NCBI GenBank assembly: GCA_006384855.1
Contig: VCJN01003103.1
Coordinates: 57,171-121,170 of the forward strand
DNA: 64,000 bases
Origin: Tetraselmis striata
Taxonomy: Eukaryota > Chlorophyta > Chlorodendrophyceae > Chlorodendrales > Chlorodendraceae
Direction: 5' to 3'
This document shows, piece after piece, positions 1 through 64,000 of the stretch (its first letter is position 1; every line of letters begins with the position of its first letter). The notes below the pieces were generated by a model. The model had not been told where the DNA came from, ran no database searches, and saw only the letters and a program-made list of their open reading frames with translations. A program made the position numbers and the translations under genes.

Positions 1-591
1 CGTCGTCTCCGCCTGCTTTCTGCATGCGTGTGCAGACAGTGAGTCCAGTTGGGCTGGTGGACTATCGACGATGTAAGCTCGCATGTAGCTTTCTTGGGTC
101 GAGTTTCTCGGTACACAGGTCGCACTACATCTCGGCCGTCGGATACGTTTACATCAACACCGGTTCGGTCGTCGAACCGTGGCTATACCGCAAGCGCAAG
201 TGCGATCGCTACTTCCCATCTGCTGCGCGAACCGCGCTGCCAGTCTCCAATGCGGTGAACTTCGCCTACTGTCATTGCTATCGGGCGTCGACCCATTGTC
301 ACGTCGAGGATATGTCGATGCGCTGAGCTGTTGTTTATCCTTTCGGGTTGCGAATTTGGGCATGTCGTCATGCAACTGCCGAGCGCAGGCAATCCAGCTA
401 CATGCATCAGCATCGGAAGGGAAGGTCACCCTTTGCGGTGAGTGGCGAATCACAGCAGCAGGTGTCCGAGGAGATGGACAGAGCGGGCGGGAAAGTTGTC
501 CACAGAGCTGCCAGCGAAGGCATCAGCCGCGAACACAAAGATGCTGGCAGCTGCGGTCGTGGGAAACTCAAGGCCGCGCTTGGGGGTAACC

Positions 592-623
<32 letters not shown>

Positions 624-1700
624 TTCCCAATCTGCCACTTGTCAGTACCTAAAATCTTCTCCGCCTACTCTTGCACGCCTCGAAGTATTGCAGCTGGCTT
701 TCAACTATTTTGCTGGTACTCAGTCTTATTCCTGTGTGCGACGCGCAGACAACACACAAGACCGCATTTGTGGATCACACGCTGGAGGCCTACAAGCGCA
801 ATTTCTCAACTGCCCTCGCCATGGACACCCGCGGCCTCTCCAAGAAAGATTTTGGCATGTCACTGCGGGCTTAAAGTGGCGGGCCATTAATCCAGCACGC
901 CAGTACATTGCGCCCTACAGACGATGCGCTGAGGCCGCCATCAAGCGCTGCGTTGTCGCCACTCGACACGTGGTACCTGTGTAGCCAAGACCGCAGTCTC
1001 TTTCAAGTTGAGAATGGTACCTATAAACTGGCGTCACTCGACAGTTGACGACCGTAGCCAGTTCCACACCGGAACGTTCAATCTTCTTGATTGGAGGCGC
1101 CACCGAAATCGTTTTTCATCGCCATCGCTAGTTGCATCAGTGGCGCAGTTTTCGTTCACACCGCGATGAAGCTTGAGCCCCAGCCAGGTATATGGGATGA
1201 TTTTCCCATCATACCATGCGCTGCGTAGAGTGGCCGGCTACATCTAGCAGCATCGTTGAGATCAAGATCAGCTGGCATCGGGGTGCTTAGGGGCCTGAGT
1301 TTGTTACAAGCCACCAGGCCTACCGATCATCAGAGTCACAGGCGCCCTTGCAGCACGGCTTGTACGGGGTCTCGCGCAGAATGTGCTCGTGCCTCAGCCA
1401 ATTGGCTGCTCATTAAATACGAATTGGACCATACTACGCTTCTCGCCAGGTTCGCCGCCCGCGCATTGAGAGGCACATTAATTGCAGTAGCCCTCTCAAA
1501 AGGCAGTGGCGCGGTTTATCATCTTTCTCTTGGGCTTTCATCTACTAATGCTTGTCACCGCATCGTGGCATCCGTGACGCCAGTAATGTCCACTCGCTGC
1601 CTTCGCTTATTGTGATCCCACATGCTTGATATGGTTTTGTGGCAGCTGCCATCTACCGGCTGCGAGTTATTAGCCACACGGAGAGCGACGGGGAAAGAAG
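1..1700. other. no supported gene; C tract at 592-622
   Basis: I see no convincing gene here. A pure C tract of about 30 nt lies at 592-622. A frame at 671-874 encodes a hydrophobic, signal-peptide-like segment (STILLVLSLIPVCDAQ) followed by about 45 polar residues. It lacks an ATG and ends quickly, so it is at best one exon of an unrecognised secreted protein. Confidence 0.4.
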
Positions 1701-1711
1701 GGGGGTGTTAG

Positions 1712-4700
1712 CTACTCCACAGTCTCACTAAAAGTGCTCCCGCCAATGGAAATGAGGTCAGTCGAGGCGTTGTCCCCGCTGCTTGTGGTGCCGACGCTGC
1801 TGAGCCGCCCCCGCCTGCTCCCCGGCAAGGTCACCAGGCTCTTGCGACGCAGCCAGCCCGCCTCGGTGGAGGGCGCCAGCAGCGTCTCCATCGTGCGGAC
1901 CTCCGCGGGCTGGCGCTTGGCGCTCGGGAATGAGTGCGTCCCGCTCTTGGACGTCCCGCTTCGGATCGTCAGCGCCCGGGTCATGAGCACCTGCGCCCCG
2001 CTGGGCACGGCCTCGCCAGACGGCGACGGTATCGAGTTATCGGCGTGTATCTCTGCACAAGTCGAGGCCGTCGGCGCAGTCAGGGGCGCGGGCTGCACAT
2101 GTCCGCGCTGCATAAATCTCGGCCGGCGAAACGAGCCGAAGGAGCCTGCGGAGCGCTCCGGCTGGTCCGTCTTAGGCGACTCGGCCGTTGGCGGCAGACC
2201 TGACACGGTCCTGAAGGAGCCGCTAAACGAGTCGGTCTCGCGGAGGGGAAAGAGGCCCCCAAAGCGCCAGCCCTTTCCGGAAGCGCTCAGGATGCGCAGC
2301 GCCGGCGACACCTCCTGCCCAGCCGGCGGCTGGTGCAGGCTCGCAGTCGCCGGCGGATGCACGTCCCCAAACGTAGTCTGCTCGCCGTCCTCGTCCATGA
2401 GGCACATCATGGACTTGCGCTGGTGCTGCACCACCTGTCCGACCTCCAGCCCATTTTCGGTGCAGCGCTGCAACGGGGTGCTCGCAATCACGACGCGGCT
2501 GACCATCTTCACCAGGCGGTTGAGGTCCGAGTGGTTCTCCACCGGGATGTTGCTCAGCCTGATACGGAGAGAGGAGGATCGAGGGTGTCAAGCGGATCAT
2601 TCGATAACAACTAGATAACGGCATTACAGGGCGGACCCTCTGAACGCCAGATGTCGAAATCAAAGTGGCAGATCGGCCCTTTCTAGGTCCAACGAGGCGC
2701 ATGATGGCGGAGGTCAAGAGGCAGGGGATACACCTCGAGCTGGGATGCACGCCAGATCGAGTTGTATCGGTGGTTGAAGTGGAAGGATTGGGGTTGAGGG
2801 ATGTGATGGGGCGGGTCGACGCGGAAGAGGTATTTGCTAGACAGTGTCTTGGATAGTACTGTTACCATTGTATTGGGTGTATTGTGGGTCCAACGTTTTG
2901 TGACATTGAGTCGGAATATCGTTTATGTGATGAATTCTAAAATATGTGCAGATAAATATGGGCCGTCTCGCCACACAGAGGGGTCACAACAATACTCTGA
3001 TACTTAGCGAATCCAAAATGAGCCTGCGATATTAGATTGCAACTACGGGATTATATTTGCACTGCCCACGGCGGGTCCAACACCAACGGGGGAGAAGGGG
3101 GCTCACATTGGGTACAGGGACCGGATCTTGTCCACTGACTGCTGGCAGTACACTCGGTGCTGCAGCGCATAAAAGCGGTTGACCACCTCCACCGCCTGCG
3201 CCTCTGTCATCATCGCCGACACGGTGCCGTACAGCCACGAGGGGCGGCACTCGTCCATGCGGCCCAACATCTCGTCCCGAAACTGCTGGAAGAATTGCTC
3301 CTCCTCATCCGCCACCGCCGACTCTCCCTCGCACAGCATGCAGTTGATGTCCGCCGCGCAGGAGCACACCTGTGTCTTGACCACAACGGTGTTGGCGGCG
3401 CAGTACTCCTGCAGTGTCCACGCCCTCTGCATAGCAGGTCAGCACAGGGGGCCGCGCCCATGGTTAGCCTAAATAGCCTGACACTCTGCGATATCCCCAG
3501 TGCACACCAACGCCCACAGGCACATAGCGACATGCAAGGGAAGAGCGGGGGGTCACCTGGTGGTAGCGGCTGCCGTCCTGCTCGATGGAGCGCAGGCACA
3601 ATGTGGCGTTTGCGCTGGCGTAGACAGCCATCATGCGCGCCAGCAGCGTCTTCTGGGTAGTGGACCGCTTCTTGTTCTGCGGTACACTTAGGCTGGAGAC
3701 AGAAAAGAGCAACAGCAGCGAGAAAGGCAAAGGGAAGGAGCGGTCAGCATGGCTCGCCCGCTCGTCATGAGGATCGGGGTTGGATTGTGGGGGGGAGGGG
3801 GGGGGGGGGGAGGTAGAGGGCGCACCGGTCAATCCAGACGTACAGCACGCCGGTGTCCTGTCAACGCGCCAAGCAGCGACTGCAGCTGCCAGTCGCTCAT
3901 GTTGAGGCACAGGCCGGGGCAAATGACCTGCTCGGTCGCCTGCCAACGGTAGCTGACCGCCAGCGTGTGTGCCATTCGGTACACGCTCGCCTTATGCTTG
4001 TGCAGCGGGCCGCGGTGGGTCGCCCCGTTGTCGCGCAGGTACGCCCTCAGCGCAGCGCGCAGGTGCGCGGCGTTGACAACGAGGCCGAAGCCAATGCCAA
4101 GGCTGCGCAGGTCCGTGAAGTGATGCACCTCCTCATCGCGGGTGACCACCAGCATGAGGAACGCTAGGACGCGTGCCAGGAACAAGAGGGCGGTGGCCCA
4201 GGGCGGGCGTCCGTACGATCCGGTGGCCATCAGGAGCAGCATGAAGGTCAGGTTGAGCTTCTGCCGCAGCACGACGCCCGCCTCCTTTGTGCTGATTACG
4301 TACGTCACTTCCGTGAGGCTGTTTGTGCGGGAGGCAGCTATTTTTCTCCTTGGCGGCTGGCTGGACACCACCTTGCTAACCCGCCTCGCAACGTCTGCAC
4401 CGCGGCGCTGCCAGCGGCTAGCCAGCTTGCCCACTGCTTCCGCCAGCTGAGGTCCCGCATTGAAAAATGTGGCGCGTCTGGAACAAGGCGGGGAGAACGG
4501 CAGCAAACAGCACAGTAGGATGGACGAGTCAAATCGCACCGTTGACTATAGGTTCGTGATATTCAGAGAGGGCGAGAGGAGGGGTGTGCATGTGTATAAT
4601 AGGAAACATAAGCCATATTACCATACATTCACAAAGCCGTGTTCAGCAAACCCGCATACTTGTGCACATGCGCGTCGGATGTAACTATCCGCACGCGTTA

Positions 4701-6310
4701 AAATATGGCACAATGGAATAATAGAATTGAAACTTATTTGAAACAAAGTGAGACTACGGCTCGGGTCGCTTCATTTCTTGAAATATCAATACATGAAAAA
4801 TATAACATGCTGTACACCTACCATGTAAGCTCACGGGGGCATGGCTGGATGGGAGAACGCAAGACTGGACAGAGGGGGGGGGGGGGGGGGGGGGGGGGCG
4901 CAAACACAAACCTGATGCCCAGCACCCAGGCGGCTAGCGCCACCTGGTACAGAAGTAGCGTGGGCGCAAACACCGCGTAGGCGGCTGCCTCGTCGCGCCC
5001 TGGTGGCGGCACAGCGGCACGAAGGCGAACGTGCAGCGCAAGCACGGCGGCGGTGCCAGCCGTGGCCGGCCCCACGAGCCAGTGGGCGTGCAGGATGCGC
5101 CACAGGCGCGAGTCGTTGGCGACGGCAACGGCCTCGCTCGCCGCCGCACTCCACAGGCGGAGCGGTACAAAAAGGGTCCCGCTGAGCAGAAACAAGTTAA
5201 GGGGAAGCAGCACGTGGGGCAGCAGGTCCACCCATAACGCACTCAGCTGGGGGTGCGGCGCCAGCGGGCTGAAGCCCAGTGCGCCGCTGCTGAGCGCGAG
5301 CGCGCACAGCAGGCCGGCGGTGAGCACACAGTACAGGAACGCCAGCGTCTGCGAGGCCTTGGTGATGCGAGAGGTCTCCATGAATATATCCTTGGAGGCC
5401 GCTGCCGTCCAGTCGCTGTACCACAGCTCCCGGCGGGAGGCGTTCGTCGCCGGAAGGGCGGCCCCTGCGTGCGGGCGCGTGCTGATGCGCCCCACCTTGG
5501 CTAGCCAGTGCGCCACTATCACGCCCACCGTGATGGCCACGCGCCCATTTAGCGGCGCCATGAAGGCCAGGCCCAGCCAGCTGCCCGCGCCGGCGTCTCC
5601 CCATGCCTGGAATGCCGGCCCCGGAATGCCTACTGCCACCAGCACTGCCTCCACTGCCAGGCCGCCCACGTTGGCGGCCAGAAGCGCCCACAGAAGCACG
5701 CACGCTGTGTCCTGCCAAAGTACGTCCGCCCCCCAGCCAAAGCAGCTGCGCCACACCTATAGCACCCGGGAGCGCAACACCGGTGAGCACAAGGAACAAA
5801 GTGAAGTGCATGAGGCGGGGGGGGGGAGGATAGCTACATACGGATTTAGAGGGGTAGGTAACGCCCTATCTATTGACGCCTCAGTCATAAAAGTGCTCCT
5901 GTGGCACATGCATTGCAAGCTCTTGCTCGCTCGCTCTCGCCTTCCCTCCCTCCATATAGCGGGTACGCCACGTTGTGGGCGAGATACGTGGCGTGGCTCG
6001 ACGTGCGCCCGGCGGGTGACTCGCTTTGCTATCGGTACTGTCACGCCGTTGGGAGCGTCTGGCGACGCTGATGCGGGGCTGGCGGGGGGGGGAGCTTTGC
6101 GGGGCAGGTGCAGCTCACCCTGGATTCCCCTCCTTCGAGGGATGAGCGAGGCCTAGCCCGCTCCGCCCAGGTTTCGAACGGCCTGGGGGCGGAGCTGGAA
6201 GTATCCGAGGGGGCGCAGCTGGCTGCAGAGGCGCCCTGCTGCCGGCAGCCGGTCTCAACGTCCGCCCCGCCGCGCATGGCGCCTAACCCCTGCGTCAGCG
6301 CGTGCCTCAC
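1712..6310 (-). CDS. multi-pass membrane protein with HET-like domain (six exons)
   Basis: I join six exons: 6310-6119, 5756-4912, 4477-3826, 3692-3557, 3426-3107 and 2558-1712. All introns are GT-AG and the phases match, giving about 996 aa. Exon 1 is low-complexity and is the least certain part. Exon 2 has about six hydrophobic helices and exon 3 adds one or two. The HET-type signature then appears in order across exons 3-5: AVSYRWQ, YVWIDRLSVPQ (spanning an intron), LLARMMAVYASA and RAWTLQEY. HET domains trigger self/non-self or immune-like death in fungi; the role in algae is unknown. The C-terminal 280 residues (exon 6) are serine/proline-rich and unrecognised. One extra base near 3862, just before YVWID, breaks the frame and may be a sequencing error or a real lesion. 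G/C tracts fall just inside the introns after exons 2 and 3. The HET assignment is from motif memory. Confidence 0.8.
3860..3866 (-). other. one-base frame disruption inside the HET gene
   Basis: The frame reading LQSLLGALT must shift by one base (one extra, or two missing) to continue into DTGVLYVWID, the conserved HET strand. No splice sites fit here. The rest of the 1-kb coding region is open, so an assembly error or a very recent mutation is likely. Confidence 0.6.
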
Positions 6311-6319
6311 TTGGCGTAT

Positions 6320-7890
6320 TCAGTTGCGGCCAGCCGTCTGACCTTGCGTCGTCGCAGTTACCGCCGCCGTGGGAGGTTCTATATTGTAACCCCGGCCGCC
6401 GAGGGGGCATGGGGAGGCATGCACTTATCGTCATACCCGTGATGGGGTTACACGTTACTGGTTACACGGTACTAGTGTCGACCAGTCAGATTAAGGGCAA
6501 AGTGAGTACAAAGTAATGGGCATGTCGACGACTGTCTGCATGTCGTACCTTAACTGCTGCTTGACTACTGCTACGCATCATTATTCTGCGCGCGCCCTCA
6601 TTCCATATGGAGATAGCGACTACTAGTACATTGATTACATGAGCTAGCAGCAGAATATATGGGATAGCGACTACTACATTTCTCCCAGTATGTCGCGTCG
6701 TCTGCCACAGAGCGGTGCCCATACGATGAGTACTTCAGCGCTTGTTTCCTCGTGCGGACGACCAGTCGTTACTTTAAACCAGAATTTAGTTATTAATAAG
6801 GATTAGCTAGTCGCTATATAGTCGCTAGCGACTATCGACTTTCGACCGTCAGTGTCGTCGTCGATATGATGTTTTTTTATTTCTGCTATATGGCAGGATG
6901 GGGTACTGGTACGAGTACGGAGGAGTACGCGGATGCATGCTGCACACCGGTTCCCTGGGTACTCGCAAAATGAAATCCTCCCGGGGTTAAAGCTGTGTAT
7001 AGCGGGGTCACAATCCTGAGCTGCAACTACCGAAACGAGTGCGAATAGTGATTAGTATCCGGTTGATACAGTCAAATATAACGTCGTTTGATCAAAGCTC
7101 AGAGCCCACGTGACCACCCGTCTCGCCAACCCATCCCGCCCCACCGATGCCAATCGAACACACCGGCCGGCATCATCACGCGCATACCGCGGTAGCAGCG
7201 CGCTAACCTAGGCATATGGTGGCGTTCATGTGCCTTGTCTTGTGTGTCGCGGGCAGGGATGGGGCTGGTGGCGGGATGATGAGGGAGAAGCGCGAGCGGT
7301 CACGTGCTAATATTACGCACGTAGCGCGTGCCACGTAGCCAAAAAGCGTTGCCAGCTACACATCTCGGATTTGAGACCCGGTTACGGTCTTCAGAAACGA
7401 GTACCTACGCGAACCGGTGTGTGTACGAGTAAGGAGGTAATACAGGCGTCAAAAGAAATGAACGGGTAGGTCGTTATCCGTACCCATGCTGCCCGCCACA
7501 TGTCGCCTAACTGATGGCCGCCCTGTGGGCATATATCCTCATCTGCCCTCGAGCTAGCCGCCCCTATCTGTAGTAGTCACACCATCAACGCGATGGCGTA
7601 TGGTGGACATATACGCATTTACATATAGCATTGGTGAAATGCTAGAGCATCTTGCCAGATGCACATGCGTTACATCGCATGTACGCGGTGTACATCTAAC
7701 TATCTAGGGCATTTCTCTGCAATACTCTAAAAACATGCGCGGGTATGTTGTGGCTATCTTGCGTCTCCAGCCCATGGCCGCGCTTGTCGCATGCGCTTCG
7801 AAAATCAGCGATACCCGCCCGGTAGTGCGCCCCGGAAAAGCAAAATTGCCGGTTAGCAATGAAATGCGCAAAATCGCAGTACATAAGGGC
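6320..7890. other. intergenic, no gene seen
   Basis: No coding frame with introns or motifs could be supported. The DNA is of mixed composition with many CTA/TAG trinucleotides around 6480-6850. I see no tandem repeat or terminal repeat. Confidence 0.5.
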
Positions 7891-7891
7891 A

Positions 7892-8405
7892 TAGTGTCGC
7901 TGTAAACCGTGTGCGGTACTAAGTCGCACCCGCACCCGCGCCCGGTAAGTCCGCGCTAAGTCCGCGCACTGTGGTTCGCGCGCGGTGGGCCCGCCTCACT
8001 ACGAGGAAATGTGCCGGCGAATCACACATGCGCACGGGCGTGGATGCGCGCGTGCAAAGAGCGTCGCTTAAACGCCCATGTTGCAACCCGAAAGTGACAC
8101 TCACGCTTTGTTTCGTTATACGTACCCGCGGTACCAAACGGCTCACTGTACCGCGTGGGGCACCGATTTGAAGTTTGGTTGTAAAAACCCGTTCATTACT
8201 TCTGAGAATTGTAGTGGGATGGGTTGTTACACATTTTGGCTTACTTTTAGCGTTGGGCGCGTGCCACTTGCATGACATACATCGTGCTATAATGATGATA
8301 ATATACTGCCATGTGACATTAAAGCGGGTTTCCCTCTTTTAATGCCTCTTGCGCATTGTTGCAAGTGCTATAGGAGAGCAGTGCAATGAGAACGGACCAT
8401 ATACA
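7892..8405 (+). repeat. dispersed repeat R, left half (interrupted copy)
   Basis: This matches 60661-61250 with clear similarity. Shared blocks include the CTAAGTCCGCGCAC region, CGCATGTGTGATTC-type blocks, the CATGACATACAT block and GTGCTATAGGAG near the right edge. The match stops at CCATATA (about 8397-8403), where the 11.7-kb element begins. The other half resumes at 20155. Confidence 0.75.
8400..8405 (+). repeat. target-site duplication TATACA, left copy
   Basis: This hexamer directly precedes the left inverted repeat and is repeated at 20149-20154. The empty-site paralogue has TATAGA at the equivalent place (61253-61258 region). Confidence 0.6.
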
Positions 8406-8431
8406 ACAGTAATTAAACCTATTTTGCACCG
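8406..8431 (+). repeat. left terminal inverted repeat, 26 bp
   Basis: It pairs with 20123-20148 at 23 of 26 positions. The mismatches are near the outer end, and the inner 16 bases are identical. Confidence 0.8.
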
Positions 8432-8878
8432 CAGAATTTATTTTGCAATGTAGGGTTTGGTTATACCCTAGTTTCGTTGGCTACTATCAGTACTTAAGAC
8501 TCACGGGTGGTGTAGCTAGGGTTTGTATAGTGCGCGGTGGCATGGCGGCATTCATCAGCGTGCACAACAACCGTGACGCATATCCAATGCTGGTTTTGGA
8601 GCATTTTGTACAAAGTGGGACAAAGTGGAGGGAAGTCAATGTTTATTATGATGATTAAATCCATCGCCTAGCCACAAGACGTTGCTAATAGTTTACTCGT
8701 TGAGCATCCCCAACTCAAGCAAGTCCTTCTTCGTGGTTGCGTTAGTTAAACTTGACGACTCCGCCAGGTTTGCGTTGCGCTGGGGTGGTCGACATGACGT
8801 GGACGCGGTTGTTTCGTGGCTTGCTGATTTGCCACCCAGTTTGCGCATATGTCTGCACGACTTGGACGCTTTTATGTA

Positions 8879-11801
8879 TCACTTCTTTCTGACCATGGTG
8901 CCGTCCTCATTGAACACCTCGCGACTTCCCGACGCGTCGTGGATGGCCTTCGCGTACGACAGAGGGACGGCTTCAATAAGCTTCTAAGGAAGTGTCATGC
9001 ACTTCTCTCAGCTTGTGTCAACTGGCTTCTTCCCTCCTTTTGTCTGCGCGTACAACCATAGGGGCATGAGAGGTTTGCCCTTTGCATCGGCATGGAAGGG
9101 CTCGTATATGGCCACGGTCAATGTGTCCTCGGTAGTCTCGCGCGACTTCACAAGCCCGATGACGAATCTCAACTCCCAATCACCAAGAGTTTCAGGGCAC
9201 TTGTCCTCCTCATGCGCCTAATGATGGCCAAGACCATGAGCTATCAATGTCAGTCCCGGGCGAGACGGCATACCAGTTCCGTCCCAGTTGAGACAAAATA
9301 ACAAGCAAGGCAAATGCTGAACCAAATTGCATTTGTTCCGTAAAGGACAAAAATGACAAACAATTGGACTCACATCGGAGACGTCGATGACAACGAGGTT
9401 CGTGCCCTTTGCATCGTTGGGCGATGTGTTGTCATGAAGCCGCTCCTTGGCGCCGGCGTGCACTCCCTGGAAGGCGCTGCCATCTTGGAGCACTTGAGCT
9501 CGAACCCCGGCTTCAATGCGAGCGGCTTCGGCATTGTTGAGGTCGGCGTTGGTAGCCATCGTGCTGTGACGTGCCTCAACGGGCAAGCTCAGCCCGTGCT
9601 CGCGCAAGAAGTCGTCAACTTCCTCTTTCCGCTGCGGCCAAAACTCGGAGAAAGCTGCCGAAGGAGCAGTTTGCATCTCATCCAAGTCGTCCAGCATGTT
9701 CTTCCAGCTCTCGCGCTCGACAGGGGAGAAGTGCCACTGGACAAACAAATCCGTGATGTACGACCTGGCCTCCTCAGTCATCCAAGTACCTCTGGACCTT
9801 CAGCGCGTCGGGCTTCGTCTTGTCGCAGAGAGCGTACAAAAGGGGTCGGCGCGCACGAATCTCGGGCGTCCCAGTTGGCGCGCTCTTCAAGATATGCACG
9901 GGCTCGGAAAGCGGTGTGTTGGACCACAAGGCGGTGCGCAACGAGCCGCCGGACGCGGCGGCGTCATCACGCGTGAACTCGAATTTGTATGGCTTGCGGA
10001 TGTCATGGATGTGGTCTTGGAAATGGGACCTTAACCACTCAGAGAAGTCGAGGGAGAGTGAGAGGTCTGCAATCTCCGGAGTGGGCGAGAATGCCTTCGC
10101 AACCAAGTCAAGAAAAGCCTCGACTGTGTAGGCGGAGCTGCGATATAGCGCAAGTCGGACTGATGCGCCCAAAGATCATGTCAACCCGTTCATGAGTGTG
10201 CCCGACAGGCGAGTAGACCAAATGAATGACGTCGCAAATGCCGATAGATAGACACAAGCCAATTGCAGAGAGCCGCCACGTTCCTGTTCTTGTTCTCCCT
10301 GACGGTGTTATCCATCTGAATTCTGATGTACGGAATCTTTTTGCCACAGAGTTGAATTTCCTGCATCGCAGATCAAATTTCAGCAGTCCACGGCCACCGG
10401 ACCACTTGGGCGAATCAGTTGGTAGGACAACGAGCTGACCTTCATTATCGTGACCCATGTCAGAGTGCAAGTCGTGGATGAATCATGGGAGATGATGTTG
10501 GTGTAGTAGTAGATGTCGTCTGGGCGGTAGCCGTCGTACTTCACACATGCGAGGTGGTATTTGAGGAGCATGTCGGGCTTCACAATCTTGGGGATGCGAA
10601 CCCAGTGAGGCAGCATGGTCTTCGCGGAGACCATGCCATCAATTTTGAAGAAGAAGAAGTTCCAATGGCCAAGGCGCGACTGGAAGACGGCGTTGTTGAG
10701 ATTCCTTCGTTCCTGGCGCACTCTCTCGAGGTGGACCTGCTGCTCGGCTTTGAGTTGACGCCTCACAAGCTGCTGATGTTGACGGTGCACCTGACGTTCC
10801 TCGGGCGTCATGTCCTTTGTGCACATCTCGTGCGCTAGGTCTCTGAGCGCTGTGCCCGCCGCAAATCGAGATGTCATCAGTGGGACGAAATTGGTATGTC
10901 ATCAGTGGGACGAAATTCGTTCTGTCATCAATGGGATGAAATCTGTATGTCATCAGTGGGACGAAACGGGCCTTACCACGGAGAATCGCGTTGTCGTCCT
11001 CAGCCCACGACTTGTAATAGTAGTAGACGCAAATCTTGGTCATCCAGGGAGGCAAGTGCTTCTTGAAGGTCTCGCTGTTGCCATCATGGAAAGGCATGAT
11101 CTCGACATGACCGAGGTCATCCGAAAAAAAGTGCTCCACGAACATCCGCACATGCTCCTTTGATCCGGTTTGTCTGCTCTCGTACTGCTTGCACTGCATG
11201 ATGCACGTGGGTTCGTTATCCACCACCGATCGCTGGATCACGAGCCGTCTGCGCTTCGAGACCTGATGCAGGACTTCCCATGCACGGCCGCATGTGTAGA
11301 TGGGCCCTCGATGATCGAAAGAGCGCAAGTAATCAGCGTGATCTAACATGTAATCGACCTTGTCGGATGACGAATCGTAGCCACCCCTGAGAACCTAAGA
11401 CGGTCAAAGGAGCGGTTATGCTTGCCGGAGTATACGGTCAACGCACGGTCCATCACGGCATCAACGAGGGCCTCTCCGCACTGAGTGTGTAGCTTGTGCA
11501 TGCACTTTCGCGAGCAGCACGGCGACTGCTCTCCACCCTCCTTGGCGAGCATGAGGCGGATGTCGTCCCGATAGGTGCGCTTGCTGATCAGAGACGATCC
11601 CTTGCCAGTCTCGCTATCGGCGACCTCGTCGGAGCCCTTGCCCTATGTGTACTTTCTTTTCTCAACCTCGTTACGATCACAAGTTCGCGCGTCGCAATCA
11701 CGCGAGTACCCGCCGCGGCACAAACACGGCAGTAACGTGACTGTTGTGTCTGACGCGCCGGATCCTGGAGAATAAGAGGCAATGCTTTCGATCTTCGCCA
11801 T
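8879..11801 (-). pseudogene. DUF7869-like transposase/integrase candidate, multi-exon, damaged
   Basis: The start codon is at 11801 (MAKIESIAS). In order I see: a CCSRKC motif with a following basic stretch (about 11500); a long region around CIMQCKQYESRQ; an intron (10972 to about 10855) holding the minisatellite; a segment with FFFKIDGMVSAKTMLPHW; then QMDNTVRENKNR (about 10310) and VGHTHERVDMIFGRIS (about 10200). The CC..KC, DN..ENKNR and GHTH-(D/E)-(V/I)-D..F motifs are the pattern I associate with DUF7869 proteins, which have an RNase-H-like integrase look. Later exons read AHEEDKCPETLGDWELRF (about 9220-9000), and an exon near 8985 ends at the TGA at 8879-8881. Damage: in-frame TAG at 11643-11645 (unless spliced), a shift near 11395 and a shift near 10230. 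It is divergent from the plus-strand gene. Confidence 0.65.
10872..10972 (+). repeat. 25-bp minisatellite array 1, about 4 units, intronic
   Basis: Units contain GTCATCAGTGGGACGAAAT with small changes. The array lies wholly inside an intron of the minus-strand gene (donor GTAAGG at 10972 region, acceptor CACAG at about 10855). Array units read on the plus strand, antisense to this gene. Confidence 0.85.
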
Positions 11802-12445
11802 GATGCAGCGTCGGGCGAGTGATGGCGGTGGAGGACTGTGTTCCGTGGTGAGAAAAAAGTGGCGGCGGGTGACCGTTATCGGACGGGCCGTTCACTGGGT
11901 GCATAATATCAAACAACGGGTCAAAATAATTCAACGACCTGATTAAACAAAAAACATTTTCAGTACTGGGCGAGAATACATGATGCCGTAAAGACAAGGT
12001 TTTGTAAATCGTACTACGGGAAATATATAGGAAATATTTCCGGAGTAGTATTTCGTGTTATTTCGCATTTCTTTCGTATTGCGTGAATAGTTATGTTCTA
12101 GTATGTACACCAGAATCCAATCCAAGGAATATACCATTGCGTAAAGGAATATTATTGCCACGCTACTGTACTGTCGTACCCTTAAGATTCTCGAGTAGGG
12201 GATGTATTATCTACCAGTAAGAGTAATATATATAATCGCTATAGTTTGTCATGTAGTTTCGTTGCGGTGCAAAATGTATGAACCTGATGGCGACGACGAT
12301 GTGCACTATAGAGCGCGAACGCGCGCGTATGGTCTAGCAGGAGTCAGAGCGGCGGCAGACGGAGACCAGGTCATTTCCACCTCTCCCTCACCGCTGCCCA
12401 CGCAGAAACTCGCTCATCTACCGAGCCGACCCAGCTACCGCCAGA
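11802..12445. promoter_or_regulatory. divergent intergenic region between the two element genes
   Basis: The two start codons (11801 minus, 12446 plus) face away from each other across 644 bp. The middle (about 11940-12260) is AT-rich. A bidirectional promoter is inferred from layout only; I see no certain TATA box. Confidence 0.35.
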
Positions 12446-12578
12446 ATGGCGCCGAAGAGGAGCGAGCCTACCAAGGGGAAGGAAGACAACGACGACGCCA
12501 CCCCAGGTGAGTTACGCGCGCGTACAGTAGCTGCCGGCCTGCTCGACGCGTGATGCGGCCAGATCTAGCAAGTTCGGT

Positions 12579-13000
12579 TAGGGTTCCCTCCAGATGCGGT
12601 GTAATCTAGGAACGTTCGAGCTGGATAGTCAGACGAGTGGGAATAGAATCCCAAACGAGACGTCGAGCGGTATCATGGTCCTGCACGGTAATATTACGTC
12701 CCGTCGAGGCCACCGCTGCTGAACCAGTGAGGATGCTTATATTGGTGGTGGGCGGGGGTGGGGGTGGAGGGTGGCCAGGTGGACCTTTTACGGTTAGGGT
12801 TCCCTCCAGACGAGATATAATCTAGGCCCGATCTAGCCGGAATGCAAACGAGGGGGTAGGAATAGAAGCACGAAGGAGACGGGCGGCATCACGCTTCTGT
12901 TAGTAATATTTGTCCTTGCGGTCGTATGGAGCAGTGAGAATTCTTGGTGGTGGACGGGGGGGGGGGGGGGGGGATGGTGGGCAAGTGAAGCTTTTACATG
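12579..13000 (+). repeat. diverged tandem duplication, about 214-bp period, in first intron
   Basis: Both units start with GGTTAGGGTTCCCTCCAGA (12579 and 12793). They continue with related segments (GGAATAGAA, a GGTAATATTAC-like block, then a G-rich stretch). The G-rich stretch of unit 2 has grown to a near-pure G tract (12957-12973). Confidence 0.65.
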
Positions 13001-13011
13001 TACTGCCTCAG

Positions 13012-13820
13012 AGCCATAATTATCATACTGACATGGCGTCATCAGATAATCTTGTCATCGGATAAATACTCGCACCGGAGTGTGCCACGTCGTAACTGAT
13101 GACATGCCCCGCGCCGCTATTTGATGACAGACCCGCGTGTATACTGTACACTGAAATCGAAATCGAAATGCCCCCGTGTACAATATACACGCGTCAGCAG
13201 GTAGCGGTCTCGGCCGGCCAGATTTCATTACATTTTTGCCTAGTCCACGCTCTTGCCCGGCACGCGCCGACGCCATGGCAGGCTCCACCGAGCGATCTCC
13301 ACAACGGACACCCAGGCGGGGCGTACCCACATAGTGACCCCCCTCCCACCACTACGGAGGGTCATGTTGCCCCGTTGTTGTCTTCGTCGGTGTACGTTTC
13401 GTCTATGTGCGGTGTGTCCATTATGTCCAGTGCGGCCCCGGCAAGGGCCAGCATCCAAGGGAACGCGCTGCCCTGCTACTGCGCGTTGCCGTAGGTGCGT
13501 GCAAGCCCTCCTACTACGTCTAGGCAAAGCTGGGATGCTCCATGACTGTCCAGTCTGAATGGGTGGGAGGGACGGGGCGGGAGACACGAGACATGCCTGT
13601 GTGTGGTAGAAAAGACTGTGTTTGCGGGCGCGATGGCGGCGGCCAAAGTAGAAGCGGCGTGCGATATCTGATGACATGCCAACGAATTTGATGTTTGTCC
13701 GTATGAATCATGTCTCTTGTCATGCATTAACGCTGTCTACGTGGCAGCCCACGGTGCGCGAACGTAAGATGATGACAAGGATTATCTGATGACGCCATGT
13801 CCGTATGATATGGCTTTCAT
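13012..13820. mobile_element. foldback/MITE-like insertion with about 80-bp inverted repeats
   Basis: The segment 13012-13090 is the imperfect reverse complement of 13743-13820. The core GACATGGCGTCATCAGATAA is present on both arms, with GCCACGT at the inner edges. No protein is evident between them. It lies in the long first intron (12507-14206) of the plus-strand element gene. No clear target duplication was found. Confidence 0.6.
13134..13193. other. strong hairpin, 18-bp arms, 24-nt loop
   Basis: CGCGTGTATACTGTACAC (13134-13151) pairs with 13176-13193 with one mismatch. The loop contains three tandem GAAATC-like repeats. Confidence 0.7.
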
Positions 13821-13899
13821 ACACATCAGCCATCAAGCGTGGTTTAATCTCATTATGAAGCGCAGTACATGAGGACATAACATGCTTAAACCGCAAAAT

Positions 13900-14175
13900 A
13901 GGTATGTCATCAGTGGGACGAAAACGGTCTGTCATCAGTGGGACGAAATCAGTTTGTCATTAGTGGGACGAAATCGGTATGTCATCAGTGGGACGAAATC
14001 GGTATGTCATCGGTGGGATGAAAATATATTTGCCATCAGTGGGACGAAATCGGTATGTCATCAGTGGGACGAAATCGGTATGTCATCAGTGGGACGAAAT
14101 CGGTATGTAATCAGTGGGACGAAAATCGGCATGTCATCATTGGGAGGAAATCGCCGTGTCATCAGTGGGACAAAA
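13900..14175 (+). repeat. 25-bp minisatellite array 2, about 11 units, intronic
   Basis: Tandem copies of GTCATCAGTGGGACGAAAT plus a CGGTAT spacer run head to tail up to about 30 bp before the acceptor GCGCAG at 14206. Unit variation is low. Confidence 0.9.
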
Positions 14176-16030
14176 ACTTTACTTTCGGAATCTGATTTAT
14201 GCGCAGGTCGAAGATCAACGCGGACATCAAAATCTACCGAGAAAGCAAGAGAGTTCGACGCGCTCGGATCCTTGGTTGGGAGAAAACAGAAGGCGTCTTC
14301 ATCAGTCCACGAGGAACCGGCGGTGAAGAAGAGCCGTGAAGCTTCCGCTTCTACCGCTAGACTAGGCGTTGAAGCGTCATGCAACCCCTGGAAACCGAGC
14401 CTTTTACGCGGCAGAGTGCCGCCTTACAGCACGCACTCGCAAGGAGAAAGATCTGTCGCCGCTCTTTTGAGGGCCCGAATCCAGAGCGGACAAGTCCTCT
14501 CAGATACTCAATTCTGCAGACAGCGCGAAGGTTGATCGATTACGAAAAGCTCATGCAAGCTTACTTTCAATAGGGTCCTTGCCTCTCCAATGAGATGAAT
14601 TGCTTTCGTTGTGAGATCTAAATATAATGAAATTGCGTTGTTTTACAGGTTCGAAAGGACGCGCGGAGGAGCCACCGCCGCGTCAAGCACCAAAGGAATC
14701 CAAAGGGAAAGAAAAGGTTTCCGAGACGCGACTGTGGCTTCATGTTGCGATTGTAAGTGTAAATCCTTGCCCGCAACAAATCCCGGAAGTTTGTGAGTTG
14801 TGGTGACAACCCAACAGGTCGTCAATGGGCAAAGGCAACCGCGTCGCTATCGGCGAGTAAAGCGGGATACCCGGGTAAGAAAACACCGGCTGGATTTTGA
14901 TGTAACATGAGTGTTTTTCAGTAGTTGATCGTGATGCCCATACTGCAGGTGTGTTGTGTACTCTCTACTCCCCGACTTCTCAAAGCTCTTCCCTGGCCAA
15001 GGGGACGCCTCAAGTACGAGAAACAAAGCCAATGCCGGAGCCCGAGCCTGAACCTGAGCCGGAGCCCGAGCCTGAACCGGAGCCCGAGCATGTACCGGAG
15101 CCCGAGCCCGAGCCTGAACCGGAGCCTGAACCCGAGCCCGAGCCTGAACCAGATCCCAAGCCTGAACCGGAGCCCGAGCCAAAGCCCGAGCCTGCGCCTG
15201 ATCTTGAGCATGAGCCTGAGCCTGAACCGGAACCCGAGCCCGAGCCCGAGCCGGAACCAGAGCATGAAGGGGCCCAAAGAAGAGTCCCTGAATTTCTCAG
15301 TGTCGGTACGGATGAAGACCTCTTCTGCACGGAAGAGGACCAAAGGCAACGGGCGGTAGTGAGGCGCTAGGAAGCCCTCGACGTCACTGGCACGCATGGA
15401 CCCGTCAGGAAGACAAAGATCATGAAGTATGCAAATTATGACGACTTCTACGGCGTCGGTGTTGTGAGGACTGAGGATGCTGACGCCTACATCGACTTCA
15501 GCAAAAGGAGCTGGACCATCCACTGGTTTACAAGTCTTGGCAGTCAAGTGCACATCTATCTCTACCCGGAATCGCACTCGTCCAACCCCTTGACCGGCAA
15601 GGATTTCTTCGATGATCCGACAAGGCCACTTCTCGCGTGCGCGGGGAAAATCTTGGATGCCAGGATGGGGGAATCCGGACACTACGAGGTAAGGAAAAAA
15701 TTACACATTTGAGGTTCTTGAATTCACATGTCGTTGCAAGTTTTGATATTTCCCTGCGTGCCCATGCCGACTTCTGGAACCTCATCGCTTGGAGTTGAGC
15801 AAGGAGATGAGGATCTCAGTCGCCTTTGAAAATTTGCTTCTCCACGCAATCCAGGCGCCACTCTCATCCCAGCCGTGGTTCTACGCATGGTCCTTGGTCG
15901 AGCGCAGAGTGTTGGCGCAGGTTCTGAAAGGCTTTGTTATTCGAGAGATCACCGCCTTTGACTTGGCCAACATTGACGTTGATTTAGTGAACGCTCTACC
16001 AATCAGCGAGTTCTGCGCCATCCCGCCTGC

Positions 16031-16173
16031 ATGGAATGGCTTCTCCAAAACCGGTCATGTCGACTGGATCTCTTACGGCCACCTCATAATCGAGATTGCT
16101 GATGGAATGGCTTCTCCAAAACCGGTCATGTCGACTGGATCTCTTACGGCCACCTCATAGTCGAGATTGCATA
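16031..16173 (+). repeat. 71-bp exact-type tandem duplication in an exon
   Basis: The segment beginning ATGGAATGGCTTCTCC at 16031 is repeated at 16102 with one difference (CATAA versus CATAG). The period of 71 is not a multiple of three. Skipping one copy joins WISYGHLI to VEIAYPEVKTSQGGD in one frame. Confidence 0.9.
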
Positions 16174-16924
16174 TCCAGAGGTGAAGACTTCTCAGGGTGG
16201 TGACATCAACATGTTATTCGCCGACAGAGTCAACCTCGTCACCGACAAGGATACGGGGCTCCCTCATATTTCAGCTTCCTATCCGATAAGTTCGTCGCTC
16301 CACCGGCGGAATTTGAATTCCGTTCTCCCAAGCTACAAGACTGCAATATGGTAGCGCAAAACAACAAGGTAAAAGCCCATCAATTTACATGATCCAATGA
16401 TCCTAAACAATGTACAACGCGATTCTGGCATATCTTCCCTTTTTTTACAGAGGAACCCTTCCTTGTCCGCCGAAAATTTTCAGTGTCCTTCCGCCCGGTA
16501 GTCAAGCAACAAGTTATCCCCTGGTACGAGCCCCTCGCTTTGACCATGGCCAACTTCAAGGAGCAAGTGGCGACATTCGAAGGCGGGGAGGCGCCGAAGT
16601 TGGCGGATGCAGGTTCCTACGAGCCTAAAGTCGACATCATCGTCAAGTACTTGGACTCTGTGGACGCGCGACACGGAAACATCGACGGCAGCCATAGACG
16701 GGAGGCGAAGCGCACGGTCAAATTCAACTACCAAGACACCTACTGGAACAACAAAGGCATCCGCTACACGTCGGACAAGATGTACATCGGCCGCTCATCA
16801 CCGAAATTCTGCCGCTACATGTCGATGAAGCTCAATGAAGCTGGTCACACCGTCGTCGGGGACACATCCATGCACAAACTCCTGGTGAGTGACAATACCC
16901 AATTCCTCCCACACAATTATCCAT

Positions 16925-17075
16925 TAGCTATCATCGGGACGAAAACGGCCTGTCATCAGTGGGACGAAAACGGCATGTCATCAGTGGGACGAAATTTGTC
17001 TGTCATTAGTGGGACGAATTTGGTGTGTCATCATCAGTGGGACGAAAATATGGCTGTCATCAATCTGTCATCATC
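16925..17075 (+). repeat. 25-bp minisatellite array 3, about 6 units, intronic
   Basis: Same unit as arrays 1 and 2, more diverged, between the donor GTGAGT at 16886 and the acceptor TTCGCAG near 17130. Confidence 0.85.
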
Positions 17076-18559
17076 GTGCGAAATTGTTATGTTGATTAAG
17101 ATTCGGATTATTTGCATAGAACCTTCGCAGATGCTTTGAGAGCTGGCAGGCGAATCCGCCTGCACAGCGACGAGGGGGGGGGGGGGGAATTGTAGAATTG
17201 TAGAATTCGTTTTAGTACTTGCTCTTTTTCTGGTTTTGACTCGGTTGTTTTTTGCGCAATGCCTTCGAGCCACTTGAGCAGCTTTCTGAAGCCTACCGGC
17301 ACGTTCAGCTTGGGGTACGATGATGGAAGGAAGCCAGAGGAAAACTTCAAGAGTTGGCCGCACACTACGATGGAGAACTCAATAGACTCGGGAGTCTCAA
17401 CCATTGTCGACCGCTTTCTCCGAAGGAGCAGAGAGCATTTTACGAAACTATTCGGAAGACTATCAATGCAATCTTCGATGACAAGAAGTACGGCTTCGGC
17501 AGATACCGAGCTCACTTCCGAGTCGCCGTCATGAATGTACGTCGCGACCTACACTATCCATTAACCCCCATCAAAGAATATCATTCCCATCTGAATACCG
17601 AAGCCGTGTTGCTACTCAAGAAGCTGGCTTTGGCCCCAAGCTACCCTGGCTTGATGAGCCGTCTCTTGCGAAGCTGAGCGATAGCGCGGATCTTCCTGTG
17701 GAACAGATGTACTTGGTGGTCGGCTTGCTCATCCAAGGCGAGCACTACGCGACCCCAAACCTCTACGAATTGGTGCAGGACGTCAAGGATGCCGGGGACG
17801 ATGACCCCATGGTTATTACTCACACCAACCCGGAGTGGCTGGCGAAGATCGAGACCTAGAGGTTTCGCGATCTCCTTCGTCGGGCGAGCATCAAGCTCAT
17901 GAATGACATCGACCCGGCCAAGGGCATGAAGCCAATCCAACTGCTAACGCCGGACGAACCGCCGGGAAGAGGGGGGAAAAACCTCTCAGACCACATCATC
18001 GACCATGATGTGCCAGCCAATGTGTCGGATGAGCAAGCGGCCGCTTGCCTTGACGCACTCACCATGTTCCAAGTCAAGGTTGATGACCTCGGCCGAACTG
18101 GCTTCCCCAAAAAGTTCACGGATTTGTTCGAAGGTTCTTATCGCTCCGGTCCTTGGATGGTCTTGATGACCCCTCCTAAGATATGGGAAGCCATGATGTC
18201 CGCCGACCGCCTCACCCCAGCACCGGTTCGAGAGCACATCGCAGCCACAAACGTTAGCATCAAGAGTCAGGCGTTTCACATCAAGAACCAAATAATGCCG
18301 GACTTGGTGATTTCCTTCTTCACCCAGTTCGCTCTATTGACATGTGCTCCCCAGCTTCTCGCGATTTCTGCTCCAAGGTATTCTTGAGGACCCGTGGATA
18401 TCGATGAAGGTGAAATATCGATCCGACAAATGATTTCTGAAAAAAAAGTTTCATTGTGAGCTATTAATCCGAATCGGTTTTTCAAACTTCAGGCCACGAA
18501 ATTTCCGGTGATGCCCAGAGGCGAAGAGGTCGGATCTAAATAAGACGATGACGTCTTTT

Positions 18560-19880
18560 TGAGGGTTGAGCATGGCAAGACTTGCATCGTGGAGGGCGAT
18601 TTCAAGGCTCCCGCGACAATAAGATTCGTCGCGGAAGCCATGTCGGGAGTTAGTTCCACCAAGGCCACAGTCTTCATTGCCGACGCGCTATTCGGAGCTG
18701 GCTCGCACACCTTGGGACTCGAAGGATGCTGCGTCGGGCACGGACGACTTCAACGACATGTTTGCTTCCGCCAGGCAAGATACAACCCCCCCCCCCCCCC
18801 CCCCCCCCCCCAATCATAGGCGTAGATGACTGTGCCTTCATTTATCTCATTCCAGATTTTCCCCGCGCAGGCAGCTGGATATCCTGACTGGATCTTCTGA
18901 CGTCCACACTGCTCTTGATGGGTGCCATTTCTTCATTTACCTCTCGGACCAGCAGCTTGGATCCGAAATCATAGCCGTAGAAAAACAAGCTGATGACCTC
19001 ATTGATCACGTCTTGACTTATTGGGCCAAAGACTGCGGGAGGAGGATGGGCAGTTCTCTGCGTCACGACGCTGAGTACTACCTCTACGTCAGGAAGGTCC
19101 CACCCAGCATCGTCGCTGGCAACATTTGCGCCTTTGATCCCCGCATGTGAGATTTGATTTGTGGAACGTAGCCGGCTTGTTTTTAGCATCACTCTGAGCC
19201 GGTTTTGCCAGATTTTCCATGATTTTCCAGATTTTCCATGTCCATCATGCTTGGCCATTTCAAAGACTCCACGAAGTTGAAGGACGAGAGCATGCAGACC
19301 GTGAACAAGTACCAAAAGCCTATCGCGCTCTTCTCCAAGCACTTGAAGATGGCGGCAACACACGGGACAACACTCGTCGACGTCACAGCCGGAACCGGGA
19401 CAACCGCGGTGCGTGAGGGGTGCAACCCGGGTGAGTGACAAAACAAAGCGATTAAACATAAAAGTTAACGCCTCATGCGGTTTGCCACGCCTGCACGTCG
19501 CTGCGGCTTTTTGTGTGTTGTGGGACTGCTTTAGTCCGGACCACTCGTTCCCACATAGGAACCTGAAGACAATCCTCATTGACAACCAGAAGACGCAAAT
19601 CGCTGGGATGAAATCCAGGTTGAAGTCATGGTTCAAAGAGAAGCCCCGGAACGAGACTCAGAGACTGCGTCCATATGACTTCGAGAAGTGGCCGGGTCTA
19701 CCCCTTCCAATGACCATGGAAGAGCAGCGGGAGGAGCTAATAGCGGAGGAGAAGAGGAGACACAAGGCGGCAAAGCGACGAGGGGATTACTTGGTCGAAG
19801 ATTCTGATGATGATGATGATGATGAGGATGAGGATGAGGATGAGGATGAGGATGAGGATGAGGATGAGGATGATGAGTAG
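18560..19880 (+). pseudogene. DNA amino-methyltransferase-like module with acidic tail
   Basis: Exons read: FIADALFGA (about 18690), then, shifted by one frame, TPWDSKDAASGTDDFNDM; after a C tract (18787-18811), LDILTGSSDVHTALDG, LTYWAKDCGRRMGSSLRHD and YYLYVRKVPPS to a GTGAG donor at about 19149. The next exon has YQKPIALFSKHLK and VDVTAGTGTTAVREGCNP, then after an intron ILIDNQKTQIAGMKSRL. The order is a DPPY-like position (here ADALFG), WD, a W.K strand, KP..L and an FxGxG-type SAM loop (TAGTGTTA). This is the layout of beta-class N6-adenine/N4-cytosine methylases. The catalytic DPPY is not intact. The C-terminus is a run of Asp/Glu repeats ending in TAG at 19880. The junction at 19437-19556 does not keep frame as I read it. 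Confidence 0.6.
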
Positions 19881-20122
19881 TACACTTTTCCACGAAATTA
19901 ACGACTCTGATGTTTTGTCCCAGCTTGGACGGAGGTTCTGCCCCCGACGGCACAACCCACTTGTAACTATCACGTTTCCTTCGCTCTTTTGATTTGCCCC
20001 AACTTCAACGGAATTGTTTTCCGACTTGGCACAAATGAACCAATCGGCCTTTGTGTTAGCTATCAATCCCACTGCAGACCCTATACCCTAATTTAGACCT
20101 ATCCACAATGCACCGCTTGCCT

Positions 20123-20148
20123 CGGTGCAAAATAGGTTAATTTACTTT
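20123..20148 (-). repeat. right terminal inverted repeat, 26 bp
   Basis: Reverse complement of 8406-8431 with three mismatches. It is followed directly by TATACA (20149-20154). Confidence 0.8.
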
Positions 20149-20345
20149 TATACACGTACTGCCAAACATGCATCAGGTTGTTGTGGCTACGCCCCTGGCC
20201 CTCCCGGCTTCACGGCCTATTGTCAACTTCTTGCTCGATGTTCGCTTTCACTGCTCGCTCTCACTCTGTCGCTCGCTGCCACTGCTCTCTCGCTGTCACT
20301 ACCACTCGTCGTCGTTGTCAGTCGATGTTATTACTATTGCACCTA
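20149..20345 (+). repeat. dispersed repeat R, right half
   Basis: Begins with the second TATACA and then matches 61275-61462: GTTGTTGTGGCTAC, CTCCCGGC.TCACGGCCTA and the TCGCTGTCACT-rich stretch. It continues the match interrupted at 8405. Confidence 0.75.
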
Positions 20346-20379
20346 TGGGGCTCGTAATTTAGCGGCCTACCAGGCTCAG

Positions 20380-22960
20380 CCGTGCACGGCCGATTGCAAG
20401 TGCGCCATAGGCCCCATTGTCGGGCTGCGCTGACGACAACGCTTGCTACGGCGCTTCAGTGTGCTCAGAGGACAATATTTGCGTCGAAGGTCCAGGTCAG
20501 TGACACACCAATGTCCCATCATCATGTAGGCTGACGATACTCAGACTACTTTGCATCTCAACTCGTGCCCCGGCTCGCATTCCGCTAACATCTTTATTTA
20601 TCGATGTATACATATATGTTCTGAACGTAGATAGGGTGCTGGTATTCCAAGTCAAAGGGCGTGGAACAGTCTCCTTTCAGAGTGATGTCCTGTGTGTATA
20701 GCTCGGTCTGGCCGCAAGTTGACATGCCTTAATTATTAGTGATCACCCCTGGTGCAATGGCCCGACTGCCATGATTTATTAAGGTGTGAGGTGGTCTGAC
20801 AATGAGTTGCAAGTCAATAATGTGGCACCTACTATGGCCACCTGTCAAGATTGTTGACCACTCTTTAGTGCTGTGCGCTGTCTTTTTTGCCGGGGCCCGG
20901 AATCGGGAATCGCAGAGACAAGTGTGTCTATCATTCCGCTCGCCTTATATACAGCTAATTTGACAAATGGTCGCATGCTCCACTGTTATAGCAGAATCGA
21001 CCCCGTTCGAGCTCTTTGGCGACGACCACCGCTTTTACCTGCAAGGCACCGTTGTAACGTTTGATGCCTCCAATGGCTACGAGTAATGCGTCAGTACATT
21101 TAACGGCAGCGCACCAGAGAGCAGCTCAACTGCTCTGGACAACTCCGAGGGCTATGACTACCATTATTATGACTATGATATTTATTACTGGTATGACTAC
21201 TGTGACTGGAACGACTGCTATTATGGAGACAACCCATCTTACAGCCCCAATTCAGCACGCATGTTTTCGGATGACATCTTGCTATAGAGCAATTCTGACC
21301 TTCTCAGCAAATTTCCTGGCTGGCCAGAGCCCGACTACAATCCAAGCATTTCAGACAACTTCGCACTCAGCGACGATGACTTCCGGGAGGTGGACATGGG
21401 GTTCAGTTTCCCTTTCTTTGGTACGTCGTACTCTAGCGTGTTTATAGGCAGCAATGGGTACCCCACATTTGGTCAAGGAGACACCTAAGCCTCGGCCTCC
21501 GCATATGCTCACAACTCCTTGCCTCGCATCTCAGCTCTGTTTACAAACATGGACCCGAATTACGAGCCCGGCAAGTTCTTTCTGTACCGGTCCTGCGAGC
21601 GCGGCGTCTTTTCAGTCCTCTACTACGACGTGAAGCTCTACGGTCAGAACGTCGACGAGGGGGCGGGGAACAGCTTTCAGGTTGTGCTCCGGGAGGATGG
21701 CTCAATCACCATCGCGTATGCCGCAGTGTCTGAAAAGATGGTATGCCATTGGTGTTGGCCTTTCGCGTCAGGGAGCACTGCAGGTCGTCGACACCTCTGT
21801 TGGCTCTGGTAGGTGTTCTGCTCCCCCGGCTCCATTTGAGATGTTTGGTCCGGAGAGCGCCGCTGACCTGAGAGACTCCATGATCACCTTTGATGCCTCC
21901 AACGACTACCGGCACTGTATCCATGAGTTCAATGTCGAGGATGACGACTGGCCAGTGCCATCATTCAGGATGAAATTGACTTGGGCGACGACGACTATAA
22001 AGAACTTGCTCTGGGGTTTGACTTTAGCTACTTTGGCAGAACCTTCGACAGTGTTTTTGTTGGCAGCAACGGGTACCTCACATTTGACGAGGGAGACCGC
22101 AGCTATTCTGCCAGCACAGAACAACACCACGCGCTCTTCCGCATCTCAGGTCTCTTCACGGATCTGGACCCCTCGGATGAGGACTGCACCCTGCGCGTCT
22201 ACCAGGACGACAACACGTTCGCAGTCATGTGCACCAACATCAGAGACTACGGCCAGCAAGACGGCCCGCACAACAGCTTTCTAGTGGTGCTCAGGGAGGA
22301 TGGCTCCATCACCTTCACGTACGTAAACATCGCTGTGTCAGCTTTGAGGCGCATTGTTGTTGGGCTTGCGAGCGCTGGAGGAACTGCGGGAAGTCGACGT
22401 TTCTGCTGGCTCCACGTGTTCCGCGGACTCCAACCCAATCGCTCTCTATCCTTGGGTACGTGTTGAAACCAGTGTCACAGAGTCGAGCCTCGAGTGCGAC
22501 ACCGCTGACGACATGCTTTACGTGACGGGATTCTCGAAAGGCCGCCCGTTGAGTGGCTCGGTGAGCTTTTGCCTCAACAAAGTCACCAGGGCGCCGGGCC
22601 GGCAACGAGCTATCATGTCTGCATGATGTGAACGTCATGCGCGTCGACACATCACGAGTCCTAAAGGCTACCTGCGTTCAGAGACGCCTGAGATGCTTGA
22701 GGTCAGAAGGCGAGTTGGTGATCAAGTGGACCAGCAAGGGCGAGAGGGCAAGCTGCAGGACTGATTACAGTGCTCAAGTGGGCGCCCAGGTGGATTGCTC
22801 AGGCACGTTTCACGTGGAGCGTTTCGCTAGGCCCCCTGAACTCGAGGCTGTCTGCCAACCTGGCGTGCGTGCGGACGACCATCCCAGCAACGGCGGTACT
22901 GCTGGAGTACGACCAGGCGCCTTCTGCTCTAGCCAGCTGCTGTGAAGGACCTGCATGACA
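20380..22960 (+). pseudogene. secreted repeat protein with two nidogen-like units, decayed
   Basis: An upstream Cys-rich segment reads CADDNACYGASVCSEDNIC (about 20430). Two units of about 276 aa (period about 828 bp) follow. Each starts with PFE-(L/M)-FG (21003, 21831) and TFDASN. Each then has a beta-rich domain: MGFSFPFFGTSYSSVFIGS (21397) and LGFDFSYFGRTFDSVFVGS (22013), later LREDGSIT in both. This resembles NIDO-like adhesion domains. A Cys-containing tail follows to 22945. Damage: TAA near 21088, TAG near 21283, TAA near 21486, and shifts near 21740, 21970 and 22620. I infer an extracellular protein; no signal peptide exon was located. Some breaks could be unrecognised introns, but the repeat-to-repeat alignment argues for lesions. 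Confidence 0.55.
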
Positions 22961-22979
22961 CTGGAGTATTCGCCGGCTG

Positions 22980-24660
22980 AGCCCTGCCAGCAAACTCCTT
23001 AGTAGACATATAGTTTGACTCTATTCATTGTCATCAGACTCAGCCCGGCCTGGGTAGTAAAGACAGGCTTCCCATGGCTGCCCCTGCAATGGGCGCTGCT
23101 ACATGCCTAAACTCAGTCCATCACTACTGATCGCTGCAATGCGACCAGCATAGCATGGCATGACACCACCCAATGGGAGGCCGGCACCAACATGTAACAA
23201 TTGCGTGGTGGCCAAATGGGGGCATTGCTGAATGAGTGCGTGTAGGCTGATACTCAATGCACCCGCATCGCGCGCTAGCCAAACCCCCGCTACCCAGATG
23301 CTCGCCAGCAGCACAGCGCCGCTTTGAATAGAAGCACGGCCACCTGGGGAACCTGCTATCCTTTGTCCACCGGCGCTTCATTCCAGGGGCCTATGCAACG
23401 GTGCTCAAGAGTTTCTCTACAGGGACCTCTGCGTCACCGTCTATCACCAGTGGCTGCTGCCTGTTCCAGCAGTAGATACAAAGCTCTAACTCTGTTGTGC
23501 AATACATTTATTAATTTGTTTTAAATCATCGTGCATCGTGAATACAACCACCGCCACCTGGGCCGTTTACCATTGCTACACTCCCCGTGTTCACCATTGC
23601 TACATTCTAGGGGCCTAAGCTACGGCGCTCAAGAGTTTCCTCTGGGACCTCTGTGTCACTGTCTATCACCAGCAGTGGCTGCTACCTGTTCCAGCAGTAG
23701 GTACAAAACTCTAACTCTCCTTTGCAATACATTTATTGATTTATGCCCATCGTGAGCAGTAAATGCACCAGTGCGCCGAGATGCCACAGTGCACCAAAAT
23801 GACTTGGAAGGCTGTAGCTTAGCTTGGGTGTAAATACATACAGGGGCCGATGAGCGCACCTACCAGCATGAAAACCCGGAACATAGGATTTGTTGGCAGC
23901 TGCGTTGAATCCACTGTACCGTGCCGTCTGCATTTTCAGATAAGCCGGGCAGGGCGTGTTTGCGTGGAAATGTGTACTTAACCTTGCGCCGTGTTGTGAC
24001 AGGTTCTTTAGGGGTTTCGTCCAGCATGTCTGGCATGTGACAGGTAGGGGCGCCGACACGTTCAAAAACGTGCGTCGTTTTGAAAGGGCACACGACCTTT
24101 CATTCAAAATCACCAATGTGCGCTGCCCTCACGAGCTCAATGATATGGCTAATTGATAACGGATGTTCTAGAAAAGCCAAGAAAAGTTTGGTGGCCTCTT
24201 TGTATTCCTGGAACTTAAATGCGAGCTCTTTTGAGAAGGTTGGCAACGTTTGAGAATGGTACGTTGTAGTCGGACTGTCCTCATGACCGCGTCGGCACCC
24301 GTCTGCTGCCAGTAAAATAGAGCCAGGACTGCCGGTGCCGACGATGCAGCGGGGTGCTGCCCCGCACAGCTCATCAAATGATGGGTGACTGCGGACGTAT
24401 ACTACTGCTGTGTGAAGTGATCTCGAGATTTCAATCCTCGGCTTCAGTACGGATCGAAACGGTGCTCTCTAGCCCCTGGTTCGAGAACTGATGCTTCGAG
24501 CCAAGTACAACAATCGAGGCGACATTTGTCTGGAAAAGCACTACGCTGGTCACACGGAGCTCTGTTTCAGTGAGGTGTATTTCAGTGAAGTGTGTGAAGT
24601 TCAGTGAGGGAGCTCCGACTTCAGTGGGGTGTGTTGGGCTGCGCTGGGATTCCCGTCTTT
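22980..24660. other. no gene; diverged tandem duplication at 23370-23760
   Basis: Two units, about 23378-23520 and 23598-23750, share GGGGCCTA, TCAAGAGTTT, GTCTATCACCAG, CTGTTCCAGCAGTAG and CAATACATTTATT. The period is about 220 bp. No protein domain is recognised. Confidence 0.6.
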
Positions 24661-24664
24661 TGAT

Positions 24665-24677
24665 AAACACGCACACA

Positions 24678-24751
<74 letters not shown>
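24665..24751 (+). repeat. (CA)n microsatellite
   Basis: About 40 CA units, almost uninterrupted apart from one CACATACAC. Confidence 0.97.
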
Positions 24752-24753
<2 letters not shown>

Positions 24754-25036
24754 GCCGGAGACCCACTGCAGCAACAGCTCCGACGGCATCGGTGACCCGT
24801 GCTGCTAGCCTGAGTAGCCAATCGTCTGACAATGTCAGCACTGCCAGGTAAATCTACCCAGTACAGATGCGAAATCGGAATCTAACATGCAGCCACGGCG
24901 TAGTCTTTGTACAGCAGCCTTTGCTTTACGAATGGTGAGGCAGGTATGCACACCATGGGCCAAGACATCCGATATTGACATATTTGGATCGCATTCTCGG
25001 CTTCTCGACTTCTAAGGCGCACTCTGCCGCGCGCTG

Positions 25037-26826
25037 TTAGTAGAAGCAGATGGTGTAGAGCGGCCGCCGCCCGGTCTCATTCTCAAATCGCGTGAGCACC
25101 TCGTCAATTTCCTCCTCCCAGTCCTCCGCCTCCTCCAGCTGCAGGGCGGACAAGGGAGGGTGGATCCCGGGGGGGGGGGGGGGGGGGGATCCCAGGGGGG
25201 GGGGCGGGGGGGGGAGGGGCACATCGCCTCAGGTCAGCGCCACAGCACCGCCCTCTCGCTCACGCACGGGCATGCAGCATCTGCCCTGGGCAGCAGGTTG
25301 GCACGGGGGCCTTGCCATCGTGCACAGCTTCAAGGCCTGCGGCGCCACCTTGGCGGCCTCCTCGTGGTTGTCCTTCACTTCCTGCACGGACACCGCAACA
25401 CATTAAATCCCGCCCCTCCACCTCCCTCAATTGTTTCTCTTAGAGGCAAACACACCCGGGTCAGATCTTGGTTGTATCCTCTACACTGCAAAGTGAGGCC
25501 AGTTGAAGTTTGTTCCAAGTACTGGCGATAAGCAAGCGCAATTGAAGGAATGCGGAGGATGCATGCATGTGTGTGTAAGGGGGGGCTCGCCAAGTTGACA
25601 ACCAGGACGCTCTTGCAGAGGCTCTGCTCTCGCTTGTGCAGGTCTGCGGGCGTGGGACAAGCAATCCAGAGTCGGCACCTGGCTCAAGCACATGGATGCA
25701 GCAGAGGGTGGGCGGAAGGCGGGGCGGGGGGGGGGGGGGGGGGGGGGGGGCTTACCGTCCACGCAGGTGTCAAACACGCGCTCCTCAAAGCAGATGACCA
25801 CGTCGAAAACCAGTCTGCAGGACACCGGCCGGCAAACAGGCGGGCGCAGGTCAGAATATGCGTATATAATAGACAAATATGATTTCATGGGTGCGTATGT
25901 ATATGCGTATGTATGTAACTAGGTGAAGATATATACCGATGACAATTAAACATCCGGACTGGTGGGCATAGTCAACTATTTCAATACTTCTAAAATATGC
26001 CATTATCCTCGGTGAATTTAGTCTTATTCCATTTCAATGCACACAACATGACTTTACCCTTGGTGGTCTTAGTGTATTCACAACAAAGATAAGAGCGAGG
26101 GGGGGGGGGGGGGGGGGGCATTCGAAAAGAAGCACGCCGGGATGTGGGTGCAACGCATCACCGCGCCTGCTTTGGGCCTCTCGCCCCGCCCCCCACCCCA
26201 CTTCCTGAATAATACCCGCATGTGCAGCACGTCACATCTGCCAGGCAGCAGCAGCCCGCATGACGAGCCCCGTGCGGCGGCGGCTGGCGAGAATGCTCTT
26301 ACACGGATGGGTCTAGGCGCAGCCCCCTCGCGGCTAGGTTACCTGTTGTCCTGCCAGCGCTCAGGCGCGAGCTTGACCCCCATGTTGCGCTGCAGCATGT
26401 TGAGCAGCCCGTTGCGCGTGTACAGCTCGGGGTCGGCGCCGCTCAGGTCGTCAAAGATGGTCTTGTAGGGCGTCCCAAAGTTGTACACGTTGGGCTGCTT
26501 TTGAGTGGGGCTGAAGCAACAACGAAGACAATGGCAAGGCAGGAATGGGTGGACAGGGCGGGGTTACCATCGCCGCAGAAAAGGGCAGGCATGCAGGCTG
26601 CCTTGCCAATCCCCCCCCCCCCCCCCCTACCTTCAAACTCTGCATGGCACCTTCGGGCTGAGAAACACTTCGAGAACATATACACTACAAATAAAAACTC
26701 CTAAAGTTGTCATGTTTTGAGCGCCCGGGCATGAAACCTGTCGCCAAACCCTAGACATCTCTAAATCTGGGGCATGCTCCAGGCAGGCGTGGACCACTGA
26801 AAGAGCTGCTGCCGGCAGTAAGCCCC

Positions 26827-26857
<31 letters not shown>

Positions 26858-27522
26858 CCCCCTGGCCCCGCCCATGGGCTAGCCAGGCCAGACCTAAAAG
26901 AGCATGTATCTATGAGTGCAGTGTGCAGGCCAGGGGGGGGGGATGCAGAGGCTGCACCCACACCGTCTTTACATAGAGCTGCTGGCGGCGGCGGCCAGGC
27001 TGGGTAAGGTGGGCATGCATGGTGCGTAGGCGCAGGGCGGGCTGCGGTGGCTCATGAGTAGGGTGTCGATGAGTCGCTGGTCTTCCGGGCTGCAGCAGCA
27101 GGCACAGGGAAGACAAGAGGCGGGAGAAAGGGGGGGTCCGGGGTCGGGGGCTTTACCCGGGCAGCTTCACATGCTGGCCCACTCCGTAGGACTCCACCTG
27201 GGGTGTGCAGCCGCACCGGGCGCACGGTCAGTCCCTCAGGGACAGTTGGGCCTAATGCGTGGGGCATGTGTGCCCGTCTCTGCGCGGTTGTCTGAGTATC
27301 GGCTCGCCATCGTTCCGAGTTTGGGGCCGCGTAGTCGCAACGTCCCGCGGGCGCTGAAGGCGCCAAGCTGAGCACGGCATGCAACTACGACAGGACGGCG
27401 GGCTGCCTCTGATGGGGCCGAGAGCCGCACACCTGAAAGTTGTGCTCCTTCAGCGTGTTGTGGGCCTCCATCGACCGGTTCTGGTTCGACGCGCAAACCA
27501 TCGCGAAGTGCAAGCGCGCCAT
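25037..27522 (-). CDS. SSU72: SSU72, RNA polymerase II CTD phosphatase (seven exons)
   Basis: Exons: 27522-27433, 27197-27157, 26510-26343, 25814-25756, 25643-25591, 25381-25316 and 25138-25037. All phases agree, giving 192 aa, against about 194-195 in animals. Exon 1 encodes [17 protein letters not shown], the CX5R phosphatase loop (Cys and Arg around 10-16). Exons 2-3 give [10 protein letters not shown] and [13 protein letters not shown]. Exon 4 gives [11 protein letters not shown]. Exons 5-6 give SVLVVNL then [14 protein letters not shown], with the general-acid Asp. Exon 7 ends [10 protein letters not shown] and TAA. The enzyme dephosphorylates Ser5-P of the Pol II tail in the nucleus and couples to 3'-end processing. 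Introns 5 and 6 begin GC (GCGAGC, GCAAGG), which is the only way the family alignment is kept. Introns carry G/C tracts at about 25170-25216, 25727-25750, 26099-26118, 26611-26627 and 26829-26854. Confidence 0.95.
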
Positions 27523-27529
27523 GCTGACC

Positions 27530-28050
27530 CCCCCTCCTTCCCAGCGGCCTGGAATCCAGCTTCCGCCCAGGCCGGAAGTTGCCGCCCCAGCGAAGGCGGT
27601 GCGCAGTGAGAGCTGTTGAGGGCGCACCCGACACCCCGCTCACGCCCGCACGTCCGCCTGAATGCCGACTCGCCGCCTCGGCCTTTCTGCCGGGGGGGCG
27701 GGGGGGGGGGGGGGGGGGGGGGTTTCTGGCCCCCGGTTTTTTCTCCTCGAGGAAAACCCGGAGGGGTTGTGGCAGTGGCGGTGGGCCTCGCCCCGGTCAA
27801 GCACAGCGGCCTGTAGCGCTCGGTTCAGGGGGATCGAGGTTTTCAGTGCCTAGTTGCCTGTGGCGCGCACGTATGTCCGGTGCAAGTGAATGCGGGCGTG
27901 GCCAGTGGGGGGGGGGGGGGGGGGGGGGGGGGGGGGCGGATGATAACGGGCAATGGCTGATTGCGCTGGTGGGGGGATGGAAGTGGCCGCTCAGTGCCGA
28001 GTTTCACCTGGCCAAGGGCGACGAGCGCGGCGTGCGGGCTAAAGCTACTA
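27530..28050. other. SSU72 upstream region with two G tracts
   Basis: G tracts lie at about 27690-27721 and 27907-27936, 170-410 bp upstream of the SSU72 start. No coding region is supported. The proximal part must hold the SSU72 promoter. Confidence 0.4.
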
Positions 28051-28051
28051 C

Positions 28052-29072
28052 CGGTTTTCCCGCCCCCGGGACCGGACTGGCACCAGTGAAACCCTTGCAG
28101 CGTCTCTACGACGGCCGTTTCGGCAGCAATCCGGTTGTGTAAAGCCCTGGGTAGGCGACGCTCCATTATAGTCATCAAGCAAATTGCCGAAGGATTCTTC
28201 AAGACTAATTAGAGGCCAGTGACGGAATTTCCAACACTGTTAAATCACCGTCGTCTAAAACACTGCCATCAAAATACCCGGCACTGACCACGAAAGGTCC
28301 GCCCTACCCGTTTGGGCGTCGGCATATTCGAGTAATGCGAGTTGGGGCAAGCCCCAACCCGCGGAGCAAAGCATTTCGGGAGTGCGAAACACGTGCAACA
28401 AAGAAGGCAATGTGAGGGAGGGCCCGACGCCATAGCTGGAAAATTTTCCCATTCCCAGTAAAATCCAGGCGCCGTGAAGGGAGGGGGAAACCACGCCCAA
28501 AATAAAGGCAGTCAAGTCCTCAGGTGTTGACGCAATAACCTGACTACTAATAAAATCCATGAACTCCTTACTAACAACCCAAAAGTTTGACGGTGATACC
28601 CCCACCGCGGGCACTCCACCAACATATATATGTTAGATAGTCTCAGATTCACCTCCGCCACATGCTGGGCAGTGTTCCATGAACCGCTCGGGCATGGCAT
28701 GAATCCGGGCCAATCGGCGGGTAGTGGGAAATACTCGGGTGCGTAATTGTATCATAATGTGCAGCCCGGCCACAACCCCCGCGGGGACACCCACACCGTA
28801 CTGTGGCAACGGGTTTGACGCATAAGATGAATGGACATATATACCCCATGTTTTATTGCGTGCTAACGATGCCGACGATTCGTAACGCGCCCACACCGAT
28901 GCCTTTACTAGTTTAGCGGCATCGCGCGCGGCTAGTGACCTCCACTCAAGTGGAAGGTGCGCCCCCTCAACTAGCCCTACGTTCGCCCTAGCTAGTCGAT
29001 CTAACCACCGCACTACATTCCCCGACGTCCACGTGTTAGGGCGCGCCCGACTTGGTTGATCTACTAAATGGG
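28052..29072 (-). mobile_element. LINE-A copy 1, 5'-truncated, with zinc-finger C-terminus
   Basis: On the minus strand the ORF reads LPLEWRSLAARDAAKLVK, TWGIYVHSSYASNPLPQYG, TRRLARIHAMPERF, CPACGGGESETI and, after a small shift, MLVECPRW. The C..C...(E).ET..H.L..CP arrangement is typical of the C-terminal finger of many non-LTR retrotransposon proteins, following the p..RLARI strand. A tail reads FMDFISSQVIASTPEDLTAF, then about 400 bp of 3' UTR. The terminus has TGCAAGGGTTTCACTGG and CCGGTCCCGGGGGCGG at 28052-28110. The 5' end abuts the truncated copia LTR at 29073. Frameshifts near 28640 show decay. The same sequence recurs at 62.3-63.3 kb. Confidence 0.75.
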
Positions 29073-29287
29073 TTCTCTCTCGTGACAGTGCCACTCGGCC
29101 ATCACCACGGCAACAGCGACAACCTTTCGTCCATCGCCCACGGCTCATAGCAGCCCTTTGCCTTCCAAGTTTGCATATTGTTTGCTGGCACTCGACGTGA
29201 TTCGACGCGTGAACGCCGACTCTCGCCGACTCTCCCCTCATCCGTGGCAGTGCCACTCAGCCTCACTTCGACAATCTCCCTCCGACA
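29073..29287 (+). repeat. copia 5' LTR, 3' part only
   Basis: Same length and order as 34351-34565; ends CTCCCTCCGACA. The first 272 bp of the LTR are missing. Confidence 0.9.
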
Positions 29288-29475
29288 GGTTTTTGGGCCC
29301 TCTCCTTTGGTTCGACGTCTTGCCCCGTGCTCGACGCCTGCCAGAGGCTTCAACTCGGGTGTATCTCGACCCTCGACAGCTTTCGACGGTCGACGGCGAC
29401 GTAATTTTCTTCCCACCCGCCCACCCCTACAATTATACATATAACTTCCACCACAGAGTGCGCCATCTTTCTACA

Positions 29476-30821
29476 ATGTCTACCAGCATCACCACCGGCA
29501 TGATGAACACCCCCCTAGCCAATCTGGCTCGGCAGAGTGCGATCAAGACGGACCCTTGCAGCGCTCCACCACCACCTGACTTCCGTGATGATACCAGCTC
29601 CGACGACGCCTTCAGCCTAGGCGATGCATCAGACATTGACTCATGTGACATCCAGCATATCAAGCCGGCTGCAGTGAAGCCGACGCTCGACCTCAAGAAC
29701 GTCCCCAGCTGGGACAACACCATCTCTACGCGGGACAACGCTCAAGCCATACAGATTTCTCTCGGCAGCGCCGGCTACTTGGACACCACCAAGTGCAAAT
29801 GTACCTGTCAGGAACAAATGATCCTCTTGGCCGCCATGCGCCATGCAACAACGAATTATCCCATGGCACTTGTCATCGTCAACCGCATCAACGTGGACTC
29901 CAGGAAGTGTGGATATACGGCTTGTAAGGCCCTTCTCACTGAGCTCCAGGGCGCTCGGCCATGGAGGAGCGGAAGCGCTTGGAGGAGGAAATCACAACAA
30001 GCCATCTCCCGAATGAGCCAGTTCAGGCGTATGTTCGGCGTTACTAGAACCTCTGGGATCTGTTGAACAAGGCACATGGCCAGTGGATCTTCGAGTATGT
30101 GGCCACCAACTACCGCTTCCCAAGACTTCGCCCAGACTACGATTATATCGTCGACATCACCATCTCGGCGGCCATTGTCAACGAGAAGCTGGCCACCATC
30201 ATCAGCGCCGGACAGAACATGGAGGCGCGCAAGCGTCTGCGTCAGCAGCGCGTCCGCGCGTACCCGCCAAACCTCAATTACTACAACCCCGGGGACCCGC
30301 AGCACGCCACCAGGCCCGACGTCGTCTCCAGATGGTGTGAACGTCCATGCCATACCCAGCAGCAGTGTGTGGCCAGGCGCCATGCCAACGGCCTACGTAT
30401 CCTGGAGGACACCACGCCGACCAGCACCATGAACGACCCTCGCTACGACCGCCATCAGCGCGAACCTGCGGAGCGTCGCGTCAACGCCAGCTATGGCCAC
30501 AACCCGCGCGACAACTACAACCATCAGGCGCCACCAGGTCAGCATTTCTACAACAACAACCGCACCAATCGGGACAGGCTCCAGCGGCAGCAACATTGGA
30601 CCAACCAGGGCGGCAACGATGGCATGCCGCGCCATCAGCAGCCGGTCGGCTTCGTCTCCCCGGTCGGACATCAGAACCGGGGGCATCAGCATGCCAACAA
30701 TAACTCCAACCAGCGGCCGACAGGACACCTGGAGGCCTTCCCGTTCGTGGGTGTGTCCCCGTCGGCACACCACCACGGCAGCCTGCCCATCATGCTCACA
30801 TGCCCCACCGCAGCCCCATAA
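29476..30821 (+). pseudogene. copia gag region
   Basis: Starts MSTSITTGMM and runs through WDNTISTRDNAQ and MALVIVNRINVDS. It shifts frame near 29960, has a TAG after VRRY (about 30050, probably from CAG), and continues LWDLLNKAHGQWIFEYV and IVNEKLATIISAGQNME. A degenerate zinc knuckle (WCERPCHTQQQC, about 30333) and a His/Asn/Gln-rich tail follow. This is the capsid/nucleocapsid part. Confidence 0.65.
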
Positions 30822-31329
30822 GGGGCGGCCACCGGAGCGCATGAGGGGGACGGCGAGGACAACGCGGTCGGAGGATGACTTACATGACCTCTAGCACGTC
30901 CCCTACTCCGACTATGATGACGACTTCGAGTCCCCGTTCTCACGCCCATGGCGTGTCCATCACTTCCGCCCTCACCTCGACTCCTTCGCGATCTTCAATA
31001 CCACCGACATTCCCCCCGCTGGAACATTTATTCACATCCCTACCCCCTCGACCCCCCCCCCCCCCCCCCCATCCACCTATCCGACATAAATTGGCAACGT
31101 CCTCAACCCGTCCCCACCCCGGCCCAACCCTTATGCCTCACCTCGCCCACATTCCCGGCCTCAGCGGCGTTGGCGTCCCACGTCCTTTATGCGGAGCAGG
31201 GCGCCCTGCGTGGCGACCCGCCACCAACGCTACCGCTCCTCACCGCTGCGCCGATCCTCCAGCTGCCAACCTCTCTGGTCGTCGATCATCTATTTTCGCC
31301 GTGCCACCAGCAGCAATCAATCAACCGGA

Positions 31330-32045
31330 AGCCCTCCCTACGCGCGACAGCGCCATACGTGCTCGTGGTCATCGACGACTGGAAGGGAGCTTGCCCGTCG
31401 GTCGCTCGAGCGCAGCATATCTTTGGCGCAGTGGATTCCTACACTTGCGTGAAGGTCGCAATCACTATGCGCACCAAGGACGAGGCCGTCCGAGCCGTCC
31501 ATCAACTTCATACGGCAATGCTCGGCATGGGTCATGTCATCCAACGCATACGTGCCGATCGGAGCGCGGTTTATACCGGCTCTCCGTTTCGTCAAGCATG
31601 CGTCTACCTCAACATCGCGCTGGAATTTACCGCGTCTCACTCTCATCATCAGGCGGGCATGGCGGAGCGCTCTTTCCGCACCATCGGTGAGTGTGCCCAA
31701 GCCATGCTCCTCCACGCCGGCCTCGACTGCACCTTTTGGGATTGGACGTATCTTCACGCCGTCTACCTCTGCAACCGCCAATGGAGCTCGTCCGTCAACG
31801 CCATACCCTACACGCTGATGACCGGCTGCAAGCCCGACCTCACCGACATGCATGTCTTCGGCTGCGTGGCATGGGTCAACATCCATGTGCCTATGAGGGC
31901 AGCCAAGGGCAAAATGACACCTAAATCCTGGCCGGGCATCTACGTTGGCCACCATGAGGACACCGTTGGCTACCGCATCTACAACCCAGCTACCAGGCGC
32001 GAAACAATGACACACGATGTCATCTTTGATAAGGTAACACAACCC
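31330..32045 (+). pseudogene. copia integrase core
   Basis: The frame 30948-32339 contains VVIDDWKG, later IRADRSAVYTGSPF and HHQAGMAERSFRTIGECAQ. These supply the D, D and E positions of the DDE integrase, followed by the FGCVAWVNIH and WPGIYVGHH strands typical of copia. A C tract (about 31058-31070) sits upstream, where protease would be expected; no DSG protease motif was found. Confidence 0.8.
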
Positions 32046-32068
32046 TTCTCCAGCACACCGGCTCTCTC

Positions 32069-33440
32069 ATGCCAGTCTTCCAGTTCCCCGACGATGACTA
32101 CCTGCTCGACGAGCCGCAACCCTCGGACCAGCAGGAGGGGCCCCAAGCACTGCCACCCATGCCACCATCAGCGGCGCTTGCTTCGGTGCAGGAGGACCCC
32201 CCACCTCCGCAACAAGACGAGCAATATCTTCCGCGTCATCAGGAGGGGGACGCCACAGCCCTACCAGCTCCTCACATCAGTGGATCGGCGCAACTGCCTT
32301 CCCCTTATTTTGACCTCAGCGACTACCATCCCACGGTAATGGCATTCGCCATCGCGGAGGTTGTGCGCTCCTACTCAGCACAGGTGGCCGCCCTCGCCCT
32401 ACCGGCACCCACTGTCCGCGTGTCCAAGGCGCAGCGCAAATACAAGGAGGCCATCTCCAGCAATCACCCCGATGACTCGAAACGGTCCATGGACCGTGAG
32501 ATCGCCTCTATCACCAAGATGGCGACTTTTGCTTGGATCAGCGTCCCTGAGCTTCGACGCAACAACCCGTCAGCGATCATCATACATACGGCGTGGGCCT
32601 TCGCGGACACACACAACAAGAATGGCAACCTCATCAAGCGCAAGGCCAGAGTGGTCGTCCGCGGCGATCAACTCACTGTCGGCGAGAGCTATGATGACAC
32701 CAAGACCTATGCCCCAGTCGCCAGCTTCATCGCCTTGCGCACCACTATTGCTCTCGTAGATCACCTCGACTGGGAGCTATACCAATTCGACGTCACCTGT
32801 GCCTTCCTCAACGCTGCCTCAACTCGCTGAAGATGTCTACGTCTACCCCCCCCCCCCCCCCCCCGGGCTACAGCCGCAAGGACCAGACTTGCCGCATGCG
32901 CCCAAGGCATGGTTTTTTCGCTTATCTTCCTTTCTCCGTGACTTCGGCTTCATCAACTCCGAGTGCGATCCCGGCGTATGGACACTACTCGCCGCCGATG
33001 GATCCATGCTGGCCATTCTACGCGTCTACGTTGATGACATCATGCTGGCTATCTCCCCATCCTCCAACATCCAGGAGCGTTTTCAGACTTCTCTCTTCAC
33101 TCCGTATGATGCAACCACTGACGGCCTATGCACATGGCTTCTTGGCATGACCATTGACCGCAAGCCGTGCGGCGTGATCCACCTCCATCACGACAAATAC
33201 ATCAACGACATCCTGACTACCTTCAACATGACGGAGTGCACGCCTCGCCGCCTGCCATGCACGCCGGATACCGATTTTCATGACCCTACATGCGCGCCTC
33301 TCGACACCAAACTCTTTCCCTATCCCAATCTTGCCAACATCCTTATCGGGCTGACTGTGGCATCGCGTCCTGATATTGCTTTCGTGGTCGGCCGACTGTG
33401 CGCCTATATGGCGTCCCGCACCGAGCGTCACTGGTAGATC
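32069..33440 (+). pseudogene. copia reverse transcriptase
   Basis: Contains KRKARVVVRGDQLTVGE, YAPVASFIALRTTIAL and YQFDVTCAFLNA. A shift follows, then EDVYVYPPPP at a C tract (32849-32863) and, in the next frame, LRVYVDDIMLA (the YxDD catalytic box). It ends ASRTERHW then TAG at 33436. The tract and the shift together break the ORF. Confidence 0.85.
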
Positions 33441-33965
33441 GCCATATCGGTGTTGCGCTGCCTCAACGGCACCCCCAGCCATGGCCTCATTTTCCGGAAG
33501 CAACTAGACAACGGGGCACCTGACTTCATCTTCTTTGTGGACGCTGACTGGGCAACCTTCATGCCCACACGCCTCTCCACTACCGGTTATCTTGCCCTGG
33601 TGCACGGCACCCCAGTCGCCTCCCGTGCGCAGGTTCAGATAGAAGAGCGTGGCCCTACTGCCGAGGAGGAGTTCGTGGCGCTCTGCATGGCCTGCAAATG
33701 CCTGGCATTTATTCACGTTCTTCTGCGCCAGCTCAGCCGCCCCACCACTGACCCAGTGCGGGTGTGTGAGGACAACCAGGCGTGCATCGTTCAGGTGAAG
33801 CATGGTATAATTACAATTACAGGCGCGCAACGCTACATTGACCTCAACATTAATTGACCTCAAGTTTCAGTATGCGGCCCAACTCTGCCAAAACGGCATC
33901 ATCGCCATGCACTACACGCCTACCGCAGACTAGCTGGCCGATTTCTTCACGGAAGCGCCGCCACT
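33441..33965 (+). pseudogene. copia RNase H and C-terminus
   Basis: FFVDADWATFMPTRLSTTGY, PTAEEEFVALCMACK and VCEDNQACIVQVKHG give the D, E, D pattern. After a short shift, YTPTAD-TAG-LADFFTEAP is the usual ADxLAD-TK ending with a stop at the x position. Confidence 0.8.
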
Positions 33966-34078
33966 GACTACCTTTCTTCATTTCCGCGCTTTCCTGATGG
34001 GGTCCTCCGAGGAGCCTTCCGTTGCGCCTCTGCCGCCATCAGTCCAGCGCCCGCGGGATTCCACCGGATGAGGAGGGG

Positions 34079-34565
34079 TGTCGGACCCAGGGTACCCCGG
34101 TACCCTGAATCCGCATTTTCTCTCCGTGAAATCCGCATTTTCCAGTGAAGTTCTACTGCCGCACATGTGCCTAAGATGTACGACACCCAATTGCTGCCCG
34201 AGTACATCACTTGGACTTCTTTGCCATATTGCCTTCTTTGATGGAGCGGTGTCTACCCTAGTCGACACCTAGCCCGCTGGTATAAATTGTCAGCCTCGGC
34301 TTCTGTAAATTCAGTCAACTGCTCTTCCCATAAATGTTCCGACTCGCCCATTCTCTCTCGTGACAGTGCCACTCAGCCATCACCACGGCGACAGCGACTA
34401 CCTTTCGTCCATCGCCCGCGGCTCATAGCAGCCCTTTGCCTTCCCAGTTTGCATATTGTTTGCTGGCACTCGACGTGATTCGACGCGTGAACGCCGACTC
34501 TCGCCGACTCTCCCCCCATCAGTGACAGTGCCGCTCAGCATCACTTCGACAATCTCCCTCCGACA
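34079..34565 (+). repeat. copia 3' LTR, complete
   Basis: Bounded by TGTCGG and CCGACA and preceded by a purine-rich tract. Confidence 0.9.
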
Positions 34566-34613
34566 TGGTATATCTCCTATTCTCCTTGGAGATAGTTCGC
34601 CTGCTGCGACATC

Positions 34614-34676
34614 CCCTGTCGTGGAGACGCTGCAAGGGTTTCACTGGTGCCAGTCCTGTCCCGGGGGCGGAAAAAT
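34614..34676 (+). repeat. LINE-A 3'-terminal fragment
   Basis: Carries GAGACGCTGCAAGGGTTTCA and CCTGTCCCGGGGGCGG followed by an A-rich stretch (GAAAAATAAGAAAAACACC). No LINE body precedes it. Confidence 0.8.
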
Positions 34677-34948
34677 AAGAAAAACACCCGGCGAGCGAGG
34701 CGGCGGCGCGGCGGTTGCGTGATGCATGATTGCTGTGTACGAGCACCGGTGATGCCGATGGTATCTGAGCAGGCGACGCGCCGATATTGGAAATACCTGT
34801 AGCGGTAAGGCCAAATTAGTTGTATTTGGAGGGGCTGGGCCACACGCAATTCGGTTGTGAACATAGTATATTACAGTGTTTGCTCGAAGTGGCCCCCACA
34901 GCACAGTCGTTTTAGGTAATCTGAGGTGCCGGTTCTAGTTTCATGGAC

Positions 34949-35277
34949 ATGTTCAATACCAGTAGTTGGGGTTTCCTTTTTCGCATGATGACCGCTGCGC
35001 GCTTCCGCATGCGTACGCGTTAAAAATGTGGATGGCACGGCACGCATGCGGTGCTCGCAACTAAACACGTCGTACCAAAAGTACGGTAGTCTGCGTGACT
35101 ATGCTTCAATACCCGAAATCTGACTGTGAAGAAACTGCCGTACAAACGAGCACGGTCAACTCAGGCACCACGCAGGTGCTCGGCCCCAATCAAGGCGGAA
35201 TTATTAGAAAAACTAGCGGGCTACCTATTGTCCCGCCCATCTTCCATTTTCGCGCCCCGTCTACCATGTGGCGGGCC
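34949..35277 (+). repeat. direct terminal repeat, left copy
   Basis: Pairs with 37935-38262 with scattered substitutions and small indels. Confidence 0.8.
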
Positions 35278-36009
35278 GCGTCGATGCTCGCGGGTTCATC
35301 CCGTTTAAGACGCTTTGGCTTTTCCCGCACGCCCGAACCGCGTGTGAAGACCCATTGTCCCCCGACCGCCGGTACCGTCTTCTTGGGTGCGACTAATTAG
35401 AGCCGACTACTTCCGACTGCTTCCTTTGCTGACAGCTAACGACTTTAAATCGCACCTTCGAAATGGGAGCGCTAGGACACCGCGGCCCCTTCTCATCGAG
35501 ACCCCCCATCCCGACCGCGCATGTTGCGCGCGTTGGTGGTACCGGTGGCCCCATCTGCGTGCCCTCACCCTCATGGCACTACGCTCCATCTTGGCAGCGA
35601 CCGCGCGGCGCCTCGGCCTATAGCTGCCGGCCGATTCAAACATCTAGCTCGAGGCTGGCAGCAATTTCGTGTCCGGCCGGTGGTCGATTCGGCTACAATG
35701 ACCGAATGAGCTGCTCCCTCCGGTCGGTTGCTCCCGCCGCGCGGCGCGCGACGGGAACGCGGCCTAGGGCGACCGATGTCACTCCCGAGCGCGGACGAAC
35801 CCTTACATGCCACGCACGTAGCCCATTGGACCTAGGCTCACGTGCCGACTCGTGCACCCCATACATGCGCCACCGAGTGCGACGCAATTGGCAGGGATGG
35901 GGGGACATCGGCGCTAGCCGCGGGGTCGCCGGCATGATCCCCAACGGCGTGCGCATCCTGTTCAAGAGCGGGCCGCCCGCCGCTATCAGCAACCAAGAGG
36001 TCTCGATGG

Positions 36010-37840
36010 AAGACGCGACTCCCGACTACGCTTCATGGACGACAGGCGGGCCCGCTTTCTGGCTAGCGGAGCGTGGGAAGACGGCCATTGCTCGCGGTGG
36101 ATTTCTCGGTTGTTCCTCGTACCTAAGCCGGGCGTCAATAAATGGCGGCTCATCATCGATCTACGACCCCTCAATCGGTACTAGCGACACCAGAGTTTCG
36201 AGATTCTCACGCGGTTGCGTCACCTCCCTCGGCCATGCTAGTACATGCTCTCCATGGACCTACGCCGCCGGCATCGCTCCCGAAGATCGAGACTACTTCA
36301 CCGTCAACCACCGAGGCAAGCTCTACCGGCTGGCAGGGCTCCCCATGGGGTGGAGCCTTAGCCCCCACTACTTCCGCTCTCGCATTGTGGCGTTCAACTG
36401 CCATTTGCGACGCCCCGACTTCGCACTGACCTCCCAAGGAGTGCGTCGCGCGAAGCTGAGCATGGGGCGACGTCAAGCGATGCGCAGCCACTTCCGTGGC
36501 TGCTGCAAACATGCTCCCTTACATGGACGACTTCATGTTCATATTTGCGTCCAGCCGAGCGCAATAAGCCTACATTGTGCGCGACCGCCTCACCTCACTG
36601 CTCGGACGATTGGGTCTCAGCCGACACCTTGACAAGGGCCAATGAGAGCCGGTACAACGGCTGGCGCACTTCGGTCCGGAGATCGTCTCACGCGGAGCGG
36701 CACGATTCGACCCCCCCCCCCCCCCCCCCCAGCGAAAAGTCTATTCACTCGTAGTTGCTACAACCCTCGGCCTCATCCGCCGGGCCAAGCGAGACAGGTG
36801 ATGACTGCATGTGCGAGAGCTCGCGTCTCTGGCAGGATGTGCTCAGTTCCTATTTTTCGCCATCAAGCCGGCGTGGTTCTACCTGCGCGAGCTGCACGAC
36901 GTGCTCCGCACGAAGGGCTCGTGGAGCGGGCGCGTCAAGATGACGCGCCCGCGCGCTCCGACGCGACCTCGAGCGGTGGGTTGCAGTCTCCAACTACAGT
37001 AACGGCCGCTCCATCTACAAGCCCGTGGAGACGGCCTACATGCATGTCGACAGCTCCCGCTACGGGCGGGGCGCCGTCCTCAACGAGACACCGAGGCGCG
37101 CGGGTTCAGGTAGTACGACGACTGCGACCGCGACCTGCACATCATCTACAAGGAGCTCAAGGTTGTCCGGTACGCCGTGCTTATATTCCTCTCATAGCTG
37201 CGAGGTCGACAAGTGCTACTCCACGAGGACAACATGGGATTGGTCCACCTCCTCGCCAACCTCACCTCTCGCTCCCCTATGCTTATGACGGAGCTGCGAA
37301 AACTGTGGTTCATCCTTGACTCCAACGACATCTCCATCCGTGCGCGCTACATCAAGACCATGGCGAACTTTTTGGTTGACCGCCTCAGCCGCGAAATTGA
37401 CTACGACGACTGAGCGTTCAGCCTACGCCACATCGACCACCTCGACAGCATCTGGGGGCGTCAAGCCATCGACCGCTTTGCTACCACGACGAACGCGAGG
37501 CTCCCGCCCTACAATTCCCGTTGGCGTGACCCTCGCAGCGAGGCCACCGTCGTGGGCAACTAGTGCAACCCCCCAGCATGGGGCCTCATTGACAACCTCG
37601 TCATCAAACTCCACACCTCTAGCGCGACGGCCACCGTCATCTTGCCCTACCGGCCCGACCGCGGCTGGCACTACCAGCGCCTCTCGGAAATGGCATCCGA
37701 GGTGGTTGTCTTCCCGCCCTCCCCGGACCTCTTACGCGCCGGGCCGCCTCGGCGTGCGCACTGGCGTCGGTCCTCCGAAGTGGCCGATGCTCGCCTTCCG
37801 GCTCCCTCTTCGTCCCCGGTGCCCGGTCCCGGATTTTTGA
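36010..37840 (+). pseudogene. DIRS-like reverse transcriptase / RNase H
   Basis: RT blocks: SRWISRLFLVPKPGVNKW, LIIDLRPLN, YMLSMDL (36240), IAPEDRDYFTVNHRG, LYRLAGLPMGWSLSPHYF and MLPYMDDFMFIF (the YxDD-like box, about 36520). RNase H and beyond: AYMHVDSSRYG, LLHEDNMGLVHLLANLTSR, YIKTMANFLVDRLSRE, then AIDRFATTTNARLPPYNSRW and CNPPAWGLIDNL. The RFAT..N and NPPW-like blocks after RNase H are, from family knowledge, a DIRS-like trait. Stops occur at Y-TAG-RHQ, C-TAG-YML, Q-TAA-AYI, KGQ-TGA-EP and N-TAG-CNPP, plus shifts. A C tract lies at 36713-36730. Confidence 0.75.
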
Positions 37841-37934
37841 CCGCTTCTCGTATGCACCTCGGGCCGGCCGGCGCCCTCCTGCGTCGTGTCCCAAGATTAA
37901 GCTCGGCAAACCACACCGCCCCCTCCCCTTTGAA

Positions 37935-38262
37935 ATGCTCACTACCAGTAGTTGGGGTTTCCTTTTCCGCATGGCGATCGCGGCGCGGGTCCGCCTGCGT
38001 ATGCGTTAAAAATGTGGCACGCATGCGGTGCTCGCAGCTAAAAACATCGTACTAAAAAGCACGGCAGTACGCGTATGCTTCAATAGCCGAAATCTGCCCG
38101 GGAAGAAACTGCCGTACAAACGATGAAACGAGCTCGGTCAGCTCCAACACCACGCTGCGAGTCGACCCCAAATCGAGTTATAATTATCATATTATAAGAA
38201 CTAGCGGGCTATATGCTGTCCCCATCTTCTGTCTTCGCGCCCCGCCTACCATGTGGCGGGGC
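37935..38262 (+). repeat. direct terminal repeat, right copy
   Basis: Second copy of 34949-35277. Confidence 0.8.
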
Positions 38263-38279
38263 CCCTCCCTCCCCTCGTG

Positions 38280-38366
38280 CTTTTTGTTCTTGCGGGCTGC
38301 CTACGGGCATTTGACTTAGAAAACATTGTAACCCATGTCAAAGCACCTTTTCGGCAGACCATACAG

Positions 38367-38408
<42 letters not shown>

Positions 38409-39700
38409 CTCTGGCTTGCAATTGCAAATACGAATCAACAGCACACGCTGTGCTACATAGGGACAAAAATAAGCATCCATCGCATCTTCTTTGCATGCCC
38501 AATGGCCCACATCCGCGATCAACCGCCGACTTTGGCATGCGTTCCACAACCAAGTGGCGAGCGACGTGGTCCGGCCTGAATGTATGGAAACCCGTGCCAA
38601 GTCCGATGTGCGGGTTGCCGCGTCGGCGGGATACGCCCAGACATATGCTATGCTTATGAAATGCGACTGAAAATCCAACATAAGGCTTGCCAGAAAATGT
38701 AGCCAGCCTCAACCCAAATGAAGTCGGTGGTGTGAGCAAGTAACCACCCGTCGGGGGGCGTAATACCTTCCGGTATTGTTCTAGCAACTGCACTACCGGT
38801 TTGATCTGTAATGATGCGATGTCATTGTCTGGAATATACGCAAAAGCCTATCTGCCTACTGTCCACAATTCTATCGACAACCGCGGTTTTTTTACGCAGA
38901 TGCGAATGTAGGGATGTGGGGAGTGCGCATCTCTGCAGATCTGCACATCGGAGTATGGCTCAAATGTTATGGACCCATCGTGGAGGATATGATAGTTTAT
39001 CCGAAGCTCCGTTGCACCCTCCCTCCGCATGCATCCTAGGCTTAGAGACACTAAGCATAACCGGTGGTGGAAACCATATGATCGGCTGGGGTTAGTTGAA
39101 GCCCCGCCGGTACATAATGCGGAATTCGCCCAAGGCAAGTGCTAGGCTTGTGCCGGGCTAACGTCCAGCCCGCTTGGCCACCGCCTTAAGCAATTCTCTG
39201 ACCGCCGCCTCACGGTAGGGGTTTGGCAACGACAAAGCAACCGGCGCGTGACAGCGACCGATGCCAATGTCAGTCATTGATAGCGGCTATTCGAGCTCCT
39301 ACCGTGTAGGCTGGTGTTTAAACTCACATATTCATTGTGCAATAAACGTTCACCGCAGTCCTGCTGTTGAACGAAGGGGTGACAGACCTCTGGCCTTGCA
39401 AAACCGCTGAAAATGGCAAGCAATACGTCATAAGTTTCCATGACGTCCTCATGCGTTGTGCTTCCATGTTGTCCGCCAAGTGCCCCAGCCTCATCCATTC
39501 CGCATCAGTGTGCTAACCCGCTGCTCCAGCTGGCAAACTGCATGATGTGCATATAAACCATTTAGGCGCACCGGTGTCTCTTCGCCCTACGCATGTCGCG
39601 CACAAAGCCGTCCCACAATCTGCGCAACAATATACCGTCCGCGTGTTGGTGGCCTGACATATGAGGCAAGTCGACGTCCTGCGGGGCGCTGCCCTCCAAC
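38280..39700. other. no gene; longest C tract (about 38369-38405)
   Basis: A C run of about 36 nt starts roughly 107 bp after the right direct repeat. The rest shows no coding frame or repeat that I can support. Confidence 0.5.
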
Positions 39701-40179
39701 ATCACAACGGGCAAATGAATTAGCACGAAGCCCCACTCAGTGTGGCCGCCAAATACGCGCTATTGCGGCACCACTTGCTCTCGCGTCGCGAAGCGCCAGT
39801 TGGGGCGCGCAAACATGGCCTTGCCCTGCCGGAAGTAGCCCACGAACCGGGCCCCATCGAGCAGCAATTTTCACCAGCACGGTGCCGAAAACCATGTTGG
39901 CAAAGCGAATGTGGTGGGGGCCGCATGAAATTCGGCCCAAAAAGGATCGAGAATTGCTTTGATGAGCGCGAACGGCGGGTTGCAGTAAACATGTTTTGTG
40001 ACGCCACGAATGACGTAGACAACAATCGGCTGCCGATCAAAAGACCTCGCAGTAGGAAGCCTTGCGGCCAAGGGGATTGGAGCATGCATCGACGGCGATA
40101 AGTCCGACCACGGCGAGCAACTGCTGGTATATGGCGAGCAGCTGCTGCCAATCTTGATCGTCCAGCCGCCCCTTTAACC

Positions 40180-40690
40180 GGAAAAGGCCGTCCGCCAGAT
40201 AGACCGTTGCGTTTACCCGGAATGTGCCGTGCCACTACACGCAGATTGTAATTCTGGCATATCTTGTAGAACGCGATCAGCAACTTGTTGTTGTAGCGGT
40301 ACGTCGAACCACCCTTTGTTAATCGCCCCTACCGATGCTTCATTGTCCAGACGGAACAAAATGCGTGTACCGCGTACGCATGGCCCCACTTGGTGTATAA
40401 AGTGTCCGGCATCATGTATAGTTCCCGCATGTTCGATGACCCGCCGAGATTCGTGCGCGTCAACTGCTTTTGTGTAAAACCGCATCCATTCATTACGCCA
40501 CCAGGCACCACCCGCAGAAGCCGATGCGTCCGAAGTAATGACCTCGAAATCGTGAAATGGCTGCAGCAACACCCCCGGCAACTTCGATTTAGGTCAAGTC
40601 TCATGCAATGGTTGCCACAATTCCACATCGTCCGGCAGTAAATGTAATAAGACTGATTTGTCCCATGGCGTACTTGTGCCATTATCGCCC
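40180..40690 (-). pseudogene. RNase H of the minus-strand DIRS-like element
   Basis: EVITSDASASAGGAWW, RRVIEHAGTIHDAGHFIHQ and ILFRLDNEASVGAINKGW give the D, E, D pattern with the LDN(E/S).A.V.A.N.G block. After a shift, VVARHIPGKRNGL corresponds to the HI.G..N.LAD ending. Confidence 0.65.
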
Positions 40691-41189
40691 TGATCAGAGA
40701 AATGGTCGCGCGAGTATAACGTCCGCGGGCTGCTGCATCTCTCGATCAGACGTACACCCCCGGTGTAGCAGGTCCCAACCACCAGCGCAATTCCGTGATA
40801 GCGGGGTCACCGATGCGGCACAGCTTGTCCGGGTCCCATTCGTCCGTCGGGCTCGTCAACGGGCCGGTGAGGAGCGTGTCTCGCGCACCGTATAACTCCA
40901 TCAAATATGCATGGCCGCGGGGCAAAACAGCGCCGCACCACTGCATCTTCCCGATCATGACCGATCAGGCCAAGCATCCCCGCGGTACCGCTCTTGCGGC
41001 TAGGGCCGACTCGTATACGGGTTTGGGCCGCCGCAGCCCACTCGGCCGCCCGCGCGAAGCGGTGACAGACACCTCGCGCGCGCGGAATCGGTCATCACGC
41101 CGGCACATTCCATTCGCGTGTTTGGCCACTCGGTCTTTACGTTCTTCATTGGGACGGGTTTTAGAGGTCGTAATAATCCTCGAGGACCA

Positions 41190-42026
41190 ACAGCACGGAG
41201 AAAACCACCGTTATCTGCTGTTGCCACCGCGAAATCAAAGCGTTCGGCAGAGTTGAAGCAGGAAATCGTGTAAATACGCCCCCGGCAGGCGCAGTATTGA
41301 ATAGTCGGCCTCATGACTGCCCGGGCGACAATATTTCAAGCCCTTTGCGAGCAAAATATCGCGAATTGCGCACGCCCACAGCTGTTGTAAAGCCGGTGAC
41401 GACGCGACGCTCATCATCATGTCGAAACGATATCGAAAATACTCGCCGGATGTTTAAACCCCATATACTCGGCGTCGCCGACAGAAATGGGCCAACAGTA
41501 GAGTGCGTCCGTGAGATCAAACTTCGTAAACGAGTCAAACTCTTGAATGCCCGGGAGCACATCGGAAAGGAGGGCTAACTTGCACGCATGTCACGCGATA
41601 TTCGAATTCACTTCAGACCGAAGGAAATCGAACACAAGAACATTGTACAAGTCATGTTTGATAATGCACGCGATCGCGCGAACCGTGCAGGGCACGTTTT
41701 GCAAGGGGCCTTCAACATAACCCTACTCGTGCTGCCCGTCTAACTCGATTCCCACATGCAGCAGCGCCACCTTCTTCTCAGGATCGGCAATTCTTTTCCC
41801 GCAGCTTCGGCGGTCGCTCGGTCCACCGTTGTGCGTACCCATATTGCAGCGCCTCTTTGAACTCCGCGGGGACGTGTTCCGATGCTATTAAAGCCTCGAC
41901 ATTGACCCGCATCCTGGGCTGATGAATATCGTGTACGGAGTCCAATCTCCCCCATTGTACTTGGTACCATGCCGCCCACTCCGACGATGCAAGCGGTGGT
42001 ACGTTAAGTGTATGCATGGCCGGCAT
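41190..42026 (-). pseudogene. reverse transcriptase of the minus-strand DIRS-like element
   Basis: Blocks include KVALLHVGIELDG, FTKFDLTDALYCWPIS, VGDAEYMGFKHPAS, FDMMMSVASSPALQQLW and AYLHDFLLQL. The last two match the positions of motif B and the YxDD box, the latter as YLHD. Stops and shifts separate the blocks. Confidence 0.55.
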
Positions 42027-42506
42027 GTCATGCCCCCTACTTGTGTTTAGTTCAACATAGTGTCGCTGGGTAGGTGTCGGTACTTCCCGTCTTAAATAGC
42101 CATCCGCTAGCAGTCGCGTTGTTGCGAATTTGCTGCGTCATGTCCTCATGCGACACGGAAGAGTACGATGCAATGTCAGTGTTAAACAACTCCAGCGCCA
42201 ACGCTAGCTGCACAGCCACCCGCCGCTGCTAAACCGGGCCCGGGGTCAGCCCCGGTCGGCGACAGTCCCATGCCCTCTCATCGCACCCCCCCTGCCGCTA
42301 GTGTGTTACAGACATGGCCGCTATAGTGAAGAGGAAGCGGTAGCGGCTCTCCTCGTCGAAGCAGTCGGCGATAAATAACATCAAAGCGGACACGGAGGGG
42401 CTCGGAGAGCCGCTTTCCGTCATTTGTCCTTGATCGGCAACGCCCTCGGGTAGCCTCGGGTATGGTGTGTGTGTGGGGGGGGGGGGGGGGGGGGGGGGGG
42501 AATGCT

Positions 42507-43301
42507 CTATGTATTGAGACGACCAGCACGGGCGAGCTTGGCCCCACAACGAAGGCATGGCCGGGTGATGGGTACGTTGGCGGGGTGCTTACGTGCGTTG
42601 TGCTGATCGGAGCCGCAATGAAAGCACGGCTTGCGAGGAGGCTGCGGCGGCCCGCCACCCCCTCCGTTGTTGCCTGCACCGCCGCTTGGGCCGCCATTAT
42701 CGGACTGGCCCGGCCCAACACGCGGCTCGATCCACAGCGCGTTGACGTTGAACAACGCAAATTGGTTGAGCTCCTCTTGTAAGCCGGCGTGGAAGTGTGG
42801 CGCCACACGTGCATCGAGCGGCTGCAGTTGACCCATGACTGCATGTTGCAGAAAAAACGCCCTCCGGCCCGAACGTGGTGTCCGCCTGCTGGCGAAAATC
42901 GTGATCTTGCATGTTGCACAGATAACGAAAAATAGTGTCCCCAGCTCCTGACCCGATCGCGCTCGGCCCTCCTCGACCGCCAACTTGGTGCCGTAGAGCA
43001 ATCTCAGTCGAACCACAACGCGCGCCACTCCCTTGCGGCGACGTGCACCTAGCTGGGTAGACGGGTCGAACCACGCCACATCGCGCACGCTTATTATGAG
43101 CCGAGCAGCGTGATACGCTAGCAGGTTGCGCAAGTAAGTCTCGAGCCAATGACGGTGGCTAGTGGCATTTGCGCGGTTGTAGCTCATTAGCTCCAGGAAG
43201 GCCGGACCCTTTTCACCACGGCCACGAGCCGTGTAATCGGCTCCGATGCGCCTCGTTGCGCGGGCCACGACGCTCGCGCTAACTTCGAGTGCCGCGATCA
43301 T
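42507..43301 (-). pseudogene. gag-like ORF with zinc knuckle
   Basis: 264 codons. The C-terminus has a Gly/Pro-rich linker and CFHCGSDQHNARKH, a CX2CX4HX4H variant of the CCHC knuckle. The N-terminal part (HWLETYLRNLLAYHAARL) fits a capsid-like helical region. A frame change near 42900 is likely. Confidence 0.55.
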
Positions 43302-43739
43302 GTAACCGATGCAGTTGGGCCGCCAACCACTTGGGTCGGGAAGTCCGCGTGCGGGTCGTTCCGTGTGGTTTTCAGCATAAATCAGCCGCTGCAGTGGGCG
43401 TCTAGGGTTACGAGGGTGGTTACGACGCCATGCTCCGCCTCGGGGGCCGGGTCGCGCAACATGTCCGGGCGGCAGTTACGGGAGCGCGCGCTCCCGACGT
43501 TGTTGGCATGCATACGACGATGTACCGGCGCACGCGCCGCGGACCCCCCCCCCCCCCCCTCCTCGGCTCGATCTCTATTACGTTAGGCGCGCGTAAGCAG
43601 TCCGGGTGGTACGGGTCCCGCTCAAGGTAGATTCGGATTATTTGGCGGGTTTGCACGGCTAAAATGACCGCGATAGGCGACTCAAAAGCCATCACGAACT
43701 TGCGTGTATCTTCGAGTGTAGCGGCATCAGTACCCACTA

Positions 43740-45250
43740 CGATGGCCGTCTCCTGGTTCGGCCCGAGGCCGGAGGTCGAACGAGTGTGGAGGCCCGCATC
43801 GGTGACAAGTTGTGGATGTGCGTCTCCCCCGTGTGCCCGTAGTTGTGACGATGTTCGAGAGCCCCTGCCACCGCGGTCGCCACTCCCCAGCTCCCATGTC
43901 GGGGGGACAAAGCGGCGATCCGGGCTAGAGAGCGGGAGGCGGCATTCTATACATAGTTACCCACAAAAGTCCCGACCGGCACGCTCCACTTCGGTGTTGT
44001 GGCCTCCGGTCTCCGGCCTCCGTCCCATGCTGCTCGCCGCTGACCCGTAGGGTAGGTGCCAATCTCTGCCCCGATGTGGCCGGGGAGGGCGTACTCTCGG
44101 TATGCCGTGAGGGCCTACTCCGCGTGCCTTGAAGCGAGCTCGACCCTGGCGAACGTTGCTCGGGGGCAGGTTTTTGGTATGAACTTGATCTACATTAGCT
44201 CTAGTAGTGTTGCTAGGGGCAGCCGGACCTCTGCGTTGGGCGCTCGGTTAGCCGCGTTGTTGTAGAACTCCCACGATATGCGCTCGCGGCGTCGCGCGGC
44301 TGGCTTCCAGCTCATGTAGCTCGACGCCCCCCTGCCCCGCCTCGTCATACGGGTCCGGAAGGGTGGTAGTTAGATGATGGGTGATCTCTCCTCCGTGAGG
44401 CCCGACGCAACGGCTGTCGAAGCACACACTATGTGGGGTGTCCGTTTGATATCGTCCATCGGATCTTCCGAGTATACCCGGGGCTAGATCGGTAGAGAGT
44501 TCTGGTCCATGAGCAGTTCATGTAGAGTCGTCCCCTCGGTGGCCTGCCACATGACCACGCGGCGTGCGTCCTCCTTTGGCAGTTAAAAGTTTTAACGACC
44601 CCGTCGTGATCGCGCGCCTGGTCTGCATGGTTGCGGGCTGCCTGGACGCTTCAGCGTCAGTAGCGGCCTAGAGCATACTCGGAGCTGGCTGATGGCCGGA
44701 GTGTAGCTCCAACACCGGGTGATCTCTGCTACCAGCCGCCGCTCGGTCTCGTTGTTGATGGCAACATAGATCTAGCGACGATGCCGGCCTCCGCCGCATC
44801 GTTCATGATGAGCGAGACGGTGGGCGACTTAGGATACCCTCTCGGCTAACCCGTCACCGTCAGTTGCGACGGGTGACCCAGTGGGGGGGAGTAGTGCGGG
44901 TCCGCGGTGTTGTCGCGCCCGGAAAAATCGGGCGGGAAATGGGGCCGTTGGGGCTGAATCTCAGGGGTTCTGGCCGCTGTCGCCCGGGAACGAGTTGGAG
45001 CGCCCGGCTATGGCATGTTCTACATGTTAAGGTCCATGGCTGCTGTGGCGATGGGGGTGTCGCTGGGTTGCGGCGGCGTGATGCCGACGGCTGAAAGGGA
45101 GGGGGGGGGGGGGGGAAGGCATTCTGGCGGCGGGTGCTCCGGAGAGACCGCACATCCCGACTTTATCCACACGGGTTCCAACACGGGAATAAAGGACTGC
45201 CCTCTTAATACCGTACAGACGGCGGAGAAGTATGAAGTGCAATTACGCTG
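43740..45250. other. no supported gene; G tract at about 45101-45116
   Basis: GC-rich sequence without a convincing coding frame, splice pattern or domain. Confidence 0.4.
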
Positions 45251-45984
45251 TACAGGGTAACTATGCCGGACCTACGGCTGCGGCACGACGTGAAGTGGGT
45301 GGGGTGGCTTCTGCCGATGACCGGGGCGAACTTTATTTCAATTTTATTAAATCGTGACGGCTGAGCATCGGTGGATATTTTACTGTGTGCGGTTTTGCTG
45401 TAATTTACACCAGATCTGTTATAATATTGATGCTGCTGTATGTACGGCATGCAACATGAACCGTATATGAGTACGATTACTCGTATAACAGTCCCTCTAC
45501 TCGCGCTGTCATCTGTGTAGTTCGCGCGTGCCGGTACAAATTCCTTACGCGCGTACCGGGAACTCATTTTGCTACAAGTATCAGCACGGAAGCCCCGGCC
45601 AAATACGTTTGTATCCCAGCTCAGGAGGTCCTGAGGGGGGAAAAAACTAACACACAGGAAGTATTAACGGGGACGGTCACCCAGTAATGTATGTGGCGGT
45701 GGCACCATCTGTGCTACCATGACTATCACTGGTACATTTCTTGTGTCTTTGAAATCATTATCGTAAAAGGCCCATTTACTGAACACAGCCCGGCAGCTCC
45801 CGCTGGAAAAGGGCACGGCGCTGGCACTTCAAAGGGCACCCCAAAGCGCACCTGAGAGGCTGTGTTTCTGCCAAGTTTTGCTAATATTATATGGTGTTCC
45901 CATTGGTTTCATAATGTTTCCCTTTCGCTCTTTTATGGTCGTTCCTTGGATTTATTGCTTCGCTTGACCCTTAAATTGGTTCCT

Positions 45985-46130
45985 TGGCAGCTTGGCGACT
46001 TCGTGGCTCCCTTGGCTCTTCCTTGGTTCTTGGCTCCCTGGCCTCCTGCTTGACCTTTGTTTTAAGGCTTATGTCTCTGCTGCTGCTGGCAACCTGTCAT
46101 AGTTGCTTTTACTTGTGTGTGTAGTGCTCA
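45985..46130 (+). repeat. LINE-B 3'-end fragment
   Basis: Shares CTTGGTTCTTGGCTCC, GGCCTCCTGCT and AGGCTTATGTCTCT with 50960-51065 and with the reverse complement of 52200-52370. It ends GTGTAGTGCTCATAT, like the minus-strand element end. Confidence 0.8.
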
Positions 46131-46348
46131 TATGTTAACGCACTGATGTAGAAAAAAAGATGTTGGTATGGGTGAGCTACTGCAATCAATACTTGAGTGG
46201 TCCGACAGTGGCTGAAAATAAAAAAATCAAATTTTAGAAGGCCGCAATTACATTGGCCGGCCGGTGCAATGTAACCGTATGAATGGATGCTTCAGAATCT
46301 TCATCACTTTGAAGTTCTCTAACACATATTCGCGGCATCCCTTGTCCG

Positions 46349-46405
46349 CTCGGTTGAGCGGTCGTCTCGTACGCGGGAGGTCCGGGTATCGATTCCTGGC
46401 CGATG
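46349..46405 (+). repeat. tRNA-like (SINE-head-like) sequence
   Basis: GGTTGAGCGGTCGTCTC resembles a Pol III A box, and GGTATCGATTCCTGG about 30 nt later resembles a B box (GGTTCGANTCC) with one extra base. No full cloverleaf is formed, so a tRNA-derived repeat is more likely than a tRNA gene. Confidence 0.3.
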
Positions 46406-47116
46406 TATTTTCGGCAATATTGTCTCGGGGTGTCCTGGGTTTACCCGGTTGATGCATTAGCCCTTCGGGGGTTCGAATGAGGCAATGGTCTATGGGCTAT
46501 GCCAGACCTACGACTGCATTTGGCGCAAGAGGTCAAGCGCTGGGGCGACTTCGGCCGATGTCCCGGGGCGAACATTAATTTACTTTACATATTCGCGGCA
46601 TTCGTGATGGCACGGGGTTTCCCCGGCACTTACATTACTCGACATGCGCTGGAAGACCCATTTTTTAGTACGCGCTACCGGGAGTTGTCGGACAGATAAG
46701 CACATATGTAGAGTCGGAGACCGCGCAATTGTTTGTGGAAAATTGTACAGCTCGTCGAATACAATGACGGTGATGCAGCAGGGAAGTAGTAGGGACAAAG
46801 TAGCAAAAGTAGTAGCGACGAAGTAGTATAGGGACGGCAACCGCGCGGAGCCACATATGAATTATTTAACATCATCTCGTAACTGGTTTGCCTGGTCAGC
46901 CTGCTGCTCGCACACTGCCTACTGCAACGAAAGCCAACTTAACGTGTCTCTTTGCAATGGTGCATGCCACATAGCGCAGCAGGGCAGCAGCACGAGGGCT
47001 GTCAGGAAGTGAGTCTAATTGGATTTACAGACAGTCATTCATCCCTCGGTGTGAAGGCATTGCTATATTCAAAATACAAATCAGGCAATCCTCGCCCACA
47101 GGTCCAAGCCAATGGC

Positions 47117-49187
47117 TCACTCCCCTGAAAGCTTGAGTGCAGCAGGTCGCCACTCCTTGATGGGGTAGCTCTGCAGCCACATGGCCATAAAGTCCTCCCG
47201 AATCTTCTTTGTGTTGAGCGTGTCAATGAGCATCTCCTTGCGCACAAAGTGGTCGTAGATCTCTGCACGCGTGGCGTCCAGCCACCGCTTATGCTGCGCA
47301 TGCCTGTCCTCCTTCATGCGCGCCAGCAGCGCCTCATTCTTCACAAACTTTGCAATCATAGTCATGCAGTACTCCTCCTCGGCGCGAAGCACCTCAGCCA
47401 GCTTGGCGCTGCTACGGTCCATGCGGGCGCTGTTGGAAGAGCGCACATGCTCCAGGCGCCTCTCCACCAGCGCCTCCCGGTTCTTGCTGGTACGCTCCAG
47501 ACCCGCCAATATGCCCGCATGCTTCTGCTCGCAGTAGGTCGCAAATTCCTGCTGGCACGTTTCAATGCGGCTGCGCATGCGCGCGGAGTGCGCCCGGTTG
47601 CGCTCAATCTTCTCCTCAAAGGCGCGCTGCACTCGGTGCTTGCCAACCAGTGCGCGGCGGCGGCTCTCTAACTGGACAGACTGCAAGTGCAGGGACGCCA
47701 ATGGGTCAAGCCCATCACAAGAGGAGACTTCCAAGCCCACCCATTCCGCCGCACCAAGGCATGGACAGCAGCAACGTCCTTGATTGAAGCGCATCATCTC
47801 CGAATCCACAGCCGCACCCAGTGGAACAGGTTCGCAGTAAGCATAGAACGGAAAGGGGGCGCCGCGCACCAATTCCATCTTGCGCATTTGATTGGTCTGG
47901 TCAATCTCCTCCTGCCGCTTGCGCGCCGCCTCCAGTTTGGCCTCCTTCTCCGCAGCCTTCTGGGCTGTTGCTTCTGCACGGTCGCGCTTGAGCTTCTCCT
48001 TGTAATCGTGGTTCCGCCTCTCCTGCTGAATGAGCATCATGGCCCGGTCTTCCACCTCCTGGTTGCGGCGGTTGTAGACCTTTTCCTGCATGGTCCAAAC
48101 GTTCCGCGCTCAATGTGATATGGATACTGACAACAGCAGGCAGTGCCAATACATATGCCAGCAACCAACCAGACTTACCATTATCGTCCGCTCCTTCTGA
48201 CCAGCTGCCATGGACTGCATCAGTGTGGACTTCTGCATGTCCATCTCCTTCTTCTCCTGCAGCTCCTTCTCCTTCGCCTTTCTGGCAACCTCTGAAACGT
48301 GCAATCGCGCAAACGGATCATTAGGTGGCAGATTTCTTGTACATCAGCGGCTCCCTGTATTCACCTGATACACACACACTTGCGAGGCGGTCATTGACAC
48401 TGCTGTGGGGTGGGGGACAAGGGATGGAAGTGAGGTAGACCTTGGTTGAAAGCCTCCATGTCTTGATTGAGGCAAGTCGTGTTGGTTTTATTCAGCTGCT
48501 GAGATGCGCCCGCTATCTGAGCGACCCGGTAACGAATTAGATGCTGCGCGCCGCAGCAGGACAATCACAAACCACGTTGCACACCTATCGGCTGCCAGCT
48601 ATGTCAACGGGCATTCACCGCATGTGGGTCAACGTTGCTCCAGGTGTGCTGCCATTGCGGGACAGTTTCCTGCACCAACTTCTGTTTCCCGTAGGCCAGT
48701 GTCTTGGGGGTTGTGATGGTCGTTTTGGATGACGGAAGGCGGGAATTTCTGCGCGCCCTTGCCTGCAGTAGCCAGATAGCGTTTTTCATTATTATCCAGG
48801 GCTGCTTAGCACCGATGGCGGCTATGGCAACCCACCAATTTGTAAACGAGGTAGATTGCACTGCTGCAGCAGTCAGTTTCCAAGTAGCAAGGTAATGCCA
48901 ACAACACATGTATGGCGCCAGCCGGACGTTGGACACATGAGGGTGGTGATGCTGTGGGTGCAGCAGGAACTCACGCTGTCTACTTTGTGGTGATAGGCCA
49001 TGGCCTGCTGAATGTACATTGTGCGATCGTCCAGAGCGTGTTTTGCTATCTCGCTGGCCACGGACGTGACGTCCGCTTTCGACCTGGCAGAACGCCGCCG
49101 GAGGGTGCTGCCCGTGGTCATGGGTCGGATCTGGGGCTGCATCGCAGCGTCGCTGGTGCTCGCAGAGGCTACCTCAGCCGCCGCCAT
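47117..49187 (-). CDS. coiled-coil protein, function unknown
   Basis: Exons: 49187-48975 (71 codons, then GTGAGT), a short exon about 48399-48380 (VNDRLA), 48291-48179 and 48085-47117 (322 aa and TGA). The last three joins keep phase. The join of exon 1 to exon 2 is off by one base as I read it, so that boundary is uncertain. The protein is almost wholly charged helix: ARKAKEKELQEKKEMDM, EVEDRAMMLIQQERRNHD and AEATAQKAAEKEAKLEAARK, plus long Arg/Glu-rich segments to the C-terminus. A Cys-rich insert (RCCCPCLG) lies near the middle. Such proteins are often flagellar or cytoskeletal, but I do not recognise this one. No mobile-element features. Confidence 0.7.
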
Positions 49188-49828
49188 AGCGACCTGCTAT
49201 CTGCAGAATTTTCAAACCAAATCACGCCATCGTCAGTGCATGGATAATAATGACAGGTCGTGTGCGTATGGAGAGGGGTATGAGGCCAGGCGTGGCGGGG
49301 CGCTGCTTTCTCATATCACCGACGTATCGACCTCGCGAGTAAGAAGCGCTGAAGCGAGCTTGTACAAGCACGCCGCACCTCGCCTTGAACGTTTGCCTGC
49401 AGGAGCGTCTCTTCAAAGTCACCACCGCCACCGACACCACAACCGAGATACCAAGAGAAACCGGCTCGCCAGAGCTGCTCTTTGCGGGGAGCTCGCCCGA
49501 TACGTCAGCAGCCGCAAACGGGGTGCCGTTCGTAAAAACTGGCGCGGATCGTGGTGTTGGGTTTGGCGCAACAAGCGGTGCTTGTCCGCCACCCGCTCGC
49601 TGACTGCGCCCTCGCAGTCACACCAGACAGAAGACGTCAACCCTTGTCGTCTTCTATTTCAGTATGGGGTAAGGCGCGTCCGCGTATCAGGTGCCTGCGA
49701 CTTGTGCTGTTGGCGTGTTGGCCTGTGTTGCTTGAGACACCGCCCTGATTGGCGGCGACGGCGGCATGCGACGCATGCCGGTCCCACTGCTTGCTAGGCG
49801 TTCCGCCAGCAGCAGCGGCGGGTTTTTT

Positions 49829-50290
49829 TCCGGCCTCCGGGACAGGACTGGTACCAGTGAAACCCTTGCAGCGTCTCTATGACTACGGCCGTTTAGGCAG
49901 AAATCCAGGTACGGAAAGCCCTGGGTAGCCGACGCTCCGTTATAGTCATCATGCAAATTGCCGAAGCATCCTGCAAGACTAATTAGAGTCCAGAAATATA
50001 AGTTTTTACAATACTGTTCGATAGCCGTCGATAAAACAGTGCCATCAGACTACCCGGCACTTACCACGGAAGGCCTGCCAGTCTACCCTACGCGTTTGGG
50101 CGTCGGCTGGGCCCGTTCGAGTAGTAATGCGAGTTGGGGCAAGCCCCATCCCGCGGAGCAAAGCATTTCGGGAGTGCGATACATGTGGAACAAAAAAGGC
50201 AATAATGTGAGGGAGGGCCCGACTCTATAACTGGAAAATTTCCCATCATGTCCCAGCAGGAATAAAATCCAGAGTGTTGTGTCTACTATT
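49829..50290 (-). repeat. LINE-A 3' fragment
   Basis: Matches 28052-28480: GAAACCCTTGCAGCGTCTC, GACGCTCCGTTATAGTCATC, GCGAGTTGGGGCAAGCCCC and GCATTTCGGGAGTGCGA. A C tract (50309-50338) follows. Confidence 0.85.
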
Positions 50291-50308
50291 CCGTTTTTTA
50301 AGTGACCG

Positions 50309-50339
<31 letters not shown>

Positions 50340-50587
50340 CGCCCCCCGCTCCAAGCAACATACATCAAACAAGTAAACAAGTGACTCGATGTAATAAAAC
50401 ACCCAACCACTAACAATTGAAATTGAAATTGAAATTGATTTATTTACAACGTGCTAGCCCTTTCTTCCGCCGTTCAAACTGAGCTGTTATGAGGACCTGC
50501 CATCTCTAACTATAGTAGCGAACACATACAGTGTAATTACTGCCCAAGCTTCCGCCCTTCCTCTTTCGGTTACAAACCCCGCCTCCT

Positions 50588-51075
50588 TCCGAAACGCCGC
50601 TGGCATGCTTCGCTTTGTTCCTTTCGCCGTTTCCGAGTTTGGCTCGCTGGCCCCGCACGCTGAGGCTTTCTTGGTGGAGCTCGCGAAAGCTAGCCACACA
50701 CACACACTGGCCAAAAAATCGGACAACTCTTGTCTGCGTGGCGCCGCCGTTTCTTTTTGCTCATCAACATGGCACATGCAGACAACGTTCTTGGCGGGGT
50801 CGCGGCCGCGCGTGCGGCACGTGATGGTGCTCCTGCGCCTGCGTCGCGTCGCTCGTCGGCATGTGTTGCTATGACCCGGGTCATTGGCTGCGAGCGTCCC
50901 CGCCGCGGCTGATAGCCTACCCCGGGGCGGTGGTCCCTTTGGCAGCTAAACGACTTCGTGGTTCCCTTGACTCCTCCTTGGTTCTTGGCTCCTTGGCCTC
51001 CTGCTCGACCTTGGTTTCAGGCTTATGTCTCTCTTTTGCTGGCAACCTTTCATAGTTGATGTTAGTTCCATCTAC
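50588..51075 (+). mobile_element. LINE-B copy, 3' part only
   Basis: Plus-strand copy of the reverse complement of 52200-52715. The frame 50588-50877 keeps the C-terminus (FVPFAVSEFGSLAPHAEAF, HMQTTFLAGSRP, RRVARRHVLL). It is in inverted orientation to LINE-B at 52198-54216. Confidence 0.85.
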
Positions 51076-51089
51076 ATTAAGTACATGGC

Positions 51090-52180
51090 GGCTGCCCGGC
51101 GGCGCCAGCAGGCGCTACCGGGACTACGAGTATTATTCGACCCCCCCCCCCCCCCCCCCCCCCCACCCCTTCCATGTAGGGCTCCCCGGTCGTCGCAAGA
51201 TCCAAGGACCCGCCACAACCGCCCCCCCGCTCAGCTTTCTGCCCCACCCAGCCGGGCACGGGTATGAGGATTACCAGCGCCCACCTCGTGGAGGTGGGGG
51301 TTGTGCCGCCGGGGCTGCCGCACTCAGGATCCTCCGCCGCTCATGGCGGGGCGCTGCTTGGCGGCGGGCGCCCAAGTATTAACAAGCAACATCAATGAAC
51401 AACATCACCGGAGACGTTGCAAAGGTTTAATATTCACTATTGTTATCAATTGCCAGGCTTGTCCCGGGGGTGGACATCAAGCAACGTGCACATCAGTCAA
51501 CACCAATTACACGCTCAGATGATGTGCATAGAGAGTGGGGCCACTGTGTCGTGAATAGCCATGCGGGACGTTGTGAGGATTAGCCGCTCGCCGTAGTGGG
51601 CGGGGGGGGGGGGGGGGGGGGGGGGGACATGCGATAAGCGTTGGGGGAGTTTGGGTCGTCTTGACTGGTGATGCGAAGGGGCCGGGTTTGCGTTGCGAAA
51701 ATCACTGCGAGTGGGGAGATGACCGACATGGCGACCCGCATCCCCCCCAGTTCGTGCCAAAGCGGTATGCGGGGGATGGCTGTTTCGCCGGGTTGGCAGG
51801 TGTGGAGTTGTAGCTCGGCCGTGTAAGTTGTTGGGTCGATGTTGGCTGCCTACAGTTCCTTTGCGGACTCTCAACTGGGCGCCCAGCACTCATCCATCCC
51901 GCTTCGTGCGGGCTGCGGGCAGGTTTTAAGCGGCTCTTGTTGATCTCGTGGTAGCGACCGATTGCTTTTAGCGGTGGATTTCTTTATGGCCTTTTCATTG
52001 TAATATTCACACGTCTAGTAGGGCTATACATACATGTACTGGTACGGGTACGGTACACCGTATCATGCGATAAGGAGGTCATTGCGGTTAGCATGCCGCG
52101 GAGATGAGGGGGAGGTTTCCCTTAATACATCAGTGCTTCAACATATGCGCACGAAAAGCAGAACCAAACGCAATTTTGAG
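51090..52180. other. no gene; C tract 51139-51162 and G tract 51601-51626
   Basis: It contains a weak LINE-A terminus (51410-51475, GAGACGTTGCAAAGGTTT and TTGTCCCGGGGGTGG). The frame 51515-51889 (minus) crosses the G tract and shows no domain. Confidence 0.4.
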
Positions 52181-52183
52181 AGG

Positions 52184-52197
52184 TTGCCAGCGACTAT
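52184..52197 (+). repeat. LINE-B target duplication, left
   Basis: Identical to 54217-54230. Confidence 0.8.
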
Positions 52198-54216
52198 ATA
52201 ATATACGCACTACAAACAGAACTAACATCAACTATGAAATTAAGGTTGCCAAGCAAAAGAGAGACATAAGCCTGAAAGCAAGGTCGAGCAGGAGGCCAAG
52301 GAGCCAAGAACCAGAGGAGAGCCAAGGGAACCGCGAAGTCGCCAAGCTGCCACGAACCAAAGGGACCACCGCCCCAGGGTAGGCCATCAGCCGGGGCGAG
52401 TACGCTTGCAGCCAATGACCCGGGTCATAGCAACACATGCCGACGAGCGACACGACGCAGGCGCAGGAGCACCATCACGTGCCACGCGCACGGCCGCGAC
52501 CCCGCCAAGAACGTTGTCTGCATGTGCCATGTTGATGAGCAAGGAGAAACGGCAACGCCACGCAGACAAGAGCTGGCCGATTTTTTGGCCAGTGTGTGTG
52601 TGGCTAGCTTGCGCGAGCTCCACCAAGAAGGCCTAGCGTGCGGGGCCAGCGAGCCGAACTCGGAAACGGCGAAAGGAACAACGCGTAGCATGCCGGCGGC
52701 GTTTCGGACACCCTTGTCATACTTTTGGATTTTGTGGCGCTCTGCTGCCCGCAATGCAGTCGTTGGATCCGAGCTTGACACGCCGAGGATAATTAGGGGC
52801 AATGGTGGTATTGACAGCAACCGTGTTCCCGCGGATACCACCATAATTACCCAAAAAGCCCAACATCGGCCGGCCGGCCGGCCGTCGCTGCCCTTCGGAA
52901 GAGAAACAAGCACCGACGGGTCCGTGGGGATCTGGACACGCACGCCCATGGCGGACTTCACGTCGTGGCAAACGTCGGAAAGGCCATGTGCCGCCCACTC
53001 GTGTGTGGCGTGATTGGAGTCGCCCTCAGAGCAGCCAACGTGCCACGTGATCAGCGTACGCGACCGCCCAAGCTGAAGGAGTGAACTCAACGCCAACTTC
53101 CTCAAAACGGGCCAGCATGTCTTGTACCGAGAAGGAGCAAAAAGCACAAGGGCAAGGCTCGCCAAGGGAGAGGACATGAGCCGCCAAAAGGCCAAATGGG
53201 CGGCAAGCGGCAACGCGGAGCATGGAATCGTAGTACTCAGGGGAACGCTCATGGACTTCACCAGAGGCGATCCTCACCTTGAGGATCAGTCATCAGGAAC
53301 GCTGTCGCAACGCGTAAGAGGCGGCCCCGGAAGCGGTTACTGTCATGGCCTCTTGTAGGCATACGCGCCGCAAGCTTTGCGAAGCGGACCGTGTGAATGC
53401 GGTGGCTCGGGGTTTCCTGGACTTTCCGCATGGAGTGCAAGGAGAAGTCCGAGTAATGCGCCGGGCTAGCTTGGCGGTCGGCCGCCGAGCGCATCGCAGA
53501 CGCCGGCTCAGCCCCAACGGCCGAGCAGCCGGCACGGGTAACGTGAGAGCGCTTTGAGGGGAGCAACTTTAGGGCAGAGGCCAACGGCCCCGCTAGATCA
53601 TCGAGCACCGCGTCTCCACACTCGTCAACGACACGGGTACGGCGTATGAGCAACGCGAAGCTCGGCAGCCCACATCGGCGCCGACACGTTGGCGCTGGCA
53701 TCGGGCTCCAACGCTGGGGTGGCCAAAGCCTGGTGAATCGAGGACGCCAACAAGGTAGAGGCTATGAGGGCTGGATACGCATGACGGCTCGGAAAGGGAC
53801 GCGCCGGCGTCGCTCAGGGTGGCGTGTTGAGCACGGAGGAAAGTCACAGCTTGGCCAACCACAAGGGCGGCGGCGCCGATGTGGGAGGCATCTGCGATAA
53901 CCACATTATCGCCGATGCCGAGGCCCCCAAATTGGACCGGGAGGGACAGCTGCGTGCGCATGGAGGGCGTATCCAAGAGGTCGGGGCTAACACCCCAAAT
54001 GCCGGCGAGCATTGAAAACGCGGCGGCGTCTGCATCTTCAAGGAAGGACGTAATAGTGTCGCCAATCATACCGACCCCTCAGAGCGACCCAAGCCCCGAG
54101 GCGTGGAGCGGAGGTGGTGGCCGAAACGACGGCCGCAAACGAGTAGCAGTGTGGGAGTGGAAGTGGTCGGCCAAACCGATAAGCCGGGAGCCATATTGGT
54201 GAATTTTCCGACCGTT
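52198..54216 (-). mobile_element. LINE-B, 5'-truncated non-LTR retrotransposon
   Basis: Flanked by TTGCCAGCGACTAT at 52184-52197 and 54217-54230, a 14-bp target duplication. Minus-strand blocks: TQLSLPVQFGGLGIGDNVV (the post-RT GGLG strand), HEWAAHGLSDVCHD, RPAG/RPAD around 52870, TVAVNTTIAPNYP, ERHKIQKYDKGVRNA and VVPFAVSEFGSLAPHA. The RPAD, D.T..P and K..KY order followed by F.P...E..G is the pattern of the endonuclease-like C-terminus of several protist LINEs. RT itself is missing. Shifts at about 53260 and 53600. The 3' tail (52198-52430) recurs at 50960 and 45985. Confidence 0.8.
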
Positions 54217-54230
54217 TTGCCAGCGACTAT
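54217..54230 (+). repeat. LINE-B target duplication, right
   Basis: Identical to 52184-52197; both are followed by an AT-rich stretch. Confidence 0.8.
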
Positions 54231-54516
54231 TAATATCATTGAACATTAAACCTATATGAGATCATGGTACTCTATGGCGCGCTCGACGCGCTCATCCTGC
54301 TGCTGCGTCGCGCGCCTTAGCGCGCAGCGCGGCGTCGTCCCGCGCGTTCGTCACCAAACTCGTGCGTCACCATCAGCGCCGCCACGGCCCTGCTGCGCCA
54401 CAAGGAGGCACCTGTGCACTGCCCGACACAACGGAAGTGCTGGTGGCTCATCCATACCAGGCAGTGCCCGGCTCTGCGCTCCACCGTCCCAGACAGCGCA
54501 CGCGTAACTTCGTGCG

Positions 54517-56424
54517 ATGGCGAGCACCGCCGCTGCGCCGCGGTCCGCCGCCGGCTCGTGTGCTGGCCGCTTCCCGCCCACCTCCACCGCCGCCTGCGCC
54601 CCGCCGCGCTTCCCAACTGCCCCGCGTCGGCTGCCAAGGCGCTACCCGCAGGCCGCTTCCCTGCCTTCCCGCCCCGCTAACGGCGACGGTCCCGCCGCCG
54701 ACTCGGAGGAGTGTGGCCGCTGCGTCCTGCGCGCGCTGGTGGCGGCCGCGACGGTGTCGGCGCTCGGCGGCGGTATGGCTGCGCCTCCTGCGCTATCGGC
54801 CGCGTACTCCACGTCCGCAGCGCACGCCGCGTCGGGCGCGGAGGATGCGCGGCAGCGCGTGCTGCAGGTGGACCGGAATGCCGTAGAGATGGCCCTTCAG
54901 CGCAAGTTTGCAAGCAGGCGAGTGCCTGCCTGGGACGCACATTACCATCCCTATTCCAACCCGATGTGTTCGAGTGGCTAGCTACCTGTACGGTGTGCTC
55001 TTGTTTTAAAGGATTCTTTGATTCATTTATATGCAGAATGATATTAGCTTCTGTTTTAATTTATATACGAGAGTCATTATTCACTATGTTGTGCAGCACA
55101 AGACGTGCTCCCACACTACGGATATAAAGCAGGCAAATGTCTGTATTGCTTGTCCACCCTGACACCCCCTTTTGAATTGACCGGAACACCCTGCCGTGCC
55201 AAGGTCCCCTCACGCCTGCACAGCTCCCAGCATGCGCACGCCTCACATGCCCGCGCCCCGCCTTCCCGCAGGCTGCGCACGATGCCGGACGACCAGCTCC
55301 TGTCCCTGCTGATGGAGACCCTGCTAGCAGAGGGGGGCGCCGAGATGCTCGCTGCGCCGCCAACCGCCGCGGGGTCGCCGCCGGTGCCTCCGTTGCTCCC
55401 GTCACCGCCGCAATCTTCAGCCCCTGCCGCTCCCAGCGCCCCTCGCCTGGAGGAGCTAGCGCCGCCAGCCCCCACTGCTCCCCGCTCCACAGAGGAGCTG
55501 TTGGGTGTGCCGGATGCGGCGCATCTGTTTTCAGAGGCGCCCGTCCCACTGCCTGGGCGTGCGGAGGTGGCGGAGGGCAACTCCAGTGGCGGCAGCGGAA
55601 CACCGGAGGCGCTCCGGGAGGCACTGAACGAGGCGCTCAGCGAGGTGCTTCGCGGGCAGCAGGCCCAGGAGCTGGCTGCGGGCGCGGGGGGAAAGCTGGC
55701 GGGTGCGGTGCGGCTTGCGCGAGAGGAGGCGGCAGGCGTGCTGGCGGACCCGGAGCGGCTGCTGCTGGCGGCTCGGGCGCTGCTGCCAGCGGCGCTGCTG
55801 GCGGGCGGGGTGGTGGCGGGGCGCGCGCTGCTGCGGCCGCCTCGGGAGGAGGGCGCCGAGGCGGAGGAGGAGCAGGCGGACGCGCGGGAGGCAATGGAGA
55901 CGATGGAGGGCGAGCTGCCGTGGCAGGCGGACGTGACTTCGCCGCAGGGGGAGGTCTCCTCCGGGCGGGTGCTCTGGACACGCCCGGACGACATGGAGGG
56001 CGAGCCGCAGGCCGACAGCAGCGATGACCCCGCTGAGAATCCTGGCGGCAGCGACATCCTCTGGACCCGGGCGGAGGACGAAGGCAAGCCCAAGGCTGCT
56101 GGCCCCGCCGTTCTCAACGCCAATGAGCCCACCAGCGGCGGCATCCTCTGGACGCGCGAGGTGGCAGACAGTGGTGAGCAAGCCTCGGAGGGGGTGGGGG
56201 GGACTCCTGCCGAGCTGGCGCCTGAACTCGGCGGCGAGACACCACGGCCGAGACGGGGGCGCGGGCGACCCGCGGTGCCTCAGCCGGCACGCAGCGTGGA
56301 GGGCGTGATGGACAACGTGGAGGCGCTGCCGCTGGGGGGGCGGGCCGGGCGAACGGATGCGTCGCCGCCGCCGCCGCCTCAGCAGCCCCCGCCGCCCGCG
56401 CAACCACGGGGGCAATTCCTCTGA
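54517..56424 (+). CDS. plastid-targeted protein with three LWTR repeats (two exons)
   Basis: Exon 1 is 54517-54965 and exon 2 is 55272-56424. The phase-2 junction forms an ATG codon, and the acceptor is CCTTCCCGCAG. The donor (GTGTTC) is weak. Total 533 aa. The start MASTAAAPRSAAGS begins an Ala/Ser/Arg/Pro-rich region like a transit peptide. It is followed by LRALVAAATVSALGGGMAAP and several A.A sites, suggesting thylakoid routing. Exon 2 has DDQLLSLLMETLLAE, a Pro-rich linker and an amphipathic Ala/Glu segment. A hydrophobic helix (LLPAALLAGGVVAGRALL) is followed by three spaced repeats ending VLWTR, ILWTR and ILWTR. A basic GRGRPA motif and a poly-Pro C-terminus complete it. Family not recognised. 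Confidence 0.7.
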
Positions 56425-56429
56425 CGCTT

Positions 56430-56850
56430 CCAACATCCCCCTCCTCCGCCACAACCCACCCTGCGCACTCCAAGCCGGGTCCCTCTGCTTACTCGTATGA
56501 GCACACGAATCCAGCGAGGTTATCTGGAAAGTTCCTGTGTAATTCAGTATTGTTATCACCTTCTTGCAGTTCAAGAGCATGAAACCAACTAGGCAATAGC
56601 GGGCAATCGAGCAGCCTACATGCGTTAAGACAGTTTACACATCACATGTGTGAAGATATGAATACATGTATGCTCATGCTCGCTAACGAGACGTAGTTTG
56701 CCCTTTAGCATAGGAATAATGCCCTGGGGGAAGTTTTACATTTATGCTCTTCAAAGGCTCACTACTGTGCGCTATGAAAGGCGGTCAATGTCACCAAAGT
56801 CTGCCAAGATTGCTCCCAGCTTCCTTCCTTTTTCGGCTTATTTTGCTTAC
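56430..56850. other. convergent intergenic region, nothing further seen
   Basis: Lies between the stop of the LWTR gene and the end of the minus-strand zinc-knuckle gene. AT-rich; no repeat or gene. Confidence 0.5.
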
Positions 56851-56851
56851 T

Positions 56852-57617
56852 CTAAAAAACATTCGCATCATCCTCATCATGCGTGCGGTCTCTGTCGGTG
56901 TTGTTGTCTTTGGGTGCTCGCCGATGCAAATTGTTATCCCGACCAAGCGGAGGTGGCTGCAGCAAGGGCCCTTGGAGCCTGGAGAGGTTGATTGTCCCCT
57001 TGCCCACCCTCGCAAGGCGCACCTTGGTCACGGGGTACTGCTGACCCGAGGCACACGTCCTCTTGTGCGCTGTCTTCTTGACAGCCTCAGACCAGAACAA
57101 GTGGCACCCCATCATCAATCTGTGGCCCTTCACAAGGCAACTTTCAACTGTCCACTGTCAACCGGGGCCGGATTTCCCCTGCTGACATACCTCTGTGGCA
57201 GTAACAGGCGCCACACTCACAACTGCCGGCGAGTCTTCCCGTTGTGGGCAGAAACGGAAGGAATGCCCCTTCTGATTGCAGTGGAAGCAGAGCCCGCGGA
57301 AGCGGTAGCCTGGCGGGTGCTGGGCCGGCTGCGCGGGGTCCCCAGAGGCTGGGGGACTGGCCAGCCCCGCCACATTGACATAAAAGGAGGCAGCTCCGCT
57401 GCTATTGGCCAGCGACTCCCAGCCGGCGCCCTCAGCAGTGTTGCCGCTCCTGTCCCGGGTGCCATGCTGCCCACCGCCCCCCGATGCCGCTGCCGCCACC
57501 TTACGCCCGCTGAGGTGGTACACCAGCGGCCGCTGCGCATCCAGCACCCAGGTGCCGTACTTTGCGTGGGCAGCCATGCCGTGCTGCTTGATGTCGGCGA
57601 GCTGGTGGTGGCCGAGC
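56852..57617 (-). CDS. CCHC zinc-knuckle protein, partial model
   Basis: An exon beginning near 57627 after CTGGGTCACAG encodes DVLGHHQLADIKQHGMAAH and AKYGTWVLDAQRPLVYHLSG, a Gly-rich linker, then GLCFHCNQKGHSFRFCP, a perfect CX2CX4HX4C knuckle (about 57270). A second open stretch, 57133-56852, reads CHLFWSEAVKKTAHKRT and VTKVRLARVGKGTINL and ends at a stop. A GTATGT donor lies at about 57190, but I could not fix the acceptor. The knuckle could be an RNA-binding host protein or gag-derived; no pol is nearby. The 5' end beyond the C tract (57680-57694) is not resolved. Confidence 0.5.
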
Positions 57618-57799
57618 ACATCCTGTGACCCAGAGCCACAGGCACTCAGAGCCGTGGTAGAGAAAGGGCAAACAGGTGTCCCCCCCCCCCCCCCCACACA
57701 CACACACCCAGCGCATCCAGGACGGCAAAGCGATACTGTTTTGTCTATTTGACAAGCTCACGGTTAAACAGACCGTGTTTTACTTTTCACACGCCACGC

Positions 57800-58260
57800 A
57801 CAGTACATGTACTTGTATTTTTGCATCATGTCGCAACATTATCCGGGACGTCTATGTCGCGCTGCGTTGTCATGTGAGCTACGGGTCCCGGCACGGAAAA
57901 AGGATCACTGTGAACAACAACCGCCGTATGCATCAGATGTCACATGTAGACGAAACTGTAGCGCAGGTATAGCGATGGTTTTATAAAGTGCAGGCAAGCC
58001 CAATCTGATACTTATACATAAGGGTTCTTATAGGTGCGTTGGCACACATGTTATTGCAAGTATGCTATTGCTCATCCGTGTTTTCGAAACTGGGCGCTTG
58101 TTTCCGCCAGTTGCAGCCAAGGTCGCTATCACTCACGTGTCCTGAGACAGCACTTAAGACGGTGCTGACGTCACGTCGGCTGCCGGGTCCTTGTTCTGAC
58201 CGAGTTGCAAGAGAGGGGGGGGGGGGGGGGGGGGGTAAACAGAAGCGGGATACACAAGCC
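57800..58260. other. no gene; G tract 58216-58235
   Basis: No coding or repeat feature can be supported apart from the G tract. Confidence 0.4.
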
Positions 58261-58264
58261 CCAG

Positions 58265-59455
58265 CTATCCATCCCCACAGTCGTAACGCTCCGGCAACCC
58301 CTTCCCCCGGTTCAAGGGTGCCCAATGGACGGCAAACCCGGGTGTAGACACGGGGGCTGCACGATGTGGCAGGCGAGACAGGCGGACCTCCGTGAACTCG
58401 CCGGTGCGGATGGTGACCCCGCTGGCCTCAGGGCAGTATACAAAGTCCAGCAGGTACTGCCGCGCCACAATGTGCGGCTTGTCGTACCACATGAGTAGCG
58501 GCAGCAGCGGCAGCCCAGGGAGCTCCGGCAGCGGCAGCCGCTCCAGCGCGATGCCGTACCGCTGCTGCATGCGCTCCGCGTAGCCCACCGTCGTGGTGCG
58601 GCTGGGCAGCCCCACGTAGCGCAGGCGCTCCGGGTGCGCCTGCATCGCTGCGAGCACGTGGGGGAGCGCGTGGAAGCGCTCCAGTAGCAGCTGGTCGTGC
58701 TGCACCACCAGTAGGTAGGGCGTGCGCACCCTCCTGGTGGCCGCCAGCACCGCCTGCCCGAAGCCGTGCCACTCCTGCAGCGCGAGAAGCTCGATGCCGC
58801 GCCACATACGGTCCTGCGCATGGCCATCGTGCTCCCTGCCAGCGCCATCTATTGCCTCGCGGATGTTGGCGATATACTGTTGGTACAGACCCGCTTCATG
58901 CGCGCTCACGCGCGACTTTTTGTAATTCGAGGCGCCGCACTTTCCGGTGGGGGGCGCCTGCTCAATCGGCGAGGCATCCAGCACCGTGCCGACGCCGTCC
59001 GCGACTAGGATCCGGTGGCATGTGCCCAGGTCCGGCGTGAGGGCCAGGCTGCGCAGCAGTGCTGCCAGGAGCGCGATAGAGGGCATGCTGGGCAGCGGAC
59101 TGGTGGTGACCACCAGCGTGAGCAGTGAGCTCAAGTCCGCCCCACCACTGCAGGCGCCGTCACCGCGCAGAGCAGCGAGCGAGCCTTCTGCTTGGCCTGC
59201 GCTGGCAACCTGCATCGCGCCCAGACGGCATGCCGCGCCTTCGCCGTCGTCTGGCCCGTCTGCTGCTGGTTCCATCAGCGGGGAGGGGGGGGGGGGGGGG
59301 GTCCAGGAACACGGCAGATTCGCAGGACAGCAGGTGAAACAAGCTGCCCTGAAGACACCAACACGCAGCCCAGCAGACAGAAAAAGCACCAGAGCTACGT
59401 TCGCTTGAGCTACGGCCAGTCGGATGCGAATCTGTGGGCTCCACCAACGCTCCAC
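58265..59455 (-). CDS. glycosyltransferase-like type II membrane protein
   Basis: A single open frame of 396 codons. The N-terminus has a signal-anchor-like helix (ANVALVLFLSAGLRVGVF, residues about 19-36), then a Pro run encoded by a tract (59283-59301), which may instead be intronic. The main domain starts LTLVVTTSPLPSMPS with a conserved Asp-Gly (RILVADG), then YKKSRVSAHEAGLYQQYI, FGQAVLAATRRVRTPYLLV and VVQHDQLL. The TTSP-P, DG and Q(H)D order is what I know from uncharacterised algal GT-A-like proteins, where the last Asp would bind metal and nucleotide sugar. A conserved aromatic tail follows (LLMWYDKPHIVARQYLL). Golgi location is inferred. No family name can be given. Confidence 0.65.
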   Translation of the reverse strand: MERWWSPQIRIRLAVAQANVALVLFLSAGLRVGVFRAACFTCCPANLPCSWTPPPPPSPLMEPAADGPDDGEGAACRLGAMQVASAGQAEGSLAALRGDGACSGGADLSSLLTLVVTTSPLPSMPSIALLAALLRSLALTPDLGTCHRILVADGVGTVLDASPIEQAPPTGKCGASNYKKSRVSAHEAGLYQQYIANIREAIDGAGREHDGHAQDRMWRGIELLALQEWHGFGQAVLAATRRVRTPYLLVVQHDQLLLERFHALPHVLAAMQAHPERLRYVGLPSRTTTVGYAERMQQRYGIALERLPLPELPGLPLLPLLMWYDKPHIVARQYLLDFVYCPEASGVTIRTGEFTEVRLSRLPHRAAPVSTPGFAVHWAPLNRGKGLPERYDCGDG

Positions 59456-59499
59456 CAGTACCGCGACAGTTCCAACCGTGCTGCAGCTAGGCGGCCGCC

Positions 59500-60060
59500 T
59501 GATGCGACATCAGGCGCGAGAAGTTAATCTGTGCGTGTGAGGGAAGGAGGAATTCCGCCAGTATACCGCGGTGCCACTCGCTGGATGCTTTTGTCGGCGT
59601 CGTCGACCAACGCGCCGCCTCCGCGTGCCGCCGACATTCGATCGACAGTCCGATGAGGAGCAGGGCAAACCACGTTTTTCCCGGGGGCGGAAAAAAACAC
59701 CACGTCGCTCCGCCCACTACCGCGCCGGGCTCTCGTAGCCTGCCCATATCGAAGGATTCAGGTTAGTCGCCATACAGATATATTCTATGCCATGGCCGTC
59801 GCTGGCATCATCATGCTAGCATGCCAGCATACATGCCGGGGTGCCGATGGATCCATTACACGTTGGTTTTTGATTTATTAGCACTAACTAATATCGGGCA
59901 AGGTAATGCTAAATTAGACTTTAAAAAACAATGCTAAATGAGACCGCCCGAGTTCCGCCGCCCGGTTCCTTTCCCCGGTACAAAATACTTCGTTACATCA
60001 GCTACTATTGTCCCAGACCAGGGCGGCGGTATATTGCATTGTGATTATGGTGTCTAGGGG
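59500..60060. other. no gene; short LINE-A end at about 59668-59700
   Basis: CGTTTTTCCCGGGGGCGG followed by AAAAAAACACC matches the LINE-A 3' terminus. Nothing else is supported. Confidence 0.45.
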
Positions 60061-60084
60061 CTAGTACCAGTAGTAATGTGAGAG

Positions 60085-60150
60085 ACATCGACGTGCAAAT
60101 TCAAAAACCTCAAATGTTTTATTTTCCTCACCTCGTAGAGTCCGGATTCC
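60085..60150 (-). repeat. fragment of the 11.7-kb element gene fused to LINE-A
   Basis: The reverse complement reads GGGGAATCCGGACTCTACGA then GGTGAGGAAAATAAAACATT. It matches the exon-donor-intron stretch at 15667-15720 of the element. It joins the LINE-A terminus at about 60150. Confidence 0.75.
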
Positions 60151-60645
60151 CCTTGGCATCCAGTGAAACCCTTGCAGCATCGTCTCTACGGCGGCCGTTT
60201 AGGCTGCGATCCAGTTACGGAAAGCCGTGGGTCGGCGACGCTCCGTTATATAGTCAACAAGCATATTGCCGAAGCATTCTGCAAGACTAATTGAAGGCCA
60301 ACGACGGAATTCCAGCACTGTTGGATCACCGTCTAAAACACTGCCATCAAAACACCCGGCACTGACCGCAAAAGGTCCGCCCTACCCGTTTGGGCGTCGG
60401 CCCATTCGAGTAATGCGAGTTGGGGCAAGCCCCATCCCGCGGAGCAAAGCATTTCGGGAGTGCGATACGTACATGTCCAACAGAAAAGGCAATGTGAGGG
60501 AGGGCCCGACGCCATAGCTGGATAATTTTCCCATTCCCAATAAAATCCAAGGCGCCGTGAAGGGAGGGGGGGCGACCAAAATAAAGGCAGTTAAGTCCTA
60601 AGGTGTTGACGCAATAACTTGACTACTAGTAAAACTCCTTACATA
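60151..60645 (-). repeat. LINE-A 3' fragment
   Basis: Matches 28080-28560: AGTGAAACCCTTGCAGC, GGCGACGCTCCGTTATA, CGTTTGGGCGTCGGC, GGGAGTGCGATAC and GACGCAATAACTTGACTACT. Confidence 0.85.
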
Positions 60646-60660
60646 AGATCATTAGATAAG

Positions 60661-61465
60661 ATCATTGTGTGGCTGTAAAATGTGTGCGCGGTGCTTACTC
60701 GCATCCGCGCCCGCTATATGCCACGCTAAGTCCACGCTAAGTCCGCGCACCGGGGTTCGCGCGCCGCGAGCGGCCCGCCTCGGCACAAGGAAGTGTGCCG
60801 ACGGCGAATCGAACATGCGCACGGGCGTGCGCGCGTATGGGGCGCGCCGCTTAAATGCGGCGGGGGGAGGGGGGGCGCCCGAAACTAACAATGGTGCTTT
60901 GTTTTCTTATTCATACACCCGGTACCGAACGGCTCGTTGTAACGGCTGGGGCACCAATTTGAAGATGAGTTAGCATCATGTTCGTTACTTTTGACGCCCG
61001 TACTGGGATGATGGGGTGTTGCGCTTTTTGCCAAACTTTTATCTTTGGGTGCGCGCCACTTCCATGACATACATTGTGCGACACGAATGCATTTTGTATG
61101 TTCAACCCTTGCGCGATCGCCCCCAAGTAGCCGTATAGTGATTTATAAATAGATTCTAGTGCGGGGTATGGAGCCGATCGATGGCGCCCCCAAGCATTGC
61201 GCTTATTATTTTTGTAAGTGCTATAGGAGCGCAATGCAATGAAAGCGAACCATATAGAAGGCCAAATAACATGCAGTGCCAACAACAACTACAAGTTGTT
61301 GTGGCTACACCCCTATCTGATCCTCCCGGCCTCACGGCCTACCATCTACTTGTTGCTCGCCGCTCGGCGTCACTGCTCGTTGTCAGCGCTCGTTGTCAAT
61401 TTGTTGCTCGCTATCACTGCTCTCTCGTTGTTAGTGTCACTCGTTGTCGCTGTCACTCGCTGTGA
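60661..61465 (+). repeat. dispersed repeat R, uninterrupted copy (empty site)
   Basis: Left half matches 7892-8403 and right half matches 20155-20310. The junction falls at 61250-61276, where the 11.7-kb element is absent. No protein is recognised in it. Confidence 0.75.
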
Positions 61466-61469
61466 CTCT

Positions 61470-62260
61470 GCCCTTTGTCTAGCAAGTCTTGCTCCATCTG
61501 CATCCGGTTCGCCTCCACCTCCTCGTCATGTCGCTTCTGCAGCTCATGCGGCTCCTCTTCAGTCATCTCCATCTCCGTCGCGCCTCCTCATGGGCGCGCG
61601 CTTTACGATAGTGTGCATGGCAGCGCTTAAGGGCGTGCGTGGTCGCACGCTGACTCATCTGCGGTTGTGAGCTCGCGCTTTATGTACTATTTCGTTCCCC
61701 GAAAAAAGTTTCCTTTATGAAAAAGGGACCCCCCTATTTTTGGGGGAAACATGAAGCTAAACCATCCAGCGTATTTAATCGGAAGAGCCTTATTATCACA
61801 CGACGATATCGACATTTTGGAATTCGCACAAGTAAAGCAGGTACGGTGCATGTATTTCCATAGTTGCTACGAGTATCAGAGGTCGGTATATGCTGACGCG
61901 GTAGCTGTCTTGGGATTATGTCTATTGCGGGCTATCGCTATATACTGCACCCGGCGGGTACAGTCAAAATGTAGTATACAACGACTATTAGACCATCAAT
62001 GGTACCAGAGGGCCCAAACGGATAGGGCGAGCCCAAACGGCCGCCGTTCGTAGGGACGCTGCAATAAGGGTTTCACGTAGCGGCGCAAAGAAAGTACACA
62101 CCCCGTACTCAACCAGTGCTTGCGGTGCCTTGTTGGGGCGGGTAACAACTCCCTAGGGGTGGCCACTACACAAATGATGCGGGAATTGGATATTGCGCCC
62201 AATCCATGCAGGCTACGGCCGCTGCGCACGGGCTCGAGCGTTCCTTAAAGCCTCCGACTT
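61470..62260. other. no supported gene
   Basis: CT-rich sequence then mixed DNA. I see nothing beyond simple sequence near 61350-61480. Confidence 0.45.
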
Positions 62261-62264
62261 GAAT

Positions 62265-63312
62265 ACATGTATAACCCATTTAGTAGTCAGCTGTGTCGGA
62301 CGCTCCCTAACACGTGGACCTCGGGGACTGTGCGGTGGTTAGATCGACTAGCTAGGGCGAACGAGCGTAGGGCTAGCTGAGGGGGCGCACCTTCCACTTG
62401 AGTGGAGGTAAGTAGCCACGCGCGATGCCGCTAAACTAGTAAAGGTATTGGTGTGTGCGCGTTACTACGAATCGTCCGTCCGCAGCGTTAGCACGCACTA
62501 AAACATGGGGTATACATGTCCATGCGTCTTATGCGTCAAACCCGTTGCCACAGTACGGTGTGGGTATCCCCGCAGGGGTTGTGGCCGGGCTGCACAATAT
62601 GATACAATTACACACCCAAGTATTTCCCACTGCCCGCCGATTGGCCCAAATTCATGCCATCCCTGAGCGATTCCTTGAACACTACCTGCATGTGGCGGTG
62701 AATTTGAGACTATCGAACATATGTTGGTTGAGTGCTCGCGGTGAGGGTATCAGCACCGTCATGATTTGGGGTTGTTAGTTCCGGAGTTCAGTGATTTTAT
62801 TAGTAGTCAGGTTATTGCGTCAACACCTCAGGACTTAACTGCCTTTATTTTGGGCGGGTTCCCAACCTCCCCTCTCGGCGCCCGGGATTTTAATGGGCAT
62901 GGGAATTTTTCCAACAATTGCGCCATGCCCTTCCCCAAGCACTGCTGCCCCACATTGCCTTTTATTTGTTGCACATGTAGTATCGCACTTCCGAAATGCT
63001 TTCCTCCGCGGGTTATTGGGGCTTGTCCCAATTCTCATTACTCTAATGGGCCGACGCCCAAGCAACCGGGTAGGGCGGACCTTTCGTGGTCACTGCTGGG
63101 TACATTTTGATGGCAATGTTTTTGACGGTAACCCAAGAATGTTGGAAATTCCTATCATTGGCCTCTAAGTAATCTTGCAGAATGCTTCGGCAATTTGCTT
63201 GTTGACTTCTATAACGGAGCGTCGCCTACCCAGGGCCTTCCGTAACTTGATCGCTGCCTAAGCGGCCGTCGCAGAGACGCTGCAAGGGTTTCACTGGATG
63301 CCAATCAATGGG
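62265..63312 (+). mobile_element. LINE-A copy 2, plus strand, decayed
   Basis: Matches the reverse complement of 28052-29090 from AACCCATTTAGTAG onward. It retains TWGIHVHASYASNPLPQYG, TARRLAQIHAIPERF and SDFISSQVIASTPQDLTAF. The Cys-finger region is shifted. It ends TGCAAGGGTTTCACTGG and then ATGCCAA at about 63303. Confidence 0.8.
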
Positions 63313-63441
63313 AATCCGGACTCTAGCTACGAGGTGAGGAAATAAAACATTTGAGGTTGTTGAATTTACACGTCGTTGCAAGTTTTGGTATTTCCATGCA
63401 TGCCCATGCAGATCCATTCACAACCTCATTGCTTGGAATGA
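63310..63441 (+). repeat. fragment of the 11.7-kb element gene, second copy
   Basis: Matches 15667-15795: GGGAATCCGGAC, CTACGAGGTGAGGAAA, ACATTTGAGGTT, CGTCGTTGCAAGTTTTGG and TTCCATGCATGCCCATGC. It crosses the exon, splice donor and intron of the element gene. Confidence 0.8.
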
Positions 63442-63454
63442 GGTCCCGGGGCGG

Positions 63455-63860
63455 GCGAAAACAAAAGGTTTCACTGGTGCATGTCATGTCCCCGGGGGCG
63501 GGGGGGGGGGGGGGGACCTTTCGTGGTCAGTGCCGGATATTTTGATGGCAATTTGTTTGTTTTTCCGCCCCGGGACAGAATTGGCAACAGTGAAACCCTT
63601 GCAGCGTCTACTCTTCGACGGCGTTGGATGGCAGTGTTTTAGATAGACGATGATCGAACAGTATTTGAAATGTATATCATTAGACTACAGCTTCTATTAG
63701 TGTTGCAAAACGGCGATTTGCTTGTTGACTTTAACGAAGCGTTGCCTACCCAGGGATTTCCGCAAATTGATCGCTGCCTAAAAGGCCGTCGCAGAGACGC
63801 TGTAGAAAGGGTTTAACTGCTCCCAGTCCTGTCCCTGGGGCGGGAAAACCAGAGAGAACA
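63455..63860. repeat. cluster of LINE-A 3'-end fragments
   Basis: Fragments at 63455-63500 (plus, ending in a G tract), 63567-63616 (minus) and 63630-63850 (plus, GCAGAGACGCTGTAGAAAGG, CCCTGGGGCGGG). Some lie in opposite orientations. Confidence 0.8.
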
Positions 63861-64000
63861 TCCTGTTGACGCTGACGACGACTACAGCGCAGACGCGCGC
63901 GCCAGCCGGATCAGTGCCCGCAGAGGGTTCTGCTTAAATGTAGGCTTTTTCCTTCCCAGTAGTTACTTGCGTTGCATTCTCTGGACGCTCTCCTGTAACC

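Follow-up and report, generated by a model that had tools for sequence, protein, structure and literature searches.

A two-gene TIR transposon family of Tetraselmis striata with a predicted DUF7869 DDD transposase and a methyltransferase-domain protein

The window analysed here, i.e., the whole stretch of 64,000 nucleotides from contig VCJN01003103.1 of Tetraselmis striata, contains a TIR DNA transposon (Table 1) of a two-gene family in which, with a probability that we put at roughly 0.85, a DUF7869 protein is the predicted DDD transposase and a protein with a methyltransferase domain probably modifies or binds the DNA of the element. The identification as a TIR transposon is supported by all three features of such elements, namely inverted termini shared among copies, a duplication of fixed length, and uninterrupted sites. 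The two genes are divergently transcribed, with the 3' end of gene 1 close to the left terminus and that of gene 2 close to the right one, and the 77 proteins matched in a protein search at an E cut of 1e-20 are all Tetraselmis models. The window copy is an old, broken member of a family with hundreds of termini in the Tetraselmis genome; it is unable to encode either protein whole, and would be mobile, if at all, only with a transposase supplied by another copy.

Table 1. Features of the element and its host repeat in the window (positions are those of the window; C2110 is a less-decayed copy of the element).
Feature	Position	Strand	Remarks
Left half of interrupted host repeat	7877..8404	.	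match to 60650-61463 and joined-flank scoring
Left target-site duplication copy, ATAC	8401..8404	.	exact 4-bp duplication in 12/21 copies
Complete element	8405..20149	+	11,745 bp; termini common to 10 other copies fetched
Left terminal inverted repeat	8405..8431	+	AACAGTAATTAAACCTATTTTGCACCG
Gene 1 exon 4 equivalent	8697..9215	-	94.4% to C2110
Gene 1 exon 3 equivalent	9374..10360	-	91.1% to C2110; later DUF7869 part ~9960-10251
Gene 1 exon 2 equivalent	10440..10862	-	91.3% to C2110; first 120 nt of the exon unmatched
25-bp minisatellite, gene 1 intron	10871..10966	.	TRF
Gene 1 exon 1 equivalent	10978..11801	-	87.6% to C2110 exon
Likely gene 2 start	12446..12520	+	MAPKRSEPTKGKEDNDD..., resembles MAPKKNEPAKDKEDKDD of database gene models
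25-bp minisatellite between genes	13896..14171	.	TRF; within gene 2 if start 12446 is correct
Gene 2 middle exon equivalents	15062..18409	+	68-89% to C2110 exons
Middle pieces, first three	15062-15639, 15774-16103, 16105-16368	+	
Middle pieces, last three	16451-16884, 17274-17533, 17625-18409	+	
Third array of the 25-bp unit, gene 2 intron	16930..17062	.	
Gene 2 C-terminal exon equivalents (N6_N4_Mtase domain)	18500..19808	+	81-88%
C-terminal pieces	18500-18797, 18876-19143	+	motif IV slot DALF in 18500-18797
C-terminal pieces	19241-19408, 19497-19808	+	motif I DVTAGTGTT in 19241-19408
Right terminal inverted repeat	20123..20149	-	24/27 identical to left repeat
Right target-site duplication copy, ATAC	20150..20153	.	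exact 4-bp duplication in 12/21 copies
Right half of interrupted host repeat	20154..20328	.	match to 60650-61463 and joined-flank scoring
Uninterrupted diverged copy of host repeat	60650..61463	+	~72% identity to flanks

The positions of the ends were set by comparison with other copies and fall within one base of where the initial annotation had located both of them from the sequence, its inverted termini of 26 bp (23/26) being the same match minus the first base, which now extends over 27 bp. The presence of the same termini elsewhere in the genome, which had been set beforehand as a check, was borne out by 614 matches (318 + 296) with up to three mismatches, where the reversed-pattern control gave 0, and by 257 matches to a pattern specific to the right end (control 0).

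A 4-bp target-site duplication (TSD) is exact in 12/21 copies, against 2/420 in a mismatched-pair control, and among duplication lengths of 2-9 bp it is the only one that exceeds the control. Duplications of 3 bp and of 5-9 bp were each found in 0/21 copies, and 2-bp duplications, the length of the TA duplication of Tc1/mariner elements, in 2/21, which is not above their control of 36/420. Given this, the duplication at the window copy is ATAC, and the T and A that extend it to TATACA are due to chance. The hexamer that had been noted on both sides is indeed present at the boundary first described, but a 6-bp TSD, which it seemed to represent, is ruled out by the 21 copies. The piggyBac and Kolobok target is TTAA, which occurs in none of the 12 exact duplications.

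The element inserted into a pre-existing host repeat. When the flanks are compared with the copy of this repeat near 61 kb, the match on the left ends no more than one base from the duplication and the match on the right restarts ~20 bp past it, so that this alignment, proposed as a check on whether the break lies at the inverted repeats, brought no refutation. Of the 40 places in the genome at which the joined flanks were scored (63 first-look candidates), 38 have an insert-free junction, and the remaining two are the window's own two halves; at C123 (78%), one of the insert-free places, the alignment runs through the junction with a gap of 6 bp. The supposed empty site at 61 kb is an uninterrupted repeat copy, as had been claimed, but one of many diverged copies, i.e., a paralogue and not the pre-insertion allele.

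In less-decayed copies, gene 1 has four exons encoding a 956-aa protein, in which DUF7869 (PF25273) scores 149.5 bits once spliced, against a curated cut-off of 26; the window's own frame still reaches 29.6 bits (6.4e-7), which upholds the DUF7869-like gene first recognised there. The predicted fold of this protein is RNase H-like, with mariner transposases and retroviral integrases as its nearest neighbours, and three invariant aspartates (D385, D468, and D510 in P0002 numbering, spaced by 83 and 42 residues) appear to sit at the expected places of the modelled fold. Because of this predicted fold and the three invariant aspartates, gene 1 is read as encoding a predicted DDD transposase, with D385/D468/D510 as the putative acidic triad. 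The DUF7869 profile has no match among PDB sequences up to an E of 10, and the word DUF7869 is absent from the literature searched.

The methyltransferase-like gene of the initial annotation is likewise recovered in gene 2, in the less-decayed copy C2110, where PF01555 (N6_N4_Mtase) scores 29.4 bits in the spliced gene (cut-off 26.7; 9.6e-7), whereas the window's own open frames have no PF01555 match and P0065 reaches 24.8 bits, under the cut-off. In the comparison with the C2110 exons, exon 4 found no equivalent in the window copy. Motif I and the domain order are those of bacterial beta-class N6/N4 methyltransferases, from which gene 2 differs in the motif IV slot and in a long N-terminal extension. 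The canonical motif IV of these enzymes is [DNS]PP[YFW], e.g., DPPY, and gene 2 fails it, the slot being DALF in 10/11 copies and gapped in one. The CcrM NCBIfam model gives a weak match (0.0012-0.0013), the C-terminus has a single weak match in the PDB (an rRNA methylase, E 0.87), and the AlphaFold model, with a mean pLDDT of 31.7, is too poor for use. A ParB-like nuclease, hinted at by a GSHRREA motif, was considered as the N-terminal domain and rejected, finding no Pfam or NCBIfam support: three excised pieces of gene 2 had no Pfam match to PF02195 or its kin, and a genome search with PF02195 matched at four other places only, none of them in gene 2.

A divergent DUF7869-methyltransferase pair, with DIPYG and inverted ends, also occurs on three contigs of a cyanobacterial bin, which are likely to be eukaryotic, plant DNA. 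Gene 1 found a tblastn match in 9/9 related loci; gene 2 found none in these nine at 1e-3, and its link to them comes from profile and pairwise comparison of assembled frames (E of 1.7e-4 and 2.6e-3, as against 0.7 for a reversed control), with blastp values of 0.001-0.88. The homology of gene 2 across lineages is therefore a putative one, based on collinear weak matches together with matches to PF01555. The Tetraselmis-type termini were not found in the related loci, which have their own distinct ends, likewise starting with AACA and finishing with TGTT; motif IV in the related elements is DIPY, and of the three that are complete, one has an exact 4-bp duplication (AACA) and two have none. 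The gene pair seems to mark a wider group beyond Tetraselmis, which may be an undescribed one, as first suggested; the pair is named in none of the papers searched.

The closest contender among named groups is the Sola superfamily, which reportedly goes back to Bao et al. in 2009. That the element is an ordinary, Sola2-like member, with the methyltransferase gene as acquired cargo, falls only a little short of even odds. Sola elements, in the portion of PMC10741241 drawn on here, have a DDD transposase, a 4-bp TSD, a size of mostly 2-9 kb (some >15 kb), and TIRs of 11-1124 bp, all of which fit here, the DDD transposase as a predicted one, and the dictyostelid Sola2 elements, in the extracts of PMC3627910, combine 4-bp TSDs and short TIRs with a transposase of 888 aa (956 aa here), while some Sola members carry a second, unrelated gene, as here. 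On the other hand, that gene is Fanzor1 in Sola2 and encodes a methyltransferase-domain protein here, and the TSDs of other copies, which include GTAC, TAGG, TGGC, TCAC, and AACG, differ from the AT-rich ones (AWWT and similar) given for Sola2 in the same extracts. That a distant lineage has the methyltransferase partner as well makes it more than one-off cargo. The 4-bp duplication and the predicted DDD core are consistent with Sola as its published descriptions present it. A bolder reading, in which these elements form an unnamed lineage of superfamily rank, with a DUF7869 DDD transposase and a methyltransferase that marks its own DNA, in a pairing that was either retained from green algae through to plants or transferred between the two, is offered tentatively, with the odds leaning against it; self-methylating transposons would be a name for it.

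Other alternatives concern what the two genes do and whether the element is viral in origin. The methyltransferase domain may well be catalytically dead and have a DNA-binding or structural function within the transposition complex, a view that we hold somewhat below an even chance: DALF in place of DPPY favours it, as does the fact that gene 2 is less constrained than gene 1, whereas motif I (DVTAGTGTT) is retained in 11/11 copies, and motif IV is kept as DIPYG by related elements and as DSNYG by a second Tetraselmis repeat family. It is unlikely that DUF7869 is a passenger nuclease in an element mobilised in trans, whether by gene 2 or by a transposase from another locus; the transposase role of DUF7869 does come from prediction, and several hundred residues of gene 2 have no recognised domain, but the modelled fold is that of transposases and integrases, with its invariant D-D-D, and gene 1 is better conserved than gene 2. 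Polintons have 6-bp TSDs, and a degraded Polinton or Polinton-like virus was suggested by TATACA and by the length of more than 11 kb, as well as by the integrated TsV-N1 relatives reported from Tetraselmis genomes in the part of PMC10120064 consulted. This origin is extremely improbable and was rejected, given the 4-bp TSD, the lack of any Pfam match to capsid, polymerase B, packaging ATPase, or protease in 19 window frames or the two spliced genes, and a search of 2.9 million viral contigs in which neither protein had a relative.

Comparable pairings have been described. According to the sections of PMC12730594 used here, fungal DNA transposons carrying TET/JBP genes are likewise eukaryotic TIR elements with a gene acting on DNA methylation, but theirs is a dioxygenase on 5-methylcytosine beside EnSpm, hAT, KDZ, IS3EU, or Harbinger transposases, in contrast to the predicted adenine/cytosine-amino methyltransferase beside DUF7869. 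Mariner-2_PGv and Mariner-1_OLpv, known from algal-virus records (PMC3627910, in part), also join a transposase and a methyltransferase in one element; they differ in their Mariner transposase and endonuclease, their Methyltransf_26 and C5 methyltransferases, and their viral carriers.

For the two-gene family proposed here, the transposase would bind the AACA...TGTT ends, excise the element, and join it to target strands cut with a 4-bp stagger, and the methyltransferase-domain protein, whose activity and role we infer, may act on the DNA of the element, e.g., in the escape from silencing or the marking of the ends.

DUF7869, a domain of unknown function, thereby gains a concrete and assayable candidate role as a DDD transposase, with precisely placed termini and a 4-bp duplication available for such assays. 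Transposons commonly fall victim to DNA methylation, and a large group of them with its own DNA-methyltransferase-domain gene would raise the question of how transposons and adenine/cytosine methylation interplay, in an alga whose genome has many near-identical copies, and probably in a plant; as the DUF7869-methyltransferase pairing is found in a distant lineage too, it is not a local accident.

The ends, target-site duplication, target and gene layout of this element are directly observed. Its ends were fixed from 10 other copies fetched from the same genome, and for 10 more only the terminal regions were examined. The fetched copies, which range from 11.9 to 13.9 kb, start with AACAGTAAT..ACCTATTTTGC or a near match and finish with the reverse complement of that start. 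An exact 4-bp duplication was found in 12 of the 21 copies, against 2 of 420 mismatched-pair controls, and no duplication of another length from 2 to 9 bp rose above the control in these copies. The initial annotation had read a 6-base duplication, of which the central 4 bp (ATAC) stands and one base on each side is due to chance; the termini that it described do recur, in the 10 fetched copies and in 614 terminus matches genome-wide.

The two flanks of the window copy are the halves of one host repeat. When the joined flanks were used as a query, 38 of the 40 genome places scored spanned the junction with no insert, the other two being the window's own halves, and the detailed alignment of one of the 38, and of the copy near 61 kb, traversed the junction within a few bases. 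The latter, proposed earlier as the empty site, is indeed an uninterrupted repeat, but a diverged copy.

Features of the element family and its surroundings
Feature	Location	Remark
Element, window copy	8405-20149	bounded by ATAC on both sides
Host repeat, whole diverged copy	60650-61463	
Minisatellite, one 24-25 bp unit, three sites	window 10871-10966, 13896-14171, 16930-17062	
Short end pair	C70:47941-55284	
Short end pair	C200:44625-51992	
Short end pair	C48:260041-267557	

The 23-base terminus, at up to 3 mismatches, has 318 + 296 genome matches (reversed pattern, 0), a count that takes in both ends and would correspond to about 300 elements with two ends each, while a 37-mer specific to the right end has 140 + 117 (control, 0). 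DUF7869 gave 548 first-look candidates, and all 150 that were scored exceeded the cut-off. Among the first 100 left-type ends listed, at least 19 can be paired with a listed right end no more than 20 kb away, at a spacing of 11.0 to 14.0 kb in 15 pairs, 10.5 kb in one and about 7.3-7.5 kb in three, which are probable internally deleted derivatives. The family has moved recently, given that C2110, the less-decayed copy used as the gene reference, is 99.2% identical to the C1513 copy across 5.6 kb; the identity of the window copy is 88-90% across the left 2.5 kb and approximately 79% in the right part. The minisatellite, whose 24-mer has 10,050 genome matches at up to 2 mismatches (control, 0), is expanded in young copies and open in several reading frames.

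The dN/dS of the DUF7869 gene (gene 1) is 0.19-0.39 in 11 of 12 copy pairs and 0.63 in the other, and that of the divergent methyltransferase gene (gene 2) is 0.37-0.68 across 12 pairs. Relative to C2110, 4 of 11 copies, C2110 included, have neither stops nor frameshifts in gene 1, and gene 2 is intact only in C2110, by construction, with one junction, at which its frame slips, excluded from the analysis. In the window copy, gene 1 is interrupted by 4 stops and 6 frameshifting indels; gene 2 has 4 stops and 25 such indels, and one of its exons gave no match. Between C2110 and the C1376 copy the synonymous divergence of gene 1 (0.011) is below that of gene 2 (0.046), and some copies lack the duplication, so chimeric elements may have arisen through exchange between copies.

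Gene 2 lies on the opposite strand to gene 1, heads toward the right end, and has at least 10 exons, the last four of which match N6_N4_Mtase (9.6e-7, 29.4 bits, cut-off 26.7), as do 4 of 16 scanned database models at E <=1, the first of these (P0065) at 24.8 bits, under the cut-off. At the sites that we take to be motifs I and IV, DVTAGTGTT is present in 11 of 11 copies and DALF in 10, the remaining copy being gapped. Several hundred residues upstream of the domain matched no Pfam family bar one low-complexity match, and structure prediction returned no usable model of the protein. Among the 7995 database candidates with the most shared words, which were the ones scored, 44 relatives were found, all of them Tetraselmis models. 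Given the DALF reading, the Tetraselmis methyltransferase may be inactive or altered. A relative of this methyltransferase (29% identity, 2.6e-20), with DSNYG in the motif IV slot, is carried by another repeat family of this genome (L069:4251-4937 in C761; L070 in C2707), which has 83 first-look candidates, of which 40 were scored, several being 100% identical across 801 bp. About 13.2 kb is common to two of its copies, with a clear right boundary, an unclear left one, and no transposase recognised within it. Separately, at G000:C1010:88683-100724 the genome's best-scoring PF01555 match (a 637-aa open frame) shares a contig with a ParB match, and this contig is possibly bacterial or viral DNA within the assembly.

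The pairing of the two genes is no accident. Exons of both are present in 10 of 10 fetched copies, and among 60 methyltransferase matches of the element-family type, picked by eye from 104, 34 have a scored DUF7869 match within 16 kb on the opposite strand, mostly at about 9.7 kb, and for at least 27 a right end is listed about 0.75 or 1.18 kb away. Outside Tetraselmis, when prokaryotes were scanned at one genome per species, DUF7869 turned up at nine loci, eight in a Trichormus-titled bin and one in an Arcticimaribacter-titled bin. Three of the eight Trichormus-bin contigs (142, 204 and 433) carry above-cut-off PF01555 matches on the strand opposite to DUF7869, in a second gene with the motifs IADIPYG and LDLFSGT (combined PF01555 score of the pieces from one related locus, L080, 2.1e-7), and this DIPYG version looks competent. 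As the second gene has intron-like GT..AG gaps at shared positions, these contigs are probably eukaryotic, plausibly, we presume, from the fern in which that cyanobacterium lives. Inverted ends of about 33 bp, beginning with AACA, are present in all three, whose duplications are exact over 4 bp (AACA) in one case and absent in the other two. Three collinear blocks align their second gene with gene 2 (GSH..EA, 2.6e-3; motif IV, 0.17; motif X/I, 1.7e-4; reversed control, 0.7), and since these blocks are weak and tblastn of gene 2 without profiles matched none of the related loci, homology is likely, not proven. In a marine bacterial bin, L081 (contig WTJN01000124.1), probably from a marine eukaryote, encodes a DUF7869 protein with pieces up to 43-50% identical to that of Tetraselmis, nearer to it than other relatives are. 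Public models P0003, P0006, P0008 and P0050 join DUF7869 to a kinase, ubiquitin hydrolase, PF02348 or phage-integrase domain, likely through annotation read-through from adjoining genes.

Among known transposons, Sola has a DDD transposase and 4-bp TSDs (PMC10741241), Sola2 elements have 4-bp TSDs and carry a passenger gene besides their 888-aa transposase, viral records contain Mariner elements with methyltransferase genes (PMC3627910), and TET/JBP genes are carried by DNA transposons (PMC12730594); the passages of these sources on Sola, Mariner and TET/JBP contain no description of DUF7869 or of its pairing with a methyltransferase. The word DUF7869 is absent from the literature searched, and since Repbase and most subscription journals lay beyond that search, it is not established that the family is undescribed. 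Gene 1 is predicted to encode a DDD transposase, and the element would have moved by a “cut and paste” mechanism with joining staggered by 4 bp, while the gene 2 protein would work on the DNA of the element itself.
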